Of a stretch of 64,000 bases of DNA, positions 1 to 64,000 are shown one piece after another. The translations under genes were made by a program, and so were the position numbers. The notes beneath the pieces were generated by a model. The model saw only the letters and a list, made by a program, of their open reading frames with translations, was not told the DNA's origin and did no database searches. The DNA lies in assembly GCA_003330885.1 (NCBI GenBank), contig CP030277.1:1116001-1180000 (forward strand), given 5' to 3'. The DNA comes from Rhodobiaceae bacterium (GTDB taxonomy: Bacteria; Pseudomonadota; Alphaproteobacteria; Parvibaculales; Parvibaculaceae). How positions within the stretch are numbered: position 1 is the first letter of the stretch; every line of letters starts with the position of its first letter.

Positions 1-562
1 ATGGCAAACTTCGCCAGGCATCATCGAAATTGACGACCTGCTGCCACTCCAGCTTGCCGGCACCAATCAGCTGATCCAGCGCTTTAAGGACGGCCAATTT
101 GAACGTTGATCCCACGGCAAGGACGCTATCGCCGTTGAGGTCGCCCAAAGCCCCTCCGTCGCCTGTTATGTAGACAGATACGTCGCCGGGCAGTTCCTCA
201 AACTTTGCAACCGCTTCCTCCAAGGAGGCGGAATAGACGACCGGCGGGTCGATCCATAGTGACGATATGAGACCATCTGATGTAACCGCGATATCAAAGG
301 TGAACTCACCCAGCTCAAACCGCGCGACGCATTTCGGCGCGCAAGGTTCAATCGCCTGGAGGGCTCCAAGCTCATCCTGTAGCTGCTGAACCACCCTCGG
401 TACTGCTGATGACAGCCCTTGATTGGCAAACCACTCAAGTCCGACTTCCTCAGCAGAAAATAGTCTCTCCGCTGCTTCCTCCGCACCCAACACGTCGGCC
501 TCGGCACGCAGGGCAAATATCAATGACCCAGCAACCATCAGCGCCAACATAAAAATCCGCAT
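1..562 (-). CDS. Serine hydrolase, class A beta-lactamase-related (partial, 3' end outside window)
   Basis: Reading leftward from an ATG at 562 (preceded by AAGGTGAGG), the frame stays open for 187 codons to the window edge, so the C-terminal part is missing. The product starts with a hydrophobic signal sequence (MRIFMLALMVAGSLIFALRA). A roughly 100-residue N-terminal domain follows, with two nearby cysteines, and then VGSTFKLAVL, the SxxK active-site motif of penicillin-recognising serine hydrolases (here STFK). The downstream SDN and KTG motifs lie outside the window, so enzyme activity cannot be judged. An N-terminal accessory domain ahead of a beta-lactamase fold recalls LpqF/ORF12-type proteins. 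An antibiotic-resistance role should not be assumed. It is divergent from the DUF2852 gene. Confidence 0.75.
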   Translation of the reverse strand, partial: MRIFMLALMVAGSLIFALRAEADVLGAEEAAERLFSAEEVGLEWFANQGLSSAVPRVVQQLQDELGALQAIEPCAPKCVARFELGEFTFDIAVTSDGLISSLWIDPPVVYSASLEEAVAKFEELPGDVSVYITGDGGALGDLNGDSVLAVGSTFKLAVLKALDQLIGAGKLEWQQVVNFDDAWRSLP

Positions 563-699
563 AAACCCTCACCTTTTCGCCAGAAAAGCCCGCCTCAAGA
601 GAAGTGTAACAGTGTGTTTCAATCGGTTGAAGCACCCTGGAATACTCCCCAATTCTTAAGGGTCACGGCATTTCGTGATGTTTATGAAAGGAGACTCAC

Positions 700-1119
700 A
701 TGTCCTACGCCTCGGATGCTTCCGGTTCCCAGAACGGGTTCGGTTTGGAGAGGCTTGATGATCTGCCGAAAGGTGCCTGGATTGCGATCATGGTGGTCGC
801 GTTCGTCCTAGCCTGGCCGATTGGTCTGCTGGTTTTGGGTTACCTGCTTTGGAGTGGAAAAATGCAATCTTGGAGAAGTGACTATCGTTGCAGCAAGCGC
901 AGCCGTCGCCGTCACGGGCGCCGTTCGCGGCCGACCGGAAACTCGGCTTTTGATGGCTATCGCAGCGAAACCTTGAAGCGGCTTGAAGAAGAGCAGGAAG
1001 CGTTTGAAGCGTTTCTGGCCCAGCTTCGGCAAGCCAAGGACCAAAAAGAGTTCGATGAGTTTATGGCAATGCGAACTCGCGGCGGTGAAGAGCCAAGCTC
1101 GACATCCACCACGGTTTAA
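700..1119 (+). CDS. DUF2852 family membrane protein
   Basis: This 139-residue protein has one strong transmembrane segment (about residues 28-50, IAIMVVAFVLAWPIGLLVLG). A basic stretch follows (KRSRRRHGRRSR), then a charged helical C-terminus (LKRLEEEQEAFEAFLAQLRQ). That arrangement and sequence match DUF2852, a small family found largely in Alphaproteobacteria and of unknown function. The start is well supported by AAGGAGA a few bases upstream. The C-terminal helix carries the motif commonly conserved in this family (F..FL..LR.AKD..EF..F). It stands alone, convergent with the lipoprotein gene that follows. Confidence 0.85.
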   Translation: MSYASDASGSQNGFGLERLDDLPKGAWIAIMVVAFVLAWPIGLLVLGYLLWSGKMQSWRSDYRCSKRSRRRHGRRSRPTGNSAFDGYRSETLKRLEEEQEAFEAFLAQLRQAKDQKEFDEFMAMRTRGGEEPSSTSTTV

Positions 1120-1134
1120 TACATTCCTCAGGCG

Positions 1135-1767
1135 CTAGCTGGTGACGTCTTCAGACGAAGGCGTCACTTCTGGCGTTTGGGAATCAGCCTTGTTCACCAG
1201 GGCATTCATGAAGTCTGGGTTTGCCATGACTTCTGAAACGACTTTGCCGAGGGCAGCCTCTAACGCCGCCTTGGCATTAGCGCCGTCTGCCAAGACGACT
1301 TCATCAGTTTGGTTCGCTGAAAAGGTTTTATCAAAGCTTGGCTCGACCGTGTCACCCACTAAAATATGGACGACCACATTCGACACTGCCGATCCGGTAA
1401 AAAAACCAACCTCATACTGATTGTAGAACTCGTTGAGTTTAGCCGTAACAGACAGACCTGAATTCCCAACATCAAACCCGCGCGACCGCAGCTCTTGCTT
1501 CAACGCTCGCTCAACAAGCTCAGTTGGATTTTGAGTTGCGCGGATTGCCGCCATTTCCATGCCATATCCATTAATCTTGCGGGATATGACCGTCCTGTTG
1601 GTGGTTCGCGCATCAACAACATCAAGATTGATTTGCAGACCTTTTGCAGCTTCAACAGAGGCCGAACTCGTTGTGGGAACATACCTTAGTGCAACCTTGT
1701 CCTCCGACAATGCACAACCTGCCAGTAGAGTCAGAGCGATCATGCTCAGAATGAATCTAGAAGTCAT
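1135..1767 (-). CDS. YajG-family lipoprotein
   Basis: This is a 210-residue lipoprotein precursor: the signal ISMIALTLLAGCALS ends in the lipobox LAGC, so the mature protein would be acylated at Cys and held in the cell envelope. The remainder resembles the YajG/Lipoprotein_16 family (VDAR..NRTVISRKI, then ELVERALKQELRSRGF), whose function is not established. I chose ATG 1767 because AGGAGA sits 9 bases upstream; the in-frame GTG at 1776 abuts that ribosome site and is less likely. A second lipoprotein gene lies directly upstream on the same strand with an 18-bp gap, so the two are probably co-transcribed. Confidence 0.8.
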   Translation of the reverse strand: MTSRFILSMIALTLLAGCALSEDKVALRYVPTTSSASVEAAKGLQINLDVVDARTTNRTVISRKINGYGMEMAAIRATQNPTELVERALKQELRSRGFDVGNSGLSVTAKLNEFYNQYEVGFFTGSAVSNVVVHILVGDTVEPSFDKTFSANQTDEVVLADGANAKAALEAALGKVVSEVMANPDFMNALVNKADSQTPEVTPSSEDVTS

Positions 1768-1785
1768 TTGTTTCACTCTCCTGAA

Positions 1786-2280
1786 TTACGACCTAAATGC
1801 CTGCTTGCATAAAGATTCAGCAAACTCTTGGCTCAGAGATCTCTCAGCGTCAGCCATTCCGGCAGCTGCCAAAATACCTCCACCACCAACAGATTCAGAA
1901 ACGTCGTAGTCACCAACCACCTGATTAGTTTTCGGCTCAATAAGCTTTGCAGTTCCCTGCAATTTGGCCCCGTCACCCAGTAGGATTGTCATCGCGGCGT
2001 TCTGCCCCTTAAACCCTGTAACATTCACTTCCAAATGCAGTGGTTGGGATCCTGTCGCACAGGTATTCAGTTCTTGTCGCAGGACTTCCGGCATTATTGT
2101 TGCCAACTCCTGGCCTTGGATACCGTTTGCTACGGTCACATTGATGGTGTCAATGTGTGCACCTCTGGCAACGACCGGATCCATATGTTGGACCGCTTCA
2201 GCTCCACCTGAATAGATGCAGCCCGACAAAACGGCGCCAGCTACAACCAACACCGAAGAACGCAATACATTAGAAATCAC
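1786..2280 (-). CDS. Putative lipoprotein of unknown function
   Basis: The predicted 164-residue product has a lipoprotein signal (VLVVAGAVLSGC, lipobox LSGC). A small mixed domain follows with HIDTINVTVANG, a region rich in beta-strand character, and a glycine run (VGGGGILAAAG) near the C-terminus. I do not recognise the family with certainty; outer-membrane lipoproteins of the DUF4410 type have a similar layout. Two in-frame GTG starts exist, at 2319 and 2280. The latter has GGGGG upstream and leaves a compact signal peptide, so it is preferred. It lies just upstream of the YajG-like gene and may act with it in the envelope. Confidence 0.65.
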   Translation of the reverse strand: MISNVLRSSVLVVAGAVLSGCIYSGGAEAVQHMDPVVARGAHIDTINVTVANGIQGQELATIMPEVLRQELNTCATGSQPLHLEVNVTGFKGQNAAMTILLGDGAKLQGTAKLIEPKTNQVVGDYDVSESVGGGGILAAAGMADAERSLSQEFAESLCKQAFRS

Positions 2281-2358
2281 TGAATACCCCCAAAATGAAA
2301 CACCCGGTGGAGCCAACACGGCACCCCGACCATTGCATTTTATCGTACCGGGTTCGTT

Positions 2359-5031
2359 TTATCCAGCAGCCTGTAGTTTAGCTAATGCGTCTGCGAGCTT
2401 GTTTTTTTCGGCTTCTGCCGTTGTTTTGCGTTCCCGCTGTTCATCGATCACTGTTTGAGGCGCCTTGGAGATGAACTTTTCGTTCCCAAGCTTGCCATCA
2501 ATTTTTTTGATCTCTCCATCCAACTTCGCCATTGCCTTTTGAAGGCGCTCTGTCTCCGCTGACAGGTCAATCACATCAGCAATCGGAAGCCCGCCTGTGG
2601 CTTCATTAATGACGAACTGCAAAGAACCCTCCGGCAATTCAGCACCGATGGAGATGTCGGACAGTCGAGCCATTCGGCACAAGAGGCCAGAATGGCGTGC
2701 AAGACGTTCTTCAGTTCCAGAATTTACACCTTTTAGAACGAGCGGAATTTTCGCCCCCGCAGGCACGTTCATTTCCGCCCGAACAGACCGCACTTCAGTG
2801 ATCAAGCGGATCACCCAGTCCATCTCAGCGTCAGCTTGTGCATCCACCAAGCCCGTATGGCGTGGCCATTCGCTCAGCATCAACATTGCGTCGCGGGCCG
2901 GTCCGACTTCACCCGTCTTCTGCCAAAGTTCCTCTGTGAGGAATGGCATAAACGGATGGAGGAGAGTTGTCGCCTGGTCCAGAACCCATGCAGCAGTCGC
3001 ACGTGTCTCTGCTTTTGCAGTTTCATTATCACCCTGTAGCAGAGGCTTCGCGAGCTCTACATACCAGTCGCAGAAGATGTTCCAGATGAAACGATAGGTG
3101 GCGTTTGCAGCCTCATTGAAGCGATAGGCTTCAATCTCTTCGGTGATTTTGTCAGCCGTCTTTTGAACCTCACCAACAATCCATTGATTAAGCGTTTCGT
3201 CCACGTTGGAGGGATCGAAGTCATCCACGCGCACACATTCATTCATTTCGCAGAAGCGTGCGGCATTCCAGAGCTTGGTACCAAAATTCCGATAGCCTTC
3301 TACGCGAGATGTGGAAAGCTTAACGTCCCTGCCTTGAGCTGCCATAGCCGCAAGCGTAAAGCGCAGCGCATCCGCGCCATATTCATCGATCAATCCGAGT
3401 GGGTCGACGACATTCCCTTTAGATTTTGACATCTTGGCACCGTGCTCATCGCGCACGAGCGCATGCACATAGACCGTGTGGAATGGCACATCCTTCATGA
3501 AATGAAGACCCATCATCATCATCCGTGCAACCCAGAAGAAAATGATGTCAAAGGCGGTTACCAGAACATCGGTCTTGTAGTGGCGTGCGAGTTCTTGTGT
3601 TTCCTCAGGCCAGCCGAGTGTCGAAAAAGGCCAAAGGCCGGAAGAGAACCAGGTGTCGAGCACATCCTCATCTCGGGTGAGTTCGATCTCCTGCCCGTGT
3701 TTTGCCCGGGCGAGCTCATAGGCCTCGTCCTCGTCGTGGGCGACAAATATCTCGCCGTCCGGTGTGTACCAGGCTGGAATCTGGTGTCCCCACCAGAGCT
3801 GGCGCGAGATACACCAGGGTTGAATATTCCGCATCCATTCGAAATAGGTTTTGTCCCACGTCTTCGGAACAAACTGGGTCTGACCCCGCTCAACAGCTTC
3901 GATCGCTGGTTTGGCGAGGGTCGGTGCATCAACATACCACTGGTCCGTAAGCCAAGGCTCAATCACATCATTTGAGCGGTCTCCATAAGGCACCATCAAA
4001 GTGTGATCATCGATTTTGTCCAAAAGACCAAGTGCATCGAGATCTGCCACGATCGCCTTGCGGGCAACATACCGGTCCATGCCTCGATATTTTTCAGGCA
4101 CCTCATCATTGAGGCAGGCCTTCGCATCAAGAATATTGATTTTTGGCAAATTATGGCGACGGCCTACTTCGAAATCATTGAAGTCATGGGCAGGCGTGAT
4201 TTTGACGGCGCCTGATCCCTGCTCAGGATCTGCATGCTCATCTGCCACAATGGGGATCAAACGCCCGACAAGCGGCAGGACAACGTTTTTGCCAATCAGG
4301 TCTTTGTAGCGTTCATCATCCCCATTCACAGCAACAGCTGTGTCCCCTAGCATGGTCTCAGGGCGTGTGGTGGCAACGACAATGTATCGGCCCTCTTCGC
4401 CCTCAATCGGATAGCGGAAGTGCCACAGACTGCCCTGAACCTCCTTCTGTTCGACCTCAAGGTCCGAAATAGCAGTTCCCAGAGTGGGGTCCCAGTTGAC
4501 TAGGCGTTTGTCTTTGTAAATCAGCCCTTCTTTGTGGAGCTGCACAAAGACTTTCTGAACGGCCTTGGACAGGCCTTCGTCCATGGTGAACCGCTCCCGG
4601 CTCCAATCGCAGGACGCGCCCAGGCGCCGCAACTGCGTCGTGATCGTTCCACCGCTTTCCTCTTTCCACTTCCAGATCCGCTCGACGAAAGCCTCGCGGC
4701 CCATATCGCGACGGCCAATATTGCCCTCTTCGGCCAATTGGCGTTCGACGACCATCTGCGTCGCAATGCCGGCATGATCGGTACCAGGTTGCCAAAGCAC
4801 ATCCTTACCGCGCATCCGCTCGAAGCGAACGAGTATGTCCTGCAACGTGTTGTTGAGCGCGTGGCCCATGTGGAGCGAGCCGGTCACATTGGGTGGTGGT
4901 ATGACAATAGTGTAAGGAGCCGCACCCGCTTCGACACGTTTTGGGTCTCCGGCCTTAAAGGCGCCAGAGGATTCCCAGGTTTTATAGAGCCGTTCTTCAA
5001 CGTCCTGCGGACGAAATGTCTTTTCCAGCAT
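2359..5031 (-). CDS. valS: Valyl-tRNA synthetase
   Basis: ValS charges tRNA-Val with valine in the cytoplasm. The 890-residue protein is near the usual length of alphaproteobacterial ValS. It has the class I signatures: HMGH at residues 54-57 after [10 protein letters not shown], and KMSKS at 533-537. Between them lies the editing domain, including [13 protein letters not shown]. The C-terminal tail (about residues 820-890) is the coiled-coil arm, [19 protein letters not shown], which grips the tRNA. It is last in the conserved alphaproteobacterial order pcm-tolC-popZ-valS, 193 bp after popZ. No strong ribosome site precedes the ATG. Confidence 0.97.
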
Positions 5032-5118
5032 GGAAAGTCTCGTAATTTCAAAGGAAAGCGAACCTGAGAGCCTTGAATCAGCAAATTAGGCCGCTTTGAG
5101 CAGCCGTTACAGCATAAG

Positions 5119-5147
5119 GGATGGCAGCCCGCAAGGGCTGCCCATCC
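5119..5147 (-). terminator. Strong hairpin after popZ, possible terminator
   Basis: GGATGGCAGCCC, a GCAA loop and GGGCTGCCCATCC form a 12-bp stem with a single bulge, 77 bp past the popZ stop on the minus strand and before the valS start. The downstream run on the minus strand (CCCTTATG) is poor in U, so it may be a processing or attenuating hairpin rather than a textbook intrinsic terminator. Confidence 0.45.
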
Positions 5148-5224
5148 AAGACTGTCTCAGACATGAAATGTGGGTTAGGCGCAATTTGGGCAATTTCTCA
5201 CCCAAGGCCGAGAGGCGGTGAAAC

Positions 5225-5896
5225 CTAGCGGCCGCGCCGGGCGACTCGCTCGATTTCTTCGCGGACCATACGCTCAACAAGATCGGGCAAATTCTGATCC
5301 ATCCAGTCCTTGAGCATCGGCCGCAGCATGTCCGCCACCAGGTCCTCAAGGGTCTTGGATTCGCCGTTAGACGTCAGAAGAGAGCTTGTCAGCGCCCCGA
5401 AAGCGGCAGCTGTGGCTGTCTCTGTCGTCCCAGAGATAAGGGATGAATCGTCTTCATTTGCGGCAACCGGTTCAGGAAGCGGTTCTGGCTCTGGTGCGAC
5501 TTCTTCTTCCGGCTCCTCAAATGGATCACCGAAATCGATATCATCCTCGACCTCTTCTGCCGGCACCTCAGCTTCTACAGCAGGTTCGGGTTCGGGCTCT
5601 GGCTCAGGTTCGGGCGCGGCCTCAAGCTCCATAGGTTCTTCTTCAGGCTCCGGTTCCGGTTCCGGCTCAGGTGTTGGCTCAGGCTCCGGCTCTGGTTCCT
5701 CAACCACCATCTCGGTGAGGTCCATCACATCCTCTTCCTCAGCCTCGGGTTCAGGCTCTGGAGCGGGTTCAGCAGCAACATCTTCTGCGGCAGCTTCTGT
5801 TTCGCCACCTTCCTCGTCATCCTCAGAAATAATCCGGCGAATAGACGCCAGGATCTCTTCCATTGTTGGTTCTGGGCTTTCGGCTTCGTCGCTCAT
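5225..5896 (-). CDS. popZ: PopZ-like polar organising protein (DUF2497)
   Basis: PopZ forms a cytoplasmic matrix at the cell pole and tethers the chromosome centromere through ParB. The 223-residue product has the family layout. A short N-terminal helix ([15 protein letters not shown], about residues 12-26) is followed by a long acidic proline-rich linker made of EPEP repeats (about residues 45-150). A conserved C-terminal assembly region comes last ([18 protein letters not shown], then [14 protein letters not shown]). The linker here is very regular and repetitive at DNA level. The position between tolC and valS is where this family is usually found in Alphaproteobacteria, which supports the assignment. 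The family assignment is sure; localisation is inferred from Caulobacter. Confidence 0.88.
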
Positions 5897-6007
5897 ATCG
5901 ACCGCATCCTACTTGTACTTTGGGCTGCCCAGTCTGGCTGGGCGGAAACTTCGAAAATCTTAGGGCAGCAGCGCAGCAATGCCAACTGAAGCCGTCTCTT
6001 TAAACGA

Positions 6008-7429
6008 CTATTCGTCGTTGGTACCCCATCCCACCCATTGATGTTTAACATCTTCATAATTTTCAACAGGATCATAGTAATCGACGCTGAGACCAAGGTC
6101 ACGAGCACCCAACTGGCCCACAGCCGAAAGCAAGCCGTAGCCGGCTACATATTCATCTCTTTCAGCCGTTACGAGGGATACCTGACTGTCCAGCAGCTCC
6201 TGCTCAGCGTCCAGCACGTCAAGTGTCGTACGGGACCCGACCTGAGCTTCTTGCCGAACACCGTCCAGCGCAATCTCGTTTGCACGGACTTGTTGGCGGT
6301 TGGAGACGATCGCCGATCGCGTGGCTCTCAGCTGCTCCCAGGCATTGCGAACAGCTTCCTCAACCTGCCGCAATGTATCAGCTACCTGAAGTCTGCTCTG
6401 ACTTTCCAAGTGCTTTGCTTCTCGAATAGCGGAGTATTGTGAGCCTGATTGATAAAGTGGAATGGTAATCGTGCCCAAAACCCGCGTTGTCGTTGAACGC
6501 GATGTCGTGGTTGATGGCTCTTCCGCATGCTCATATGAAGCATCTAAAGAGACAGTCGGCAGCAATCCGCCTTTTGCCACAGTGACTGCATGCCCAGCAG
6601 CTCTCTCAGAATGCCGTGCCGCCTCAAGAGCGGGGTTGGCTGAAATGGCTAGCTGCATCGCTTGAGCTTCGCTCTGCGGCAGCGCAGGCAATGGCGGCGC
6701 CGGTTCCAGGGTGCCAGGCGTTTGACCCACAACCCGTTCGTACGCAGCACGGCTCGCGATCAGGGCTGCTTCTGCAGCAATCAGGTTGGTGTCAGAGAGG
6801 CTGAGCCGGGCTTCAGACTGCGCCACGTCCGTTCGAGTGATTTCACCCACACGAAATCTGTCCTGAGACGCTTCAAGCTGCCGCCTAAGAACCTCTACGT
6901 TCTTTCTTCTAAGGTCGACGACAGCAATATCTCGCACGACATCCATGTATGCAGTCACCGCATTGAGGAGCGTGGTTTGTTCCACATTCCTCAAATTTTC
7001 GCGGCCGGCCTCAACGGAAGATTCAGCCTGGCGCGCGCCATAAAGCGTACGGCCGCCGGTAAAGAGATTTTGAGACAGAGCGACGGTGCCCGTCATTGGA
7101 TCAAAGTTCTGTTTGCCACCAAAACCCGGAATACCAATTGAAGACGATGAATCTGTTTCCACAGTCCCATAGGACCCAGTCGCTGACAGAGATGGACGCC
7201 AGCCGGACAAAGCCTGCGGAACCTGTTCGTCCGTCGCTCGAAGGCCCGCTCTCTGCGCCAAAAGCGCCGGATTGGACTGGTATGCGGCAGCCAGAGCGTC
7301 AAAGAGGTTTTCGGCGTGAGACGGTGATGTAAACGCGACTGCGCTGAGTGCGACACCGCCCAGTAAACGCACCACATTCGCCTTAAGCAAAGAAGCCATG
7401 CGTTTCTTACTCAAACCTGATTGTGTCAT
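6008..7429 (-). CDS. tolC: TolC-family outer-membrane efflux/secretion channel
   Basis: This is a 473-residue TolC homologue: a trimeric outer-membrane barrel with a periplasmic alpha-helical tunnel, serving type I secretion and multidrug efflux. A signal peptide (LLGGVALSAVAFTSPSHA) precedes ENLFDALAAAYQSNPAL, the usual N-terminal strand. The two internal repeats of long helices are visible, including NVEQTTLLNAVTAYMDVVRD and, in the second half, VGSRTTLDVLDAEQELLDS. I chose ATG 7429, which follows GGGAGAGGG; an upstream ATG at 7477 would add 16 residues and has no ribosome site. It lies in the pcm-tolC-popZ-valS order. No cognate inner-membrane pump lies next to it. Confidence 0.93.
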   Translation of the reverse strand: MTQSGLSKKRMASLLKANVVRLLGGVALSAVAFTSPSHAENLFDALAAAYQSNPALLAQRAGLRATDEQVPQALSGWRPSLSATGSYGTVETDSSSSIGIPGFGGKQNFDPMTGTVALSQNLFTGGRTLYGARQAESSVEAGRENLRNVEQTTLLNAVTAYMDVVRDIAVVDLRRKNVEVLRRQLEASQDRFRVGEITRTDVAQSEARLSLSDTNLIAAEAALIASRAAYERVVGQTPGTLEPAPPLPALPQSEAQAMQLAISANPALEAARHSERAAGHAVTVAKGGLLPTVSLDASYEHAEEPSTTTSRSTTTRVLGTITIPLYQSGSQYSAIREAKHLESQSRLQVADTLRQVEEAVRNAWEQLRATRSAIVSNRQQVRANEIALDGVRQEAQVGSRTTLDVLDAEQELLDSQVSLVTAERDEYVAGYGLLSAVGQLGARDLGLSVDYYDPVENYEDVKHQWVGWGTNDE

Positions 7430-7579
7430 TTCACCCTCTCCCAGACAGAAATTTGCTCGCGCAACTCCGCCATACAAAATTCTTTACCCGGTTTGTTCAG
7501 CCGCATAGTGCGTCGAAAATGGTAACCGGGCCATTAACCTTAGCGGAACATAAACACAGAGGATATGTGGGAAATAGCA

Positions 7580-8251
7580 TCAGAAAGTAAAGGTTTCCGC
7601 GACTTCAAATCCCGGAAGCGGGTGTATTCCAGCCTCAAATCCGTTCCGGTGGGTCGATTGCGCACCACTTTTCACGTAGACGCGTGCTTTCCCGACATTT
7701 CCCTCTCTGACAACGCCAACCAGCCGACCGCCTTCTTTCAGCTGGTTCAGCAGGTCTGATGGCACGAATGGTACAGATCCATTGAGAAAGATGACGTCGA
7801 AAGGACCTTGTTTTGTGTTTCCGTCCGGCAGCGATCCTTCAATGACGGCTGCATTGTCGACGCCAAGCTCAAGAAGCGTGGCACTCGCTTTTTCCGCCAG
7901 CTCCGAATCGCATTCGATCGCAACCACTGTGTCCGTGAGATCCGCCAACAAAGCCGTCGAATACCCAGTCGCGGGTCCAATATCCAACACCAGGTCCGAT
8001 GACGACAACCCCGCCATCTCCATGAGCTTGCCTAGGACCCGTGGGTCCATAAGGAAACGGCCTGGCGCTCCGTCATCTGCCTCTTTCACACAAAGGTCAT
8101 CGCCCAGATAGGCAATAGAATGCTTCGATTCCGGCACGAACTGCTCTCGTGGAACGCGGCTCATCGCCTCAAGAATGCGGGCATCCGTGACACTGGAGGT
8201 CATTACGTGTGCCTCCACCATGTTTCTTCTGGCAGCGTCCAACTCGCTCAT
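7580..8251 (-). CDS. pcm: Protein-L-isoaspartate O-methyltransferase family protein
   Basis: This 223-residue SAM-dependent methyltransferase belongs to the PCMT family, which repairs isoaspartyl residues in aged proteins. The family N-terminus is clear (RRNMVEAHVMTSSVTDARIL, then MSRVPREQFVP). Motif I for SAM binding is VLDIGPATGYSTALLA, and the acidic residue at the end of strand 2 is in VAIECDSELA. Canonical enzymes have a GSGYQ-type segment before motif I; here the region reads RVLGKLMEMAGLSSSD, as in the alphaproteobacterial paralogue found beside tolC. True isoaspartate activity is therefore uncertain. The ribosome site AGAGGGAC precedes the ATG. It is 150 bp upstream of tolC on the same strand. 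Confidence 0.85.
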   Translation of the reverse strand: MSELDAARRNMVEAHVMTSSVTDARILEAMSRVPREQFVPESKHSIAYLGDDLCVKEADDGAPGRFLMDPRVLGKLMEMAGLSSSDLVLDIGPATGYSTALLADLTDTVVAIECDSELAEKASATLLELGVDNAAVIEGSLPDGNTKQGPFDVIFLNGSVPFVPSDLLNQLKEGGRLVGVVREGNVGKARVYVKSGAQSTHRNGFEAGIHPLPGFEVAETFTF

Positions 8252-8478
8252 TGTCCCTCTAACTTAAGGCTTTGAAATATCTGAGCGTCGATAATGCCCA
8301 CAGCGGCAAAAGCAACGCGAGTCCTTGCAGGTTTATACTGTCCGAAGCACCCAAAAACAATTGGATTTAGGGTAGCAACAACAGCGCAGTTCATAAGGTC
8401 TGCGGCGATTTCTTCGTTGTAGCGCCTGCCCGAACTTGGTATATCCCCGCTGGCCGGCTGTGATTTGCCGGGATGAGA

Positions 8479-8552
8479 GGCCACGTGGCGGAGTGGTTAC
8501 GCAGCGGATTGCAAATCCGTGCACCCCAGTTCGATTCTGGGCGTGGCCTCCA
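8479..8552 (+). tRNA. tRNA-Cys (GCA)
   Basis: A complete 74-base cloverleaf is visible. The acceptor arm GGCCACG pairs with CGTGGCC, followed by discriminator T and an encoded CCA. The anticodon loop TTGCAAA gives anticodon GCA, on a stem GCGGA/TCCGT. The T-arm contains GTTCGATTC. A T-rich run (GTTTTTCTT) immediately after the gene may end transcription. U at position 73 is the usual identity base for cysteine tRNA. Confidence 0.97.
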
Positions 8553-8590
8553 GTTTTTCTTCAATCAGCTGGGTATTTTGCGCAGGCCGC

Positions 8591-9913
8591 TTAGGCAGCG
8601 AATCCGTCCACTCGTCCCGCAACACCCCCAATAGGCCGCGCTGAACTGTTGGTACCCTCCGAATTGATCCGGACATAGGCAATCCCACCCCAGACCAGTC
8701 CCATCAAAAGATACACGTGCCGCCAATTGTCGATGTCGATGATAAAGGCCTCGGCTGCATGGGCTGTAAAGGTTGCGACAGCCACAATCTGAAGGCCCTG
8801 AAATGACGTCGCAACAAAGCATGTTCTGATGCCCAGGATTATGGTCGAGAGCATTAGGCCGATAAATGCGGTGCCTGACAGCCATCCGCCCGCCAGAAAA
8901 ACGTTGAGGTAAACATTGTGGGGGTCGACCCCAATGATCTTAGCCCATTGTGAGGGGCCGATACCGAAGGGCTTCTCAATGACCGTTTGGATTGCCTGCT
9001 CTTGTACCGCGAACCTGCCGCCCTCTTCCGATACATCGTAGGACTGGGTGAGAGAAAAGCGCTCTTCGAAGAGCTCTGAAACCACATCAGACGACAATGC
9101 CCAAGCCACAACACATGCTGCCAAAACGCCGATCAATGAAATGGCGAGCGTGAGCCGTGCGATTTGGCGCGCTGAGGTCGCCGTCATCCAGGTCAACACC
9201 AGGAAGATGCCACCTGCGAAAATGAGATTCCCCCAGGCGCCGCGTGAAAAGCTGAGAAGAATTGCGAGAAACAGCAACCCAACAACCGGCACAAGGAGAA
9301 GGTCGCGTCGCTGTGACGACATCGAAAGTCGGTAGATCAGAAACAATACCGGTCCCACTAAAAAAGGCCCAAAGACATTAGGATCGTTGAATGTGCTGCG
9401 GACCCTGCTGAACTTGAGGAAGTTTTCAGCGTTGGGCATCAGTCCGAAATAGGCTGCGCAGCCGATCGCCGCGGCTATTGCCGCTGACAACGTGTAGGCC
9501 CACCAGATGATTGCTAAATTCCGTTTTGGATTTGCCACAACAAGCGCAGCAAAGAACAGCATGCTCAAAACCAGGTAGGTGGACACCAAAAGAAAGTCCG
9601 TAACCCTCTCTATGTAAAGCGCGCCGATACCCGAGAATGCATATCCAAGCAAAAGCAGACCCCAGAGGATTGCTGGTAGACGGAGGTCTTTTGGAAACCG
9701 GAGCCCCACCGCAAAGGTGAAGCCCATGGTTAGCACCATCAGCAAATCATAGGGCGCGGGTGTTGATGACGACCCGCTTGACTGGGTGCTGACGTAGAAG
9801 CCGGTTGTGAGTGTCAGGAATAGCAGAGAGCCACAGACGAGCGTCCAGAAAGTATGCCGGTCCGTCCGGCCCGCATCCCTTACCTCTCCAACCTCAAGCT
9901 GCCATCCATCCAT
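8591..9913 (-). CDS. O-antigen ligase/polymerase-type membrane protein (HfsC/Wzy-like)
   Basis: A 440-residue polytopic membrane protein with about ten to twelve hydrophobic segments and a large periplasmic loop near residues 275-340. The loop carries the family signature: RVRSTFNDPNVFGPFL, then FGIGPSQWAKIIGVDPHNVYL (O-antigen ligase motif with the PHN triad). Such proteins polymerise or ligate lipid-linked oligosaccharides on the periplasmic face. It is the last gene of a minus-strand polysaccharide operon behind the priming transferase (9-bp gap), so a Wzy- or HfsC-type polymerase role is more likely than LPS ligation. GAGG precedes the ATG. The family is certain, the exact reaction inferred. 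Confidence 0.85.
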   Translation of the reverse strand: MDGWQLEVGEVRDAGRTDRHTFWTLVCGSLLFLTLTTGFYVSTQSSGSSSTPAPYDLLMVLTMGFTFAVGLRFPKDLRLPAILWGLLLLGYAFSGIGALYIERVTDFLLVSTYLVLSMLFFAALVVANPKRNLAIIWWAYTLSAAIAAAIGCAAYFGLMPNAENFLKFSRVRSTFNDPNVFGPFLVGPVLFLIYRLSMSSQRRDLLLVPVVGLLFLAILLSFSRGAWGNLIFAGGIFLVLTWMTATSARQIARLTLAISLIGVLAACVVAWALSSDVVSELFEERFSLTQSYDVSEEGGRFAVQEQAIQTVIEKPFGIGPSQWAKIIGVDPHNVYLNVFLAGGWLSGTAFIGLMLSTIILGIRTCFVATSFQGLQIVAVATFTAHAAEAFIIDIDNWRHVYLLMGLVWGGIAYVRINSEGTNSSARPIGGVAGRVDGFAA

Positions 9914-9922
9914 TGCAATGCC

Positions 9923-11482
9923 TCAATAAGCGTTTTCGCCCTTTAGCAGTGCCCATGGGGTCCGCAGAATGATGTAAAGGTCAAATAGGAGAGACCAGTT
10001 ATCGATGTAAAAAAGGTCATACTCGGTCCGACGGCGGATTTTCTCGTCAGTGTCTGTTTCACCGCGCCAACCATTGATCTGAGCCCATCCGGTAATGCCG
10101 GGCTTTACCCGATGTCGGGCGAAATAGCCGTCGACCACATCGCCATAAAGCTGGTCCGCTGCCTTTGCGAGAACCGCATGGGGACGAGGTCCAACCATCG
10201 ACATGTCGCCTTTGAGGACCGTGATAAGCTGCGGCAATTCATCGATGCTGGACCGGCGGAGAAAACGCCCGACTCCCGTAACCCGGTCATCATCGGCTGT
10301 GACAAGTTTTTCAGCATTTGCATCTTGGTTCGCATGGGAAAGAGTCCTGAACTTGTAGACTTCGACTAGTTCGTTGTTGAACCCGTAGCGCCGTTGTTTA
10401 AAGAAAACAGGCCCCTTGCTATCCAGTTTGATCGCAATCGCAACCCCAACAAAGATGGGAAGTGACGCGATCAACATCGCTCCGGCAATGATCCGATCTG
10501 AAACCGTCTTCACAACATAGTCCCAATCGGTCAGCGGTTTTTTGTAGATATCAAGGAACGGCACATTTCCAATGTAGCTGTATGTGCCTGATTTGAATCG
10601 CAGCCTTGAATCAAGAGCGCTCAGACGAATATCAACAGGAAGCACCCAGAGCTTTCGCAACAGCTCCAGCATTCGGCTCTCCGCCGTCATAGGCAGCGCG
10701 ACAAGCAGCATGTCGATCCTGTTTGAGCGCGCAAATCGAACCAACTCGTCAAAGCTGCCAAGCTTTTTGACACCGTGGATAGTTTCTGGTGCCCGATCCG
10801 ACGACCGATCATCGAAAACCCCACAAATGTTGATGTAGTGCACATCAGAGTCTCTAAGAGCATCAATTAGCCGTTGACCTGTTTGGCCTCCACCGACCAG
10901 CACCACATTTTGTTGCAGCCTGCCCTGCTCCGCCCAGTCACCGATGATTGAATGCGCAATAGTCCGAACAGTAGCGATCCCAATCAGGCCGCCAAGAAAC
11001 CATCCCGCGAGCCAAATACGTGAAAGACTCTCGCTCTCTTTCAACAGAACTGAAAAAATGAGCCCAAATATGAAGACAGCCGTCCATGTGGCGCACGCGG
11101 AGCGAATAGTTCCCCACTGCATCTGCAAAACAGCGACGCGGTAAAGTCGGGAAAAATCACTTGCCAACACGTAAGCGATTGGAAGGCCGATGGTCAGCAC
11201 AGCGTAAAAAGCTAGCGCCTCCCAAATGTGGGACCCTACATAAATCCAAGCAATTCCAGCCCCAACGCCCATAAGCACCAAAGCCTCGACCAGCCGCAAC
11301 GTCCCTCTGACGACAGTCGGCGAAATTGAAGACTGAACCTTTGAACGGCGATCGATTTTTGGTACCGGCCCAGTTGGACGGCCCTCACGGTCAAACCGAG
11401 AGCCAGATGTCTGCTGAGCAGCATCAGATCCGATTGACACATCGGCAGGAGCACCATGCTGGGTTGGGTGGCTGTCTGTCAT
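9923..11482 (-). CDS. Undecaprenyl-phosphate glucose phosphotransferase (WcaJ/HfsE-like)
   Basis: This 519-residue initiating enzyme transfers a sugar-1-phosphate, typically glucose, from UDP-sugar to undecaprenyl phosphate at the inner membrane. Four N-terminal transmembrane segments (about residues 60-175) precede a Rossmann-like region with [16 protein letters not shown]. The C-terminal PHPT catalytic domain follows a fifth hydrophobic segment, with [28 protein letters not shown] and MVGPRPHA, the conserved elements of this family. The start overlaps the stop of the glycosyltransferase gene by four bases (ATGA), indicating translational coupling. It is the committed first step of the polymer made by this locus. 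Confidence 0.93.
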
Positions 11483-12672
11483 TCTGCTGCGTCCAGTTTT
11501 GCGTGTGATGTCGTATTTGAGTGCCCGTTTGGTTCGCCGAGCCGCTCCATTGCAGCGTGCGCATAAACTCCTGCGACTCCGTTTGCCATGCAGCTCAATG
11601 AGAACTGGTCTCTTACATGCGTGCGAAGGTCACCAGCGTCACGAATGTATTCCGCCTCATTCTCAAGAAACTGCTCCATAGCGACCCGCAGAGCTTGCGC
11701 ATCACCCGGCTCAACAAGGCGGTCAGCAAGGGGACCGAAAATCTCTGGAATGCCGCCCGTAGAGGTCGCGATCAACGGCTTGCCTCCGGCGGCCGCCTCC
11801 AAAGCAACATAGGGGAATGAATCATTATGCGACGGAAGAACGACGGCCCGGGCACGAGCAAAGGCATCGCGCGCTGGAACTTTTCCCAAAATACGAACTG
11901 AATGGGACAATGATCGAGTCTCAACAGCGGCTGTGAACGCGGCCATCTCGGGACCATCGCCTGCGACATCTACAGTGACAGGCCGCTTGCTTGCGATCTC
12001 CGCGATTGCATCCAGGAGCGTGTAAATGCCCTTGAGTTCGCGTATCTCCCCCAGAAACAGAAAATCTGCTGGATCACTTTTGGTCGAAACGGGAGCGAAC
12101 TCGCTTTCAGCAAGGCCGTTGTGGACAACCTGAGTGTTTGTCGGCAATTCACCAAACCGTTGTTCGAAGATAGATCGCGCAAAGTCAGATTCGAGAATGA
12201 GCCCATCGGTCCGCTTGAGCATAAGCCTCTCTGCCAATCCAAACATCAAACCCACTGGACTGTTTGGCGCATAGTGGATGCTGCCACCGTGAGGTGTGTA
12301 GATGCGAGCGAGTGGCTCGGAAGCTGGTGCACATCGAGCCAACAACCCGCCCTTTGCTCCGTGGCCATGCAGCACATCTGGTTTCAACTCACGAAGCTTA
12401 TATGTCGTCGCCATCAAGGCTTTAGCATCGCTAAACCCAGGCATTCTCCCGAGGCCAATACGGGTAACACCCAGTTCGCAATGTTTTGCCAACTCTGAGA
12501 TCCGTTCAAGGGTTTGCCTGTCATTCGGCTTGTCGGCGCAGAGCACCCCAACTGCGTATCCAGCATCACTTTGTGCCTTGGCCAGATCGCAGACATGACG
12601 AAAAAGACCGCCGACCGGCGCACGCAGGCAGTGCAGAACTCGAAAAGGATATGTTGACATGCGGGTACTCAT
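11479..12672 (-). CDS. GT4-type glycosyltransferase
   Basis: The 397-residue product is a GT-B fold retaining glycosyltransferase. The N-terminal half carries RVLHCLRAPVGGLFRHVCDL and the glycine-rich HGHGAKGG region. The C-terminal half has the nucleotide-sugar motif region VVLPSHNDSFPYVALEAAAGG, in which the usual E-x7-E appears as D(N)DSFPYVALEA, followed by PLIATSTGGIPEIF. It would add a sugar to the undecaprenyl-linked primer in the cytoplasm; donor and acceptor cannot be predicted. An alternative ATG lies 12 bases downstream. It is coupled to the WcaJ-like gene by a four-base overlap and begins 9 bp after the export lipoprotein gene. Confidence 0.9.
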   Translation of the reverse strand: MSTRMSTYPFRVLHCLRAPVGGLFRHVCDLAKAQSDAGYAVGVLCADKPNDRQTLERISELAKHCELGVTRIGLGRMPGFSDAKALMATTYKLRELKPDVLHGHGAKGGLLARCAPASEPLARIYTPHGGSIHYAPNSPVGLMFGLAERLMLKRTDGLILESDFARSIFEQRFGELPTNTQVVHNGLAESEFAPVSTKSDPADFLFLGEIRELKGIYTLLDAIAEIASKRPVTVDVAGDGPEMAAFTAAVETRSLSHSVRILGKVPARDAFARARAVVLPSHNDSFPYVALEAAAGGKPLIATSTGGIPEIFGPLADRLVEPGDAQALRVAMEQFLENEAEYIRDAGDLRTHVRDQFSLSCMANGVAGVYAHAAMERLGEPNGHSNTTSHAKLDAAE

Positions 12673-12680
12673 GACAAATC

Positions 12681-13235
12681 TCAGAAATACCTCTCTCGGA
12701 TGAGAATGGTATCGCCTGGGCGGATGGCCGCACTCGTCTCAACACCCAACTCGACGATTCGATCGCCCAGGTTACGAGTTACGCGCGCAACATTGGTGTT
12801 TGCGCGATGCGTATACCCACCAGCAATTGCCACAGCTGTGTTGACTGTCATGCCTGCAACGAACGGGTACTGCCCAGCGCTGCTAACCTCGCCAAGTATG
12901 AAGAAGGGTCGGAAGTTCAGTACCTCCACGCTCACACTCGGATCTCGCAGCAGAGTTTGAGACAGAACGCTTACAAGAGAAATTTCCAGTTCGTCAGGAG
13001 TCAGTCCCCTCGCCTGCACCGCTTGGATGAGCGGCATGGAAATCTCGCCGGCACCGTCCACTGCATATTCACCCGTCAGGTCTTCCTGCCCAAAGACAAT
13101 GACCCGAAGGCGGTCCCCGCTATCCAGCCGATAGGGCGCATTCTGTCCGGCGACCGGCATTTCGGAAAGTATGCCTGTGTTCGAACATGCCCCTAGCAGG
13201 CCAACAATCGCTGCAATAATAAAAAACCGGCTCAT
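12681..13235 (-). CDS. Polysaccharide export outer-membrane lipoprotein (Wza/HfsD-like)
   Basis: This 184-residue lipoprotein has signal FIIAAIVGLLGAC (lipobox LGAC). A Poly_export domain follows (YRLDSGDRLRVIVFGQEDLTGEYAVDGAGEI) and then a SLBB-type segment (FFILGEVSSAGQYPFVAGMTVNTAVAIAGG). At this length it lacks the long C-terminal barrel helix of E. coli Wza, as is common for short alphaproteobacterial exporters. It would form the outer-membrane export pore for the polymer. I moved the start to ATG 13235: the longer frame to 13319 would bury the lipoprotein signal. A likely -10 box lies 26 bp upstream. It is divergent from the co-polymerase gene. Confidence 0.88.
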   Translation of the reverse strand: MSRFFIIAAIVGLLGACSNTGILSEMPVAGQNAPYRLDSGDRLRVIVFGQEDLTGEYAVDGAGEISMPLIQAVQARGLTPDELEISLVSVLSQTLLRDPSVSVEVLNFRPFFILGEVSSAGQYPFVAGMTVNTAVAIAGGYTHRANTNVARVTRNLGDRIVELGVETSAAIRPGDTILIRERYF

Positions 13236-13260
13236 AGCGGGCCTTTTTCTTGATCCTGAG

Positions 13261-13291
13261 ATTATGTTCCACGCTAGACCGAATTCGTTAA
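13261..13291 (-). promoter_or_regulatory. Possible promoter of the polysaccharide operon
   Basis: On the minus strand, CATAAT (13261-13266) lies 26 bases before the export lipoprotein ATG, with TTAACG (13286-13291) 19 bases upstream as a weak -35. It fits the shorter start chosen for that gene. The match is modest and the spacing long. Confidence 0.3.
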
Positions 13292-13473
13292 GACTTTCCG
13301 ACCAGATGTCTTCCCTCAAAACTTGCGTAAACCATCTAAAGGCAGGAATTCATTGACGCTTCGCGTCCCTGTTAAGCATTCCGTTACCTAAACACCGTCT
13401 ACTCAGGCTTCGTGAACAAGTCCGGATTTTCGGACCTGTCGATATCTGTGTGTGCGGGAAACAGAAACAGGTT

Positions 13474-15681
13474 ATGAGCGACACGTCAGCCACACCTCCC
13501 ATGACAGGGTATGCACCATCTCAGGCTGCACCCCGCGCTGACGCCAATTTCGGCGACCGCCGCCGCGCGCCGACCACCAGTGACATCGACCCATGGGATC
13601 TTTTGAGGGCTATTTGGTCTCGCAAGGAACGCCTTCTACTGCTCTTTGTGATCTTTCTGACAATCGGTGCATTTTGGGTTCTGACCATGCAACCGACCTA
13701 TGTTGCAGAATCCCAGATCTCCGTTAAGCCGCGCTCAGGTGAGATTTCTCGCTTCGACACACCTGAAAGGCCGCAGCAGGCTGATCCGATTTCGATTGAA
13801 AGTGAAGTTCAAATCCTGACCTCCGGCGCACTTGTGCCTGCCCTGGTTCGAAAAATGAACCTGCATCAGCTTCCAGAATTCAATCCAGCACTCCGCAACG
13901 GCGGAGCCATCTCCCAGCTGCTCCAGATCTTCGGTGTGACATCGAAACCAAGGCGCGCATCAGTTGCGGCAATTACAGAAAACGTGCTGGAAAGCCTGTC
14001 GGTTTACCGGCGCGGAGAGAGCCGAGTCATTGCGATCCGGTTCACGTCGAGCGATGCGAAGCGAGCAGCAGCTCTCGCGAATGCTTATGCAGAAATCTAC
14101 ATTGCCCAACAGGTTGCTGCAGGAAATGCAGTCAATGAAGAAGCCACGGCATGGTTGAAAGAGCAAATTGACAATCTGCGAGACGAGGTTGCGCTGTCTG
14201 AGGCTGCCGTCGAACAGTTTCGTGGCCGCACTGGCCTGTTCCCAGCAAACAACACAACTCTGCCTCGTGAAGAACTTTCGCAACTGAGTGCGCAATTGGT
14301 TCAGGCCCAGGCCGACCGCACTTCGGTGATGGCACGTCTATCGCTCGCCACAGATCTGGTGGATACGGAAGGCGCCATTGACACGACTGCCGAGGTGTTG
14401 GCATCTCCGCTCATTCAAAACCTTCGACAGCAAGAGGTGCAGTTAAGGGCCCAGATCGCCGAAATGTCGGCAACACTGCTGCCATCGCACCCACGCATGA
14501 GAACATCACAGGCCAACCTGCAGGACCTGAGACTCCAGATCGGTCGTGAGGTGGCAAAACTCATCCGCAGTATGGAAAACGAAGCGCATATTTCTAACGA
14601 GCGTGTTCGGACCCTGAGCGAGCGGGTTGGCCGGTTGAAAGGTCGAATGGCCCGACTTGGCCAGCAGGAAGTCGAACTTCGTGCGCTGGAACGAGAAGCT
14701 GTGGCAAACCGCACATTGCTGGAGCAGTTCCTTGGGCGCTATGAAGCTGCAAGTGCGCGAGCATCTGCTGACGGCTCTGTTGCAAAGGCAACCATCGTCT
14801 CACGAGCACCGGTTCCAACAAGCCCTACCGCGCCCAACCGAAAATCAGCCATGATCCTCGCGATCATTGGATCTGCGTTTGGCGCCGTCGCTCTTGTGTT
14901 TCTGATAGAGGCAATGGCACCCGGTTTTCGGACGGCTGAACAGATCGAACGCCAGACAGGCATGCCTTTCCTGGGAACGATACCCGCAATTAGTGGCGCA
15001 AAATCATCAGCTGGTATCGCAGCCAGTACCATCAAAAATCCCTACGGATACATTGCTGAAGCGCTGCGACGCCTCCAATCCAATCTCTTGTTGGCCCGGG
15101 TCAACGGTAAACCTGCCCGCACCCTGCTCGTTACTTCTGCTGTCGATGGTGAAGCAAAAAGCGGCGTCGCTGGGGGGCTTGCACGTTTGATGGCCCAGAG
15201 TGGGTACCGTGTCCTACTCATCGACGCTGACCTGCGTCGGCCAGGTGTCAACCAAACGCTTGGCCTACACCCCACCTGGGGCCTGTCAGAGGTCCTGAGC
15301 GGCCGCGTGGAATTTGAGCGCGTTGTTGTCCGTGATCACGCCTCCCCGCTGCATGTGTTGCAAGCGGGTAGCCAGGTGTCTAATCCAACATCTCTACTCG
15401 GATCATCCCGAATGACATGGATGATGTATGCGCTTGTGCAAAACTATGACTATGTGGTGATCGATGGACCACCGGTTCATTCCGCATCAGAAGCGCCAGT
15501 ATTGTCCCAACTGACCGACGTAACTGTCATGTGCGTTAAATGGGGCGCAACGAACCGAAGGTCCGTCATGCGTGGTCTCAAAGCGCTCACTGCGGCTTCG
15601 ACACGGCGCGTCGGCGTCTTCCTGACTGGCGTAGACCGCCGGCAGTACCGCCGGCTCACCGACGACGCCGCAGACGTCTAA
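13474..15681 (+). CDS. Polysaccharide co-polymerase with degenerate tyrosine-kinase domain (Wzc/HfsA-B-like)
   Basis: The 735-residue protein (from ATG 13474; an in-frame GTG at 13450 is possible) has a Wzz/GNVR chain-length region. TM1 lies near residue 60, a long periplasmic coiled coil spans about 220-440, and the proline-rich PTSPTAPNRK precedes TM2. A cytoplasmic BY-kinase-type ATPase domain follows from about residue 535. Its Walker A' (VLLIDADLRRPG) and Walker B (YVVIDGPP) are good, but the P-loop reads DGEAKSG (GEAKS at 559-563) where GEGKST is expected. The C-terminus has a single tyrosine instead of a tyrosine cluster. It would control chain length and export; kinase activity is doubtful. 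It is divergent from the export gene. Confidence 0.88.
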   Translation: MSDTSATPPMTGYAPSQAAPRADANFGDRRRAPTTSDIDPWDLLRAIWSRKERLLLLFVIFLTIGAFWVLTMQPTYVAESQISVKPRSGEISRFDTPERPQQADPISIESEVQILTSGALVPALVRKMNLHQLPEFNPALRNGGAISQLLQIFGVTSKPRRASVAAITENVLESLSVYRRGESRVIAIRFTSSDAKRAAALANAYAEIYIAQQVAAGNAVNEEATAWLKEQIDNLRDEVALSEAAVEQFRGRTGLFPANNTTLPREELSQLSAQLVQAQADRTSVMARLSLATDLVDTEGAIDTTAEVLASPLIQNLRQQEVQLRAQIAEMSATLLPSHPRMRTSQANLQDLRLQIGREVAKLIRSMENEAHISNERVRTLSERVGRLKGRMARLGQQEVELRALEREAVANRTLLEQFLGRYEAASARASADGSVAKATIVSRAPVPTSPTAPNRKSAMILAIIGSAFGAVALVFLIEAMAPGFRTAEQIERQTGMPFLGTIPAISGAKSSAGIAASTIKNPYGYIAEALRRLQSNLLLARVNGKPARTLLVTSAVDGEAKSGVAGGLARLMAQSGYRVLLIDADLRRPGVNQTLGLHPTWGLSEVLSGRVEFERVVVRDHASPLHVLQAGSQVSNPTSLLGSSRMTWMMYALVQNYDYVVIDGPPVHSASEAPVLSQLTDVTVMCVKWGATNRRSVMRGLKALTAASTRRVGVFLTGVDRRQYRRLTDDAADV

Positions 15682-15691
15682 GTCTCACCTC

Positions 15692-16903
15692 TTATTTCGC
15701 TGCAAACTTTTCACGAAGCTTCGTGAAACTTTCCCAAAGCAATGGCGTCTGCTTGATGATCCGTTTGGCTGTAAGCAGCATGCGCGCTCTGATTAATGCG
15801 ACCCGTCCCTTGACTGTTTCCGCCGACAGATGGTCGTGAAGCTCAATCTTTGTCTCACACCATTCATGCTTGTAGCGTTCATCACCAATGGTGAAGTCAA
15901 ACGTATCTACGCCTCGGCCAACAGCCCATTTCATGGTCTCGACGAGCGCCTGCACACCAGGGGCAAACCGGCCAAACTTAGGGCCGTCATAGCTCGCAAG
16001 CAGATAGTAGAAGCGACCTTTGTGCACCAGTCCCCAATTGCCGGCAACATAGTCACCAGCTACTTCCATATGGGAAACATGAGCAATGCCTTCTGAGCCG
16101 GATTTCAGCGTCAGGGCTTTGTAGAAATCGGCATAACCAGGTTTGGCTAGAAAATCATTAGCGCCCATTGCTTTCAGCGCTTCTGATTTGAGCTCAACGA
16201 GCTTCTCTACGGATGCTTCAATATCTTTCGCGGATTTGGGATGCACGTAAACCGTCTCACCCATCTCTTCGAGCTTCTTACGGCGACTGCGAAAATGCCG
16301 CTTTGCTTTTGAATTTCTCTTTTCATCGTAATACGCATCAAAGTCTCCGCCCATTGATGTCATATGTGCGCCACTTGCATTGAGCTTCGTGTCCAGCTCA
16401 AGGAAGGGGTTCGGTTGATCGTCAATCATGGCAGGCTGACGCATCAGCTCCGCAATATCGTAGGCAGGCAGGACAGCCTGAATGTCTTCCCATAGCTTTG
16501 AGAATTCGCCGGGCGCAACATGTTCGAGGAAGTTTGGCGCCAAAAGAGGTCCGTTATAGTCATTGAGGTCGCCGCCGAGCCACAACAGCTTTCTCATAGA
16601 ACCGGTCAGCTCGATCCCCAAAGGCAAAATCATCAAAGGCTTTGCTTTCGAGCCCCAGGCGACGACGATCTGAAGCTCAATGTCAGCTTTCGAGCCAATA
16701 TGCTCAAACCAGGTCTCCAGGAAATCAAAAGTCTGGAATGCGAAACCGTCGGCAACTTTTTCAAACCGGCGCCAGACAGCCTCCACAGATGAAAACTCAT
16801 TGTGGACAGACAGAAGAACGGACGGACGAGCTTCGTGCGCGGTTTTATCAGCCGAACCATCGACCTGTGAACCGTACTTGATTTCCTGTGCAGAAAGGGA
16901 CAT
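15692..16903 (-). CDS. FemAB/GNAT-fold acyltransferase, CelD/BcsL type (HfsK-like), copy 1
   Basis: This 403-residue protein belongs to the Acetyltransf_6 (CelD/BcsL) group, cytoplasmic enzymes thought to acylate sugar or peptide substrates. Family features include FAFQTFDFLETWFEHIG in the N-terminal half, KRHFRSRRKKLEE in the middle and FYYLLASYDGPKFGRFAPG near the C-terminus. The start at ATG 16903 follows AGGAAGA; the longer frame to 17050 runs back through the intergenic space. It is a tandem paralogue of the next gene upstream (about three residues in five identical by eye). With polysaccharide genes on both sides, N- or O-acylation of the exported polymer, as proposed for Caulobacter HfsK, is the best inference. 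Confidence 0.82.
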   Translation of the reverse strand: MSLSAQEIKYGSQVDGSADKTAHEARPSVLLSVHNEFSSVEAVWRRFEKVADGFAFQTFDFLETWFEHIGSKADIELQIVVAWGSKAKPLMILPLGIELTGSMRKLLWLGGDLNDYNGPLLAPNFLEHVAPGEFSKLWEDIQAVLPAYDIAELMRQPAMIDDQPNPFLELDTKLNASGAHMTSMGGDFDAYYDEKRNSKAKRHFRSRRKKLEEMGETVYVHPKSAKDIEASVEKLVELKSEALKAMGANDFLAKPGYADFYKALTLKSGSEGIAHVSHMEVAGDYVAGNWGLVHKGRFYYLLASYDGPKFGRFAPGVQALVETMKWAVGRGVDTFDFTIGDERYKHEWCETKIELHDHLSAETVKGRVALIRARMLLTAKRIIKQTPLLWESFTKLREKFAAK

Positions 16904-17062
16904 GGGGGTGTCTTCCTGATATTTCGTGTTTCGATCTGGCACACTCTTGTGCTCCAGAAACCCCAGCTTTTCGGTCTTTTCTCTAATTTGGACAGCCAAA
17001 CCGTGGTTCATGCCAGGAATTGCAAAAACCGTGCACACAAAGACCGTCATAGCCCCAGAGGG

Positions 17063-18277
17063 CTATTTGGCCAGAAACCGCGCCCGGTATTTGGTGAAAC
17101 TGTCCCAGAGGATCGGCGTCTGCTTTATTTTGCGTTTGGCAGAGAGAAACAACCGGGTCTTGAGCAACGCTATGGAACCACGGATTGTGTTTGCAGCTAA
17201 ATGGTTGTGGAGATCGATGTGAATTTCACACCATTTGCTTTTGTAGCTCTCATCGCCAACTGTGAAATCAAAGGTCTTAACACCTTGCTCAGTGGCCCAG
17301 CGCATGGTTTCGACAAGAGCCTGCACGCCTGGTTTGTAGCGCCCATAGGTTGCCCCGTCATAGCTGGCAAGCAGATAGTAAAAACGTTGTTTGTGAACAA
17401 GCCCCCAAATTCCAGCTACGTATTCACCCCCCACCTCCAAATGAGAAACATGGACGCCGCCAGTGCTATTCAGTTTCGTCGCCAGTGATGTGTAAAAATC
17501 TTCGTAGCCCGGCTGCTTTAGAAAATTTTTGGCACCCATCGCGTTCAATGACACGGTCTTGAGCTCAATCAGCTTATCAATGGACAGGAAGAGTTCATCC
17601 TCGGTGTCAGGTTGGACGAAGGCTATTTCACCCAACGCTTCAAGCTTTTTTCGGCGATTGCGCAGATGACTCCGAGCCTTGGCGTTGCGTTTTTCCCTGT
17701 AGTAAGCGTCAAAATCGACGCCCAACGTCGTCATATGAGCCCCGCTGGCATTAAGTTCTGTTGTAAGCTCCATAAAGGGATTGGCCTGCCCCTCGATTTC
17801 AGCCGGCTGATGCATAAGTTCAACCAAATCATGGCTTGGCAACGCAGCAACAATATCTTCCCACACAAGAGAAAATTCTCCTGGTGAAACACGGTCCGTA
17901 AATCCAGGAGCAAGCAATGGTGCGTTGTAATCGTTAACGCCATTCCCCAGCCAGGTGAGCGTGCGCACGAGGCCGCTTGTTTCAATCCCTAAAGGCAAGA
18001 TCATGAGCGGCTTGGCGTTGATATCCCAGGCAACAACAATCTGGATCTCTAGATTATCTCGAACGCCAATATGCTCATACCAGGTTTCCAGAAAATCGAA
18101 GCTTTGAAACGCAAAACAGTCCGCGGTTTTTTGAAATTGTCGCCAGATTGCCTCAACGGTGGCGAATTCGGTGTGCACGGACAAAAGCACGGATGCCCGC
18201 TCCGGCAACGGCATGCGGCGAGCGCTTTGTCCTGGATCGAGTCTTTTAGGCGCTATTTCATCAAAACCAAGCGACAT
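17063..18277 (-). CDS. FemAB/GNAT-fold acyltransferase, CelD/BcsL type (HfsK-like), copy 2
   Basis: A 404-residue paralogue of the downstream gene, aligning along its whole length: FAFQSFDFLETWYEHIG, NASGAHMTTLGVDFDAYY, HLRNRRKKLEALGE and FYYLLASYDGATYGRYKPG. I chose ATG 18277, which has AAGGAAG upstream, over an in-frame ATG at 18307. The 159-bp gap to copy 1 has its own ribosome site for that gene, and the two are likely one transcript. Both copies keep the conserved core, so neither looks like a decaying duplicate; they may act on different sugars or acyl groups. It is divergent from the deacetylase gene. Confidence 0.82.
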   Translation of the reverse strand: MSLGFDEIAPKRLDPGQSARRMPLPERASVLLSVHTEFATVEAIWRQFQKTADCFAFQSFDFLETWYEHIGVRDNLEIQIVVAWDINAKPLMILPLGIETSGLVRTLTWLGNGVNDYNAPLLAPGFTDRVSPGEFSLVWEDIVAALPSHDLVELMHQPAEIEGQANPFMELTTELNASGAHMTTLGVDFDAYYREKRNAKARSHLRNRRKKLEALGEIAFVQPDTEDELFLSIDKLIELKTVSLNAMGAKNFLKQPGYEDFYTSLATKLNSTGGVHVSHLEVGGEYVAGIWGLVHKQRFYYLLASYDGATYGRYKPGVQALVETMRWATEQGVKTFDFTVGDESYKSKWCEIHIDLHNHLAANTIRGSIALLKTRLFLSAKRKIKQTPILWDSFTKYRARFLAK

Positions 18278-18459
18278 CCGAGCTTCCTTCAAGAGCACCT
18301 GTCTCATTCTGAAACGCGTCTACGCTTCACAAATTGACGTGCTGCAATCTTTTCTCAATTAAAGACAGTCAAACTGCCGACCATGCCAACCGTTGCAAGG
18401 GACATGCACCTTTGGGTGTATCGGTCGTTGCACTTTGATCGGATGCACATAAAGCTGCC

Positions 18460-19515
18460 ATGAGCCTCAAATCGACACTGTTTCGCTCAGCATTATTGAC
18501 GTTGCACAAATCAGGTCTCCACAGCCTGAGCCCTCGCAGTCTGTCCGGCGTCGGTATCGTGTTTATGCTGCATAGAGTGCGACCTGCTCCTAAAACCAAT
18601 GGATTTGCCCCCAACGCGCTTTTGGAGATCACACCGGAATATCTCAACGCGGTTCTGACGACTGTCTCAGCTCTAGATTATGACCTTGTGAGTATGGATG
18701 AGGCTCACCGACGCCTGCAGCAGCGCCACTTTGACCGAAAGTTCGCCGTCTTCACCATGGATGACGGTTACAAGGACAATCTGGAATTTGCTGCGCCCAT
18801 CTTCGCCAAACACCAGGCACCCTTCACCGTTTACCTGAGTTCAGGCATGCCAGACGGAACTCTTGATCTCTGGTGGATGGGGTTGGAAGCAGCAATCCGG
18901 TGCCAAGACCATTTGAACTGGAACTGGGCAGGCACCAACTACGAGCTTGCTTTGGACACTGCTGAGCAGAAACAAAATGCCTTTGAAACCCTCTATTGGC
19001 CCCTAAGGAACCTGCCAGAGCTCGATCAGCGGATCGCAATTCGGGACCTTGCAAGACATTGTGGTGTCGATATGAGGCAACTCACCCGCGATTGTGCGCT
19101 TACCTGGGATGAAGCAAGAGAGCTCTCCAACCATGCCTATTGCTCGCTAGGGGCGCATACAGTCGATCATTTTGCCCTTTCGAGGCTTTCTGAAGCAGAA
19201 TCCCGCCGCGAACTCGTTGAAGGCGCTGACCGAATAAAGCAGGAAACCGGCGATTGGCCGCGTCATCTGGCCTTCCCGTATGGCGATGGTGGTTCGGCAG
19301 GCCCTCGCGAGTATGAGCTGGCACAATTTCTGGGGTTCGATACTGCCGTGACGACACAGAAGGGCTTTCTAACAGAAGCACATGGGATCAATCCCTATGC
19401 CATCCCCAGATTGTCTTTGAACGGTGACTATCAGGACCTGAGGATGCTGGAAGTACTGATGAGCGGCATGCCGTTTGCGCTGGCGAGCCTTCTACCGTCT
19501 GTCGAGACCGCCTGA
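18460..19515 (+). CDS. Polysaccharide deacetylase family protein (HfsH-like)
   Basis: The 351-residue product is a NodB-type (carbohydrate esterase 4) deacetylase that would remove N-acetyl groups from a polymer. The motifs are intact: VFTMDDGYKDN supplies the Asp-Asp pair of motif 1, GAHTVDH gives the HxxxH metal ligands of motif 2, and LAFPYGDG is motif 3. An unusual insert of about 80 residues separates motifs 1 and 2 (DLWWMGLEAAIRC onward). There is no clear signal peptide, which suggests a cytoplasmic enzyme acting on lipid-linked sugars or one exported differently. It closes the polysaccharide locus and is divergent from the acyltransferase pair. Confidence 0.88.
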   Translation: MSLKSTLFRSALLTLHKSGLHSLSPRSLSGVGIVFMLHRVRPAPKTNGFAPNALLEITPEYLNAVLTTVSALDYDLVSMDEAHRRLQQRHFDRKFAVFTMDDGYKDNLEFAAPIFAKHQAPFTVYLSSGMPDGTLDLWWMGLEAAIRCQDHLNWNWAGTNYELALDTAEQKQNAFETLYWPLRNLPELDQRIAIRDLARHCGVDMRQLTRDCALTWDEARELSNHAYCSLGAHTVDHFALSRLSEAESRRELVEGADRIKQETGDWPRHLAFPYGDGGSAGPREYELAQFLGFDTAVTTQKGFLTEAHGINPYAIPRLSLNGDYQDLRMLEVLMSGMPFALASLLPSVETA

Positions 19516-19809
19516 ACGCCGCTCTTCCCGCTTTCTCTGCCTGCGACGTCCCAACCGGACCTCTACCTGACGCCGCCAACGCCGGACAGCATGCAGATCC
19601 ACCGAAAGAAACAGGATGCCGAGTGGTATCATCCAGAAACCCAATATCGGGAGAAATCCCAAAATTCCGCCTATGACCAGAAGAACACCGGCTCCCATCC
19701 GAATCGGGGCTGATCCTGGCAGAGGAATCTTCCGTCCATTGAACTTGATAAACGCCAAAAGTCTCTCCGAAACACTCGCTGGGAGGCCAACAACCCTCTC
19801 CAGATGCAC
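19492..19809 (-). CDS. Small membrane protein of unknown function
   Basis: A 105-residue protein from a GTG start. The core is a hydrophobic hairpin (about residues 37-70: MGAGVLLVIGGILGFLPILG, then FWMIPLGILFLSVD), followed by a very basic tail (RRWRRQVEVRLGRRRQRKREERR) expected to face the cytoplasm. Short proteins with this glycine/proline-rich double helix and arginine tail recur in Alphaproteobacteria without known function. The coding region overlaps the 3' end of the deacetylase gene by 24 bp tail to tail, and the basic tail is encoded in that overlap. Confidence 0.65.
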   Translation of the reverse strand: MHLERVVGLPASVSERLLAFIKFNGRKIPLPGSAPIRMGAGVLLVIGGILGFLPILGFWMIPLGILFLSVDLHAVRRWRRQVEVRLGRRRQRKREERRSGGLDRR

Positions 19810-19932
19810 CAGTTAGTCACGAAACGCGAAAACCACAAGAATTTTAGAGTTTTGGCGACAATTTCGGGCTAGTAAGGCGAGGTACGGTTTGCTATATGCA
19901 CCGCTCATTGACGGAACAATCCGCCAATCTGA

Positions 19933-20008
19933 TCCCCGGTAGCTCAGTTGGTAGAGCAGTCGGCTGTTAACCGACTTGTCGCTGGTTCGAGTCCGGCCCG
20001 GGGAGCCA
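19933..20008 (+). tRNA. tRNA-Asn (GTT)
   Basis: A complete 76-base cloverleaf. The acceptor TCCCCGG pairs with CCGGGGA, followed by discriminator G and an encoded CCA. The D-arm is GCTCAGTTGGTAGAGC. The anticodon stem GTCGG/CCGAC holds loop CTGTTAA (anticodon GTT), and the T-arm carries GTTCGAGTC. A strong terminator follows six bases after the CCA. Confidence 0.97.
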
Positions 20009-20013
20009 GTTTG

Positions 20014-20050
20014 AAACGGCCAGAACTTATGTTCTGGCCGTTTCCTTTTG
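20014..20050 (+). terminator. Rho-independent terminator of tRNA-Asn
   Basis: AAACGGCCAGAAC, loop TTAT and GTTCTGGCCGTTT form a perfect 13-bp stem followed by CCTTTTG. It lies directly after the tRNA and before the convergent DoxX-family gene, so it may also limit read-through from the opposite side. Confidence 0.8.
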
Positions 20051-20058
20051 TCCAATCC

Positions 20059-20994
20059 CTACGCGGCTTCTTTACGCCCCAGCAGGGCGGCGTGAGGCGC
20101 GCTCAGTAACGTCCCCGGCCTAAAGGCCTTCCCTCCACCGACAGCGACCAGAACCGCTGTTGCGCCGAGATAGGCCAGTTCACGCTTGATGGCATTCAGA
20201 TTGTTCCAGAGCGTCGCGTCAAAGCTGATTTTGCCGAAACAATACCAAGCAACGATCAGAAAGGCTGAAAGAGCAGCCACTCGTACCAGATGTCCACTGG
20301 CCAGGAAGAGACCAACCAGGATCAAAAGGACAGGCATGGGCACGAACGACTTGATGTGGCCATAGCCAGCAAAAAAGCCGCCGACCAAAAACACCACCGC
20401 AACCGACAGCCGAAGCAGCAGTCCGTAATTGTCCCAATCTGTTTGAGGCTGCGCCCAGCCCCGATCAAAAATTCTCCGATCGAGCGATGAAGCGCCCGAT
20501 CCAAGGTGGAACAGAACTAGGAACATCCCCGACAAGCCCACGTCGCGTATCTGCACCAGCAATGCCGGCGAGAAATGGGACGCGGTGTCGGCTGGATATC
20601 CTGTAGCGGTCACGACCGGCAAGGCAACGACAAACGACCACATGAGAAAGGCATAGAAAAAACTGAGCGCCCTCACGAAGAACCCCGCCATCAAAGCCAG
20701 CCCCGAAACGAGTTCAAAGGCAGACAGAAGGATCAAAAACCCAAGCGGTGTCAGAAAATCAGCTATTCCACCTGAAAACAAATATTGCTGAAAAAATGTA
20801 TTGATGTATCCGTCGGCAGCCATGTACCGGCTAACCAGTGCATCAGCATGGTCAGGGCTTAAAGCGCGAGACAGCTTCCACCAGCCCCCAATAACAAAAA
20901 CCGATCCAAGGCTTAAGCGCAGGACGAGCGCGATCATGTCCGCGCGCGCGGATTCGACGTCAGAGGGGACGTCACCCAAAATTTTGGAAAACAA
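20059..20994 (-). CDS. DoxX/DoxD-like integral membrane protein
   Basis: About 311 residues with roughly eight transmembrane segments arranged as two DoxX-like four-helix halves. The first is around VLRLSLGSVFVIGGWWKLS to the VQIRDVGLSGMFLVLF helix; the second begins at YGLLLRLSVAVVFLVGGFF. DoxX-type proteins are small quinone-associated membrane proteins linked to thiosulfate or redox metabolism, but most homologues are uncharacterised. The start is uncertain: I chose TTG 20994 because GGAGAG lies five bases upstream. TTG 21009 and ATG 20937 are alternatives. The gene follows a small cysteine-containing protein gene by a short gap and is probably co-transcribed with it. Confidence 0.72.
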   Translation of the reverse strand: MFSKILGDVPSDVESARADMIALVLRLSLGSVFVIGGWWKLSRALSPDHADALVSRYMAADGYINTFFQQYLFSGGIADFLTPLGFLILLSAFELVSGLALMAGFFVRALSFFYAFLMWSFVVALPVVTATGYPADTASHFSPALLVQIRDVGLSGMFLVLFHLGSGASSLDRRIFDRGWAQPQTDWDNYGLLLRLSVAVVFLVGGFFAGYGHIKSFVPMPVLLILVGLFLASGHLVRVAALSAFLIVAWYCFGKISFDATLWNNLNAIKRELAYLGATAVLVAVGGGKAFRPGTLLSAPHAALLGRKEAA

Positions 20995-21052
20995 GAGTTC
21001 TCTCCACAAACAGATTTAACGTGTTGCTATGCCTTCAGAATGAAGGCGGTAT

Positions 21053-21406
21053 TCAAACGTCAGATCGCGGAGGGTCGGGTTCAGGCGCAGCGCCAGCTGA
21101 GCGCCAGGATTCAAGAATAAATGCATCGTGCGAAAAGGCGCTGCTGGAAGCAAGTGATGCGATGATGGAGGTCAGTCCGACGCTGCATAATCCTTCGTCG
21201 CAATCGGTCTTCTCTATTTCTGTAGGACACGGACATTTAGGCCTGGCATCGGCCGTGCTGGTCTCTTTGGCGTCTTCAGCAGCATAGGCGGCGTCGACTT
21301 TATCACCTTCGAGCACAATAGGTGCAGACCGAGCAAAATTCACCAATACACCAAAAGCGATCAGCAAAACGGCAGCAGTGAAGAACTGTCTACGAAGGCA
21401 CAACAT
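21053..21406 (-). CDS. Small cysteine-containing membrane-anchored or secreted protein, unknown
   Basis: A 117-residue product with an N-terminal hydrophobic segment (FFTAAVLLIAFGVLVNFA) that could be a signal peptide or anchor. A short acidic stretch follows, then a cluster of four cysteines (KCPCPTEIEKTDCDEGLC). The clustered cysteines in an exported protein suggest metal binding or disulfides, but I recognise no family. It lies just upstream of the DoxX-like gene on the same strand, so a shared redox or metal-stress role is a reasonable guess only. The coding region is credible because of its position and signal sequence, but no strong ribosome site is visible. Confidence 0.5.
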   Translation of the reverse strand: MLCLRRQFFTAAVLLIAFGVLVNFARSAPIVLEGDKVDAAYAAEDAKETSTADARPKCPCPTEIEKTDCDEGLCSVGLTSIIASLASSSAFSHDAFILESWRSAGAAPEPDPPRSDV

Positions 21407-21609
21407 GCTTGGATCTTAGGGGAAGGCAGATAATGAGAACAACACACGATCATGTGTACGAGAGGCGTCGACGAAGGCCTGAATGACAAGATAATCGTGG
21501 GAGATTTGCTTCCTTTTTCATACATCCCTTGCCTCCCAATCACCGCGCGCTATCATTTTAGCAAGCGGCGTTGAGCCAGCTTGTTTGGCATTGCCGCATC
21601 CCAGTTGTC

Positions 21610-21626
21610 GCACAATTTTTTTGTGC
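21610..21626. promoter_or_regulatory. Perfect inverted repeat in the cfa leader
   Basis: GCACAA-TTTTT-TTGTGC is a perfect 6-bp dyad with an all-T centre, ending 22 bases before the cfa start codon. It could be an operator or a leader hairpin near the ribosome site (CCGGAG). Confidence 0.4.
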
Positions 21627-21648
21627 AGAGCCGCCCCGGAGTAGTGCA

Positions 21649-22914
21649 ATGGCAGAAAGTATGTCCGCCCCCGTTCAACGTAAAGTTGGAACACCCACAT
21701 TTGGTCAGCAACATCCTATGCACCAGGTCTCACTCAACGGAGTTCCCTGGCCAGCACGAAGTGTTTTGAAGGCCGCAAGCGCACTTGGGTTTGGTCAACT
21801 CACCGTTCGTTTGCCCGATGGCCGAGAATTGACCTTCCAGGGCGAAAAGGAGGGAACGACCGCAAACATCACGATCAACTCGTACAAGTTTGCCTGGCCC
21901 ATCGCTTTGAATGGCAGCATTGGAGCGGCGGAAGCTTTTCTTTCCGGTCACTGGGAGAGCGATGATATCGTCGCTGTTCTGGAACTCTTCGCGGAAAACC
22001 GGAGCGTGTTTACCGGTGCTCTTAACGGTCTGTCCCTTCCGCTCCTCCTTGAACGCGCCGGTCACCTGCTTCGTCGGAACAGCAAATCAGGATCCAAGAA
22101 GAACATCCATTATCACTACGACCTGGGAAACAATTTCTATAAGCGCTGGCTGGACCCGACGATGACATACTCGTCGGCTCGTTTCCAAAAACCGGGTGAA
22201 GACTTAAGCGCCGCACAAAACAATAAATATCGCTCTCTTGCCGAAAACATGGAACTAGGGCCCGACCATTCTGTTTTGGAGATTGGGTGCGGCTGGGGCG
22301 GTTTCGCTGAATATGCGGCAAGTGAAATTGGCTGCAATGTAACGGCCCTCACAATCTCCAGGGAGCAGCTGGATTTCGCACGGAAACGAATTTTCGAAAA
22401 AGGTCTGAATGAAAAAGTAGATGTCCGCTACCAGGACTATCGTGATGTCGAAGAGAAATTCGATCGTATTGCTTCCATTGAAATGTTCGAGGCAGTTGGT
22501 GAGCAATATTGGCCGGCCTATTTTGCGAAAGTCCGCGACGCTCTGAACCCCGGTGGTCAAGCCGGACTCCAAATCATCACGATTGATGACAACTCCTTTG
22601 AAACCTATCGACGTAGTGTCGACTTCATTCAGCGCTACATCTTTCCAGGAGGCATGCTTCCGTCACCTTCAGCGCTCAAAACACAAGTGACAAATGCAGG
22701 TCTGTCTTGGAAGACAAGCACGGAATTCGGTCTCGACTATGCCGAGACGCTGGCCCGGTGGCGCGATCGCTTTCTTGTGGCGTGGCCAGAAATCAGAGAG
22801 CTAGGTTTTGACGAACGTTTCCGGCGCATGTGGGAATATTACCTAGCTTACTGCGAAGCCGGGTTCCGGAGTGGCAATGTTGATGTCACCCAGCTTACTT
22901 TATCACGCTCCTAA
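21649..22914 (+). CDS. cfa: Cyclopropane-fatty-acyl-phospholipid synthase
   Basis: Cfa adds a methylene group from SAM to unsaturated acyl chains of membrane phospholipids, giving cyclopropane lipids in stressed or stationary cells. The 421-residue protein has an N-terminal SCP2-like domain. The catalytic domain then shows IHYHYDLGNNFYKRWLD, the SAM-binding motif VLEIGCGWGGFAEYAA, ALTISREQLDFARKR, SIEMFEAVGEQYWPAYF and the family hallmark YIFPGGMLPS. The start at ATG 21649 follows CGGAG; the open frame extends to 21571 without support. A dyad in the leader may regulate it. It is monocistronic or shares a transcript with the Nudix gene 60 bp downstream, which has its own strong ribosome site. 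Confidence 0.94.
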   Translation: MAESMSAPVQRKVGTPTFGQQHPMHQVSLNGVPWPARSVLKAASALGFGQLTVRLPDGRELTFQGEKEGTTANITINSYKFAWPIALNGSIGAAEAFLSGHWESDDIVAVLELFAENRSVFTGALNGLSLPLLLERAGHLLRRNSKSGSKKNIHYHYDLGNNFYKRWLDPTMTYSSARFQKPGEDLSAAQNNKYRSLAENMELGPDHSVLEIGCGWGGFAEYAASEIGCNVTALTISREQLDFARKRIFEKGLNEKVDVRYQDYRDVEEKFDRIASIEMFEAVGEQYWPAYFAKVRDALNPGGQAGLQIITIDDNSFETYRRSVDFIQRYIFPGGMLPSPSALKTQVTNAGLSWKTSTEFGLDYAETLARWRDRFLVAWPEIRELGFDERFRRMWEYYLAYCEAGFRSGNVDVTQLTLSRS

Positions 22915-22974
22915 TTCGCCTTGGATTGGTCAAAGATGTGCGTAAACTGCCTCTCCCAAAATTAAGGAGGGGAC

Positions 22975-23592
22975 ATGACCTCGCGACTAACGCTCACAGC
23001 ACGCAGTACAGAAGATGTTCAAGTTCTCAAGAGAGAAACAATTGGCAAGGGCTGGGGACAACTCGAAAGATATCATCTAAAGCACCGGCGATTTGATGAG
23101 ACTTGGTCGGAGGCGATCGACCGCGACCTCTATACAATCGGTGAGGTTGCTGTTGTGCTGGTCTATGATCCGAAACAAGACACCGTGCTGCTGACAGAAC
23201 AATTTCGCACTTGCGGGCTGCGCTATGGGGAAGCAACCTGGCTCGTTGAGGCAATCGCTGGCCTCATCGACAACGATGACGATCCGGAAGAAACAGCTCG
23301 CAGAGAAGCGCAGGAGGAGGCGGGCTGCGAAATTACCGATCTTGTACACATATCGACCTACTATTCTTCACCAGGCGGAAATGGCGAACGCATCTATCTG
23401 TATGCAGCGTCAGCAGATCTGTCAGAAGCCGGTGGTGTCTTTGGCTTGGCGCATGAACATGAAGACATTCGTGCTGTCGCCGTTCCTTTCACCGATGCCC
23501 TCGCCGCCTGCGACGACGGGAGGATCATCGATGGGAAGACTCTTATCGCGGTCAACTGGCTCGCCCGTCACAAAGGCAAGCTAGCACCATAA
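22975..23592 (+). CDS. Nudix hydrolase, ADP-ribose/GDP-mannose pyrophosphatase type
   Basis: This 205-residue hydrolase has a complete Nudix box: G96 in GLIDNDDDPEETA, then REAQEEAG (R110-G117), the metal-binding helix. The N-terminal strand region and the ISTYYSSPGGNGERIYLYAA segment after the box match the YffH/AdpP subfamily, which splits ADP-ribose or GDP-mannose into a nucleoside monophosphate and a phosphosugar. Substrate choice cannot be read from sequence. The ribosome site AAGGAGGGG is among the strongest in the window, suggesting good translation. Confidence 0.9.
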   Translation: MTSRLTLTARSTEDVQVLKRETIGKGWGQLERYHLKHRRFDETWSEAIDRDLYTIGEVAVVLVYDPKQDTVLLTEQFRTCGLRYGEATWLVEAIAGLIDNDDDPEETARREAQEEAGCEITDLVHISTYYSSPGGNGERIYLYAASADLSEAGGVFGLAHEHEDIRAVAVPFTDALAACDDGRIIDGKTLIAVNWLARHKGKLAP

Positions 23593-23596
23593 GGCG

Positions 23597-24298
23597 CTAG
23601 TACTGGTCGCGCCGCCGGACCCACTCCATGGGGTAAGAAAGCGCATCTTCATCACGCCCTTTTGGCGTCGTATCGAGCAATCGATAGGTGCCATTGAGAT
23701 CCTCAAGACCGCGCGCATAGACGGAATAGGTATGAAAAATCTCACCCATATCATCCTTGTAAAAGACGCTGACCCCTGGCGCTTCTGATGCGGGAAACAT
23801 TGTGTCCTTGTAGTTGTAGTAGACCGGCTGATTAGAATCTCTGTCGGTTTCAAACGACACATCAAAATCAAAGTTGAAATCATTTCCCAGAGAAGACACC
23901 CACGGGAAGGACCAGCCGAGCCGATCGCGATATCCCAAAAGAGTTTTCAGGGACGCTCGTGAAACCGCTACGAAAGCCACGTCTCTTGCAGCCAGGTGTG
24001 GCACGGTTCTATCAAAATTATCGCCCCAGAATGAGCAAGATGGGCACCCCTCTTCCCAATCCGGGCCGAACATGAAGTGTTGAACGATAAGCTGACTGCG
24101 TCCTTCAAACAGGGCGCTGAGAGACTGTGGTCCCCGTTCCGTCTCAAACTCATAGGTCTTATCAACCTTTGTCCAGGGCAGCGCCCGACGTTTGGCTGCG
24201 AGCGCGTCCCGTGCTTTGGAGAAGGATTTCTCCTCCTCCAATAGCTCTCTGCGGGCGGTCACCCATTCCTCTCGGCTTACAATCGCATTTTGTGCCAT
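23597..24298 (-). CDS. DUF899 family thioredoxin-fold protein
   Basis: The 233-residue protein is a clear DUF899 member. It has the N-terminal helix REEWVTARRELLEEEKSFSKARD, the typical LPWTKVDKTYEFE, then QLIVQHFMFGPDWEEGCPSCSFWGDNFD. This last segment holds a CPSC pair where thioredoxins have CxxC. Function is unknown; a thioredoxin-like redox role is possible. AAGGAGGG precedes the ATG by a few bases. It follows a glutathione S-transferase gene by 14 bp on the same strand, and this pairing supports a role in detoxification or redox chemistry. Confidence 0.9.
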   Translation of the reverse strand: MAQNAIVSREEWVTARRELLEEEKSFSKARDALAAKRRALPWTKVDKTYEFETERGPQSLSALFEGRSQLIVQHFMFGPDWEEGCPSCSFWGDNFDRTVPHLAARDVAFVAVSRASLKTLLGYRDRLGWSFPWVSSLGNDFNFDFDVSFETDRDSNQPVYYNYKDTMFPASEAPGVSVFYKDDMGEIFHTYSVYARGLEDLNGTYRLLDTTPKGRDEDALSYPMEWVRRRDQY

Positions 24299-24312
24299 GA
24301 AACCCTCCTTGG

Positions 24313-24999
24313 TTAGCTTGCCGCTGCAAGCTGTTCGTCAACCTCGCGCCAGAAAACCGGATAGGTCGCGTCATATTCCGGCAGGCTCTGCACTTTCTCT
24401 CTCCATGCTTGCAGCCTTGGATATCTGCTGGCAAAGCTGTCGAAGCCGAGGCCAAGAGAAAGAATCTCCGGCTTGGTCGCAAATCGAATGACCGGCTCAA
24501 TCATCGTATAGAGGGTGATATCGGCTGCTGAGACACTCTCACCAACGATCCAACCGGAGGCGCCAACACCATCGTCAAGCTTGGCAAGCTCCTCGTGGGC
24601 GGTCGCAGCACCCTTACGGACTGCATCAGCTTCGTTCACCGCGCGGCCCTGGACAATGGGTGCGATCAGGTTGGGAATGAAATCGCCAGAAACGTAAAGG
24701 TCAAAATCGAGGCATTTTTGCCAGATTTGACCTGTCTCCTCTGGCGTCTTTCCAAACAGCGGACGCTCAGGATGCTTTGCCTCCAGATAGGCCATAATCG
24801 CCAGCGACTCCGACAAGGAGTATCCATCCGCTTCAATCGCTGGAACCTTTCCACGAGGGCTAAGCTTCAGAAAAGCTGCTGACTTGAGGTTTTCCGGTGT
24901 CGGCTGCATGTAGGCTGGGTCGTAGGGAATGCCTTTTAACTCGCAGGCAAGCTGTATTCGCCAGGCAAAGCCGCTACCGCTAAACATATGGATCTTCAT
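24313..24999 (-). CDS. Glutathione S-transferase family protein
   Basis: A 228-residue GST. The N-terminal thioredoxin-like domain carries KIHMFSGSGFAWRIQLACEL and the glutathione-binding SPRGKVPAIEADGYSLSES, with cis-Pro in KVPA and the SES loop. An all-helical C-terminal domain has VGESVSAADITLYTMIEP, where the N-capping box Asp is conserved. It would conjugate or reduce electrophilic compounds with glutathione in the cytoplasm. The ribosome site AGGGAGA lies just upstream. A perfect dyad sits 17-32 bp ahead of the start codon and is a candidate operator. It is divergent from cysK and in operon with the DUF899 gene. Confidence 0.92.
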   Translation of the reverse strand: MKIHMFSGSGFAWRIQLACELKGIPYDPAYMQPTPENLKSAAFLKLSPRGKVPAIEADGYSLSESLAIMAYLEAKHPERPLFGKTPEETGQIWQKCLDFDLYVSGDFIPNLIAPIVQGRAVNEADAVRKGAATAHEELAKLDDGVGASGWIVGESVSAADITLYTMIEPVIRFATKPEILSLGLGFDSFASRYPRLQAWREKVQSLPEYDATYPVFWREVDEQLAAAS

Positions 25000-25015
25000 A
25001 TCAGTCTCCCTTTAA

Positions 25016-25031
25016 TTAATGAAAACATTAA
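25016..25031. promoter_or_regulatory. Inverted repeat upstream of the GST gene
   Basis: TTAATG-AAAA-CATTAA is a perfect dyad starting 17 bp upstream of the GST start codon in a very AT-rich stretch. It is placed where a repressor of the GST-DUF899 operon could bind over the promoter. No regulator gene lies next to it. Confidence 0.4.
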
Positions 25032-25193
25032 ATAATGAGACACTTCGCTAACACAAGAGGAAACCCTCAAATATTTTTGTTTTCCACCTTGGGCCAAATC
25101 CTCGAATGCCCATCTTTGCTATAAGCAGGGACAGCTCGATTCCGGGCCGCTTGCCCCAAGAAACGACCAACAAAAAGAACCAGGACCCTTCTC

Positions 25194-26192
25194 ATGGACA
25201 TTAAAAACGGCCTCGTGGACGCCATCGGAAACACCCCCATGATACGCCTCAAAAAGGCGTCGGAAGAAACAGGGTGCGAAATCCTGGGTAAATGCGAATT
25301 CCTAAATCCCGGACAGTCGGTCAAAGACAGGGCAGCGCTGTACATCATTAAGGATGCTGTTGCCAAAGGCGATCTGAAGCCAGGCGGCGTGATCGTCGAA
25401 GGCACTGCAGGCAACACAGGCATTGGCTTGGCGCTTGTGGGCAATGCGCTGGGCTTCCGCTCTGTCATCGTCATCCCAGAGACACAGTCTCAGGAGAAGA
25501 AAGACATGCTGCGGCTTTGCGGGGCTGAACTCATTGAAGTCCCTGCTGTCCCCTATAAAGACCCAAACAATTACGTCAAATATTCCGGCCGCCTTGCAGA
25601 AGAACTCGCCGCCAGGGAACCCAATGGAGCCATCTGGGCAAACCAGTTCGACAATGTCGCCAATCGGCTCGCACACATTGAAACAACGGGTCCTGAAATC
25701 TGGAAGCAGACAGATGGCAAGGTGGACGGTTTCATTTGCGCAGTCGGAACCGGTGGAACACTGGCGGGAACTGGCATGGCGCTAAAGGAAAAGAACAAAG
25801 ACATCCAGATCGGTCTGGCTGATCCTATGGGTGCTGCACTCTTCAACTTCTACAAAAACGGCGAGTTGAAAGCTGAAGGCAGTTCCATCACCGAAGGAAT
25901 TGGTCAGGGGCGCATCACAGCGAACCTTGAAGATGCACCAATCGACCATCCCTTTCAGATCCCGGATTCCGAAGCGCTGCCGATTTGCTTCGATCTCCTC
26001 AGCGACGAAGGTCTTTGCCTCGGTGGCTCAAGCGGCATTAACATCGCCGGTGCCATGAGACTGGCGAAGGCGATGGGCCCAGGGCATACCATTGTGACGA
26101 TCCTTTGCGACTATGGAACGCGCTATCAAAGCAAGATGTTCAATCCCGCCTTCCTGAAGGAACAGGGACTGCCTGTCCCTTCTTGGATGTAA
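25194..26192 (+). CDS. cysK: Cysteine synthase (O-acetylserine sulfhydrylase family)
   Basis: A 332-residue PLP enzyme of fold type II that makes cysteine from O-acetylserine and sulfide. The PLP lysine is in NPGQSVKDRAA, the phosphate-binding loop is GTGGTLAGTG, and the C-terminal serine contact is in LGGSSGIN. The substrate loop reads EGTAGNTGIGLA, whereas classical CysK has EPTSGNTGIALA. This variant recurs in alphaproteobacterial homologues, some of which may accept other activated serines. AGGACC precedes the ATG. It heads an operon with a sulfurtransferase (11-bp gap), which fits sulfur amino-acid metabolism. Confidence 0.9.
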   Translation: MDIKNGLVDAIGNTPMIRLKKASEETGCEILGKCEFLNPGQSVKDRAALYIIKDAVAKGDLKPGGVIVEGTAGNTGIGLALVGNALGFRSVIVIPETQSQEKKDMLRLCGAELIEVPAVPYKDPNNYVKYSGRLAEELAAREPNGAIWANQFDNVANRLAHIETTGPEIWKQTDGKVDGFICAVGTGGTLAGTGMALKEKNKDIQIGLADPMGAALFNFYKNGELKAEGSSITEGIGQGRITANLEDAPIDHPFQIPDSEALPICFDLLSDEGLCLGGSSGINIAGAMRLAKAMGPGHTIVTILCDYGTRYQSKMFNPAFLKEQGLPVPSWM

Positions 26193-26203
26193 AGCATAGG
26201 AAC

Positions 26204-27052
26204 ATGTCATCGTCAGTCCCACCACTTGTGACAGTTGATTGGCTGGCTGAGCACCTAACAACGCCGGACGTGAAAATCCTCGACGGGTCCTGGTATCTGC
26301 CTCAAATGGGTCGCGATGCTGAACAGGAGTTTTTGGAAGCCCATGTTCCAGGTGCCGTGTTTCTCGATCTTGATGAGATCAGCGATAACGACAGCCCTTT
26401 CCCTCATATGCTTCCGACGCCAGAGAAATTTTCCTGTCGCATGAAACGACTGGGGATTGGCGATGGCCATCACGTCATCGTCTATGACGGCGCAGGCCTT
26501 TTCAGCGCAGCCCGTTTCTGGTGGATGTTCAAGACCATGGGTCACGAAAATGTCTCTGTCCTCGACGGTGGGCTTCCGAAATGGATCGCAGCGGGTCAGA
26601 AAACCGACGCAGGAAACAGCTCAAGCTCTGCGCGACACCACACTGCCCGCCCGAACAACACCATTCGCCGTAACATCGAGGACATGAAGCGCAACCTTGA
26701 AACCAGGCGCGAACAGGTGGTGGACGCACGCAGCCAAGGACGTTTCGCTGGAACAGACCCTGAGCCCCGCCCGGAGCTTTCCTCCGGCCATATGCCGGGA
26801 AGCTTGTCTCTTCCCTTCGGAAACCTTTTGAACGAAGACGGCACTCTTAAAGCGCGGCCGGAGCTGACACGCATATTCGAAAGCGCTGGTGTCGATCTCA
26901 ATCAGCCCATCGTCACCACCTGTGGTTCCGGCGTCACTGCTGCCATTCCTTACCTTGCGCTTACAGTCCTAGGCCATCCTAAAATTGCGCTCTATGATGG
27001 GTCCTGGTCTGAATGGGCGGCCACTGATGGGGCGCCCATCGAGAAGGACTGA
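26204..27052 (+). CDS. sseA: 3-mercaptopyruvate/thiosulfate sulfurtransferase (two rhodanese domains)
   Basis: A 282-residue tandem rhodanese. The N-terminal, non-catalytic domain starts at LVTVDWLAEHL and has the DGAGLFSAARFWWMFK helix. The catalytic domain has ARSQGRFAGTDPEPRPELSS and the active-site loop TTCGSGVTAA with Cys240. CGSGVTA is the loop typical of mercaptopyruvate sulfurtransferases (plain thiosulfate enzymes usually have CRKGVT). The start at ATG 26204 is just past the cysK stop; the longer frame to 26105 overlaps cysK and is rejected. It would move sulfane sulfur to acceptors such as cyanide or thiols, next to cysteine synthase. Confidence 0.9.
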   Translation: MSSSVPPLVTVDWLAEHLTTPDVKILDGSWYLPQMGRDAEQEFLEAHVPGAVFLDLDEISDNDSPFPHMLPTPEKFSCRMKRLGIGDGHHVIVYDGAGLFSAARFWWMFKTMGHENVSVLDGGLPKWIAAGQKTDAGNSSSSARHHTARPNNTIRRNIEDMKRNLETRREQVVDARSQGRFAGTDPEPRPELSSGHMPGSLSLPFGNLLNEDGTLKARPELTRIFESAGVDLNQPIVTTCGSGVTAAIPYLALTVLGHPKIALYDGSWSEWAATDGAPIEKD

Positions 27053-27077
27053 CCGAGCGCAAAATGGAGGTGATGGC

Positions 27078-27596
27078 ATGGGTCTGAAGAAAACGACAAC
27101 AGTCACGCACCTTGAGATGCTGCGTCAACCAAGCTTGAGCTGCCCCTCCCCCCGCGGAAAATTTGCCCTCATGAGGGCCGAACGTCCCCCCATTCATTTC
27201 TACCGATATCTCTATGATACGGTCGGTCGGGATTATTTTTGGGTCACCCGAAAAGCTTTGAGCGATCAAGAGCTCGCCGAGATCATTCATGACGATCAGA
27301 TTCACATCTTCATTCTCTACCTGAATGGATGTCCCGCTGGCTTCTCAGAGCTTGATCTCCGACAGATGCCAAACGCAGACTTGTCATTCCTGGGAATATT
27401 GCCGGAATTTCTGGGCTTGGGCCTCGGGCGATTTTTGCTATGCGAAACGATTGAAATGGCCTGGATGCATCATCCCCAAAAACTGACAGTGCAAACCTGC
27501 ACGCTCGATCATCCCAACGCACTGCCGCTCTATCAGCGCAATGGCTTCACGCCCTGCGGGCAGGAGGTTATCGAGCTTGAAGCGCCAGAGGATTAA
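27078..27596 (+). CDS. GNAT family N-acetyltransferase
   Basis: A 172-residue acetyltransferase. The acetyl-CoA pyrophosphate loop follows a beta strand in [22 protein letters not shown] (motif A, G-L-G-L-G-R), and the C-terminal motif B is [17 protein letters not shown]. The substrate is unknown. The start at ATG 27078 is fixed by GGAGGTGAT just upstream; the open frame to 26985 lies inside the sulfurtransferase gene. It is third in the cysK-sulfurtransferase operon with a 25-bp gap, and its stop overlaps the convergent aapP stop by four bases. Confidence 0.88.
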
Positions 27597-28342
27597 TCTT
27601 CCAGGATTTGGGAGAGGAACAATTTCGTTCTCTCATGTTCCGGATTTTCGAAGAAGTCCTGCGGCGATTTGATTTCAATAATCTCGCCCTCATCCATAAA
27701 GATGACGCGGTCCGCAACACGACGAGCGAAGCCCATCTCATGGGTAACACAGATCATCGTCATCCCGCCTTCTGCCAGGTCCACCATCACATCCAATACT
27801 TCCTTGATCATCTCTGGATCAAGCGCGGAAGTTGGTTCATCAAACAGCATGATCTTGGGGTTCATGCAGAGAGCGCGCGCAATCGCAACACGTTGTTGCT
27901 GCCCGCCGCTCAGCTGACCAGGATATTTTAGTGCCTGCTCAGGAATGCGCACCCGCTCAAGATAGGACATGGCGAGTTCTTCCGCTTCCTTCTGAGGCAA
28001 CTTTCGAACCCAGATGGGGGCAAGCGTGCAGTTTTCCAGAACGGTCATGTGCGGAAACAGATTGAACTGTTGAAACACCATGCCGACTTCGCGCCGAACT
28101 TCGTCGATACGTTTCAGGTCTTCTGTAAGTTCAATGCCATCAACCACAATCCGTCCCTGATTGTGCGCTTCCAGTCTGTTGATGCAGCGAATGAGCGTGG
28201 ATTTACCGGACCCGGATGGACCCACCACGACAATCCGCTCACCTTCACGCACGGTCAGAGAGACATCCTTCAGCACATGAAAGTCACCGAACCATTTGTC
28301 GATTTTATCGATTTCAATGATGGCCTTATTCGGGGCGGTCAT
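27593..28342 (-). CDS. aapP: General L-amino acid ABC transporter, ATP-binding protein
   Basis: The 249-residue ATPase energises uptake of polar amino acids. Walker A is [12 protein letters not shown], the Q-loop lies in [16 protein letters not shown], the ABC signature is [15 protein letters not shown], Walker B is [14 protein letters not shown], and the switch histidine is in [13 protein letters not shown]. This is the GlnQ/AapP class of polar amino-acid ATPases. It is last in the aapJ-Q-M-P operon, 8 bp after aapM, the gene order described in Rhizobium. Confidence 0.95.
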
Positions 28343-28350
28343 AAGATATC

Positions 28351-29472
28351 CTATCGTTGCTCACCGGCATCAAGGCGACGTTCCATATAGACGGAATATC
28401 GCGACATGCCGAAGCAGAAAATCCAGAAAACAAAGGCCGCAAACACATAGCCCGTTGTGGCGGTTTGTGGTGATGACCAGGTTGGGTCCGTAAAGTTGGA
28501 CTGCACAATGCCAAGCAGATCAAACAGGCCAATAATCAAAACCAAGGTGGTGTCTTTGAAGAGACCAATGAAATTGTTCACGATCCCCGGAATAACAGTC
28601 TTCAACGCCTGAGGCAGCACGATCCGCCCCATGGATTGCCAGTAGGTCAGCCCAAGCGCTTTAGCTGCCTCATATTGCCCCGCAGGCACGGCAGCGAGCC
28701 CCCCGCGCACTACTTCTGCCATATAGGCCGAGGAGAACAGTGCAACCCCTATCAAGGCCCGGAGCAGCTTGTCGAAGCTCATGCCTTCGGGAAGAAACAA
28801 AGGCAGCATGACGCTCGACATGAAGAGGACAGTGATCAGAGGTACACCGCGCCAAAACTCAATGAAGACAACACAGAGGATCCGAACAACCGGCATATCG
28901 GATTGCCTGCCGAGCGCTAGAAGAACTCCGAGAGGTAGGGATGCCGCAATGCCGGTCACAGCCACAACGAGGGTCACCATCAACCCGCCCCAGTCACTGG
29001 TTTCAACCGTTGCGAGACCAAACAGCCCGCCAGACAGAAAAACAAAAGCGAGAAGCGGAAATGGAACCAGCAGATAGGCAACGAACCATTTCTTGGGAAA
29101 TTCGCTGGGAATGAGCAATGGTGCCAAGCCCGCAACGCCAAGAAACAGGGTGAGAAGCACCCGCCATCTTTCTTCGGCGGGATAGCGGCCAAAAAGAAAC
29201 TGCCCGAACTTGGCTTCAACAAATGCCCAGCAGGCCCCTGCACCATCGACACGGCAGGCAGCGCCATCTTCACCGGAAAACACCGCGCTAAATATCGCCC
29301 AGTCCAAAAGAGGCGGCAGAGTGAGAAATAGAAGAACGATCGAGAAAATGGTCAAACACGCGTTAAACCAGGAGGAGAAGAGGTTTTCGCGCATCCACCG
29401 AACCACGCCGATATGGGCATTCGGAGGCATTCTTTCAGGCGCGTGATTGGTGCGTACAAATGACTCGCTCAT
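28351..29472 (-). CDS. aapM: General L-amino acid ABC transporter, permease AapM-like
   Basis: A 373-residue inner-membrane permease of the His/Glu/Gln type. The N-terminal half adds extra transmembrane segments and a cysteine-bearing periplasmic stretch ([21 protein letters not shown]), as AapM proteins have. The core permease has [20 protein letters not shown] and the EAA loop [21 protein letters not shown]. It pairs with the AapQ-like permease to form the channel. The start lies 4 bp after the upstream stop, so the operon is tightly packed. Confidence 0.93.
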
Positions 29473-29475
29473 GAT

Positions 29476-30660
29476 CTATCGCTCCACCAGAGCCATATGG
29501 CGGTTGTACCAATTCATCACCAAAGAGGTGAACAAGCTAAGACTTAGGTAAATGGTCATGGTGATCGCGATCACCTCAACCGCCTGCCCTGTCTGATTGA
29601 GCACAGTTCCCGAAAAAACCGACACGAGATCGGGATAAGCAATTGCCACAGCGAGCGAAGAGTTCTTCGTCAGATTGAGATACTGGCTCGTGAGCGGAGG
29701 GATGATCACCCGCAAGGCTTGCGGAATAACCACCAATCGCAAAATAGGCGTAGGCTTCAGTCCTAACGCGCGCGCAGCCTCGGTCTGCCCTTTGGAGACA
29801 GCAAGGATACCGGAGCGAACATTCTCTGCGATAAAGGCGGCTGTATAGAATGAGAGCGCCAGCAGAAGCGATACAAATTCGGGTATGAGCGACCAGCCAC
29901 CTTTAAACCCAAACCCCTGTAGTGATGGCACCTCGGCCTTCAGCCCCATACCGAGTGCCAGAAACGCCAGAACAGGAAGGACGAAAACCAGCAAGGGTGC
30001 GAACGCGATACCTTTAACAATCTCACCTGTCTCCAGCCGTTTGCGTTTGGCATGTCGTCCGATAAGCCACGCAGAGACGATGCCGACGAGGACCGACAGA
30101 CCCAGGATCAGACCGTTTCCCTCTAGCAAGAGGGCGGGAACATAGATCCCTCGATTGTTCAGGAATGCGAGCTCCAGGAGTGACAGGCTTTCCCGTGGCA
30201 AGGGCAGCGCTCTTAAAACCGCGAAATACCAGAAAAACAACTGAAGCAGCAGAGGCACGTTTCTGACCACCTCGATATAAACCGTGGCGATCTTCGCAAC
30301 GAGCCAATTGGAGGAGAGACGTGCAATACCAAGAGTAAAGCCGAGGATCGTGGCAACAAAAATGCCAATCACCGCAACAAGCAGCGTATTCAGAAACCCG
30401 ACAAGCAGCGCGCGCCCGTAGCTCGACTGCTCGGTATAGTCAACCAGCGTAAGCGCGATGCCAAAACCTGCAGGGTTCTCTAGGAACCCAAATCCCGATG
30501 CGATGTTTTGGCGCTGCAGATTGGTGATCGTGTTGTCGATAATAATCCACACAAAGGATCCCACGACAAACAGTACCGCAAGCTGAATCGCAAAGGCGCG
30601 TAGCTTGGGATTGTTCCAGGGCTGAGGGCTACTGGACATCGTATCTTTTCGGGCGGTCAC
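29476..30660 (-). CDS. aapQ: General L-amino acid ABC transporter, permease AapQ-like
   Basis: The 394-residue inner-membrane permease partner of AapM. FWYFAVLRALPLPRESLSL and NRGIYVPALLLEGNGLILGL are typical of the AapQ/BztB group, with the long insert between the early helices. The EAA loop is TEAARALGLKPTPILRLVVIPQALR. The start is a GTG at 30660 with AGGA just upstream; ATG 30639 is an alternative. The gap to aapJ is 10 bp. Confidence 0.92.
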   Translation of the reverse strand: MTARKDTMSSSPQPWNNPKLRAFAIQLAVLFVVGSFVWIIIDNTITNLQRQNIASGFGFLENPAGFGIALTLVDYTEQSSYGRALLVGFLNTLLVAVIGIFVATILGFTLGIARLSSNWLVAKIATVYIEVVRNVPLLLQLFFWYFAVLRALPLPRESLSLLELAFLNNRGIYVPALLLEGNGLILGLSVLVGIVSAWLIGRHAKRKRLETGEIVKGIAFAPLLVFVLPVLAFLALGMGLKAEVPSLQGFGFKGGWSLIPEFVSLLLALSFYTAAFIAENVRSGILAVSKGQTEAARALGLKPTPILRLVVIPQALRVIIPPLTSQYLNLTKNSSLAVAIAYPDLVSVFSGTVLNQTGQAVEVIAITMTIYLSLSLFTSLVMNWYNRHMALVER

Positions 30661-30670
30661 CTATCCTGGT

Positions 30671-31792
30671 TCAGCGTACGGGTGGCGAATATTGCAATCC
30701 GCCATCCTTCCAGAGAGCATTGAGCCCCCGTGGAATTCCAAGAGGTGTGTTCACGCCAACACCTCGCTCAAATGACTCTCCGTAGTTCCCAACTTGCGTA
30801 ATGATTTTGTACGCCCAGTCATTTGGGATGCCGAGGTTTTGGCCGAAAGCACCTTCAGCACCCAGTAGACGACGGATTGCCGGGTTTTGCGTCGTACGCA
30901 TGTCGCCGGCATTTTTCGATGTCACACCAAGCTCTTCTGCTTCAACCATGGCGAAGAGCGACCAGCGAACAATGTCCGCCCATTGGTCATCACCTTGGCG
31001 CACAGCAGGTCCAAGCGGTTCCTTGGAAATAATTTCGGGCAGCACAACATGATCATTGTAGTCCACGAGCTTCAAACGTTCTGAGTAAAGACCGGAGGCA
31101 TCGGTCGTGAAGGCATCACAGCGCCCGGCATCATAGGCAGCAACCACTTCGTCTGACTTTTCAAAGGCGACGATGGAGTAAGCCAGTCCGTTGGAACGGA
31201 AAAAGTCAGCAACATTAAGCTCGGTCGTAGTGCCCGTATTGGTGCAGACAACCGCGCCATCCAGCTCCATGACACTCTTCACACCAAGTTCCTTGCGAAC
31301 CATAAAGCCCTGGCCGTCATAATAATTGACGCCCACAAAATCGAGACCAAGTGCGGTGTCACGGGTCAAGGACCAGGTCGTATTTCGGGTCAGCACATCA
31401 ATCTCACCCGATTGCAGAGCTGTAAATCGTTCCTTCGCTGACAGAGGCGTATAACGGGATTTATCCGCATCTCCAAAAACAGCAGCGGCGACAGCGCGGC
31501 AGAGATCAACATCAATACCGCTCCAGTCACCTGAATCATTGGGATTTGAAAACCCGGGAAGGCCCTGGCTAACGCCGCAACGCACATAGCCTCGCTCTCG
31601 CACAAGGTCGAGCGTCGACCGGCTCGATACAACGGGGAGCGGTTCCGCTTCAGCCTGTGGATCCGCGCTATCGCTCGCAGCAACAGCCGGTGCAGGCTCA
31701 TCGCCACCACCTGCAAACATTGGATACAGCAGAAAGCCGGCTACAACCCCGACAACCAGGGCCAAAACCGCTGGCAAAAGCCGATTGTTCAT
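30671..31792 (-). CDS. aapJ: General L-amino acid ABC transporter, periplasmic binding protein
   Basis: This 373-residue binding protein captures amino acids in the periplasm. The N-terminus is an uncleaved-anchor or signal-like helix (LLPAVLALVVGVVAGFLLYPMF) and an alanine/acid-rich linker, longer than usual for a soluble binding protein; it may be membrane tethered. The mature domain is AapJ-like: TLDLVRERGYVRCGVSQGLPGFS, GIDVDLCRAVAAAVFGD, LTRNTTWSLTRDTALGLDF and AYDAGRCDAFTTDASGLYS. ATG 31792 follows GAGGGGAG; an in-frame TTG at 31807 is less likely. It heads the operon, divergent from metC. Confidence 0.92.
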   Translation of the reverse strand: MNNRLLPAVLALVVGVVAGFLLYPMFAGGGDEPAPAVAASDSADPQAEAEPLPVVSSRSTLDLVRERGYVRCGVSQGLPGFSNPNDSGDWSGIDVDLCRAVAAAVFGDADKSRYTPLSAKERFTALQSGEIDVLTRNTTWSLTRDTALGLDFVGVNYYDGQGFMVRKELGVKSVMELDGAVVCTNTGTTTELNVADFFRSNGLAYSIVAFEKSDEVVAAYDAGRCDAFTTDASGLYSERLKLVDYNDHVVLPEIISKEPLGPAVRQGDDQWADIVRWSLFAMVEAEELGVTSKNAGDMRTTQNPAIRRLLGAEGAFGQNLGIPNDWAYKIITQVGNYGESFERGVGVNTPLGIPRGLNALWKDGGLQYSPPVR

Positions 31793-31940
31793 GAAATCTC
31801 CCCTCAAACGCGCCTAACTCAGTATTGAACTCTGACTTTGGCTCTATAGCTCTTTTGCTACAGGCCGCCACCCCCTATTCTTACAACGAAGTCGGCTGCG
31901 ACACTAGAAGCGGCGACCAAAAGTCAGTGAGTGGCGGAAT

Positions 31941-33107
31941 ATGACCAAAAAGAAACATCAAGACACAACAATCGTCACAACAGGCAGAGATCCCCATAAT
32001 AACCACGGGGTCATCAACCCACCCGTCTATCATGCCTCAACCATCCTCTATCCAAGTGTGGAGGCTCTCCACGCCCGCGACGCCAAGGTTACATATGGCC
32101 GTCGAGGCACACCGACAACCTTCGCTTTTCAGGACGCGGTTGCTGAACTAGAGGGCGGATATCGGACCCTTGTGACACCCTCTGGACTGTCGGCCTGTTC
32201 GATTGCGCTTCTGGCACATCTGAAAGCCGGCGATCACGTACTTGTCACCGATAGTGTCTACGGGCCAACACGCACTTTTTGCGATGTTGTTCTCAAGCGG
32301 TACGGCATCGATGTCGAGTATTACGATCCAGTCGTCGGCTCAGGTATTGCTAACTTGATCAGAGCAGAAACCAGTGTGGTCTATACTGAAGCGCCAGGCT
32401 CGCAGACTTTTGAGATGCAGGACATTCCGGCAATCGCTAAAGCAACCCATGACGCAGGTGCGCTTGTCATCATGGACAATACCTGGGCGTCACCCCTCTT
32501 CTGCAACCCTTTCGCTCTTGGTGCAGATGTCTCCATTCAGGCGGCGACGAAATATATTGTTGGGCATTCAGACGTGATGATGGGCACCATCACAACCAAT
32601 GAAAGTGCCTGGCGCGCGACGATCAAAAACCATGGCGCGATTGGCATCACTGCTGGACCGGACGACATCTACCTCGCACTCCGTGGCCTCCGGACACTCT
32701 CCGTGCGATTGCACCGGCACATGGAGACGGGCATCTTTCTTGCCAAATGGTTTGAAGACCGCCCCGAAGTTTCCCGCGTGCTGCACCCGGCTTTGCCGAC
32801 AGACCCTGGTCATGAAATCTGGAAACGAGACTTCAGCGGCGCCTGCGGCCTATTCGGTGTCGTCCTCAAACCTGTGAGTGACAAAGCCGTCGCTGCCATG
32901 CTCGATGATCTGGAGCTCTTTGGCATGGGATACTCGTGGGGCGGCTATGAAAGCCTAATCATCCCCGCAGATCCAGCTAGCAATCGGACGGCCACAAAAT
33001 GGGCGCCGGAAGGCCCCCTGATCCGCATCCATGCTGGGCTTGAAAATCCGCAGGACTTGATCGCGGACCTAGAGGCAGGATTCGAAAGGCTGGTAAAACA
33101 CTCATGA
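31941..33107 (+). CDS. metC: Cystathionine beta-lyase
   Basis: A 388-residue PLP enzyme of the Cys/Met metabolism family that cleaves cystathionine to homocysteine, pyruvate and ammonia on the way to methionine. NPPVYHASTILYPS and VTYGRRGTPTTFAFQDAVAELEGG at the N-terminus, the tyrosine in DSVYGPTRTFCD, VIMDNTWASPLFCNPFALGAD, and the PLP lysine K204 in AATKYIVGHSD match MetC. The C-terminal FGMGYSWGGYESLIIP is typical of beta-lyases. The stop overlaps the modA start by four bases (ATGA), coupling methionine synthesis to molybdate uptake, which is not an obvious functional pairing. It is divergent from aapJ. Confidence 0.93.
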   Translation: MTKKKHQDTTIVTTGRDPHNNHGVINPPVYHASTILYPSVEALHARDAKVTYGRRGTPTTFAFQDAVAELEGGYRTLVTPSGLSACSIALLAHLKAGDHVLVTDSVYGPTRTFCDVVLKRYGIDVEYYDPVVGSGIANLIRAETSVVYTEAPGSQTFEMQDIPAIAKATHDAGALVIMDNTWASPLFCNPFALGADVSIQAATKYIVGHSDVMMGTITTNESAWRATIKNHGAIGITAGPDDIYLALRGLRTLSVRLHRHMETGIFLAKWFEDRPEVSRVLHPALPTDPGHEIWKRDFSGACGLFGVVLKPVSDKAVAAMLDDLELFGMGYSWGGYESLIIPADPASNRTATKWAPEGPLIRIHAGLENPQDLIADLEAGFERLVKHS

Positions 33108-33886
33108 GAGCGTCTCTCGTTGCTGCGTGCGCATGGCTGTTTGGTTCTCTTGTCCCTGCTTTTGGGTATGGAGCGGCGTGCGAACCAATAGCTATTTTTG
33201 CTGCCGCAAGCACGACAGATGTTCTCGAGGAAATTGCGGCAGAATATGAAAAGGAAACCGCATGTTCTGTAAGCACAGTCTTTGCTGGCTCGGGCACACT
33301 GGCGAGGCAAATCGAAGCCGGTGCGCCAGCAGACCTTTTCCTGTCTGCCAACACTGACTGGCTGACTTGGGTTGAGAGCGCAGGCCTGGTCCGCCCAGAA
33401 AACAAAATGGATCTTCTAACCAATCAGCTAGTGTTTATTGTCTCAGAACACGCCCCAGACACGCGTCTCAATATTCAGCACGCAGACGGCGTGCGCAGAT
33501 ACCTAGGTGATGGCAAGCTGGCAATCGGTGATCCAAACACAGTCCCAGCAGGACGCTACGCGCAAACGGCGCTCCGACACTTCGGTCTGGGAGGGCTTGA
33601 GGACGGGCAGATTGTTCGCGCCTCTTCCGTTCGGTCCGCTCTCACATGGGTTGCTAGAGGCGAAGCAAGTGCGGCGATCGTCTATAGAACCGACGCCGCG
33701 ATAGATGATGAAGTGAGAATAGCAGGCCTAATCCCGTCAATTGACGGCATTAACATTATCTATCCCCTTGCTCTCGTTGGCAGAACGCCCAACAGCGCAG
33801 CACGAGACTTCTTCGAGTATCTGCAATCCTACGAGGCGGCGACCATGTTCGCTGACCATGGTTTCAGCCGGGTATCCGCGCGGTGA
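33104..33886 (+). CDS. modA: Molybdate ABC transporter, periplasmic binding protein
   Basis: The 260-residue ModA binds molybdate or tungstate in the periplasm. The signal peptide is MRASLVAACAWLFGSLVPAF. The mature protein has IFAAASTTDVLEEIAAEYE, SGTLARQIEAGAPADLFLSA (the oxyanion loop Ser and PADLFLSA hallmark), and GDPNTVPAGRYAQTAL, all family features. A cysteine shortly after the signal (GAACEPIAIF) and another in ETACSVS may form a disulfide. The gene is translationally coupled to metC upstream and to modB downstream. Confidence 0.93.
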   Translation: MRASLVAACAWLFGSLVPAFGYGAACEPIAIFAAASTTDVLEEIAAEYEKETACSVSTVFAGSGTLARQIEAGAPADLFLSANTDWLTWVESAGLVRPENKMDLLTNQLVFIVSEHAPDTRLNIQHADGVRRYLGDGKLAIGDPNTVPAGRYAQTALRHFGLGGLEDGQIVRASSVRSALTWVARGEASAAIVYRTDAAIDDEVRIAGLIPSIDGINIIYPLALVGRTPNSAARDFFEYLQSYEAATMFADHGFSRVSAR

Positions 33887-34587
33887 TGTTGGAACTGACA
33901 AATGCAGAGTGGATAGCCCTCTCCCTCTCGCTCAAGGTGGCCCTTACAGGCGTTGTCGCCTCACTGCCTTTCGGCTTTGTGGTCGCTTGGCTTCTTGCAC
34001 GCAAAAACTTTCCCGGGAAAATCATCCTCGACGGCCTGGTTCACCTACCGCTCGTCGTGCCGCCGGTCGCGACGGGCTATCTCTTACTGGTATTGCTGGG
34101 CATCAATGGACCTGTGGGCGGATGGCTGAATGGTCAGTTTGGATTGCGTCTCGTGTTCACTTGGCAGGGCGCGGCCATCGTAGCTGCGGTGATGGGGTTT
34201 CCGCTTCTTGTGAGAGCGCTGCGTTTGTCAATTGAGGCCATCGATGCCGGTCTCATTCAGGCCGCGCGTACGTTGGGAGCGTCGCCCACCCGTGTCTTCG
34301 TGACCGTCATTCTGCCTCTGGTATCTCCAGGTCTGATCGCTGGCTCCCTTCTCGCCTTCTCACGCGCCTTAGGCGAGTTTGGTGCCACCATTGCGTTTGT
34401 CGGAAACATCCCTGGCGAGACACAAACCCTGCCCCTGGCGCTCTACAGCGCATTGCAGTCCCCAGACGGTGAAGAGATGGGCTATCGGCTTGTCGCGCTC
34501 TCAATTGTGCTCGCTGTGGTGACGCTTGCTGCATCAGAGCTTCTTGGACGGGCGGTCCGCAGGCGTTTGACGGGAGAAGCGTTGTGA
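33883..34587 (+). CDS. modB: Molybdate ABC transporter, permease
   Basis: This 234-residue inner-membrane permease has about five to six transmembrane segments. ModB signatures are LPLVVPPVATGYLLL, IEAIDAGLIQAARTLGASPTRVF (the ATPase-contact EAA loop) and SRALGEFGATIAFVGNIPGET. The start is a GTG overlapping the modA stop, or an ATG three bases later. The stop overlaps the modC start by four bases, so modABC is one translation unit. Confidence 0.94.
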   Translation: MMLELTNAEWIALSLSLKVALTGVVASLPFGFVVAWLLARKNFPGKIILDGLVHLPLVVPPVATGYLLLVLLGINGPVGGWLNGQFGLRLVFTWQGAAIVAAVMGFPLLVRALRLSIEAIDAGLIQAARTLGASPTRVFVTVILPLVSPGLIAGSLLAFSRALGEFGATIAFVGNIPGETQTLPLALYSALQSPDGEEMGYRLVALSIVLAVVTLAASELLGRAVRRRLTGEAL

Positions 34588-35711
34588 GCGGCATTCTGTC
34601 AATAGTGGTGCAGAAGCAAGAGGGCTCCTTTGGCCTGGACGTAGACCTTCAAGCTTCAGCAGGTGTCACCGGCATCATCGGGCCATCGGGCGCTGGTAAA
34701 AGCATGCTTCTCTCAACTATTGCTGGTCTGGCTGATCCTGATGAGGGGTCCATTCGGCTAGACGGACAAGCTCTCTTTGATACTGCACAAAACATAAACC
34801 TGTCTCCCGAGCATCGGGAACTGGGCATGGTTTTCCAGGATGCGCGCCTGTTCCCTCATATGACTGTAAAGTCCAACCTGACCTTCTCTCGAAGACAGAC
34901 CCGTGCAGCACTCAGTACATTTGACGAGATTGTTGATCTGTTGGACATCAGCAGTCTCCTTTCAAGGCGCCCCCATCATTTGTCAGGCGGTGAAAAACAG
35001 AGAATTGCCATTGGACGTGCGCTTCTTTCTTCACCGGCAGCTCTTTTGATGGACGAACCTCTCGCCAGTCTCGATCTCGCGCGTCGTCGGGAAATCATGC
35101 CCTTTCTGGAACGCTTGCGGCATCGCTTTGACCTTCCAATTCTCTATGTCAGCCACAATTTGGATGAGACACTCCGTCTTGCAGACAGCGTTATTGTCAT
35201 GGATCAAGGGAAGATCCTTGCCCGCGGAAGTGTGGAAGAAACATTGAGCCGGATCGATGTGCAATCTTTGATCCTTGGTGGTTCGACCAACAATGAGCAC
35301 CCCGAACCCGTAACCATTGTAGCCGCCACCATAGGAAAGCGGTCAGACGACGGCCTGTTCTCCATCGAGACCCCCTGGGGAGTGCTGACCGCACCAAACA
35401 TCACAGGGCGTTATGGCGACCAGGTCAGGCTCCGAATTCGCGCCCGCGACCTTGTTCTATCCACGACCGAACCCGCGGGCCTCTCCATCCGCAATGTGAT
35501 TGCCGGAGAAGTTGGCATCATGACTGAAGCGGGAGCCGCTCAGGTGGATGTCCTTGTTCGTCCGTCCAACGACCACAATGCGCAGCCTGTCTGGGCAAGG
35601 ATCACAAAACGCGCAGCCACTGAATTGGACTTACAGCCTGGCCGTCCGATCTGGGCCCTCCTGAAGGCTGTTGTTCTTACCTCTGATATTGAGCTGGAAG
35701 CCCTTCGATGA
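34584..35711 (+). CDS. modC: Molybdate ABC transporter, ATP-binding protein with MOP domain
   Basis: The 375-residue ATPase drives molybdate import. Walker A is GPSGAGKSMLLS, with VFQDARLFPHMTVKSNL as Q-loop, LSGGEKQRIAIGRALLSS as signature and LLMDEPLASLDLARR as Walker B. A C-terminal TOBE/MOP domain (about residues 290-375; RIRARDLVLSTTEPAGLSIR) binds oxyanion and in ModC proteins gives feedback inhibition by molybdate. It starts at a GTG overlapping modB. It supplies the metal needed by the molybdenum hydroxylase encoded about 20 kb away. Confidence 0.94.
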   Translation: MSGILSIVVQKQEGSFGLDVDLQASAGVTGIIGPSGAGKSMLLSTIAGLADPDEGSIRLDGQALFDTAQNINLSPEHRELGMVFQDARLFPHMTVKSNLTFSRRQTRAALSTFDEIVDLLDISSLLSRRPHHLSGGEKQRIAIGRALLSSPAALLMDEPLASLDLARRREIMPFLERLRHRFDLPILYVSHNLDETLRLADSVIVMDQGKILARGSVEETLSRIDVQSLILGGSTNNEHPEPVTIVAATIGKRSDDGLFSIETPWGVLTAPNITGRYGDQVRLRIRARDLVLSTTEPAGLSIRNVIAGEVGIMTEAGAAQVDVLVRPSNDHNAQPVWARITKRAATELDLQPGRPIWALLKAVVLTSDIELEALR

Positions 35712-35767
35712 CAGATATGTCTCGTGATAAGGTAGATTAAACAAACTGAAATGAGCGGGAGGCCTCC

Positions 35768-35992
35768 GTGGCACAAGTCGAAGTAAAAAGTGAGATCACG
35801 GGCAAAGTCTGGAAGATCGAAACGAAGGTTGGTGACAAACTTGAGGAAGATGATCCAATCCTCATCCTGGAATCGATGAAGATGGAAATTCCCATCATGG
35901 CCCCGGCCGATGGCACTCTTGTCGAAATTCTCGTCGCTGAAGAAGACGCAATCGAAGAAGGCCAAACCGTCGCCCTTTTCGACGAAGATTAA
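35768..35992 (+). CDS. Stand-alone biotinyl/lipoyl attachment domain protein
   Basis: This 74-residue protein is a single biotinyl domain. The attachment lysine is in ILESMKMEIPIMAP (ESMKME, the biotinylation motif), and the flattened beta-barrel repeats are evident in SEITGKVWKIETKVGDKL and PADGTLVEILVAEEDAIEEG. Stand-alone domains like this serve as carboxyl carriers for acyl-CoA carboxylases encoded elsewhere. There is no carboxylase, biotin ligase or transcarboxylase gene nearby, so its partner is unknown. The GTG start is supported by GGGAGG. The stop directly abuts that of the convergent oxidase gene. Confidence 0.88.
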   Translation: MAQVEVKSEITGKVWKIETKVGDKLEEDDPILILESMKMEIPIMAPADGTLVEILVAEEDAIEEGQTVALFDED

Positions 35993-37300
35993 CTAGGCAA
36001 CTCCGAAGATCTTGCGTAGGAACGGGTTCAGCATTTTTGCTTGTGGGTCCAAGCGGTTCCTTACTGCGCAGAAATCATCCCACCTTGGATAGAGCTCTTG
36101 CAGGTCTCCAGCGGCCAAGGTGTGCAGTTTGCCCCAATGCGGCCGCCCGTCATATTTCTGAAAGATCTGCTCGACACCGCGGAAGAGCTCCGCATAAGCC
36201 TGTTTGTGATATTGATGAATTGAGATTGTGACAGAATCCCGCTCATAGAAGGGACTGAGCCAAGCATCATCCGCAGCCACATACCGATACTCAATCGGGA
36301 ACAAAAAGTTCATGCCACAAGAACGCATATGCTCGGCGACTTCCCGAACACAATCAGGCCCCCGCTCCGCAGGAACTGCATATTCCATCTCATTGAAGCG
36401 GACATTTCTATCGCTCGGAAACGCATCATGCGACCACCGGGAGCGTCCGGGCGCATCACCCGCATAGCGGGACCCGCCTTGTTCTGTCATCTGCCTCTGA
36501 AAACGACCCCGCAGGAACGGCGCAAACCGGCTTATCTCACATAGTTTTCTGAAAGCAATATCAGCCGGGCCATCTTGACCATCAGGAGCTCGCTTACGAG
36601 GTTTGGGCTGAACATCAGAAACGTTGAGGGTCTTCACCAGAACATCGTCAGCAAAAGGAAACCAGAAAAACTCGAAATGTCGATTGTCATCTCGAAGGCC
36701 ATCCAGGGTGTCAAAGAGATCCGCGACAGGTAATCGTCCTCCGCGTTCTTCAAGTGCATAAGCAGGCACGCATTGCAGCTCGATCTCTGTCATGATCCCA
36801 ATGCTGCCCATTGATACCCGGCCGGCATGAAACACGTCTGAGTTTTCATCTGCAGAACAATTGATGATGTCTCCGTTAGGTGTCACGAGGCGAAATCCGA
36901 CAACCGCTGCGGAGATGCTTTTTAGAGCGTTCCCGGTTCCATGGGTGCCCGTGCCCACCGCGCCTGCGATCGCTTGCCGGTCGATATCACCCTGATTGAT
37001 CAGACCCAATCCCTGTTCATGCAACAGGGGCCCCAGGTCTCTGATGGTCGACCCGGCGAACACTCTGGCGGTCTTGGCCTCTAGGTCTGTTGAAATCAGC
37101 CCGCTCATATTCTCAAGGGAGAAGAGAGTTCCCTCGCTCTCACAGACCGGAGTGAACGAATGGCCGGAACCCGCCACGCGGACAGGCCCATCAGCTTGGC
37201 CAACAAGCGTCGCAAGAGTCTCCTCGGTTCGCGGCGAATGAAATGTGTGAGGGTGCGCCGTTACCCATCCAGACCAGTTCTGCCATTTGGTTTCTGACAT
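35993..37300 (-). CDS. FAD-linked sugar-lactone oxidase (D-arabinono-1,4-lactone oxidase family)
   Basis: A 435-residue flavoprotein of the VAO/ALO family. The N-terminal FAD domain has VRVAGSGHSFTPV (His47 is the residue that carries covalent flavin in aldonolactone oxidases) and AGAVGTGTHGTGNALKSIS. The C-terminal ALO domain ends with the PHWGKLHTL motif (HWGK). Such enzymes oxidise aldonolactones to ascorbate-like products, or sugar alcohols, passing electrons to oxygen or cytochrome. The bacterial substrate is unknown. AAGGGC precedes the ATG. A hairpin terminator separates it from the DUF1329 gene upstream, so it has its own promoter. Confidence 0.85.
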   Translation of the reverse strand: MSETKWQNWSGWVTAHPHTFHSPRTEETLATLVGQADGPVRVAGSGHSFTPVCESEGTLFSLENMSGLISTDLEAKTARVFAGSTIRDLGPLLHEQGLGLINQGDIDRQAIAGAVGTGTHGTGNALKSISAAVVGFRLVTPNGDIINCSADENSDVFHAGRVSMGSIGIMTEIELQCVPAYALEERGGRLPVADLFDTLDGLRDDNRHFEFFWFPFADDVLVKTLNVSDVQPKPRKRAPDGQDGPADIAFRKLCEISRFAPFLRGRFQRQMTEQGGSRYAGDAPGRSRWSHDAFPSDRNVRFNEMEYAVPAERGPDCVREVAEHMRSCGMNFLFPIEYRYVAADDAWLSPFYERDSVTISIHQYHKQAYAELFRGVEQIFQKYDGRPHWGKLHTLAAGDLQELYPRWDDFCAVRNRLDPQAKMLNPFLRKIFGVA

Positions 37301-37330
37301 GCCCTTCCCCCATTGCTAAGAGTCGAGCAT

Positions 37331-37366
37331 ACAAAAGACGGGCGCATTAACAATGCGCCCGCCTCT
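37331..37366 (-). terminator. Rho-independent terminator after the DUF1329 gene
   Basis: On the minus strand GGGCGCATT, loop GTT and AATGCGCCC form a perfect 9-bp stem followed by GTCTTTTG. It starts 28 bp past the stop codon of the DUF1329 gene and precedes the oxidase gene. Confidence 0.8.
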
Positions 37367-37387
37367 CATTTTAGACTGAATTTTGAT

Positions 37388-38782
37388 TCAGCGGCTGGCC
37401 GATGCCCGCACCCCTGATGGGGTGAACTGATCTTCGTTCAACTCATCGGCGAAAAAATTGATCATCGGCTCCTGGTTTTTCAATCCCTGAACCACATAGC
37501 GGCCAACGATCAGGTCATAAACAATTTCTGATCCGTTGAAACAGGTAGGCACGTCATAATATTGAACGATGTGCGCTTCCTGGGTCCGCCACAGTTCGCC
37601 GCGACCGTCATAGAGTTCTGCCGCGGCCATGGTCCAGCTATCCTCGTCCATATATTTTACGCGACGCGTGTAAATATGACGCTGGCCTTCATTCAGCTTT
37701 CCTTCGACAGCCCAGACACGGTGCAGCTCATAGCGAAGCAGGTCCTGGTCCACATGCCGTTCCTGAGCGATTTGCTCATAGGTCAGCGCATCAGATCCGA
37801 TCTTGTAGCTGTTATACGCAATGTATCGTTCCTGCTTGCCGAGCATCTCCCACTGATACCGATCTGGAGACCCGTTAAAGAGGTCGAAATTGTCTGCAGT
37901 TTGCAGGCCGTCTGAATAGGACTGGGGATTATCATAAGCGATCGTTGGAGCCCGGCGCACACGGCGGGTACCTGGGCTGTAGGACCACGCGTTACGGGGA
38001 CCTGCAATCTGATTGATCGTGTCATGAACCAAGATGATTTCGCCGGCACGACGGGCAGGCGAAACGACTGTCTGCATATATTTCAGTGAGATATTATCTA
38101 GGTCGTCAAATTTCTCGGTCGTTGGATCCGCGTAGGTAAAGATAACCTGGTCACGAACAACGATCGGTGTGAACCCACCACCAAACGAGGGCGAGAAAGC
38201 AGAGAACTGCCGAGTGAGCTTATGACCACGGTAGCGCAGGTTATGGTTCCAAACCACTTCAACGCCTTCTTGCGGAATCGGGAATGGTGTACCGAGCAAA
38301 GCGCCAGCGACTCCATTTCCATCAGCAACAAGTGACGCATTTACCGCGTTCGCACGGTTGGCTGCGTAAACTGCCTCCGGGAATGCACAAGAACGCCGTG
38401 TCGGATACACATTCATTTTATAAGTATCGTAGGCACTCAGAATTGCTAGATGCCCAGGTGTAAGCTTGTCTGCATGTTCTGCAGCATTCTCCGGCGTGAT
38501 GGTGAAGAGAACTTCATCATCCGCGAAAGGATCTGGGTGATGGTCGCCGATCGTGTAAGTGATCCCTGCCGGAGGGCTGGAGATGCCCCCAGTCCACGCA
38601 GGGATGGTGCCGTCGGCATTGCCCGCGCGTTCCGCGCCCATTGGAGTCAGGTCGCCGTCAAGACGTGCCGCTTCGCTTTCGCTTACGCCGGCCATTGCCG
38701 GGAAAGCCATCCCAAGGCTCATGCCAGCGGCAAGCGACGCCACCAACAGCTTGTTAGAGCCCTTCGTAGTTACAAAATTCAT
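37388..38782 (-). CDS. DUF1329 family exported protein
   Basis: The 464-residue product has a cleavable signal peptide (LLVASLAAGMSLGMAFPAMAG). It then matches DUF1329, a family of periplasmic or outer-membrane-associated proteins related to LolA/LolB-fold lipoprotein carriers: GDLTPMGAERAGNADGTIPAW, DGLQTADNFDLFNGSPDRY, and LYDGRGELWRTQEAHIVQYY. Homologues often accompany MMPL-type exporters and DUF1302 proteins in degradation or hydrophobic-compound uptake loci, but none of those genes is here. AGGAGAGGG gives a strong ribosome site, and the gene ends in a clear terminator, so it is a well-expressed single-gene unit. Confidence 0.9.
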   Translation of the reverse strand: MNFVTTKGSNKLLVASLAAGMSLGMAFPAMAGVSESEAARLDGDLTPMGAERAGNADGTIPAWTGGISSPPAGITYTIGDHHPDPFADDEVLFTITPENAAEHADKLTPGHLAILSAYDTYKMNVYPTRRSCAFPEAVYAANRANAVNASLVADGNGVAGALLGTPFPIPQEGVEVVWNHNLRYRGHKLTRQFSAFSPSFGGGFTPIVVRDQVIFTYADPTTEKFDDLDNISLKYMQTVVSPARRAGEIILVHDTINQIAGPRNAWSYSPGTRRVRRAPTIAYDNPQSYSDGLQTADNFDLFNGSPDRYQWEMLGKQERYIAYNSYKIGSDALTYEQIAQERHVDQDLLRYELHRVWAVEGKLNEGQRHIYTRRVKYMDEDSWTMAAAELYDGRGELWRTQEAHIVQYYDVPTCFNGSEIVYDLIVGRYVVQGLKNQEPMINFFADELNEDQFTPSGVRASASR

Positions 38783-38951
38783 GAGACATCCCTCTCCTGA
38801 GAGTCAAACGTTTGAAAACGACGCCCAGACATCAGCCAGCGAATATTGTTTTTATTTGTTGTCGCTGCGTTAGATCGCGCGCAATAGACCCAAAGAATAG
38901 CAGAAAACCAAGCCTTTACCAGTGCGTCATTATCGACCGGAAAGCCCCTGA

Positions 38952-39689
38952 TCAGCTGTCGCGTTCATCGGTTTCTTCGTCCAGTGGCACGAAATCTCGC
39001 GCCATCACCGTCGCTTCTTTGATCTGCTCTGCCGTCATGGTCCGGGACACATTTTCAAGCTCTGTGGTTGCGAAGTGAGGGAAGCCCCCCTGCACTGCGA
39101 GCAGGTAATACATATAAGCTTTCTCGATATCTTGCTCGACGCCCGTTCCCGTCTCATACATCGTTGCGATATTGTACTGAGCAACAGCGCTCCCGCGTTT
39201 GGCGGCTTCCAAATACCAATAAGCCGCCTGATCCACATCAGCGGTTACGCCCCAGCCATTGTCATACATGGTCGCCAGGTCTTGCTGTGCCCGATCGTCG
39301 CCACCTTCAGCGCCCAGGGTCAGGTATTTGACGGCCGTCGGAACGTCGCGCTTTACAACTTTTGCGTCGAAATATTCTTCGCCGAGACGAAACGCGGCGC
39401 CCGCATCACCATTCTCATCCGCAGCCGTGGTCCACTCTGCAATTGCTTCTTCGTAGTACCCGCGACGATAGAGATCATGGCCCGTTGCTTCGCTGGCAGC
39501 CGCCGGTGCTTCTGCTGCTGGTTCTGCTGCTGGTTCTGCGGCTCCACTTTGCGACACCATGGCACCCACCGCCGCCAACGCCAGAAGAAGGGCAGCAAAC
39601 GTGCCAACCACTAGGCGCTGCCTATGCCCTCTATCATCAGCAAGAACAGCAGTTTTGGCTCTATTACGAGGTGTGCGGTGGTTCGTCAT
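38952..39689 (-). CDS. Sel1-repeat (SLR) protein with N-terminal anchor
   Basis: A 245-residue protein. A cytoplasmic N-terminus, one hydrophobic segment (LVVGTFAALLLALAAVGAMV) and an alanine/glutamate linker with AAEP repeats lead to about four Sel1/TPR-like repeats: LYRRGYYEEAIAEWTTAADE, AAFRLGEEYF, AQQDLATMYDNGWGV and AQYNIATMYETGTGV. Such repeats build a superhelical scaffold for protein-protein contacts; in bacteria they often sit in envelope stress or assembly pathways. The partner is unknown. It is divergent from the membrane/zinc-ribbon gene with a 58-bp gap. Confidence 0.85.
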   Translation of the reverse strand: MTNHRTPRNRAKTAVLADDRGHRQRLVVGTFAALLLALAAVGAMVSQSGAAEPAAEPAAEAPAAASEATGHDLYRRGYYEEAIAEWTTAADENGDAGAAFRLGEEYFDAKVVKRDVPTAVKYLTLGAEGGDDRAQQDLATMYDNGWGVTADVDQAAYWYLEAAKRGSAVAQYNIATMYETGTGVEQDIEKAYMYYLLAVQGGFPHFATTELENVSRTMTAEQIKEATVMARDFVPLDEETDERDS

Positions 39690-39747
39690 GGTCGTTTACC
39701 CAATTCTCTGAATTCAACGGTAAGCTTACCGCGAAGTATAGTGTCAC

Positions 39748-40446
39748 TTGAAGAGCATTGGCGAGGAATCGCTCTTTTCCAAGTTAACGATTGGTCACAA
39801 ATCTGTGTCGTTGATAGCAGAAAAACTGGCGGAATTTGGAGTGCTTCGGCCCGATTGGGACGGGCTGCTGCTGCTTACCGGTGTCATGCTGGTCTTTATC
39901 CTCCTCGCAGCATTTGTGGCCAGTCATTTCAAAGGCCGGAGTGTTTTCGTCTGGCTGGGTATCTCAGCAGCGGCTCAAACCCTTGCCATAGCCGTACCAC
40001 TGGCCATAGCCGCACTTACCGGGATTCTGGACCCAGCTGATCTCCGGTCCGCAGGCGCGGCAATCGATTTTACAACCTTCCGGCTTTTTGCGGAAATGTC
40101 AGTCGTCGTCGGGATAACCACGCTCATTGTGTTGAGTTTCCTCACCCAGACAAAATGGAAAACTTGCCCCGCCTGCGCTACCAGAGCCCCATGGCGCGCC
40201 AAAACCTGTCCGGCATGCGCCAGCCCCCTGCCCGCAGGCGTCCAGACGACAGGCCGTCGTGAACCAGGCGCCCACCCCCGCCTGCGAGCAAGAACCATCC
40301 ATCTTCCTCCAGAGCTGGATGCAAAGCTTTCCCGCCTCGCGTCACCAAAAGGCACACGCAGCAAAAACACGGAGGACGCAGCAGTCTCAAAATACATCCG
40401 TCAGCTGCTTGAGCAGTTTGACGCTGAAGCCCGACGTGGTGATTAA
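39748..40446 (+). CDS. Membrane protein with zinc ribbon and RHH-like C-terminus, unknown
   Basis: A 232-residue protein I cannot place in a family. About three hydrophobic helices (residues 38-58, 66-92 and 114-134) are followed by a four-cysteine ribbon, C140-x2-C143-x10-C154-x2-C157 (CPAC and CPAC). After a basic linker comes TIHLPPELDAKLSRLA and SKYIRQLLEQF. This last part resembles a ribbon-helix-helix DNA-binding domain: a short strand, then two helices. If so, this would be a membrane-bound DNA- or RNA-binding protein. The TTG start at 39748 has no clear ribosome site; GTG 39805 is an alternative. It is divergent from the Sel1-repeat gene. Confidence 0.6.
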   Translation: MKSIGEESLFSKLTIGHKSVSLIAEKLAEFGVLRPDWDGLLLLTGVMLVFILLAAFVASHFKGRSVFVWLGISAAAQTLAIAVPLAIAALTGILDPADLRSAGAAIDFTTFRLFAEMSVVVGITTLIVLSFLTQTKWKTCPACATRAPWRAKTCPACASPLPAGVQTTGRREPGAHPRLRARTIHLPPELDAKLSRLASPKGTRSKNTEDAAVSKYIRQLLEQFDAEARRGD

Positions 40447-40488
40447 AAGACCACCCGGCTCGTTCCGGCAGGGCTACTGCCACCCTTA

Positions 40489-40522
40489 TGTCAGGAGGCC
40501 TACTGTCAGGATGCTGTCAGGA
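40489..40522. repeat. Triple direct repeat TGTCAGGA
   Basis: TGTCAGGA occurs at 40489, 40504 and 40515 (spacing 15 and 11 bases), just upstream of the second GST-like gene. It may be a set of binding sites or a small duplication; no regulator lies close by. Confidence 0.35.
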
Positions 40523-40565
40523 AGAGGCTGCTAGCAGAGGGGCTCAAACGACAAGGGCCTTTCAA

Positions 40566-41162
40566 ATGAAACACTATTGCAATCCCATGAGCCGCGCGAT
40601 GACCACGCTCTGGATGTTCGCCGAGCTGGATGTTGAGCCAGAGCAGATTATTGTCGACCTTCAAGCTGGTGATACAGCCACTACCGAGTTCCGCAAAATC
40701 AACCCAATGGGCAAAATTCCTGTGCTGGTCGATGACGGTGTTGTCGTCACAGAAGTTGCAGCAATTTGTGCGTACCTTGCCGACAAGTTTCCTGAGAAGG
40801 GATTTGCGCCTGCAGTGGGGTCACCGGCCCGAGGTAAATATTACCGCTACATGTTTGTCCCAGGGACCACGATAGAACCGATGTTTACGGTCACGTCGAT
40901 GAATGTCGGTGAGTACCCGGCAATGTCAGCGGGTTTCGGGGATCTGGAGCGGTGCCTCACGACCATCGAAGAAATGACTCCCGACAAAGACTGGGTCCTT
41001 GGCGGCAACTTCACCGCAGCCGACATTGTCTTTGGTGGGACACTGGATTTCTTCATTCAGACCGGTTCGTTGGAGCAGCCCACCGACAAACAAAGAGCCT
41101 ATGTCAGACGTCTCAAAGATAGGCCCGCATATCAGAAAACCCACGACCCCAGCTGGTATTGA
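40566..41162 (+). CDS. Glutathione S-transferase family protein
   Basis: A 198-residue GST. The N-terminal thioredoxin-like domain has MKHYCNPMSRAMTTLWMFAE, and the glutathione loop is NPMGKIPVLVDDGVVVTEVAAI (cis-Pro, then TE in place of the usual ES). The helical C-terminal domain has WVLGGNFTAADIVFGGTL with the conserved N-capping Asp. The substrate is unknown. The start is ATG 40566; the frame open to 40488 would run through the TGTCAGGA repeats and is rejected. It is convergent with the VOC-domain gene. Confidence 0.88.
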   Translation: MKHYCNPMSRAMTTLWMFAELDVEPEQIIVDLQAGDTATTEFRKINPMGKIPVLVDDGVVVTEVAAICAYLADKFPEKGFAPAVGSPARGKYYRYMFVPGTTIEPMFTVTSMNVGEYPAMSAGFGDLERCLTTIEEMTPDKDWVLGGNFTAADIVFGGTLDFFIQTGSLEQPTDKQRAYVRRLKDRPAYQKTHDPSWY

Positions 41163-41190
41163 ACAGTCGCAACAGAGCTGATGGAGCGCC

Positions 41191-41880
41191 TTAGTCCAGG
41201 CTTCCGACAATCGATGCGCGCTGTGAGAGCTCAATCCAGTTTCCGTCTGGATCACGGACCATAGATATCCGCGCGGTCGTGCCAAGCGTCACAGGGGCTA
41301 ATGCTTCGCCACCGCCCGCGTCAAGAACCCGTTTGTGTTCGTCATCCACCTTGAAGACCTGGAGGGTGATGTAGCGCCAGCCCTTTCCACGGTACTCCGC
41401 ATCACTCGGCGCGTGGTCGTCCTGCTCAAGCAAGATCAGCCCCTCGCCCGCCTGAAAGGCGAGCCCTTTGTCGTAAGGCCTTTCAGGGAACCCAAATGCT
41501 TCAGAATAGAAGCGCTTGTGAGCCTCTAGATCGCGCACACCCATCCGGACGGCAATCTGCGAAACACCATCAGACCCTGCAGCGACGAGCCTCACAGCGT
41601 TGCCATCAGGATCGGTAAGCTGCTGCGGAGCTTGGTCACTCGCAATAAGGAGCTCCTGGTAGCCAGCTGGCGGGGCATCAGGAACCGCCTCTTCGAAGTG
41701 ATTGATCTTGAGCACCGAGCCCATCAGGTCATGGCGATGCTGGTTCTGCCCACGGCGAACCTTCAACACATGATCAAGAGGTACCCCCACTTCCTTCTGC
41801 CAGAAGTCGAGCATGCCTTCGAGATTATTGGTCGCCAACCCAATGTCGAACCGGGGCTTCGCGAGCTTCATTTCAGACAT
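41191..41880 (-). CDS. VOC-superfamily (glyoxalase/dioxygenase fold) protein
   Basis: The 229-residue protein contains two vicinal-oxygen-chelate modules. The first is FDIGLATNNLEGMLDFWQKEVG to DPDGNAVRLVAA. The second is QIAVRMGVRDLEAHKRFYSEAFGFPE to MVRDPDGNWIELSQRA. The DPDGN turns and paired beta-alpha-beta-beta-beta units are typical of glyoxalase I, extradiol dioxygenases and fosfomycin-type enzymes. Some metal ligand positions are not obvious, so the reaction is unknown. No ribosome site is clear. It lies beside a GST gene, which hints at electrophile detoxification. Confidence 0.85.
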   Translation of the reverse strand: MSEMKLAKPRFDIGLATNNLEGMLDFWQKEVGVPLDHVLKVRRGQNQHRHDLMGSVLKINHFEEAVPDAPPAGYQELLIASDQAPQQLTDPDGNAVRLVAAGSDGVSQIAVRMGVRDLEAHKRFYSEAFGFPERPYDKGLAFQAGEGLILLEQDDHAPSDAEYRGKGWRYITLQVFKVDDEHKRVLDAGGGEALAPVTLGTTARISMVRDPDGNWIELSQRASIVGSLD

Positions 41881-41925
41881 TTTTTGGGCAAGGCCTTTTG
41901 ATCATGAGTGGGTCTAAGGCGCAAA

Positions 41926-42002
41926 TGGCGATCCCGGCAGGACTCGAACCTGCAACATCCTGCTTAGAAGGCAGGTGCTCTATCCAGTTGAGCTACGGGA
42001 CC
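41926..42002 (-). tRNA. tRNA-Arg (TCT)
   Basis: A 77-base cloverleaf on the minus strand. The acceptor GGTCCCG pairs with CGGGATC (one G-U pair), followed by discriminator G and an encoded CCA. The anticodon loop CTTCTAA on stem CCTGC/GCAGG gives TCT. The T-arm has GTTCGAGTC. Confidence 0.97.
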
Positions 42003-42034
42003 TAACCGTGACAATCAATTCGCCCGCCGACCGC

Positions 42035-42340
42035 TTAATGGGTCCATTGGCCGATGCGGCCAAATTTGAAATTGTCCGAGTAAGCCTTAATCGACCTCTT
42101 GCCTCTTTTGGGTTCAATAACCTGATAGGCAATTCCATGCTTCTCAGCATGGGCAATGGCTTGCTCTTTCGTCTCAAAGCTCATCTTCACTTGAGAGTTC
42201 ATATCCGACGAGCTCGTATAGCCCATCAATGGATCAATGGAGCGTGCCTGCTCAGCCTCAAATTCCAAGATCCACTTGCGCGTTCTGGCGGTGCCAGACT
42301 GCATAGCTGTTTTCGCAGGCTTAAAAATGCGCGCAAGCAT
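42035..42340 (-). CDS. NDUFS4-like complex I accessory subunit (ETC complex I family)
   Basis: A 101-residue protein matching the ETC_C1 family: bacterial homologues of mitochondrial NDUFS4 that attach to the peripheral arm of NADH dehydrogenase in Alphaproteobacteria. Typical features are ARIFKPAKTAMQSGTARTRKW at the N-terminus, DMNSQVKMSFETKEQAI, and the invariant C-terminus YSDNFKFGRIGQWTH. The ATG at 42340 follows GAGGAAAA; the open frame to 42463 is rejected. It lies apart from any nuo operon, directly downstream of tRNA-Arg in the same orientation as that tRNA's minus strand. Confidence 0.92.
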   Translation of the reverse strand: MLARIFKPAKTAMQSGTARTRKWILEFEAEQARSIDPLMGYTSSSDMNSQVKMSFETKEQAIAHAEKHGIAYQVIEPKRGKRSIKAYSDNFKFGRIGQWTH

Positions 42341-42561
42341 GGAATTTTCCTCAAGACTTAATCTGTTTGATGCCCCTGTATCGCCTGATTTGCGTCCGAA
42401 AACAAGAGCTTGGCTCCCGGCATTTAGCCCATTTCCGTCACCAAACGTTCGCAGACGAGACAAATTTTGGTCATTGGATCCCGATAGCTAAAGCCTCGTT
42501 GAGCGGACCCGATACCCGCCGCCACTTGTCGTCCACCCAGTGCGTTATGGAGAGGCCAATC

Positions 42562-42786
42562 ATGACAGACACCCCCCAAAAGACGATTACCGCCGCAGAA
42601 GCCGCCCGGAGACTCAATAGACTGGGTTTCAATTGGTTGGATGTTGAATTCATCCTGGAATTCGCGCCGCACCATCTGGAAAGCGGGCATATGCGCTACC
42701 CCACCCAGGATCTCCAACGGTTTGTGAAGCGGGCTTTCTGGCTGAACGAAATCCCAATCGATTTTGCGCGTCCTGCTGCAGCTTAA
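42562..42786 (+). CDS. Small conserved-looking protein, unknown
   Basis: A 74-residue predicted protein, MTDTPQKTITAAEAARRLNR at the N-terminus and WLNEIPIDFARPAAA at the end. The pattern TITAAEAARRLNRLGFNW looks like a short helix-turn-helix, but I recognise no family. ATG 42562 is supported by GGAGAGG eight bases upstream; the longer open frame starting at 42367 is antisense to the NDUFS4-like gene's leader and is less likely. The stop overlaps the convergent alpha/beta hydrolase stop by four bases. Confidence 0.5.
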   Translation: MTDTPQKTITAAEAARRLNRLGFNWLDVEFILEFAPHHLESGHMRYPTQDLQRFVKRAFWLNEIPIDFARPAAA

Positions 42787-43682
42787 CGATCTGTCGGGTG
42801 ATGGATGGCCAAGAAGGCAAGCATGACGGCTGCAATCTTCTCAGGCTGCTCTGGAAAGAGCGCATGCCCCGCATTCTCGATCTCGGCAACCGTGACCCGC
42901 TCCCCAAACTCCTCCTTCAAGAGGATCGCCGTGTGCTCCGGCGGTGCGATCGTGTCATCCATGGCCTGCACAACCAGCATGGGCGCACTTCCACCGCCCC
43001 AAAAGTCTTCGCTGGGCGTACTCCGGGTTGTATAGCCCTGAAGCCGCGCCGTGCCTGTGGACCAGCCACCCATCCAATAATCAGGAATGTGATTGTCACC
43101 GCTGAAGAAGGCGTAGCGGATTTTCGGGCGCCGCCACCAATCCGGCATGAAGGTCAAAAAGCTGTGCCTTAGCGCTTCGGCAGCTTTGGGATGAATCGCG
43201 ACCTTGCCCCCAGCTGCCGCCAAAATGGTCGCCGAAACCCTGTCGGGATAATTAGCCGCATAGGTCCGTGCGATGCGGTTTCCAAACGCGTGCCCCAGGA
43301 CCGTGATCTTCTCACCCGCAGGCACTTCTTTTTCGACGATCTCGTGGACGCCACGCGCCAAGTCATGGCCCGTCATGCCGTCCACGTCCATCAACGAGCT
43401 GTCGCCAATACCAGGCGGATCAATGGCTATCGTTCGGTAACCTGCCTGATTAAGACTAACGACTAACTCATTGAAATCACTGGCCGCACGGCCAAGGCTG
43501 GCGAGCAGAACGACGGTCGGGCCGTTGCCCGAAACATAGTAGCCCCGGGTCTGATCACCACTGACGAGGGTCGTAGCGACCCCCACTGAGGGCCTTGGCG
43601 GCACGTTAGACCGCCATAGATAGAGACCACCAACAGCTAGAATAAACAGCAGGCCCGCAAGCCCTGTCATCCACCAACTCAT
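42783..43682 (-). CDS. Alpha/beta-hydrolase fold protein lacking the nucleophile serine
   Basis: A 299-residue alpha/beta-hydrolase with an N-terminal membrane anchor (LLFILAVGGLYLW). The oxyanion region is VVLLASLGRAASDF. The nucleophile elbow reads GHAFG (residues 130-134), with alanine, codon GCG at 43289-43287, where the serine of GHSxG is expected. The later acid and histidine of the triad remain (AMDDTIAPPEH and ENAGHALFP). Catalysis by the usual mechanism therefore looks impossible; a binding or non-hydrolytic role, or another residue as nucleophile, is possible. It follows the haloalkane dehalogenase gene by 30 bp on the same strand. The ribosome site GGGGACG is clear. Confidence 0.8.
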   Translation of the reverse strand: MSWWMTGLAGLLFILAVGGLYLWRSNVPPRPSVGVATTLVSGDQTRGYYVSGNGPTVVLLASLGRAASDFNELVVSLNQAGYRTIAIDPPGIGDSSLMDVDGMTGHDLARGVHEIVEKEVPAGEKITVLGHAFGNRIARTYAANYPDRVSATILAAAGGKVAIHPKAAEALRHSFLTFMPDWWRRPKIRYAFFSGDNHIPDYWMGGWSTGTARLQGYTTRSTPSEDFWGGGSAPMLVVQAMDDTIAPPEHTAILLKEEFGERVTVAEIENAGHALFPEQPEKIAAVMLAFLAIHHPTDR

Positions 43683-43712
43683 AAGCGTCCCCCAGCCGTT
43701 CCGGCGGCCAGC

Positions 43713-44714
43713 TTAGGGATTGGCTGCGATGAAATCCATGATGACTGTTGCAAGGGCATCTGGCTGGTCATGCTGAAGGAAATGACCACCCGTCTTGATG
43801 GTAGTGTGCGGCTGCCCTTTGGCACCCGGCACTTCTTCCTGGAAACGCTTCTCGCCACCCGCCGTCACTGGGTCCATGTCGCTGAAAGCTGTGAGGAATG
43901 GTTTTTCCCACTTGTGAAAGACCTCCCACGCCGCTTTGTTGGCCGGGATCGCCGGATTGTCCGGGATGATCGGCACCAGTGACGGGAACTTGCGGGCGCC
44001 TGCCATATACTCGTCACTCGGGAACGGCGCATCAAAGGCAGCCGCTTCTTCATCTGAAATGCCGACAGGCGAGCTATTCTTGACCATGTTTGAGACAACA
44101 AAATCAGTGGCTTCAGCAGCAAACTTCACCCAATGAAGAAAGCCCATCCCGTTCGTATTCTCAACGAAATGCGAGCCTAGATTTTCCGCTGTTGGCACCT
44201 CAATGCTCTCATAATAAGCATGCATCTTAGGCGCGAGTTCCAACGGAACGCCCTTTCCATCTGGCAGACCGGTATTACCGATGCAAACCCGTGCGAACCG
44301 GGCCTCATTCTCCGCAACAACACGCAGGCCAATCAGCCCACCCCAGTCCTGGCCAAAGAAGGTCACATTTTGCAAGTCGAGCTGAGTGACCAGCGAGGTG
44401 ACCCAGCCCACATGCCGGGCATAGGTATAATCGTCAACCCTGGTAGGTTTGTCAGAACGCCCAAAGCCAATGAGGTCCGGGCAGATCACCCGGTAGCCCT
44501 TCGCCACGAACAAGGGGATCATCTTCCGATAGAGATAGGACCAGACAGGCTGTCCGTGCATAGCTAGGATCAGAGGGCCATCTTTCGGCCCTTCGTCCAC
44601 ATTGTGCATCCGCACGACATGGCCTTCGCCGTCATCCACATCGCAATAATTGGGGGCGAATGGATATAGGGGTAGGTTTTCAAATCGCTCTTCGGGAGTG
44701 CGAAGGATTTCCAT
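43713..44714 (-). CDS. Haloalkane dehalogenase (HLD-I type)
   Basis: The 333-residue enzyme hydrolyses haloalkanes to alcohols, releasing halide. It closely follows the Xanthobacter DhlA layout: N-terminal RTPEERFENLPLYPFAPNY, HGQPVWSYLYRKMIP with the first halide-binding tryptophan region, nucleophile elbow GQDWGG (Asp123, halide-binding Trp124), acid in AFSDMDPVT, and catalytic His in KTGGHFLQHD. I chose ATG 44714 because AGGAG lies upstream and the protein then starts exactly as DhlA-type enzymes do. Earlier ATGs at 44744 and 44759 overlap the palindromic operator region. Physiological halogenated substrate is unknown. The gene is probably co-transcribed with the alpha/beta-hydrolase gene. 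Confidence 0.92.
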   Translation of the reverse strand: MEILRTPEERFENLPLYPFAPNYCDVDDGEGHVVRMHNVDEGPKDGPLILAMHGQPVWSYLYRKMIPLFVAKGYRVICPDLIGFGRSDKPTRVDDYTYARHVGWVTSLVTQLDLQNVTFFGQDWGGLIGLRVVAENEARFARVCIGNTGLPDGKGVPLELAPKMHAYYESIEVPTAENLGSHFVENTNGMGFLHWVKFAAEATDFVVSNMVKNSSPVGISDEEAAAFDAPFPSDEYMAGARKFPSLVPIIPDNPAIPANKAAWEVFHKWEKPFLTAFSDMDPVTAGGEKRFQEEVPGAKGQPHTTIKTGGHFLQHDQPDALATVIMDFIAANP

Positions 44715-44753
44715 GGACGTCTCCTGTTTTATGTTTGTGCTCATAGGATCTTC

Positions 44754-44778
44754 TGACATGCCACATGTCAATTGACAT
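44754..44778. promoter_or_regulatory. Nested palindromes between dehalogenase and Coq4-like genes
   Basis: Two overlapping perfect dyads share a half-site: TGACATG-CCA-CATGTCA (44754-44770) and ATGTCAATTGACAT (44765-44778). Both arms use the TGACAT/ATGTCA half-site. The array sits 40 bp upstream of the dehalogenase start and 63 bp before the divergent gene, the classical place for a TetR- or MarR-type repressor. No regulator gene is adjacent. Confidence 0.6.
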
Positions 44779-44840
44779 CACTGTTACCCTCATCTGAAAC
44801 TAGGTCCCGAAGACCACAAAGCTGCAGATGCGAGGGTTGT

Positions 44841-45320
44841 ATGGCCAATCAAGACTTATCCTTCTTGAATCAGGATTGCGCTCTCACATTGCGCGAAGGC
44901 CTGGAGGAACTCTACGAGAAGCAGCCTGAAGTCGGCGCCTCAGCAAAACAAGTCGGCAAGATGTTCATCGATCATGACGCAACCCATGTCGTGTTTGGCT
45001 GCGATACATCATTCAAGGGTGAAGCCATGCTGGATGCCTGGACCTTGGGTGGAACAGACATTGGTTGGAAAAACGCCATGGCCTACTCCCGCATGCCTGA
45101 AGTAAAGGAGATCATTCAGAAGCTCGTAAAAGAGGAAGGTGGGAGACTGCGGCTCTACACAAAATATTTCGTGACTGTGTTCCCAAAAGTCATGCGCGTT
45201 CGCTTCGGACCCGTACGGCGCTTGAACAAGCGCTGGCCCTATCACGAGATTACCGATGACATGTGGAATACACCAATCAAGGACCTACGCAGCCAATATG
45301 GCATTGAAGTCGCTAGATAG
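44841..45320 (+). CDS. Coq4-like protein
   Basis: A 159-residue predicted protein without signal peptide. Residues 45-61 read HDATH then, after eleven residues, E: the zinc-binding signature HDxxHx11E of the ubiquinone biosynthesis protein Coq4, here HDATHVVFGCD onward. Outside the motif similarity is not evident to me (long helical N-terminus with LREGLEELYEKQPE; C-terminus FPKVMRVRFGPVRRLNKRWP). It could be a distant Coq4 relative or a convergent metal site. ATG 44841 has GAGGG upstream; a longer frame to 44772 would start inside the palindromes. It is divergent from the dehalogenase gene. Confidence 0.65.
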   Translation: MANQDLSFLNQDCALTLREGLEELYEKQPEVGASAKQVGKMFIDHDATHVVFGCDTSFKGEAMLDAWTLGGTDIGWKNAMAYSRMPEVKEIIQKLVKEEGGRLRLYTKYFVTVFPKVMRVRFGPVRRLNKRWPYHEITDDMWNTPIKDLRSQYGIEVAR

Positions 45321-45358
45321 GGCCACTTTTCATCTACACATTAATTTTCTGGGAAAAC

Positions 45359-45435
45359 TGGTCGGGGCAGCAAGATTCGAACTTGCGACCCCCTGGTCCC
45401 AAACCAGGTGCGCTACCAGACTGCGCCATGCCCCG
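45359..45435 (-). tRNA. tRNA-Pro (TGG)
   Basis: A 77-base cloverleaf on the minus strand. The acceptor CGGGGCA pairs with TGCCCCG, followed by discriminator A and encoded CCA. The anticodon loop TTTGGGA on stem CCTGG/CCAGG gives TGG. The T-arm carries GTTCGAATC. Confidence 0.97.
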
Positions 45436-45499
45436 ACGGCGTCTTGTTACCGCCCCTTTGCATTTGGTGCAATGCCAAAAACAAGAAAATCAGCCGAAT

Positions 45500-45964
45500 T
45501 TAGGACGGAATCGCATCCTTTTCCTTATGACGCTGCATTAATTTGAAAACGCCGGTGGCGCGCAGCACAGAACGGCCGCCCACATAGAGCTCCGCTTCGC
45601 AAAAAGCGACAGAGGATGTTGCACGTGTCACCCTCGCGGTCCCCTCCAACCATTCACCTGGACGCGCCGAAGAAAGAAAATCTGAATTCATTCGAGCGGT
45701 CAGCGCCACCGTCTTGGTTTCCAGGTACACCGCTGTTCCAAGCAATCCATCGGCGAAAGCCATCAACATGCCGCCGTGGGTGATGCCCTTGGAATTGCAA
45801 TGGCGAGGCTGAACCCGAACACCGTGCCAGAAACCATCATCAGTTGTTTTGTGGAAAAACGGCCCGTTGTGGCTGGTATAGGGGCCACGCGTGGTTGATT
45901 CCTGAAACCCGTCTGGTGGGTTCCATGGAAATTCGTCTTTTTCGATTTTTTGAGAGCTTGCCAT
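45500..45964 (-). CDS. PaaI/hotdog-fold thioesterase family protein
   Basis: A 154-residue hotdog-fold protein. The catalytic stretch HCNSKGITHGGMLMAFADGLLGTAV contains the HGG-x3-D/E pattern of PaaI-type acyl-CoA thioesterases, and SVAFCEAELYVGGRSVLRATGVF is the typical C-terminal strand pair. It would hydrolyse short acyl- or aryl-CoA esters in the cytoplasm; the substrate is unknown. The start at ATG 45964 follows CAGGG; a longer frame to 45997 is possible but lacks a ribosome site. It lies between tRNA-Pro and the cold-shock gene. Confidence 0.88.
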   Translation of the reverse strand: MASSQKIEKDEFPWNPPDGFQESTTRGPYTSHNGPFFHKTTDDGFWHGVRVQPRHCNSKGITHGGMLMAFADGLLGTAVYLETKTVALTARMNSDFLSSARPGEWLEGTARVTRATSSVAFCEAELYVGGRSVLRATGVFKLMQRHKEKDAIPS

Positions 45965-46020
45965 GGCCCTGCATAAACCAGAACACAATAATCGCACCAG
46001 ACCTGAGCTAGCTTTTCACG

Positions 46021-46587
46021 CTAATGAGCGCCTTCAGGCGCCTCGTCAGCAGCGTCACTGGCCGAAATCTCGGCGACCATGAGTCCTTTTGGCCCTTCGC
46101 CGAACCGCACACTGACTTCCTGGCCAGGAACAAGCTCCCGAACACCAAAGCGGCGCAAGGTCTCCATATGCACGAAAATGTCCGGAGTACCATCACCCCG
46201 CGTCACAAACCCGTACCCACGCGCACGGTTGAACCATTTGACAACGGCGACCTCAAAGTCGCCCACAGGCACTACCGCTGTTTCAGGATTCTTGTCAGCC
46301 GGTCGAATCGGGGCGGTTTGTACCGCCGTGCTGTCATCAATCTCAAGGATTTTGGAGGCCTGCATGCCCTTAGGGCGCTGAACAGCCTCGCAGGTGATGG
46401 TCGCCCCCTCCTCAAGGGTATCGCGACCAAACTGACGCAAACATGATGAATGCACCAAAACGTCCGCAGCACCATTGTCTGGCACCAAGAACCCATACCC
46501 CTTTACCGAATCAAACCACTTAACAACGCCGTGTATTTCTACAGTCGTTTCGGGTGATTCACCGGTGGATTCGAATTGTTCTTCCAT
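46021..46587 (-). CDS. Double cold-shock domain protein
   Basis: A 188-residue protein with two cold-shock domains joined by a linker of about 45 residues. The first has [20 protein letters not shown] and DVLVHSSCL; the second has [20 protein letters not shown] and [13 protein letters not shown]. The RNP1 (KGYGF, RGYGF) and RNP2 (VLVHS, IFVHM) motifs are present in both. Such tandem proteins bind single-stranded nucleic acid and act as RNA chaperones; this arrangement is common in Alphaproteobacteria. ATG 46587 follows GGGG; a GTG six bases earlier is an alternative. A TATAAT box about 110 bases upstream implies a long leader. Confidence 0.93.
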
Positions 46588-46917
46588 CCCCACCCCGAAA
46601 TCAGACCGGATACCGCACCTTTACTCGAACCACTTCTGCTCGCGACAAACCGGCCGTTCTTGATCTTCAGTGTGCCCCCCCCAAGAGGCAATGGTTAATT
46701 ATACAGATTTTTGCGTCTTGTTGAAACCCGCTAACGCAGGTTTTGCAATTGGCCGGTGCTTATGTCCTCACGCCTTGCAGGCTCAAGCATGAGCGATTAA
46801 GAAAAGGGATGAACTGTTCAAGGTAAGCACGTCAAAAGTGACGCCTCGTCAGCTCATTTCGAGGATCAGCGCGGCAATAACAAAAACACTGTGCGCTATT
46901 TGTCCGAAAGCAGGGGA
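46588..46917. other. Divergent intergenic region, cold-shock gene to mrp operon
   Basis: About 330 bp without a supported gene. It holds the cold-shock promoter (TATAAT at 46698-46703) and, at 46724-46743, a short dyad (AAACCCGC-TAAC-GCAGGTTT, one G-T pair). The remaining 170 bp before the mrp operon must carry its promoter, but I cannot point to convincing boxes. No tRNA or small RNA is evident. Confidence 0.6.
46698..46703 (-). promoter_or_regulatory. Consensus -10 box for the cold-shock gene
   Basis: TATAAT on the minus strand, 111 bases upstream of the cold-shock gene start. No good -35 is visible at the right distance (TTTCAA, three of six matches, 17-bp spacer). It would give a leader of roughly 100 bases, as cold-shock mRNAs often have. 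Confidence 0.4.
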
Positions 46918-47397
46918 ATGATTCACGCCGTCACTATGGGCCTTGGCCTTTTTGGGCTCTGGCTTCTTCTATCAGGGTTTCTAGACAACACACTTTTGTT
47001 GGGGCTTGGAGTTTTCTCATGCGTTGTCAGCGTCTACATCGCTGCACGGATGGAGGTCGTTGACCACGAGTCAGTCCCGCTGCAACTGAAGTTTGGTGTA
47101 TTTGGATACCTTTTTTGGCTTTCCGCAGAAATCGGGAAGGCAAACTGGGCGGTCACCAAGGTCATTCTCTCACCGCGTATGCGTCTCAATCAACGGATGA
47201 TTACCGTACAAGCAAACCAGACGACCGATGTAGGCCGCGTTACTTTCGCCAATTCCATCACGTTGACGCCGGGCACCATCACCGTTGAAACCGAACGCCA
47301 GTCATTCCTGGTCCATGCATTGACCAACGACGCCGCTGATCTGGAGGCACTGACTGATATGGGTAACCGTGTTTCGGCCGTGGAGAACCGCTCCTGA
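46918..47397 (+). CDS. mrpE: Mrp-type cation/proton antiporter, subunit E
   Basis: A 159-residue membrane protein of the MrpE/MnhE family. VTMGLGLFGLWLLLSGFLD opens with the family's first helices, LGLGVFSCVVSVYIAARM follows, and the cytoplasmic domain has VGRVTFANSITLTPGTITVE, the near-invariant TLTPGT element. The ATG at 46918 is directly preceded by AGGGGA, closer than ideal; a GTG at 46891 is possible. It is first in the antiporter operon, and its stop overlaps the mrpF start. Confidence 0.9.
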   Translation: MIHAVTMGLGLFGLWLLLSGFLDNTLLLGLGVFSCVVSVYIAARMEVVDHESVPLQLKFGVFGYLFWLSAEIGKANWAVTKVILSPRMRLNQRMITVQANQTTDVGRVTFANSITLTPGTITVETERQSFLVHALTNDAADLEALTDMGNRVSAVENRS

Positions 47398-47699
47398 TGT
47401 TTACTGCTGCAACCATGGCCGTTTCCATAACAATGGCGCTGATTTTGATCAGGGCGTTTCTAGGCCCAACCGTCTACGACCGTGTTTTGGCAGTGAACGC
47501 TTTTGGGACCGTGACCGTTTTGATTATTGGTCTCATTGGGTTCCTGACCGAACGACCTGAATTTCTCGATATTGCCCTCCTCTACGCTCTGATCAATTTC
47601 GTCGGAACGATCGCGATCCTCAAATTCTTCAGGTACCGCGCCCTTGGCCGTACCTCAGAGGTTCCCGCTGAGACAACCAAAGGAGGCGCCGCAGAGTGA
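47397..47699 (+). CDS. mrpF: Mrp-type antiporter, subunit F
   Basis: A 100-residue protein with three transmembrane helices. IRAFLGPTVYDRVLAVNAFGT is the MrpF hallmark (GPT..DR..A.N..GT), followed by FLDIALLYALINFVGTIAILKF. It overlaps the mrpE stop (TGATG) and the mrpG start, showing translational coupling. Confidence 0.93.
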   Translation: MFTAATMAVSITMALILIRAFLGPTVYDRVLAVNAFGTVTVLIIGLIGFLTERPEFLDIALLYALINFVGTIAILKFFRYRALGRTSEVPAETTKGGAAE

Positions 47700-48043
47700 T
47701 CGACCTTGTTCTCGACATTGCCAGCTGGATCTCCTTTGCACTCGGCGGCTTCTTTCTGATTGTTGGCGCCATCGGCATGATCCGCCTACCCGATTTTTGG
47801 TCACGGCTCCACGGTGCTGGTGTCATCGATACCGCCGGAGCAGAACTCATTCTGCTCGGCATGATGTTCCAAGCAGGCCTCACCCAGGTAACGATCAAGC
47901 TCATCCTGATTGGATTGTTCGTCTTTTTGACAAGCCCAACAGGCACCCATGCTGTTGCGAACGCGGCATTCGTAGCCGGCATCAGACCACTTGGAGAGAT
48001 CAAAGACGATGATACCAAAGAGCCGAAGGGGACAAAGTCATAG
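47696..48043 (+). CDS. mrpG: Mrp-type antiporter, subunit G
   Basis: A 115-residue protein with three transmembrane helices of the MrpG/MnhG family: FFLIVGAIGMIRLPDFWSRLHGAGVIDTAGA, where the RLPD..SRLHA-like motif is clear, then TSPTGTHAVANAAFVAGI. It starts at a GTG overlapping the mrpF stop. The acidic/lysine-rich C-terminus (KDDDTKEPKGTK) contains the likely ribosome site of the next gene, GAAGGGGA. Confidence 0.94.
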   Translation: MIDLVLDIASWISFALGGFFLIVGAIGMIRLPDFWSRLHGAGVIDTAGAELILLGMMFQAGLTQVTIKLILIGLFVFLTSPTGTHAVANAAFVAGIRPLGEIKDDDTKEPKGTKS

Positions 48044-48600
48044 AAGCCTATATTGACATTATCCTTTTCGGGTTTCTGATCATCACCGCAATCGCGATTA
48101 TGAGACTGCGAAACCTCTTCGCAGTTGTCATGCTTTCGGGCGTTTTCAGTTTGTTGTCAGCTGGCCTGTTTGTTGCCATGGATGCGGTCGACGTCGCCTT
48201 TACGGAAGCAGCCGTTGGCGCTGGGATCTCTACTGTTCTCATGCTGGGGACGTTGGCGCTCACCCACCAGCACGAGAAACCTGCGCAGCATTCAAGAGTG
48301 CTTCCTCTTCTTGTTGTCTTTGTGACCGGCGCTGCTCTTCTTTATGGCACTGCAGACCTTCCGCCATTTGGTTCGGCAGACACCCCCGTTCAGCAACATG
48401 TGGCGCCCGAATATATTGAGCGCACACCGGATGAGATCGGCGTCCCGAATATTGTGACAGCGGTCCTCGCATCCTACCGAGGCTATGACACGCTGGGGGA
48501 AGTCATAGTGATTTTCACCGCAGGCATTGCCGTGATTGTGCTTCTGCATGGTTCCAGTCGGCCCAAACGACGCAAAGAAGACGAAGAGGCAGAGAGCTAA
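48040..48600 (+). CDS. MbhD/MrpA-C-terminal-like antiporter subunit (DUF4040), probable ATA start
   Basis: The conserved core matches the DUF4040/MbhD family, which corresponds to the C-terminal part of MrpA: MRLRNLFAVVMLSGVFSLLS and DVAFTEAAVGAGISTVLMLG. The family's first helix is also encoded in frame upstream (EAYIDIILFGFLIITAIAI), from 48040, and the frame has no ATG, GTG or TTG before ATG 48100. AAGGGG sits eight bases ahead of an ATA codon at 48040, which overlaps the mrpG stop as ATAG in place of ATGA. Initiation at ATA giving 186 residues is thus likely; otherwise a 166-residue form lacks helix 1. Confidence 0.85.
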   Translation: MEAYIDIILFGFLIITAIAIMRLRNLFAVVMLSGVFSLLSAGLFVAMDAVDVAFTEAAVGAGISTVLMLGTLALTHQHEKPAQHSRVLPLLVVFVTGAALLYGTADLPPFGSADTPVQQHVAPEYIERTPDEIGVPNIVTAVLASYRGYDTLGEVIVIFTAGIAVIVLLHGSSRPKRRKEDEEAES

Positions 48601-49043
48601 TGGACCACCATTTCATTTTGCGGGTTGTTGCAAAAATGCTGATGCCTCCCATCATGCTTTACGCACTGTATGTGCAATTTCATGGTGATTTTGGCCCGGG
48701 CGGTGGGTTCCAGGCAGGTGTGATCTTTGCTGTTGCCTTCATCCTCTACGGTCTGGTCTTTGGATTGGACAGTCTGCGCCGCGTCGCGCCGCCTGCAATT
48801 GTGCGGGCGGGTATTGCTCTCGGTGCCCTCCTGTATGCAGGAACAGGCGTTTACAGCTTTTTCAAGGGCAAGAATTATCTCGATTATTCCGCGTTAGCTG
48901 ATGCCGACAACCCAGTTGCGGGACAACATCTTGGCATCCTCCTCGTCGAAGCCGGCGTTGGATTGACGGTCGCGAGCGTCATGATCGCTGTTTTTGTCGC
49001 CTTCGCAGCCCGCGCGCCTGAGATCAAGGATACAGACTGGTGA
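48600..49043 (+). CDS. mrpB: Mrp-type antiporter, subunit B
   Basis: A 147-residue MnhB-domain protein with four transmembrane helices. The family motif is HGDFGPGGGFQAGVIFAVAFILYGLVFG, and LGILLVEAGVGLTVASVMIAVF is the last helix. The ATG overlaps the preceding TAA (TAATG), so it is translated as part of the same coupled set. Confidence 0.94.
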   Translation: MDHHFILRVVAKMLMPPIMLYALYVQFHGDFGPGGGFQAGVIFAVAFILYGLVFGLDSLRRVAPPAIVRAGIALGALLYAGTGVYSFFKGKNYLDYSALADADNPVAGQHLGILLVEAGVGLTVASVMIAVFVAFAARAPEIKDTDW

Positions 49044-49462
49044 TGTGGGATGAAATGACAGTCGAGTTTTTCGTCAGCCACTACAATTACTGGATGACGG
49101 TCATCTTGATGATGATCGGACTCTATGTCGTCGTGAGCCGGGGCAACCTGGTGAAAAAAATCGTCGGGCTGAACCTGTTTCAAACATCCGTGTTCATGCT
49201 CTACATCTCCATGGCGAAGATCCTCGGCGGCACCGCACCCATCCTCACCGACAATCCCAACGAAGTGTATTCCAACCCTCTGCCGCACGTTCTCATTCTC
49301 ACCGCCATTGTAGTGGGTGTCGCAACAACTGCTCTGGGCCTCGCACTCATCATTCGCATCCGCGAGAGCTTTGACACAATCGAGGAAGACGAAATCTTCG
49401 ACATTGAACAACAGATGGCGAATACGTCACATCCTCATGCGGAGACTCCTAACAAATGTTGA
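49040..49462 (+). CDS. mrpC: Mrp-type antiporter, subunit C (NuoK-like)
   Basis: A 140-residue homologue of complex I subunit NuoK with three transmembrane helices. MMIGLYVVVSRGNLVKKIVGLNLFQTSVF carries the conserved glycines, and PLPHVLILTAIVVGVATTALGLALIIRI follows. The C-terminus is an acidic cytoplasmic tail. A GTG at 49040 and ATG at 49043 both overlap the mrpB stop. The stop overlaps the next gene's start by seven bases. Confidence 0.94.
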   Translation: MMWDEMTVEFFVSHYNYWMTVILMMIGLYVVVSRGNLVKKIVGLNLFQTSVFMLYISMAKILGGTAPILTDNPNEVYSNPLPHVLILTAIVVGVATTALGLALIIRIRESFDTIEEDEIFDIEQQMANTSHPHAETPNKC

Positions 49463-51009
49463 GTAGCCTCTCTGCGCATTTGCCCGTTTTGCAGGTTGTC
49501 GTTCTGCTGATCGCCGCCCCTCTTTGTGCGCTATTTGGCAATCGCCACCTTGCATGGACAATCGCCTTCATCGCTGCCTCTGCGGCGTTCGTCATCTCAA
49601 CGCTTCTTCTAGGTTCGGTTCTGGATGGCTCGGTCATCTCCTATCACCTCGGCGGTTGGGCGCCCCCATGGGGCATTGAGTATCGGATCGATGCAGCCAA
49701 CGCATTTATCCTCTTCATCGTGTCGCTGATCGGTGTCCTGGTTTTGCCCTATGCACGCCAGAGTATTGAGCGTGAGTTTGAAGCATCTACTCATTCCTAT
49801 TTTTACACTTGTTATCTGCTGTGCCTGACAGGTCTTCTCGGCGTTGCGGCGACAGGCGACGCGTTCAATGTGTTTGTCTTCTTGGAGATTTCTTCGCTAG
49901 CCACCTACGCGTTGGTTGCCTTCGGTGCGAAACGGGACAAGCGGGCTCTAACGGCGGCCTACAATTACCTGATCATGGGCACGATTGGTGCAACCTTCTT
50001 CGTGATCGGCATTGGGTTTCTCTACATGGTCACGGGAACGCTGAACATGGCTGACCTTGCGGTCCGACTCGCCGAAGTCGGCGACACCCGCGTCACCCGC
50101 GTCGCCTTTGTCTTTATCCTGGTGGGGATGGGTTTAAAGCTCGCCATGTTCCCCCTGCATCTCTGGCTGCCTAACGCCTACAGCTATGCACCATCTGCGA
50201 TCACCGCATTCCTCGCGGCTACCGCTACGAAGGTGGCACTTTATGTATTGCTGCGTTTCACGTTCACCGTTTTCCAGTTCGACTTCCCCGTCCAGGAACT
50301 GACGTTTGAATATGTGGTGATGCCGCTCGCCGTCGTGGCTATGTTTGCAGCATCAATTGCCGCCGTGTTCCAACAGGACGTAAAACGCCTTCTGGCATAT
50401 TCAAGCGTAGCTCAAGTGGGATACATGCTGCTTGGGGTCGCACTGCTGACAGAAGCAGGCCTTACCGCAGGCATCATCCATCTGTTCAACCACGCTGTGA
50501 CCAAAGGCGCGCTCTTCTTAGCAGTTGGGTGTTTTGTCTATCAGGTCGGGTCCAGCCGCCTGGGCGACCTCAAAGGCATCGGCAAGACCATGCCATGGAC
50601 GACAGCCGCCTTAACCGCTGGGGGATTGAGCCTAATTGGCGTGCCACTCACTGTCGGCTTTATCTCCAAATGGTATTTGATCCAGGCGTCGCTTGAGACT
50701 GGCTCCCTGCTCATTGCAGGTCTGATCGTAGCCTCGTCGCTCATTGCCGTGATCTATGTCTGGCGGATTGTTGAAGTTGCCTATCTTGAACCTGCACCTG
50801 AAGGTCGTGAGGCCAAAGAGGCACCGCTCTCCATGCTCTTGCCCACCTACGCTTTGGTTGTCGCAAGCCTCTATTTCGGGATCAATAGCGAGCTGACAAG
50901 CAGCGCAGCCTCCCAAGCAGCGAATGCCCTTTATTCTGCAACAGACTTTGCTGCGCCACCCATGCTCTTAAGCCCAGCTGACCTGCGGAGCGAAGGAGCC
51001 AGCCAATGA
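49456..51009 (+). CDS. mrpD: Mrp antiporter subunit D-like, first of three
   Basis: A 517-residue proton-conducting subunit related to NuoL/M/N with about 14 transmembrane helices. The key glutamate is in NVFVFLEISSLATYALVAFG and the key lysine in VGMGLKLAMFPLHLWLPNAY. AITAFLAATATKVALYVLLR and FQQDVKRLLAYSSVAQVGYM are also typical. With two more such subunits below, this operon encodes three separate antiporter modules. It is the closest of them to classical MrpD. Confidence 0.93.
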   Translation: MLSSLSAHLPVLQVVVLLIAAPLCALFGNRHLAWTIAFIAASAAFVISTLLLGSVLDGSVISYHLGGWAPPWGIEYRIDAANAFILFIVSLIGVLVLPYARQSIEREFEASTHSYFYTCYLLCLTGLLGVAATGDAFNVFVFLEISSLATYALVAFGAKRDKRALTAAYNYLIMGTIGATFFVIGIGFLYMVTGTLNMADLAVRLAEVGDTRVTRVAFVFILVGMGLKLAMFPLHLWLPNAYSYAPSAITAFLAATATKVALYVLLRFTFTVFQFDFPVQELTFEYVVMPLAVVAMFAASIAAVFQQDVKRLLAYSSVAQVGYMLLGVALLTEAGLTAGIIHLFNHAVTKGALFLAVGCFVYQVGSSRLGDLKGIGKTMPWTTAALTAGGLSLIGVPLTVGFISKWYLIQASLETGSLLIAGLIVASSLIAVIYVWRIVEVAYLEPAPEGREAKEAPLSMLLPTYALVVASLYFGINSELTSSAASQAANALYSATDFAAPPMLLSPADLRSEGASQ

Positions 51010-52514
51010 GCCCTGAACTCGCAATTACCCTAACCATTCTGCTGCCCGCCGCTGCAACTCTTTTGCTTGCATTGCTGGACAAACAGCCGAACCTGCGTGA
51101 AGCGGTGAGCCTGCTCACGGCCGGTGCGCTTTTCGTCATCGTTCTAGGATTACTGCAAACCGTACTCGATGGCACTCAACCGACGGCCCACTGGTTTGAC
51201 GTTTTGCCCGGCCTGTCGCTTGCCTTTGAGATTGAACCGCTGGGCATGCTCTTTGGCGTTGTCGCGGCGGGTCTCTGGATTGTAACCGCGCTCTATTCCA
51301 TCGGCTATATGCGCGGCAACGATGAGACAAACCAGACACGCTTCTATATCTGCTTCGCGATCGCTATTTCCGCGGCCATGGGTATCGCCTTTGCGGCGAA
51401 CATGTTCACCCTCTTCATCTTCTACGAAGTGCTGACACTCTCGACCTATCCGCTGGTGGCACACAAAGAAACCGACGTCGCCCGAAAGGGTGCTCGGACT
51501 TATCTTGGTATCTTGATTACCACATCAATCGGCTTCCAACTTGTTGCCATTGTCTGGACCTGGGTCGTCGCGGGAACCCTCGACTTTGAGCAGGGCGGCA
51601 TCCTGGCTGACAAGATCGATCCGACACTCTTGCCTTTCCTGTTGGCGCTCTATGCGTTCGGCATAGGCAAGGCGGCGCTCATGCCGTTCCACAGGTGGTT
51701 GCCCGCCGCCATGGTGGCACCGACACCGGTAAGCGCGCTGCTCCATGCAGTTGCTGTTGTGAAGGCCGGCGTGTTTACGATGCTCAAAGTAGGTGTCTAC
51801 ATTTTCGGGATCGACCTGCTGGCGACCACAGGCGCAGCAGACTGGCTCATGTGGCTTGCTGCTTTCTCAATCCTCGCGGCCTCGATTGTCGCGATGACCA
51901 AAGACAATCTGAAAGCGCGGCTCGCTTATTCTACTATCAGTCAGCTGTCCTACATCACCCTCGGCATGGCCCTCGCCACTTCATTGGGCGTGATGGGCGG
52001 CGCCATGCACATTGCGATGCATGCCATGGGCAAGATCACCCTCTTTATGTGCGCAGGCGCAATCTATGTCGCCACCCACAAGACAGAGATAAGCGACATG
52101 GATGGCCTCGGGCGGGTGATGCCGTTCACCTATGGCGCATTCTTTATCGGTGCGCTCTCCATCATCGGGCTGCCGCCTCTCGGCGGCGCTTGGTCGAAAT
52201 GGTATCTGATGCTCGGCGCGGCAGACGCTGGCCAGATCATCATGATGGGCGTCTTTATGGCGAGCTCGCTCCTCAACATCGCCTATCTCCTGCCTGTTGT
52301 CGCACGCGGCTTCTTTATGGGAAGTCAGATCCAAGGCGCTTACTCCCTCGGAGCTACTGCTGCCCCATCAAAAGGCATTAAGGAAGCACCGCTCTGGTGT
52401 GTGGTTCCCCCCTGCCTCACGGCCATTGGTTGTCTGCTGCTCTTCTTCTATGCAGGAGATATTTACACGCTGATTGAGCCGGTCGCCTTCCCTGAAGGGA
52501 CAGCCCAGCCATGA
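51006..52514 (+). CDS. Mrp/NuoM-like antiporter subunit, second of three
   Basis: A 502-residue complex I-type antiporter subunit. The glutamate is in FTLFIFYEVLTLSTYPLVAH and the lysine in YAFGIGKAALMPFHRWLPAA. PTPVSALLHAVAVVKAGVF carries the second conserved lysine in the HAVAVVKAG helix, and IVAMTKDNLKARLAYSTISQ is the histidine/lysine region seen in NuoM. It is closer to NuoM/NuoL than the first copy. It takes the place of the N-terminal NuoL-like domain of MrpA, which in this operon is not fused to MbhD/MrpB. It overlaps both neighbours by four bases. Confidence 0.92.
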   Translation: MSPELAITLTILLPAAATLLLALLDKQPNLREAVSLLTAGALFVIVLGLLQTVLDGTQPTAHWFDVLPGLSLAFEIEPLGMLFGVVAAGLWIVTALYSIGYMRGNDETNQTRFYICFAIAISAAMGIAFAANMFTLFIFYEVLTLSTYPLVAHKETDVARKGARTYLGILITTSIGFQLVAIVWTWVVAGTLDFEQGGILADKIDPTLLPFLLALYAFGIGKAALMPFHRWLPAAMVAPTPVSALLHAVAVVKAGVFTMLKVGVYIFGIDLLATTGAADWLMWLAAFSILAASIVAMTKDNLKARLAYSTISQLSYITLGMALATSLGVMGGAMHIAMHAMGKITLFMCAGAIYVATHKTEISDMDGLGRVMPFTYGAFFIGALSIIGLPPLGGAWSKWYLMLGAADAGQIIMMGVFMASSLLNIAYLLPVVARGFFMGSQIQGAYSLGATAAPSKGIKEAPLWCVVPPCLTAIGCLLLFFYAGDIYTLIEPVAFPEGTAQP

Positions 52515-52876
52515 GCGACGAGATGAAAACACCCGAAACAAACTCGTCGAAGCTCCCGTGGCTCGGCCGCAAATTGCTTTGGCTCGACAATATGAAGAAT
52601 GTAGACCGCATCGTGTATGCGCTCTTTGTGATCTGCGGTGGCCTGGTTGCAGCGGACTTCATGTATCACAAGCACAGCTATCTCGACATTGAAGACATTC
52701 CAGGGTTCTACGCAGCCTTTGGCTTCTTCATGTGTGCAGCACTTATTGTCTGCGCACGTGCCATGCGCGTGATCCTGAAGCGCGACGAAGACTATTATTC
52801 GCCCAAGGACGTAGTGTCTGAAGGCTACCCTGAAGACCAGCTGAGCCGGGAGACAATCCCAGGAGATGGGCAATGA
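52511..52876 (+). CDS. Small membrane protein within the antiporter operon, unknown
   Basis: A 121-residue protein. A hydrophilic N-terminus (about 40 residues) precedes two transmembrane helices (IVYALFVICGGLVAADFMYH and FYAAFGFFMCAALIVCARAM), which are linked by the short acidic loop KHSYLDIEDIPG. A charged cytoplasmic tail has DEDYYSPKDVVSEGYPE. It is not one of the standard Mrp subunits A-G. It overlaps the second antiporter subunit and the third by four bases each, so it must be made with them and is probably a structural subunit between the two. Confidence 0.8.
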   Translation: MSDEMKTPETNSSKLPWLGRKLLWLDNMKNVDRIVYALFVICGGLVAADFMYHKHSYLDIEDIPGFYAAFGFFMCAALIVCARAMRVILKRDEDYYSPKDVVSEGYPEDQLSRETIPGDGQ

Positions 52877-54567
52877 CTGATCTTTTCCCGCCTTTCCTTC
52901 TGTTTGTTGCAGGTGCAGCGCTCTTGCCCTTTATTCCGAATGGGCATCCCAGAGCACTCGCCGCTATCATCGTGCCGATCATCAGCGCCTACTTAATCTG
53001 GATGATGCCAGAAGGCATGTACGGTCAGTTCACCCTGGTCGGCCAGGAAATCACACTGCTGAGAGTAGATAAGCTCTCCACCATCTTCGGATTTGTCTTC
53101 TCTCTCGCCGCGTTCCTTGCGCTCATCTACGCTTGGCATGTGCGCGACACGATCCAGCAGACAATGTCGCTGCTCTATGCAGGTGCGGCCATCGGCGCTG
53201 TCTTTGCCGGCGACCTCGTTTCACTTTTCATCTTTTGGGAAGGCACCGCTATTGCTTCCGTCTTTCTCATCTGGGCGAGACGCACCGAAGGCGCCTATTG
53301 GACGGGAATGCGCTACCTCATCGTTCAGGTAGGGTCCGGCGTTATCCTATTGGCGGGTATAGTACTTCAGTATAGCGAAACGGGATCTATGGCGTTTGAA
53401 GCTATGACGCTAGGAAGCCCCGCGACGTGGGCCATCTTCATCGCCTTCGGCGTCAAATGCGCCTTCCCCTTGCTGCACAATTGGATGCCGGACGCTTACC
53501 CTGCTGCGACTGTAACGGGAACAGTGATCCTGTCAGCCTTCACCACGAAGCTCGCTGTTTACGCCCTCGCACGTGGCTTTGCAGGCACGGAAATTCTCAT
53601 CTATATCGGCGCCACCATGGCTATCTTCCCGGTTTTTTATGCGGTTATCGAGAACGATCTCCGACGGGTGTTGACCTATAGCTTGAACCAACAACTGGGA
53701 TTTATGGTGGTTGGAATTGGTGTTGGGACCGAACTGGCCCTGAATGGGACAAGTGCGCACGCCTTTGCCAGCGTTCTCTACCAGGCGCTGCTCTTTATGA
53801 GCATTGGCGCAGTACTTTTCAGAACGGGAACGGCCAAGGCCTCCGACCTTGGGGGGCTCTATAAGACCATGCCGCTCACAATGGTCTTTTGTGTGATTGG
53901 CGCGGCTTCCATTTCTTCCTTCCCACTTTTTTCAGGCTTTGTGAGTAAATCGCTCATCCTGTCTGGCTCTGTGCACGAAGGTCATTACATCGTTTGGGGT
54001 ATCTTGCTTTTTGCGTCGGCAGGGGCGTTCATCCACTCGGGCATCAAAGTCCCCTTTTTCGCCTTCTTCGCGCAAGACAGCGGCTTGCGTCCAAAAGAAG
54101 CGCCCTGGAACATGCTCCTGGCGATGGGCATCACGGCCTTCCTCTGCATCGCAGTGGGAGTCTACCCAGATCCGCTCTATGCGCTTCTACCCTATGATGT
54201 TGACTATGTGCCCTACACAACGACCCATGTGGTGACGCAGCTTCAGCTTCTCTTCTTCTCCACACTGGCTTTTGCTGTGCTCATGAGAACCGGGATTTAT
54301 CCACTGGCGCTGAAATCGGTAAACCTCGATTTTGATTGGACCTATAGAAAACTCGGTCCTGCGCTCATCAGGGGGATCCGCTCGCTCATCAGGGCTGTTT
54401 GGGGTGCCCTCATCGGCGCCGGCCTTCGGAGCGTGAACTTCGGCATAGCCGCCTTGGGACGCGCTCATGGCCCGGACGGCCTTCTTGCTCGCGCCTGGCC
54501 AACCGGATCTATGGTGCTTTGGATTGCTGTGCTCCTTGGCGCAACGCTTCTACTAAACTATATGTGA
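52873..54567 (+). CDS. NuoL/Mrp-like antiporter subunit, third of three
   Basis: A 564-residue antiporter-type membrane protein. The functional glutamate is in VSLFIFWEGTAIASVFLIWA, and the lysine is in FIAFGVKCAFPLLHNWMPDAYP. YAVIENDLRRVLTYSLNQQLGF matches the histidine/lysine region, and the frame ends with an extra C-terminal helix (GSMVLWIAVLLGATLLLNYM). It is longer than MrpD and diverges from the other two copies. The gene ends the operon; 41 bp separate it from coxG on the same strand. Confidence 0.9.
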   Translation: MTDLFPPFLLFVAGAALLPFIPNGHPRALAAIIVPIISAYLIWMMPEGMYGQFTLVGQEITLLRVDKLSTIFGFVFSLAAFLALIYAWHVRDTIQQTMSLLYAGAAIGAVFAGDLVSLFIFWEGTAIASVFLIWARRTEGAYWTGMRYLIVQVGSGVILLAGIVLQYSETGSMAFEAMTLGSPATWAIFIAFGVKCAFPLLHNWMPDAYPAATVTGTVILSAFTTKLAVYALARGFAGTEILIYIGATMAIFPVFYAVIENDLRRVLTYSLNQQLGFMVVGIGVGTELALNGTSAHAFASVLYQALLFMSIGAVLFRTGTAKASDLGGLYKTMPLTMVFCVIGAASISSFPLFSGFVSKSLILSGSVHEGHYIVWGILLFASAGAFIHSGIKVPFFAFFAQDSGLRPKEAPWNMLLAMGITAFLCIAVGVYPDPLYALLPYDVDYVPYTTTHVVTQLQLLFFSTLAFAVLMRTGIYPLALKSVNLDFDWTYRKLGPALIRGIRSLIRAVWGALIGAGLRSVNFGIAALGRAHGPDGLLARAWPTGSMVLWIAVLLGATLLLNYM

Positions 54568-54608
54568 TGGATCACACATTCTGTACTTAGCCCAAAAGGT
54601 CACCTGAC

Positions 54609-55193
54609 ATGGAAATGACTGGCGAATTCCGTATTCCCGCTCCTCAAGCTGATGTTTGGGCAGCCCTCAATGATCCTGAAGTGCTTCAGCAATCCATTCC
54701 TGGGGCCGAAAGTGTTGAAAAAACCAGCGACACGGGATTTGCTGCCGTTGCGAAAGCGAAAGTCGGACCTGTTAGTGCCAAATTCAAAGGCAATGTAACC
54801 CTCTCCGATATAGATGCCCCCAACGGGTACAAAATCAGCGGCGAAGGCTCCGGCGGCGCTGCTGGCTTTGCGAAAGGATCCGCTGTCGTGAAACTCACCC
54901 CAGACGGTGACGGCACTATTCTGAGCTACGAAGTTCAGGCCACAGTAGGCGGCAAGCTTGCGCAGGTCGGACAGAGGTTTATCGACTCCACAGCCAAAAA
55001 AATGGCGGATGAATTCTTCACATCGTTTGCAGCAATTACAGGAGGCACGACAGAAGAAGAAGTCGACGTCATTGCCCCGACCCATGTGCCGCTGGTGCCT
55101 GATGAAGAGGCAGGGCTCGGCCTCGCTCCTTGGATGTGGGGCACACTTGTGATCGCGGGCGCATTGATTGCGATCTACGTCGTTACCATCTAA
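54609..55193 (+). CDS. coxG: CoxG family protein with C-terminal membrane anchor
   Basis: A 194-residue SRPBCC-fold protein of the CoxG family: MEMTGEFRIPAPQADVWAAL, EVLQQSIPGAESVEK, SAKFKGNVTLSDIDAPNGYK, then QVGQRFIDSTAKKMADEFF. After this about 150-residue domain comes a single C-terminal transmembrane helix (GTLVIAGALIAIYVV). CoxG proteins help attach CO dehydrogenase to the membrane and hand its electrons to quinone, which the C-terminal anchor here would fit. A gap of about 140 bp with two tandem hairpins separates it from coxS. Confidence 0.9.
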   Translation: MEMTGEFRIPAPQADVWAALNDPEVLQQSIPGAESVEKTSDTGFAAVAKAKVGPVSAKFKGNVTLSDIDAPNGYKISGEGSGGAAGFAKGSAVVKLTPDGDGTILSYEVQATVGGKLAQVGQRFIDSTAKKMADEFFTSFAAITGGTTEEEVDVIAPTHVPLVPDEEAGLGLAPWMWGTLVIAGALIAIYVVTI

Positions 55194-55269
55194 AGCCCAG
55201 CACGCGTTTAGCGTCGAGCAGCTTGACGGCGACCGACCAAGCGCAGACACTTATTACAAAGAAACCCAA

Positions 55270-55310
55270 AGGACGCCTGCGAACGTCCTGACGGCATAAG
55301 AAAAGCCGTC
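55270..55310 (+). promoter_or_regulatory. Tandem hairpins in the coxG-coxS gap
   Basis: AGGACG-CCTGCGAA-CGTCCT (55270-55289) is followed immediately by GACGGC-ATAAGAAAA-GCCGTC (55290-55310). They end 24 bases before the coxS start. Neither is followed by a T-run, so they look like a structured leader or mRNA-stability element rather than a terminator. Confidence 0.4.
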
Positions 55311-55334
55311 GCCTAACTTCGGGAGGAACCGCCC

Positions 55335-55802
55335 ATGGCTCTCGTCTCCATGACAGTCAACGGCAAACCAGTATCAGGTGAAGTCGAAGGCCGCACGCTG
55401 TTGGTCCAATTCATACGTGAGAACCTCGCTCTCACCGGTACTCATGTGGGCTGCGATACAAGCCAATGCGGTGCCTGTGTCATCCATATGGATGACAAAG
55501 CTGTGAAAGCGTGCACCATGCTCGCTCTTCAAGCGGAAGGCAGCACCATCACAACCATTGAAGGCTTGGCAAAGGGCGATGATCTTCATCCGGTCCAAAA
55601 AGCCTTCAAAGAAAATCATGGGCTGCAATGTGGTTTCTGTACGCCGGGCATGATCATGACTGCTGTTGATATGATCGACCGGATTCCAAACCTGGATGAA
55701 GAAACGGTCCGCGCCGAGTTGGAAGGCAATATCTGTCGCTGTACCGGCTATCAGAACATTGTGAAATCCATTCTGGACGCTGCTGAAACCACACCCGCCT
55801 AA
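55335..55802 (+). CDS. coxS: CO dehydrogenase-family small subunit (2Fe-2S)
   Basis: A 155-residue iron-sulfur subunit of the xanthine oxidase family that takes electrons from the molybdenum centre. The plant-type ferredoxin cluster ligands are in [20 protein letters not shown] with a fourth cysteine in VKACTMLAL. The second 2Fe-2S domain is in [17 protein letters not shown] and [24 protein letters not shown] precedes the ATG. It forms the first gene of the catalytic trio. Confidence 0.95.
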
Positions 55803-55833
55803 TTCAGCACGGGGATTCCGGGAGGAGGAATTC

Positions 55834-58194
55834 ATGAGCTCATCAGGAATAGGACAGGCTGTCCGCCGTAAGGAAGACAAGCGGTTCATCACAGGTGCCG
55901 GGCGATATACCGATGACCTGAACCGCCCAGGCCAGACCCATGCCTATTTTCTGCGCAGCCCTCACGCCCATGCCAAGATCAATGGCATTGATCTTACAGA
56001 AGCTGTTGCTGCACCGGGTGTCGTCAGCATTTTCACCGGCTCTGACGTCGCTGCCGATGGCCTTGGCGGATTGATCTGCGGCTGGACCGTCCATTCAAAA
56101 GATGGCTCTGAAATGAAAGCCGGTGCCCACCCGATCTTGGCTGAAGACACTGTGCGCTATGTCGGCGATCACGTCGCCATGGTTGTGGCCGAAACCTATG
56201 CCCAGGCAAAATCAGCCGCTGAACTGATTAGTGTCGACTATGACGTCCTTGATGCCGCAGCTGACGTTGGTAGGGCGCAGGATGGGGCCGCGCCGCAAGT
56301 CCATGCGGAAGCACCGGGCAATACCTGCTTCGATTGGGAGCTTGGAAACAAGCCAGAAACGCTAGCGGCCCTTAAGAACGCCGCTCATGTCATCAAGCTG
56401 GATCTCACCAACAATCGCCTGATCCCCAATGCCATGGAACCCCGCGCTGCCATTGCGGATTATGACAGCGGGACAGACGAATACACATTGTGGACCACCA
56501 GCCAGAACCCCCATGTTGCGAGGCTTGTCCTATCCGCCTTTGTCGGCGTGGCACCAGAACACAAACTGCGGGTTATTGCGCCGGACGTTGGCGGCGGCTT
56601 TGGTTCCAAGATTTTCATCTACGCAGAAGAGACAGCCTGCACCTGGGCCTCCGCGAAAATCAAACGTCCGATCAAATGGACGGCAGAGCGCAGCGAGTCC
56701 TTTCTCTCAGACGCACATGGCCGCGATCATGTGAGCCATGCAGAACTGGCTGTGGCGGAAGATGGAACCTTTCTGGGCCTGCATGTTCAGACCAAAGCCA
56801 ATCTCGGCGCCTATCTATCGACTTTCGCGTCGTCCGTTCCGACCTATCTCTACGGCACCCTGCTTTCGGGCCAATATGCCCTTCCCGCAGTCTATGTTGA
56901 AGTCGACGGTGTGTTTACCCATACCGCCCCTGTAGATGCCTATCGCGGCGCAGGACGCCCTGAAGCGACCTATCTAATCGAGCGGATCGTCGAGACGGCT
57001 GCACGTGAACTCGGGTTCGATCCAGCAGAACTCCGTCGCAAGAATTTCATCCGTACATTCCCGCATCAGACGCCAGTCATTATGAATTATGACATTGGTG
57101 ACTACGACGCCTCCCTCGATAAAGCACTCGCACTGGTCGACTATGACGGGTTTCCAGCCCGCAAAGCTGAGACCGAGAGCCGCGGCAAGAAGCGGGGCAT
57201 CGGTTTCTCTACCTATATTGAGGCCTGTGGCCTAGCTCCTTCTGCTGCCGTGGGCTCCCTCGGCGCAGGTGTTGGCATGTGGGAGAGTGCAGAGGTTCAA
57301 GTTGCACCCACCGGCAAGATTGAGATTTTTACCGGATCACACAGCCACGGCCAAGGCCATGAGACAACCTTCGCACAGCTTGTCTGCGAACGGATTGGCG
57401 TGCCCATTGAGGATGTTGAGATCATCCACGGGGATACGGGCCGCGTGCAGTTTGGCATGGGTACTTATGGCTCCCGCTCTGGCTCTGTCGGCATGAGCGC
57501 GCTCGCAAATGCACTCGATAAAATCGAAGCCAAGGCGAAGAAAATCGCCGCTCACCTTATGGAAGCGGACGCAGGCGACATTGAGTTGAAAGACGGTGTC
57601 TTCACGGTCACTGGAACCGACAAGGAACTCGCCTGGGCAGAACTTGCGCTCGGCGCTTATACAGCCCACGGGTTCCCGACCTCTGAGATCGAGCCAGGGT
57701 TGAAGGAGAATGCCTTTTACGACCCGCTCAACTTCACCTTCCCGTCGGGCTGTCATATCTGCGAAGTGGAAATAGATCCAGACACCGGCGTGACACAGAT
57801 CGCTAATTTTGTCGCTGTGGATGATTTCGGCGTGATTGTGAACCCCATGATCGTGGAAGGTCAGGTCCAGGGAGGTATCGCCCAGGGGATCGGACAGGCA
57901 CTCTTCGAGGCGGCGCATTATGATGAGACCGGTCAGCTGATCACCGGCTCCTTCATGGACTATTGCATGCCCCGCGCCGACGACCTGCCCGACTTCAATC
58001 TAGACTTCACCAAAACAGACTGCCCGTCAAACCCCATGGGCATGAAGGGCTGTGGTGAGGCAGGCGCAATCGCCTCGCCCCCCGCCGTGATCAACGCCAT
58101 TACAGACGCTCTCGGCGTCCGTGACATCAAAATGCCAGCAACCCCTGCACGTGTATGGGCGGCGCTCGCCGCACCATCACCCAGCTCTGATTGA
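55834..58194 (+). CDS. coxL: CO dehydrogenase-family large subunit, form II type
   Basis: The 786-residue molybdopterin subunit of the xanthine oxidase family. It begins [22 protein letters not shown], typical of CoxL. Molybdopterin-contact regions include [16 protein letters not shown] and [17 protein letters not shown]. The active-site loop is AYRGAGR at residues 369-375: this is the form II signature, not the AYxCSFR loop of genuine aerobic CO dehydrogenase (form I). The near-C-terminal glutamate of GCGEAGAI is the catalytic Glu of the family. CO oxidation cannot be assumed; an aldehyde or heterocycle hydroxylase is as likely. GGGAGGAGG is the ribosome site. Confidence 0.93.
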
Positions 58195-58203
58195 GGAACG
58201 CCC

Positions 58204-59001
58204 ATGTACCAGTTCGACTATCATCGCGCACAAACAGTCGCTGAAGCAGCAGAACTTCTCGCCGCCAATGACGAAAACACATTGCTTGCCGGTGGACAAA
58301 CCCTCATCCCGACGCTGAAGCAACGCCTGGCCATGCCGGCAACGCTGGTCGATATCGGCAACATCGCCGATCTCAATTTCATCAAAGCCGAGGGAAACGC
58401 GATCACCATAGGCGCGGCGACGAAGCACGCGGATGTCGCTTCCTCACCTGACGTGGCAAAGCACCTTCCTGCCCTCGCCCATCTTGCAGCACATATCGGT
58501 GACCCAGCTGTGCGCAACCGCGGCACCATTGGCGGGTCCCTCGCAAACAACGATCCTGCAGCTGATTATCCGGCCGCAGCGCTGGGGCTGGACGCAAAGA
58601 TTCACACCAACAAACGTCTGATTGACGCTGATCCCTATTTCACAGGCATGTTTGAAACAGCCTTGGAAGAAGACGAGATCATCACGGAAGTCACCTTCCC
58701 TCATCCGGATAAAGCGGCCTACGTCAAATTCCCGAACCCTGCGTCACGTTACGCCATGGTCGGTGTTTTTGTCGCCAAAACCGCCATCGACATTCGTGTT
58801 GCTGTCACAGGCGCAGGTGCCAATGGTGTCTTCCGCGTGAAAGAAATGGAAGACGCGCTTGGTAGTAACTGGTCACCCGACGCCGTCACAGGAATCAAGG
58901 TTCCTGAAGATGACCTTCTGTCCGACCTTCATGGTGCTGCGGACTATCGCAGCCACCTCATCTCTGTGATGGCAGGACGCGCCGTTGCAGCGACCATGTG
59001 A
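58204..59001 (+). CDS. coxM: CO dehydrogenase-family medium subunit (FAD)
   Basis: A 265-residue FAD subunit that carries electrons from the iron-sulfur clusters to the acceptor. FAD motifs are in LLAGGQTLIPTLKQRLAMP (the AGGQ(S/T) pattern) and GDPAVRNRGTIGGSLANNDPAADYPAA (TIGGS). GAGGAA precedes the ATG, 9 bp after coxL. The set S-L-M is complete, in an order in which M follows L; the Oligotropha cox cluster has M-S-L. Confidence 0.94.
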   Translation: MYQFDYHRAQTVAEAAELLAANDENTLLAGGQTLIPTLKQRLAMPATLVDIGNIADLNFIKAEGNAITIGAATKHADVASSPDVAKHLPALAHLAAHIGDPAVRNRGTIGGSLANNDPAADYPAAALGLDAKIHTNKRLIDADPYFTGMFETALEEDEIITEVTFPHPDKAAYVKFPNPASRYAMVGVFVAKTAIDIRVAVTGAGANGVFRVKEMEDALGSNWSPDAVTGIKVPEDDLLSDLHGAADYRSHLISVMAGRAVAATM

Positions 59002-59032
59002 CCTGAACGGTTTTTCGCAGTAACCTGAACCT

Positions 59033-59941
59033 ATGACCATTTCTCTTCCCGCCTCAATCGACGAGACAGCGGCGCTGCTGTCGAGCGGCGCTTATGTCGC
59101 TGATCGATCCCTCGCGACCGTTCTCTTCTTGGCACTCAAAATGGGCCGCCCGCTTTTCCTTGAAGGTGAAGCCGGTGTTGGCAAAACAGAGATTGCGAAA
59201 GTGCTTGCAAACGCCTTGGGGCGAAAGCTCATTCGCTTGCAATGCTATGAAGGCCTTGATACCGCCGCCGCGGTTTATGAGTGGAACTATCAGGCACAGA
59301 TGATTGAAATCCGCCTGGCAGAAGCACAAGGCGTCGAAGATCGCAATCTACTCGCCAAAGATGTGTTCGATGATCGGTTTTTGATCAGGCGCCCGCTTCT
59401 GCAAGCGCTGGAGCCAGACGTCAACGGTCCGCCGGTTCTCCTCATCGATGAACTCGACAGAACAGATGAGCCCTTCGAAGCCTATTTGCTGGAAGTGCTG
59501 TCAGACTTTCAGATCACCATTCCCGAGATTGGAACTGTGAAGGCCGCAGAGCCGCCCATCGTGATCGTCACGTCCAATCGGACCCGCGAGATCCATGATG
59601 CGCTGAAGCGCCGCTGCCTCTATCACTGGGTGGACTACCCCGATGCAGATCGAGAACTGGAAATCGTGCGCTTGAAAGCACCTGATGCGGCAGAAGACCT
59701 GTCTCAACAGATCGTTACCTTCGTGCAGGCGCTGCGAGAGCGTGATCTCTATAAGCAGCCCGGCATTGCCGAAACGCTCGATTGGGCCAATGCCCTCACT
59801 CAGCTAAACGCCGTCTCCCTGAGTGAAAGAAATATCAATGATACGCTTGGGACCCTGCTTAAGTATCAAGACGACATTGCGCAGGTACGTGGGTCCGACG
59901 CAGCTCAAATACTGGATGAACTGAAAACTGCGGCCGAATGA
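59033..59941 (+). CDS. coxD: MoxR-type AAA+ ATPase (CoxD-like)
   Basis: A 302-residue AAA+ protein of the MoxR group. Walker A is GEAGVGKT (residues 45-52), Walker B is VLLIDELDRTDEPFEA, and sensor 1 is PIVIVTSNRTREIHDAL; DALKRRCLYHWVDYP is typical. In Oligotropha CoxD works with CoxE and CoxF to insert sulfur or copper at the molybdenum site of CO dehydrogenase. The role here is inferred from homology and position. Its stop overlaps the coxE start by four bases. Confidence 0.92.
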   Translation: MTISLPASIDETAALLSSGAYVADRSLATVLFLALKMGRPLFLEGEAGVGKTEIAKVLANALGRKLIRLQCYEGLDTAAAVYEWNYQAQMIEIRLAEAQGVEDRNLLAKDVFDDRFLIRRPLLQALEPDVNGPPVLLIDELDRTDEPFEAYLLEVLSDFQITIPEIGTVKAAEPPIVIVTSNRTREIHDALKRRCLYHWVDYPDADRELEIVRLKAPDAAEDLSQQIVTFVQALRERDLYKQPGIAETLDWANALTQLNAVSLSERNINDTLGTLLKYQDDIAQVRGSDAAQILDELKTAAE

Positions 59942-61119
59942 CAGAAAGCTCTGGTCATATAGCTGAGAATATCACGCATTTTGGACGCGTCTTGCGTCGC
60001 GCCGGTGTCCCTGTCGGGCCACGCCAGGTCCTCGACGCCATAGAAGCAGTACAAGTTGCCGGAGTCAGATCAGAGAGTGATCTCTACTGGGCACTGCACA
60101 CGACCCTTATTCGCACTCAGGATATGCGGGAAATCTTCAATCAGGCCTTCCATGTATTCTGGCGTGATCCCCGCATGCTGGAACGCATGATGGCCATGAT
60201 GCTTCCAGAACTCACCCTACCGCGAGAGGATCCAGACGAGAAGACCAGCCGAAGGCTCGCAGAAGCGCTGCTCAATCAAGAAAACACGCCAGCGCAAGAA
60301 CCCGAGCCGGACATTGAAATCGATGCCAGGGAAACAATGTCGGCGGCCGAAATCTTGCGGACCAAGGATTTCGAACAGATGAGTGCCGCGGAAATTGCGG
60401 AAGCACGAAAAGCCCTTTCCCGCCTTCGCCTGCAACATGACAAAGTGCTGACCCGCAGAACCCGCCCCTCCTCTCGCGGTTCGCTCATCGATATGCGTGC
60501 GTCGCTCCGGGCCTCACTGCGGGGTGGGGACATCATCCCTCTCAAGCGTCGCGAACGCAGACATCGCCCGCCACCAATAGTCGTGCTATGCGACATTTCC
60601 GGGTCCATGAGTGTCTACGCCAGAACATTCCTACACTTCCTCCACGCCCTCACCAATCATAGAGACCGCGTCCACACCTTTCTGTTCGGCACACGCCTCA
60701 CGCACGTTTCCCGCCAACTTCGTCACAAGGATATTGATGAGGCGCTGACAGCTGTTTCAAGGGCGGTTGAAGACTGGGACGGTGGCACGCGCATCGGCGA
60801 AACGCTCCGACGTTTCAATGTGGACTGGTCCCGGCGTGTGTTGGGTCAAGGCGCAACGGTCCTTCTAGTGACTGATGGTCTGGATAGAGACGGCGCAGAC
60901 GGCCTGGAGTCGGAAGTCGCCCGCCTTCAGCGTGCAAGTCGCAGACTGATCTGGCTCAACCCGCTGCTGCGCTATGATGCATTTGAGCCCAAGGCCCTTG
61001 GCATTAGAACCATGCTACCCCATGTGGATGAATTCAGACCTGTCCACAACATGGCGTCCTTTGAGGATCTTGTGGCATCCTTGAGTGCCCCAAAAAGAAA
61101 ATGGCCGACAGCAGCATGA
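59938..61119 (+). CDS. coxE: VWA-domain maturation protein (CoxE-like)
   Basis: A 393-residue VWA protein. The metal-ion-dependent adhesion site DxSxS is at residue 219 (LCDISGSMS), and the second MIDAS residue is in GGTRIGETLRRFN. The N-terminal half has FGRVLRRAGVPVGPRQVLDAI, typical of CoxE. It would partner the AAA+ CoxD-like ATPase to mature the hydroxylase's molybdenum-copper or molybdenum-sulfur centre. It is overlapped by coxD and by the downstream XdhC-like gene. Confidence 0.93.
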   Translation: MTESSGHIAENITHFGRVLRRAGVPVGPRQVLDAIEAVQVAGVRSESDLYWALHTTLIRTQDMREIFNQAFHVFWRDPRMLERMMAMMLPELTLPREDPDEKTSRRLAEALLNQENTPAQEPEPDIEIDARETMSAAEILRTKDFEQMSAAEIAEARKALSRLRLQHDKVLTRRTRPSSRGSLIDMRASLRASLRGGDIIPLKRRERRHRPPPIVVLCDISGSMSVYARTFLHFLHALTNHRDRVHTFLFGTRLTHVSRQLRHKDIDEALTAVSRAVEDWDGGTRIGETLRRFNVDWSRRVLGQGATVLLVTDGLDRDGADGLESEVARLQRASRRLIWLNPLLRYDAFEPKALGIRTMLPHVDEFRPVHNMASFEDLVASLSAPKRKWPTAA

Positions 61120-61457
61120 CCGAAACAGAAACACATTCAGACGACAATGTCCTCGCGCAAGCGTCAGCCTGGGCAGATGCTGGACATAAGGTTGCACTTG
61201 CCACCGTCATCGAAACCTGGGGCTCAGCACCCCGCCCTGTTGGCAGTCAGCTTGCCATCCGTGAGGATGCCACCTTCGTCGGTTCTGTTTCCGGCGGATG
61301 TATTGAAGGCGACGTTGTCACCCGTGCGCTCGACGCCATTCAGAGTGAGACACCAGAAGTGCTGGAATATGGTGTTGCCGACGCCATGGCCTGGGAAGTG
61401 GGGCTTGCCTGCGGCGGCAAGATTAGAATCTATCTCGAACCCCTCACGGTTGCCTGA
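61116..61457 (+). CDS. coxF: XdhC/CoxF-type maturation protein, N-terminal domain only
   Basis: A 113-residue protein equal to the N-terminal XdhC_CoxI domain: LATVIETWGSAPRPVGSQLAI, FVGSVSGGCIEGDVVTRA and GVADAMAWEVGLACGGKIRI. It lacks the C-terminal Rossmann domain, which is encoded by the next gene. XdhC proteins bind molybdenum cofactor and oversee its sulfuration before insertion. ATG 61116 overlaps the coxE stop (ATGA); an earlier in-frame ATG at 61101 is also possible. No ribosome site is needed given the coupling. Confidence 0.9.
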   Translation: MTETETHSDDNVLAQASAWADAGHKVALATVIETWGSAPRPVGSQLAIREDATFVGSVSGGCIEGDVVTRALDAIQSETPEVLEYGVADAMAWEVGLACGGKIRIYLEPLTVA

Positions 61458-61460
61458 CCC

Positions 61461-62150
61461 ATGAAGCAGGAAACCTTGAAACGGATTTTGAGCGCTCAGG
61501 CCGCGAAACAGCCGATTGTGCTGGCGTCAAACCTTGAGACCAACGAACAGCTAACTCTCATGCAGGACCAAACTGATCAGCCAGATTGGATGCTCGCAGC
61601 CGTCGGCGCCGCCATACGCTCCGACAAAAGCCGTGTGACTGAAGCACCTGATGGGATACCCTGGTTCTTCAACGTCTTTAACCCGCCGCTCCGCCTTATC
61701 ATTGTCGGAGCTGTCCACATCGCGCAGCCGCTGGCACGCATGGGATTGGAGGCTGGCTATGATGTCAGCGTCGTCGATCCAAGAGAGTCCTTCGCCTCCC
61801 CTGAGCGCTTCCCAAATGTCGCCCTGATCAGCGAGTGGCCCGACGAGGCACTTCAAAACCTAGAGCTTGATGCCCGCACCGCAGTCGTCACCCTCACCCA
61901 CGATCCAAAACTGGATGACCCCGCCCTTCATGTCGCGTTGAAGTCGGCCGCTTTCTATATCGGTGCCCTGGGCAGCAAGAAGACCCAGGCCGCCCGTCAA
62001 CAACGTCTCACTGACGCAGGCTTTGCCGACGCAGAAATTGCGCGCATCTGTGGGCCCGTCGGCCTCAACATTGGCGCAAAAAGCCCCGCGGAAATCGCTA
62101 TCTCAATCCTTGCAGAAGTCACTCAGGCACTTCGGCAGGAGCACTCATGA
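61461..62150 (+). CDS. XdhC-family protein, C-terminal Rossmann domain
   Basis: A 229-residue protein. A short N-terminal piece (about 90 residues) precedes an XdhC C-terminal Rossmann domain: RLIIVGAVHIAQPLARMGLEAGY (the GAVHIA dinucleotide loop), VVDPRESFASPERFP, TLTHDPKLDDPAL, FYIGALGSKKTQAAR and the C-terminal CGPVGLNIGAKSPAEIAISI. With the preceding gene it makes a split XdhC, giving the full molybdenum-cofactor maturation factor. It begins 3 bp after the coxF stop and overlaps the next gene by four bases. Confidence 0.9.
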   Translation: MKQETLKRILSAQAAKQPIVLASNLETNEQLTLMQDQTDQPDWMLAAVGAAIRSDKSRVTEAPDGIPWFFNVFNPPLRLIIVGAVHIAQPLARMGLEAGYDVSVVDPRESFASPERFPNVALISEWPDEALQNLELDARTAVVTLTHDPKLDDPALHVALKSAAFYIGALGSKKTQAARQQRLTDAGFADAEIARICGPVGLNIGAKSPAEIAISILAEVTQALRQEHS

Positions 62151-63796
62151 AGTTTGGCTCATTTCCCGTAGCAGAAGCAGAAGGCATGGTGCTCGCCCAT
62201 TCAGTGCGGGCAGCTGACAAGACCTTCAAAAAGGGGCGCGTTCTGAGCAGTGAAGATGTCGACACTCTCTCACATGCCGGTATCGCAACGCTCTACGCAG
62301 CTCACCTGGACGCAGAGGACATACCGGAAGATGAGGCCGCCGCGACGATCGCGACAGCACTCACAGGCCCCGACATACGCGCTGACACCGCCTTCACCGG
62401 GCGCGCCAATCTATATGCAACAGCTCCCGGCGTGCTTCATTTGAACGAAACGACCATCAACGGGATCAACGCCTTGGACGAGTCGATCACCGTCGCGACG
62501 CTCGCGAATTTCGACGCTGTGACCGATGGCCAAATGGTGGCCACGGTGAAAATCATTCCCTACGCAGCGCCGAAGCAGCTCGTTGACCAGGCAGCAACTT
62601 TAGCATCTGCCACATCGCCCTCGCTGGAGCTGCACCCCTATAAGCTCAAACGCGCTGCCCTCATCCTCACAACCGTCGAGGGGACCAAGCAGTCTGTCCT
62701 GATCAAATCAGAAACAGTTGTCCGTGCGAGGCTTGAGAGCCTTGGCGTTTCGCTGGACAGTGTACAGACATGCCCACATGATGAAACATCGCTCATGGCA
62801 GCGCTTCAAGCAGTACCGACCGACACAGAGATCATCCTGGTTCTTGGTGCATCAGCAACCGGCGATCGACGCGATGTAGTACCGGCATCCATCGAAAGGT
62901 CCGGCGGCGTGGTCCAGCATTTTGGCATGCCTGTTGATCCAGGAAATCTTCTCTTGCTTGCCGAGCTCAATGGCAGACCCGTTGTAGGCCTGCCCGGCTG
63001 CGCACGGTCCCCCAAGCTGAATGGCGCTGATTGGGTGTTACAACGTCTGGTGGCCGGATTGGCGGTCGAGCCTTGCGACATTCAATCCATGGGCGTCGGT
63101 GGCCTTCTAAAAGAAATTCCGTCCCGACCTCAACCTCGTGATGCAAAGCGCGAAAGTGATCAGGCCCCTCGTGTGGCCGCGATCATTCTGGGTGGCGGCC
63201 GCTCAACCCGCATGGGCCGGACCAACAAACTGACAAGTGACTTTGACGGCAAACCGATGATTGCTCATGTGGCCGACGCCGCTCTCGCTTCAAAGGCTGA
63301 CGGCATCATCCTTGTGACTGGCCACGAAAAGGAAAATGTGCTGACAGCGCTTGCAGGACGCCCGATGTCCTACGCGCACAACCCAGACTTTACTGACGGG
63401 TTGAGCACTTCCATTAAGGCGGGCATCAAAGCTGCCACAGAGCTTGATCCACCTGTTGATGCAGCAGTGATCTTGCTCGGCGACATGCCGCTCGTCACTG
63501 CAGATTTGATTGATCTTCTCATTGATGCGCGAGATCCGGCAGACGACAAACTTATCTGCGTGCCTGTCGTCGGCAAGAAACGCGGAAACCCTGTCCTTTG
63601 GGATGCATCTTTCTTTGGTGACCTTCTGAACCTAACAGGCGATGTTGGGGCAAAAGCGCTGATGGCACAAAACTCGGACCTCGTATGCGAGGCACCCGTT
63701 GGCGATGACTCTCCCCTCAAAGACTTCGATACCCCCGAAGCGCTCAGCCAACTCAACGCCGACGAGGATCACAAGCGTTCACCCAGAAGGCGATAG
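62147..63796 (+). CDS. Molybdopterin-binding domain fused to MocA/MobA-like nucleotidyltransferase
   Basis: A 549-residue two-domain protein. Residues 1-330 resemble the MoCF_biosynth/MoeA-like molybdopterin-binding domain: FPVAEAEGMVLAHSV, and GASATGDRRDVVPASIERSGG in the pterin region, then GMPVDPGNLLLLAELNGRPVVGLPGC. From about residue 344 a nucleotidyltransferase follows: IILGGGRSTRMGRTNKL, VTGHEKENV, LLGDMPLVTADLI and KRGNPVLW, the hallmarks of MocA/MobA cytidylyl- or guanylyltransferases. This fusion would couple molybdenum loading and nucleotide attachment to make the MCD cofactor used by CoxL-family enzymes. It overlaps the AraC gene tail by 28 bp. Confidence 0.9.
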   Translation: MKFGSFPVAEAEGMVLAHSVRAADKTFKKGRVLSSEDVDTLSHAGIATLYAAHLDAEDIPEDEAAATIATALTGPDIRADTAFTGRANLYATAPGVLHLNETTINGINALDESITVATLANFDAVTDGQMVATVKIIPYAAPKQLVDQAATLASATSPSLELHPYKLKRAALILTTVEGTKQSVLIKSETVVRARLESLGVSLDSVQTCPHDETSLMAALQAVPTDTEIILVLGASATGDRRDVVPASIERSGGVVQHFGMPVDPGNLLLLAELNGRPVVGLPGCARSPKLNGADWVLQRLVAGLAVEPCDIQSMGVGGLLKEIPSRPQPRDAKRESDQAPRVAAIILGGGRSTRMGRTNKLTSDFDGKPMIAHVADAALASKADGIILVTGHEKENVLTALAGRPMSYAHNPDFTDGLSTSIKAGIKAATELDPPVDAAVILLGDMPLVTADLIDLLIDARDPADDKLICVPVVGKKRGNPVLWDASFFGDLLNLTGDVGAKALMAQNSDLVCEAPVGDDSPLKDFDTPEALSQLNADEDHKRSPRRR

Positions 63797-64000
63797 CACC
63801 AGAACGCCTCTTCCTCTCTAATTGCCTGGTTGAGGCGAGCAGGTGAAAGTCCCGTCGCGCGACGGACTGCACGGCCCATATGCGATTGGTCAGCATACCC
63901 CGCATCGAAAGCTATGTCCGCCAGGGAACTGTCTGACTTTTGCAGTGCAAGCCTGTGAAGGTTTTCAATATTGCTATAGAAATCCAGACAACGTCGTGTC
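63769..64000 (-). CDS. AraC family transcriptional regulator (partial, 5' end outside window)
   Basis: The last 76 codons of a minus-strand gene whose start lies past the window. The visible part is an AraC C-terminal HTH: LHRLALQKSDSSLADIAFDA then GYADQSHMGRAVRRATGLSP, ending near LLGERL. The A-x-x-x-G-F/Y-x-D-x-S-x-(M/F)-x-R pattern is the second helix-turn-helix of AraC/XylS regulators. Its 3' end overlaps the tail of the convergent molybdopterin fusion gene. It may regulate the cox locus, but that is only positional. Confidence 0.85.
   Translation of the reverse strand, partial: TRRCLDFYSNIENLHRLALQKSDSSLADIAFDAGYADQSHMGRAVRRATGLSPARLNQAIREEEAFWCYRLLGERL

Follow-up and report, generated by a model that had tools for sequence, protein, structure and literature searches.

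The operon described here belongs to a Rhodobiaceae genome and lies in a window of 64,000 nucleotides, by which we mean the whole stretch of DNA that was analysed. It spans positions 46891-54567 and comprises ten genes in the order E-F-G-(MbhD+MbhE)-B-C-Da-Db-S-Dc, whose neighbours overlap or nearly touch and among which every Mrp component is present (Table 1). An earlier note on this DNA had listed nine genes, namely E, F, G, MbhD, B, C and three NuoL/M/N-like proteins. The ORF list and family matches place all of these where the note had put them, but a further ORF of 121 aa, here called S and conserved in relatives, had been overlooked, and the fourth gene, taken for MbhD alone, carries both MbhD and MbhE (DE in what follows). 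CO-dehydrogenase-like cox genes are found directly downstream of the operon.

Table 1. Genes and features of the operon, in positions of the window.
Feature	Position	Strand	Description
mrpE-like	46891..47397	+	168 aa from GTG, an alternative to ATG 46918; PF01899 97.6 bits, cut-off 27
mrpF-like	47397..47699	+	100 aa; PF04066
mrpG-like	47696..48043	+	115 aa; PF03334, TIGR01300 above cut-off
DE, MbhD + MbhE domains	48100..48600	+	166 aa; PF13244 + PF20501; NF009159 above cut-off
mrpB-like	48600..49043	+	147 aa; PF04039; NF009162 188.8 bits, cut-off 120
mrpC/NuoK-like	49040..49462	+	140 aa; PF00420; NF005621 above cut-off
Da, antiporter module 1	49456..51009	+	517 aa; MrpD/NuoN/MbhH-like (PF00361, tree)
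Db, antiporter module 2	51006..52514	+	502 aa; MrpA-N/NuoL-like; PF00361 + PF00662
S	52511..52876	+	121 aa; two predicted membrane helices (28-55, 66-89)
Dc, antiporter module 3	52873..54567	+	564 aa; NF009310 717.9 bits, cut-off 564
Lateral helix (HL) of Dc	54331..54468	+	residues 487-532, ahead of last membrane helix (546-563); AF2 model

Homologues of E, F, G, B, C, D and the C-terminal part of MrpA, the set by which an Mrp (CPA3) antiporter is recognised, stand together in this one operon. A search of the genome found no second Mrp and no MrpA: the MrpA model TIGR00940 matched nothing at 1e-100, and the E gene of the operon gave the only MNHE (PF01899) match. The operon is a group 3 Mrp by the definition given in passages of PMC8415708, which is that mrpA is absent and mrpD occurs in one or several copies. 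It is not the only candidate for Na+/H+ antiport in this genome, since three PF00999 exchangers are also present. One could ask whether the genes instead make up the membrane arm of a redox enzyme, with the peripheral arm encoded at another locus, such as an enzyme tied to the downstream cox genes. A coxG-like gene does occur within 1.5 kb downstream in 15 of the 80 related loci that were fetched, and Db-S-Dc serves a redox complex in rhizobia (see below). We nevertheless regard this reading as most improbable: in the remaining 65 loci, of which some are cut short, no coxG was seen within that distance (62 of the 80 show at least 3 kb downstream), the ten genes include neither redox peripheral subunits as in MBH/MBS nor a NuoB/C/D/H/I core as in complex I, the nuoL/M/N of the genome are separate and elsewhere, and the E-F-G-B cation module is retained.

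The core subunits differ in several positions from those of better-known members. DE is the equivalent of the MrpA C-terminal part, and alignment with 6cfw_D/E and 6u8y_E pairs its E36 with MbhD E69, making it an MBH-type Glu. The mrpF-like subunit keeps D28-R29 and has Asn34 at the position of A. flavithermus MrpF D35, an Asp with a proposed role in the Na+ path; this position is N in 64/64 F proteins of this operon type and in one haloarchaeal comparator, and D in three classical comparators and five matched Mbh, Mbs and Mrp structures. In the mrpC-like subunit, whose best solved chain is MbsG, T49 and F52 take the place of A. flavithermus H37 and H40 (window protein only), and MBH likewise deviates at one of the MrpC positions (PMC7419157). 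Where the A. flavithermus cation path, a model of one member and no family definition, has MrpF D35 and MrpC H37/H40, the operon thus has Asn34, Thr49 and Phe52, so that ion choice or path may differ.

The earlier note had also claimed that all three antiporter modules keep the TM5 Glu and TM7 Lys, and alignment with E. coli NuoL/M/N bears this out: Da E144, Db E141 and Dc E123 align with E144/E144/E133, and Da K228, Db K222 and Dc K195 with K229/K234/K217. A TM12 Lys is kept in all three as well (Da K405, Db K398, Dc K359), and a TM8 Lys in Da (K259) and Dc (K226); in TM8 of Db, V252 corresponds to the Val of NuoL and MrpA, and H247 aligns with E. coli NuoL H254. All four Da residues (E144, K228, K259, K405) are present in each of 70 bacterial Da aligned. 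Among Mrp-type Dc, TM5 Glu, TM8 Lys and TM12 Lys are each found in 83/83 and TM7 Lys in 82/83, the window Dc included. This conservation argues against Dc being a structural clamp or length adaptor with H+ moved by Da and Db only, a reading in whose favour one can cite the replacement of the TM7 Lys by Asn in L040, L001, L003 and in both haloarchaeal and both green complex I Dc aligned, and which we hold to be rather unlikely.

A phylogeny of the modules, suggested in the earlier note, describes Da as MrpD/NuoN/MbhH-like. In our careful tree, Db clusters with MrpA, NuoL and Ech-L (95/83), Dc forms a deep clade of its own (100/100), and each of the three module clades includes haloarchaeal counterparts. 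This tree was rebuilt with full support after leaving out 17 rows of a quick tree (five cyanobacterial and Hyf rows and, for speed, 12 Da, Db and Dc rows of four loci); in the quick tree (76 rows, with the long-branched cyanobacterial and Hyf rows), Db fell outside MrpA/NuoL. The statement that MrpA is split here consequently holds in part: MbhD/E form their own gene and Db is MrpA/NuoL-like, but the lateral helix sits on Dc and the quick tree disagrees. We did not uphold the idea of a precursor-like form: the core order of P. furiosus Mrp and the MBH-type Glu speak in its favour, but Da is only weakly linked to MbhH/MbsH (80/49), and the tree is unrooted. The splitting itself may be an old state, since parts are unfused in haloarchaea and, in the passages of PMC8415708, in P. 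furiosus MBH and Mrp.

The arrangement is not confined to this genome. The full order E-F-G-DE-B-C-Da-Db-S-Dc, for which the earlier note had proposed a search, recurs in 52 of the 80 fetched loci, and seven more are identical but without a separate B, which argues that it is not due to chance; in most of the remaining 21, the locus starts at the edge of its contig or includes interrupted or additional ORFs. It is kept in Alpha-, Beta- and Gammaproteobacteria and in metagenome-assembled genomes labelled Gemmatimonadota and Planctomycetaceae, and the three-module arrangement is widespread in bacteria. S, found in 79 of the 80 loci, overlaps both Db and Dc by 4 bases, adjoins Dc in 95 of 98 matches, bears a C-terminal R-x-E-x-Y-Y motif and varies most at third codon positions. 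At 0.01, neither Pfam nor NCBIfam offers a family for the S of the window. Among 25 members, the best Pfam candidate was DUF2975 (E 0.0011; three members at 0.1 or below) and the best NCBIfam match reached E 0.004 in a single member, and both were rejected. Against solved chains the best E was no lower than 0.095, and Foldseek matched no chain to the modest AF2 model (mean pLDDT 69.6, pTM 0.37), which does not imply a new fold. The literature passages cited here do not mention S.

Whether the three modules work in one row can be approached through the lateral helix. The AF2 model of Dc (pLDDT 85.5, pTM 0.82) resembles E. coli NuoL (Z 44.1, 543 aligned, rmsd 8.4) with an HL of the NuoL type, whereas Db, judged by its length, probably lacks one. 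Measured from alignment and best-match frames, the HL stretch comprises 20 residues in 17 of 19 MrpA (two modules; 21 once, and one row, L153, incomplete), 48 in 20 of 21 distinct NuoL (three modules; 43 in E. coli; 22 rows were entered, the NuoL of the window's genome twice) and 72 in all five Dc that come from the green complex I of rhizobia (four modules). In Mrp-type Dc it is 53 in 76 of the 82 measured (83 given), 54 in four, and 45 and 59 once each. With 53 residues, the window Dc is in the three-module class, and a single row of three modules under HL is likely, although HL length is no strict module count. Passages of PMC9040806 describe comparable insertions for the NuoL of two further complexes from Manganitrophaceae, and a rough count from hydropathy puts about 82 residues between the final two membrane stretches in the two haloarchaeal Dc and 83-84 in green Dc, with fewer in most Mrp-type Dc. 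Together with the ion-path residues and the conserved operon, this HL class sustains the earlier claim of three distinct antiporter modules.

Db-S-Dc is also a separable block. In the metagenome-assembled genome G654, one contig carries the core E-F-G-DE-B-C-Da (L175) and a different one Db-S-Dc by itself (L092; HL stretch 53), the latter with roughly 7 kb of upstream sequence visible; in L038 the block is an extra copy away from any core. Such cases, the distinct clade of Dc and the single module of the stand-alone P. furiosus core (passages of PMC8415708) would fit two units made from one operon: the core with Da as a one-module Mrp, or with Db as a two-module one, and Db-S-Dc or Dc-S as a separate unit. 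We think this unlikely, given that Dc has an HL stretch of the three-module class, also in the two copies standing apart (51 and 53), that the joint order recurs as described above, and that rhizobial green complex I, a system cited in passages of PMC9040806 and PMC7415380, was seen to have the same block inside its nuo operon. There, Db-S-Dc, S included and in the same order and clades, lies between nuoK and nuoM and replaces NuoL; its HL stretch is longer and its Dc has the TM7 Asn.

Other known systems share parts of this plan. Stand-alone P. furiosus Mrp, a group 3 member with the order mrpEFGBB'CD and unfused parts, resembles the operon in the order of the first seven parts, in MbhD-MbhE fused as MrpB and in the absence of mrpA; its antiporter module is single and an energy-input module is absent, and the operon here adds Db-S-Dc (passages of PMC8415708). 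P. furiosus MBS has an Mrp-type core and an extra antiporter module (MbsH, MbsH') with HL on the distal one but, unlike the operon, two modules and a redox arm (passages of PMC7684303). Classical Mrp of groups 1 and 2 shares all subunit types, its MrpA-N and MrpD matching two of the three modules; the operon differs in MbhD/E unfused to a module, the third module, S, the MBH-type Glu in DE and the MrpF Asn. Haloarchaeal plasmid Mrp (NZ_CP101460, NZ_CP084320) has the same E-F-G-DE-B-C-Da-Db-Dc order with modules in the same clades, but no S annotated between Db and Dc, a longer Db (613 and 657 aa), Asn for the Dc TM7 Lys and Thr or Ser for the Da TM8 Lys. The idea that S is concealed there as a Db extension was rejected, the two long C-termini showing by eye a charged loop and no S-like R-x-E-x-Y-Y. 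In the group 3 locus of 'Ca. Nitrospira alkalitolerans', mrpD is followed by two NuoM-/NuoL-similar genes, interpreted by the authors as additional mrpA/mrpD-like genes; it apparently shares the three-module plan and is already in print, in passages of PMC7784846 that contain no small S gene, HL length or link to green complex I. Our literature searches found no study of a three-module Mrp, this locus being the nearest, and the passages of PMC8879329, PMC12361115 and PMC7599335 contain nothing on this operon type.

Taken together, we consider it quite probable that the operon encodes a cation/proton antiporter of the group 3 Mrp type whose three antiporter modules form a single row, best read as exchanging Na+(K+) for H+ electrogenically through three H+ modules. 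E, F, G, B, DE and C would build the cation path and couple it to Da, which would relay charge changes to Db along the Glu/Lys axis, and Db in turn to Dc; Dc would sit at the far tip, its lateral helix clamping the three modules, and S would go with Db and Dc as a cassette-specific small subunit. H+ influx via the three modules would power export of Na+ (or K+), at an H+/cation ratio presumably above that of two-module Mrp. What was observed directly is the gene content with its conservation, residues and families, the length of the HL stretch, the linkage of S to Dc and the separability of Db-S-Dc; the one-row assembly, module order, direction, ion, stoichiometry and place of S are inferred. 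A complex working mainly in reverse, with a Na+ gradient driving H+ out, is conceivable in that antiporters are in principle reversible, but seems very unlikely here: a PF02508 (Rnf/Nqr) search of the genome was empty, which argues against a primary Na+ pump of that kind, and we rejected reverse working driven by one.

We lean towards seeing Db-S-Dc as a portable booster cassette of two modules, equipped with its own S, which would have joined the Mrp core (from one module to three) and, replacing NuoL, complex I (from three to four), can lie apart from a core, and would have had its HL length reset with module number. S is in itself a conserved gene without a Pfam or NCBIfam family. More broadly, the operon bears on the number of ions that Mrp and complex I translocate in each cycle, and on whether every antiporter-like subunit adds one; more ions per cycle, as the earlier note had suggested, are plausible for a three-module row. 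With a one-module relative in P. furiosus, a widespread three-module antiporter and a four-module complex I carrying the same cassette, this question becomes testable by comparison and, if the cassette reading is true, these systems would form a natural series for ions per cycle against module number.

The operon in the window comprises ten genes, which encode the Mrp-like subunits E, F, G, B and C, a fused MbhD+MbhE protein (DE, the equivalent of the C-terminal part of MrpA), three NuoL/M/N-like antiporter modules (Da, Db and Dc) and, between Db and Dc, a small membrane protein of 121 aa (S). Neighbouring genes overlap or almost touch, with 56 bases between G and DE. Nine of the ten match Mrp/Mnh or complex I families in Pfam and NCBIfam, while S had no match in either at 0.01; the earlier note had described nine genes, all of which are present, but its count was one short, S having been overlooked. 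Differences between S and four relatives fall chiefly at third codon positions, which is the pattern of a coding gene under selection. The host genome, a single contig of 3.86 Mb, encodes six Proton_antipo_M proteins, of which three near 875-879 kb group with NuoL, NuoM and NuoN and the others are Da, Db and Dc; it has one MNHE gene, and no match to MrpA was found in it at 1e-100.

Features of the operon and its surroundings, in window coordinates
Feature	Coordinates	Strand	Remarks
Ten-gene operon E, F, G, DE, B, C, Da, Db, S, Dc	46891-54567	+	
Small membrane protein S	52511-52876	+	within the operon
Aerobic CO-dehydrogenase-like cluster	54609-59001 and on		directly after the operon; coxS- and coxL-like by NCBIfam, below cut-off
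Protein with two cold-shock domains	46021-46593	-	upstream of the operon, opposite strand
Alpha/beta hydrolase (presumed)	43713-44771	-	presumably resembles haloalkane dehalogenase, by its sequence

A tree built from 59 proteins, with support from ultrafast bootstrap and SH-aLRT, places Da (100/96), Db (100/100) and Dc (100/100) in separate clades, each of which includes two haloarchaeal counterparts. Da groups with MrpD, NuoM, NuoN, MbhH and MbsH (97/90), Db with MrpA, NuoL and Ech-type L (95/83), and Dc stands as an isolated clade; Db was placed differently in a quicker, earlier tree that included long-branched rows. The claim that all three modules carry the TM5 Glu and TM7 Lys of the ion path was borne out by alignment. 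Across relatives, TM5 Glu and TM12 Lys are kept in all three (TM12 is Arg in one of 76 Db), as is TM7 Lys (Da 70/70, Db 76/76, Dc 82/83). At TM8, Da and Dc carry Lys and 76/76 Db carry Val, as do the aligned NuoL and MrpA sequences; in Db of the window, a His aligns with E. coli NuoL H254. TM7 Lys is replaced by Asn in Dc of three loci (L040, L001, L003), two haloarchaea and two rhizobial complexes, which counts against a simple reading.

In its AlphaFold model (pLDDT 85.5, pTM 0.82), Dc has a 46-residue helix (487-532) that precedes the final membrane helix. The model matches E. coli NuoL along its entire length (Z 44.1, 543 aligned, rmsd 8.4) and the NuoL chain of 7p7e at rmsd 2.7 across 482 residues, tail excluded; B. 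pseudofirmus MrpD ties with NuoL (Z 43.5), but its aligned span covers residues 1-443 only. Counted from the conserved D-x-x-Y/W to the Gly before the last helix, the stretch holding this lateral helix is 20 residues in 17/19 MrpA, 48 in 20 of 21 distinct NuoL proteins (E. coli, 43), 53 in 76 of the 82 Mrp-type Dc measured, and 72 in 5/5 Dc of green complex I, the rhizobial type in which Db-S-Dc replaces NuoL. With these lengths the operon fits a three-module row that has Dc at its tip. Two results speak against a strict length rule: NuoL of other Manganitrophaceae complexes carries similar insertions (excerpted text of PMC9040806), and the two haloarchaeal Dc, in which the D-x-x-Y/W motif is absent, look longer than most Mrp-type Dc by a crude hydropathy count, with about 82 residues versus 83-84 in green Dc.

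Of 299 genomes of the phylum, 15 have a protein of the Dc family NF009310 above its cut-off, against none of 14 control genomes; S lies between Db and Dc at all 15 loci, some S matches being weak (E up to 6.5e-4), and three of these loci are of the green complex I type. A search of named genomes with the Dc alignment returned at least 580 stretches encoding a relative, and among the matches listed 80 loci were kept, by title mostly from Alphaproteobacteria; others come from Beta- and Gammaproteobacteria or from MAGs labelled Gemmatimonadota and Planctomycetaceae. The complete order E-F-G-DE-B-C-Da-Db-S-Dc occurs in 52 of the 80, seven more lack a separate B, and eight DE frames of 303-341 aa agree with the DE-B fusion model NF009161; S is present in 79, the remaining locus starting at Dc. 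Among 385 genomes of the window's class, which its closest named relatives suggest is Alphaproteobacteria, the S profile matched 96, the Dc profile (E <= 1e-120) 95 and both 94, with a single genome having Dc without S. Dc adjoins 95 of the 98 S matches; one of the remaining matches sits at the edge of a contig, and the two others belong to genomes with Dc below threshold. Within the CO-dehydrogenase-like cluster we take further genes to be coxG- and coxM-like, and the CoxL motif AYRGAGR to indicate form II. In 15 of the 80 kept loci, including Parvibaculum, Nisaea and Sneathiella, a coxG-like gene follows the operon at a distance of no more than 1.5 kb, and a relative of the double cold-shock-domain protein is present in 15 of the 80.

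Db-S-Dc also occurs apart from the Mrp-like core. On plasmids of Sinorhizobium meliloti and Phyllobacterium it is bordered by nuoK and nuoM within a larger group of nuo genes, and three genomes (L031-L033) share the order nuoJ-nuoK-Db-S-Dc-nuoM-nuoN-nuoA-B-C-D-E-F; S of the two plasmids shares 27-28% identity with the window's S, and the C-terminal R-x-E-D-Y-Y. In MAG UBA2383 one locus (L092) holds Db-S-Dc on its own and another contig (L175) holds E-F-G-DE-B-C-Da, ending after Da, so that the operon is divided exactly between Da and Db. Genome G081 has an extra Db-S-Dc on its own (L038), whose neighbours appear, by eye, flagellar and chemotactic; the lateral-helix stretches of these stand-alone copies are 53 (L092) and 51 (L038). 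Haloarchaeal plasmids have an Mrp gene order like that of the operon, but without S. As side observations, G081, a genome of the phylum, carries three Dc genes (loci L038, L044 and L045) on contigs 27, 51 and 95, two in fuller operons and one in the stand-alone Db-S-Dc, as well as four antiporter-like genes in succession on contig 23, and in a MAG labelled Gemmatimonadota (L115) additional antiporter-like genes flank the operon on both sides.

The plan of the operon is already known in outline. In excerpted text, group 3 Mrp is defined by no mrpA and mrpD in one or several copies, and the core of P. furiosus is ordered as in this operon, with a single antiporter module (both PMC8415708); a published Nitrospira locus has mrpD followed by two NuoM/NuoL-like genes (PMC7784846, in part), Ito et al. 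2017 include group 3 orders with two mrpD, and one with D-D-A (PMC5703873, in part), and NCBIfam models match each of Da, Db and Dc, the Dc model above cut-off. What this analysis adds is S, the lateral-helix comparison on this operon, the Asn in MrpF, S in the shared cassette, and the parting of core and cassette, none of which was found in the literature searched.

At the cation end, E36, R127, D130 and E134 are retained in DE, and E36 aligns with MbhD E69; the corresponding Glu of B. pseudofirmus MrpA lies four residues later than E36. F keeps D28-R29, but the D35 of A. flavithermus Mrp, a proposed residue of the Na+ path, is replaced by Asn34 in 64/64 F proteins, and the window's C has Thr and Phe in place of two His of A. 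flavithermus MrpC. Judging from these substitutions, the cation path may differ from the A. flavithermus model, with both Na+ and K+ considered. If the complex works as Steiner and Sazanov propose for Mrp (PMC7419157, in part), H+ would enter via the three modules, and its entry would flip Glu/Lys pairs along the module row and drive the expulsion of Na+ or K+ at the C/DE/F end. By this analogy, the extra module may give the complex a higher H+/cation ratio.
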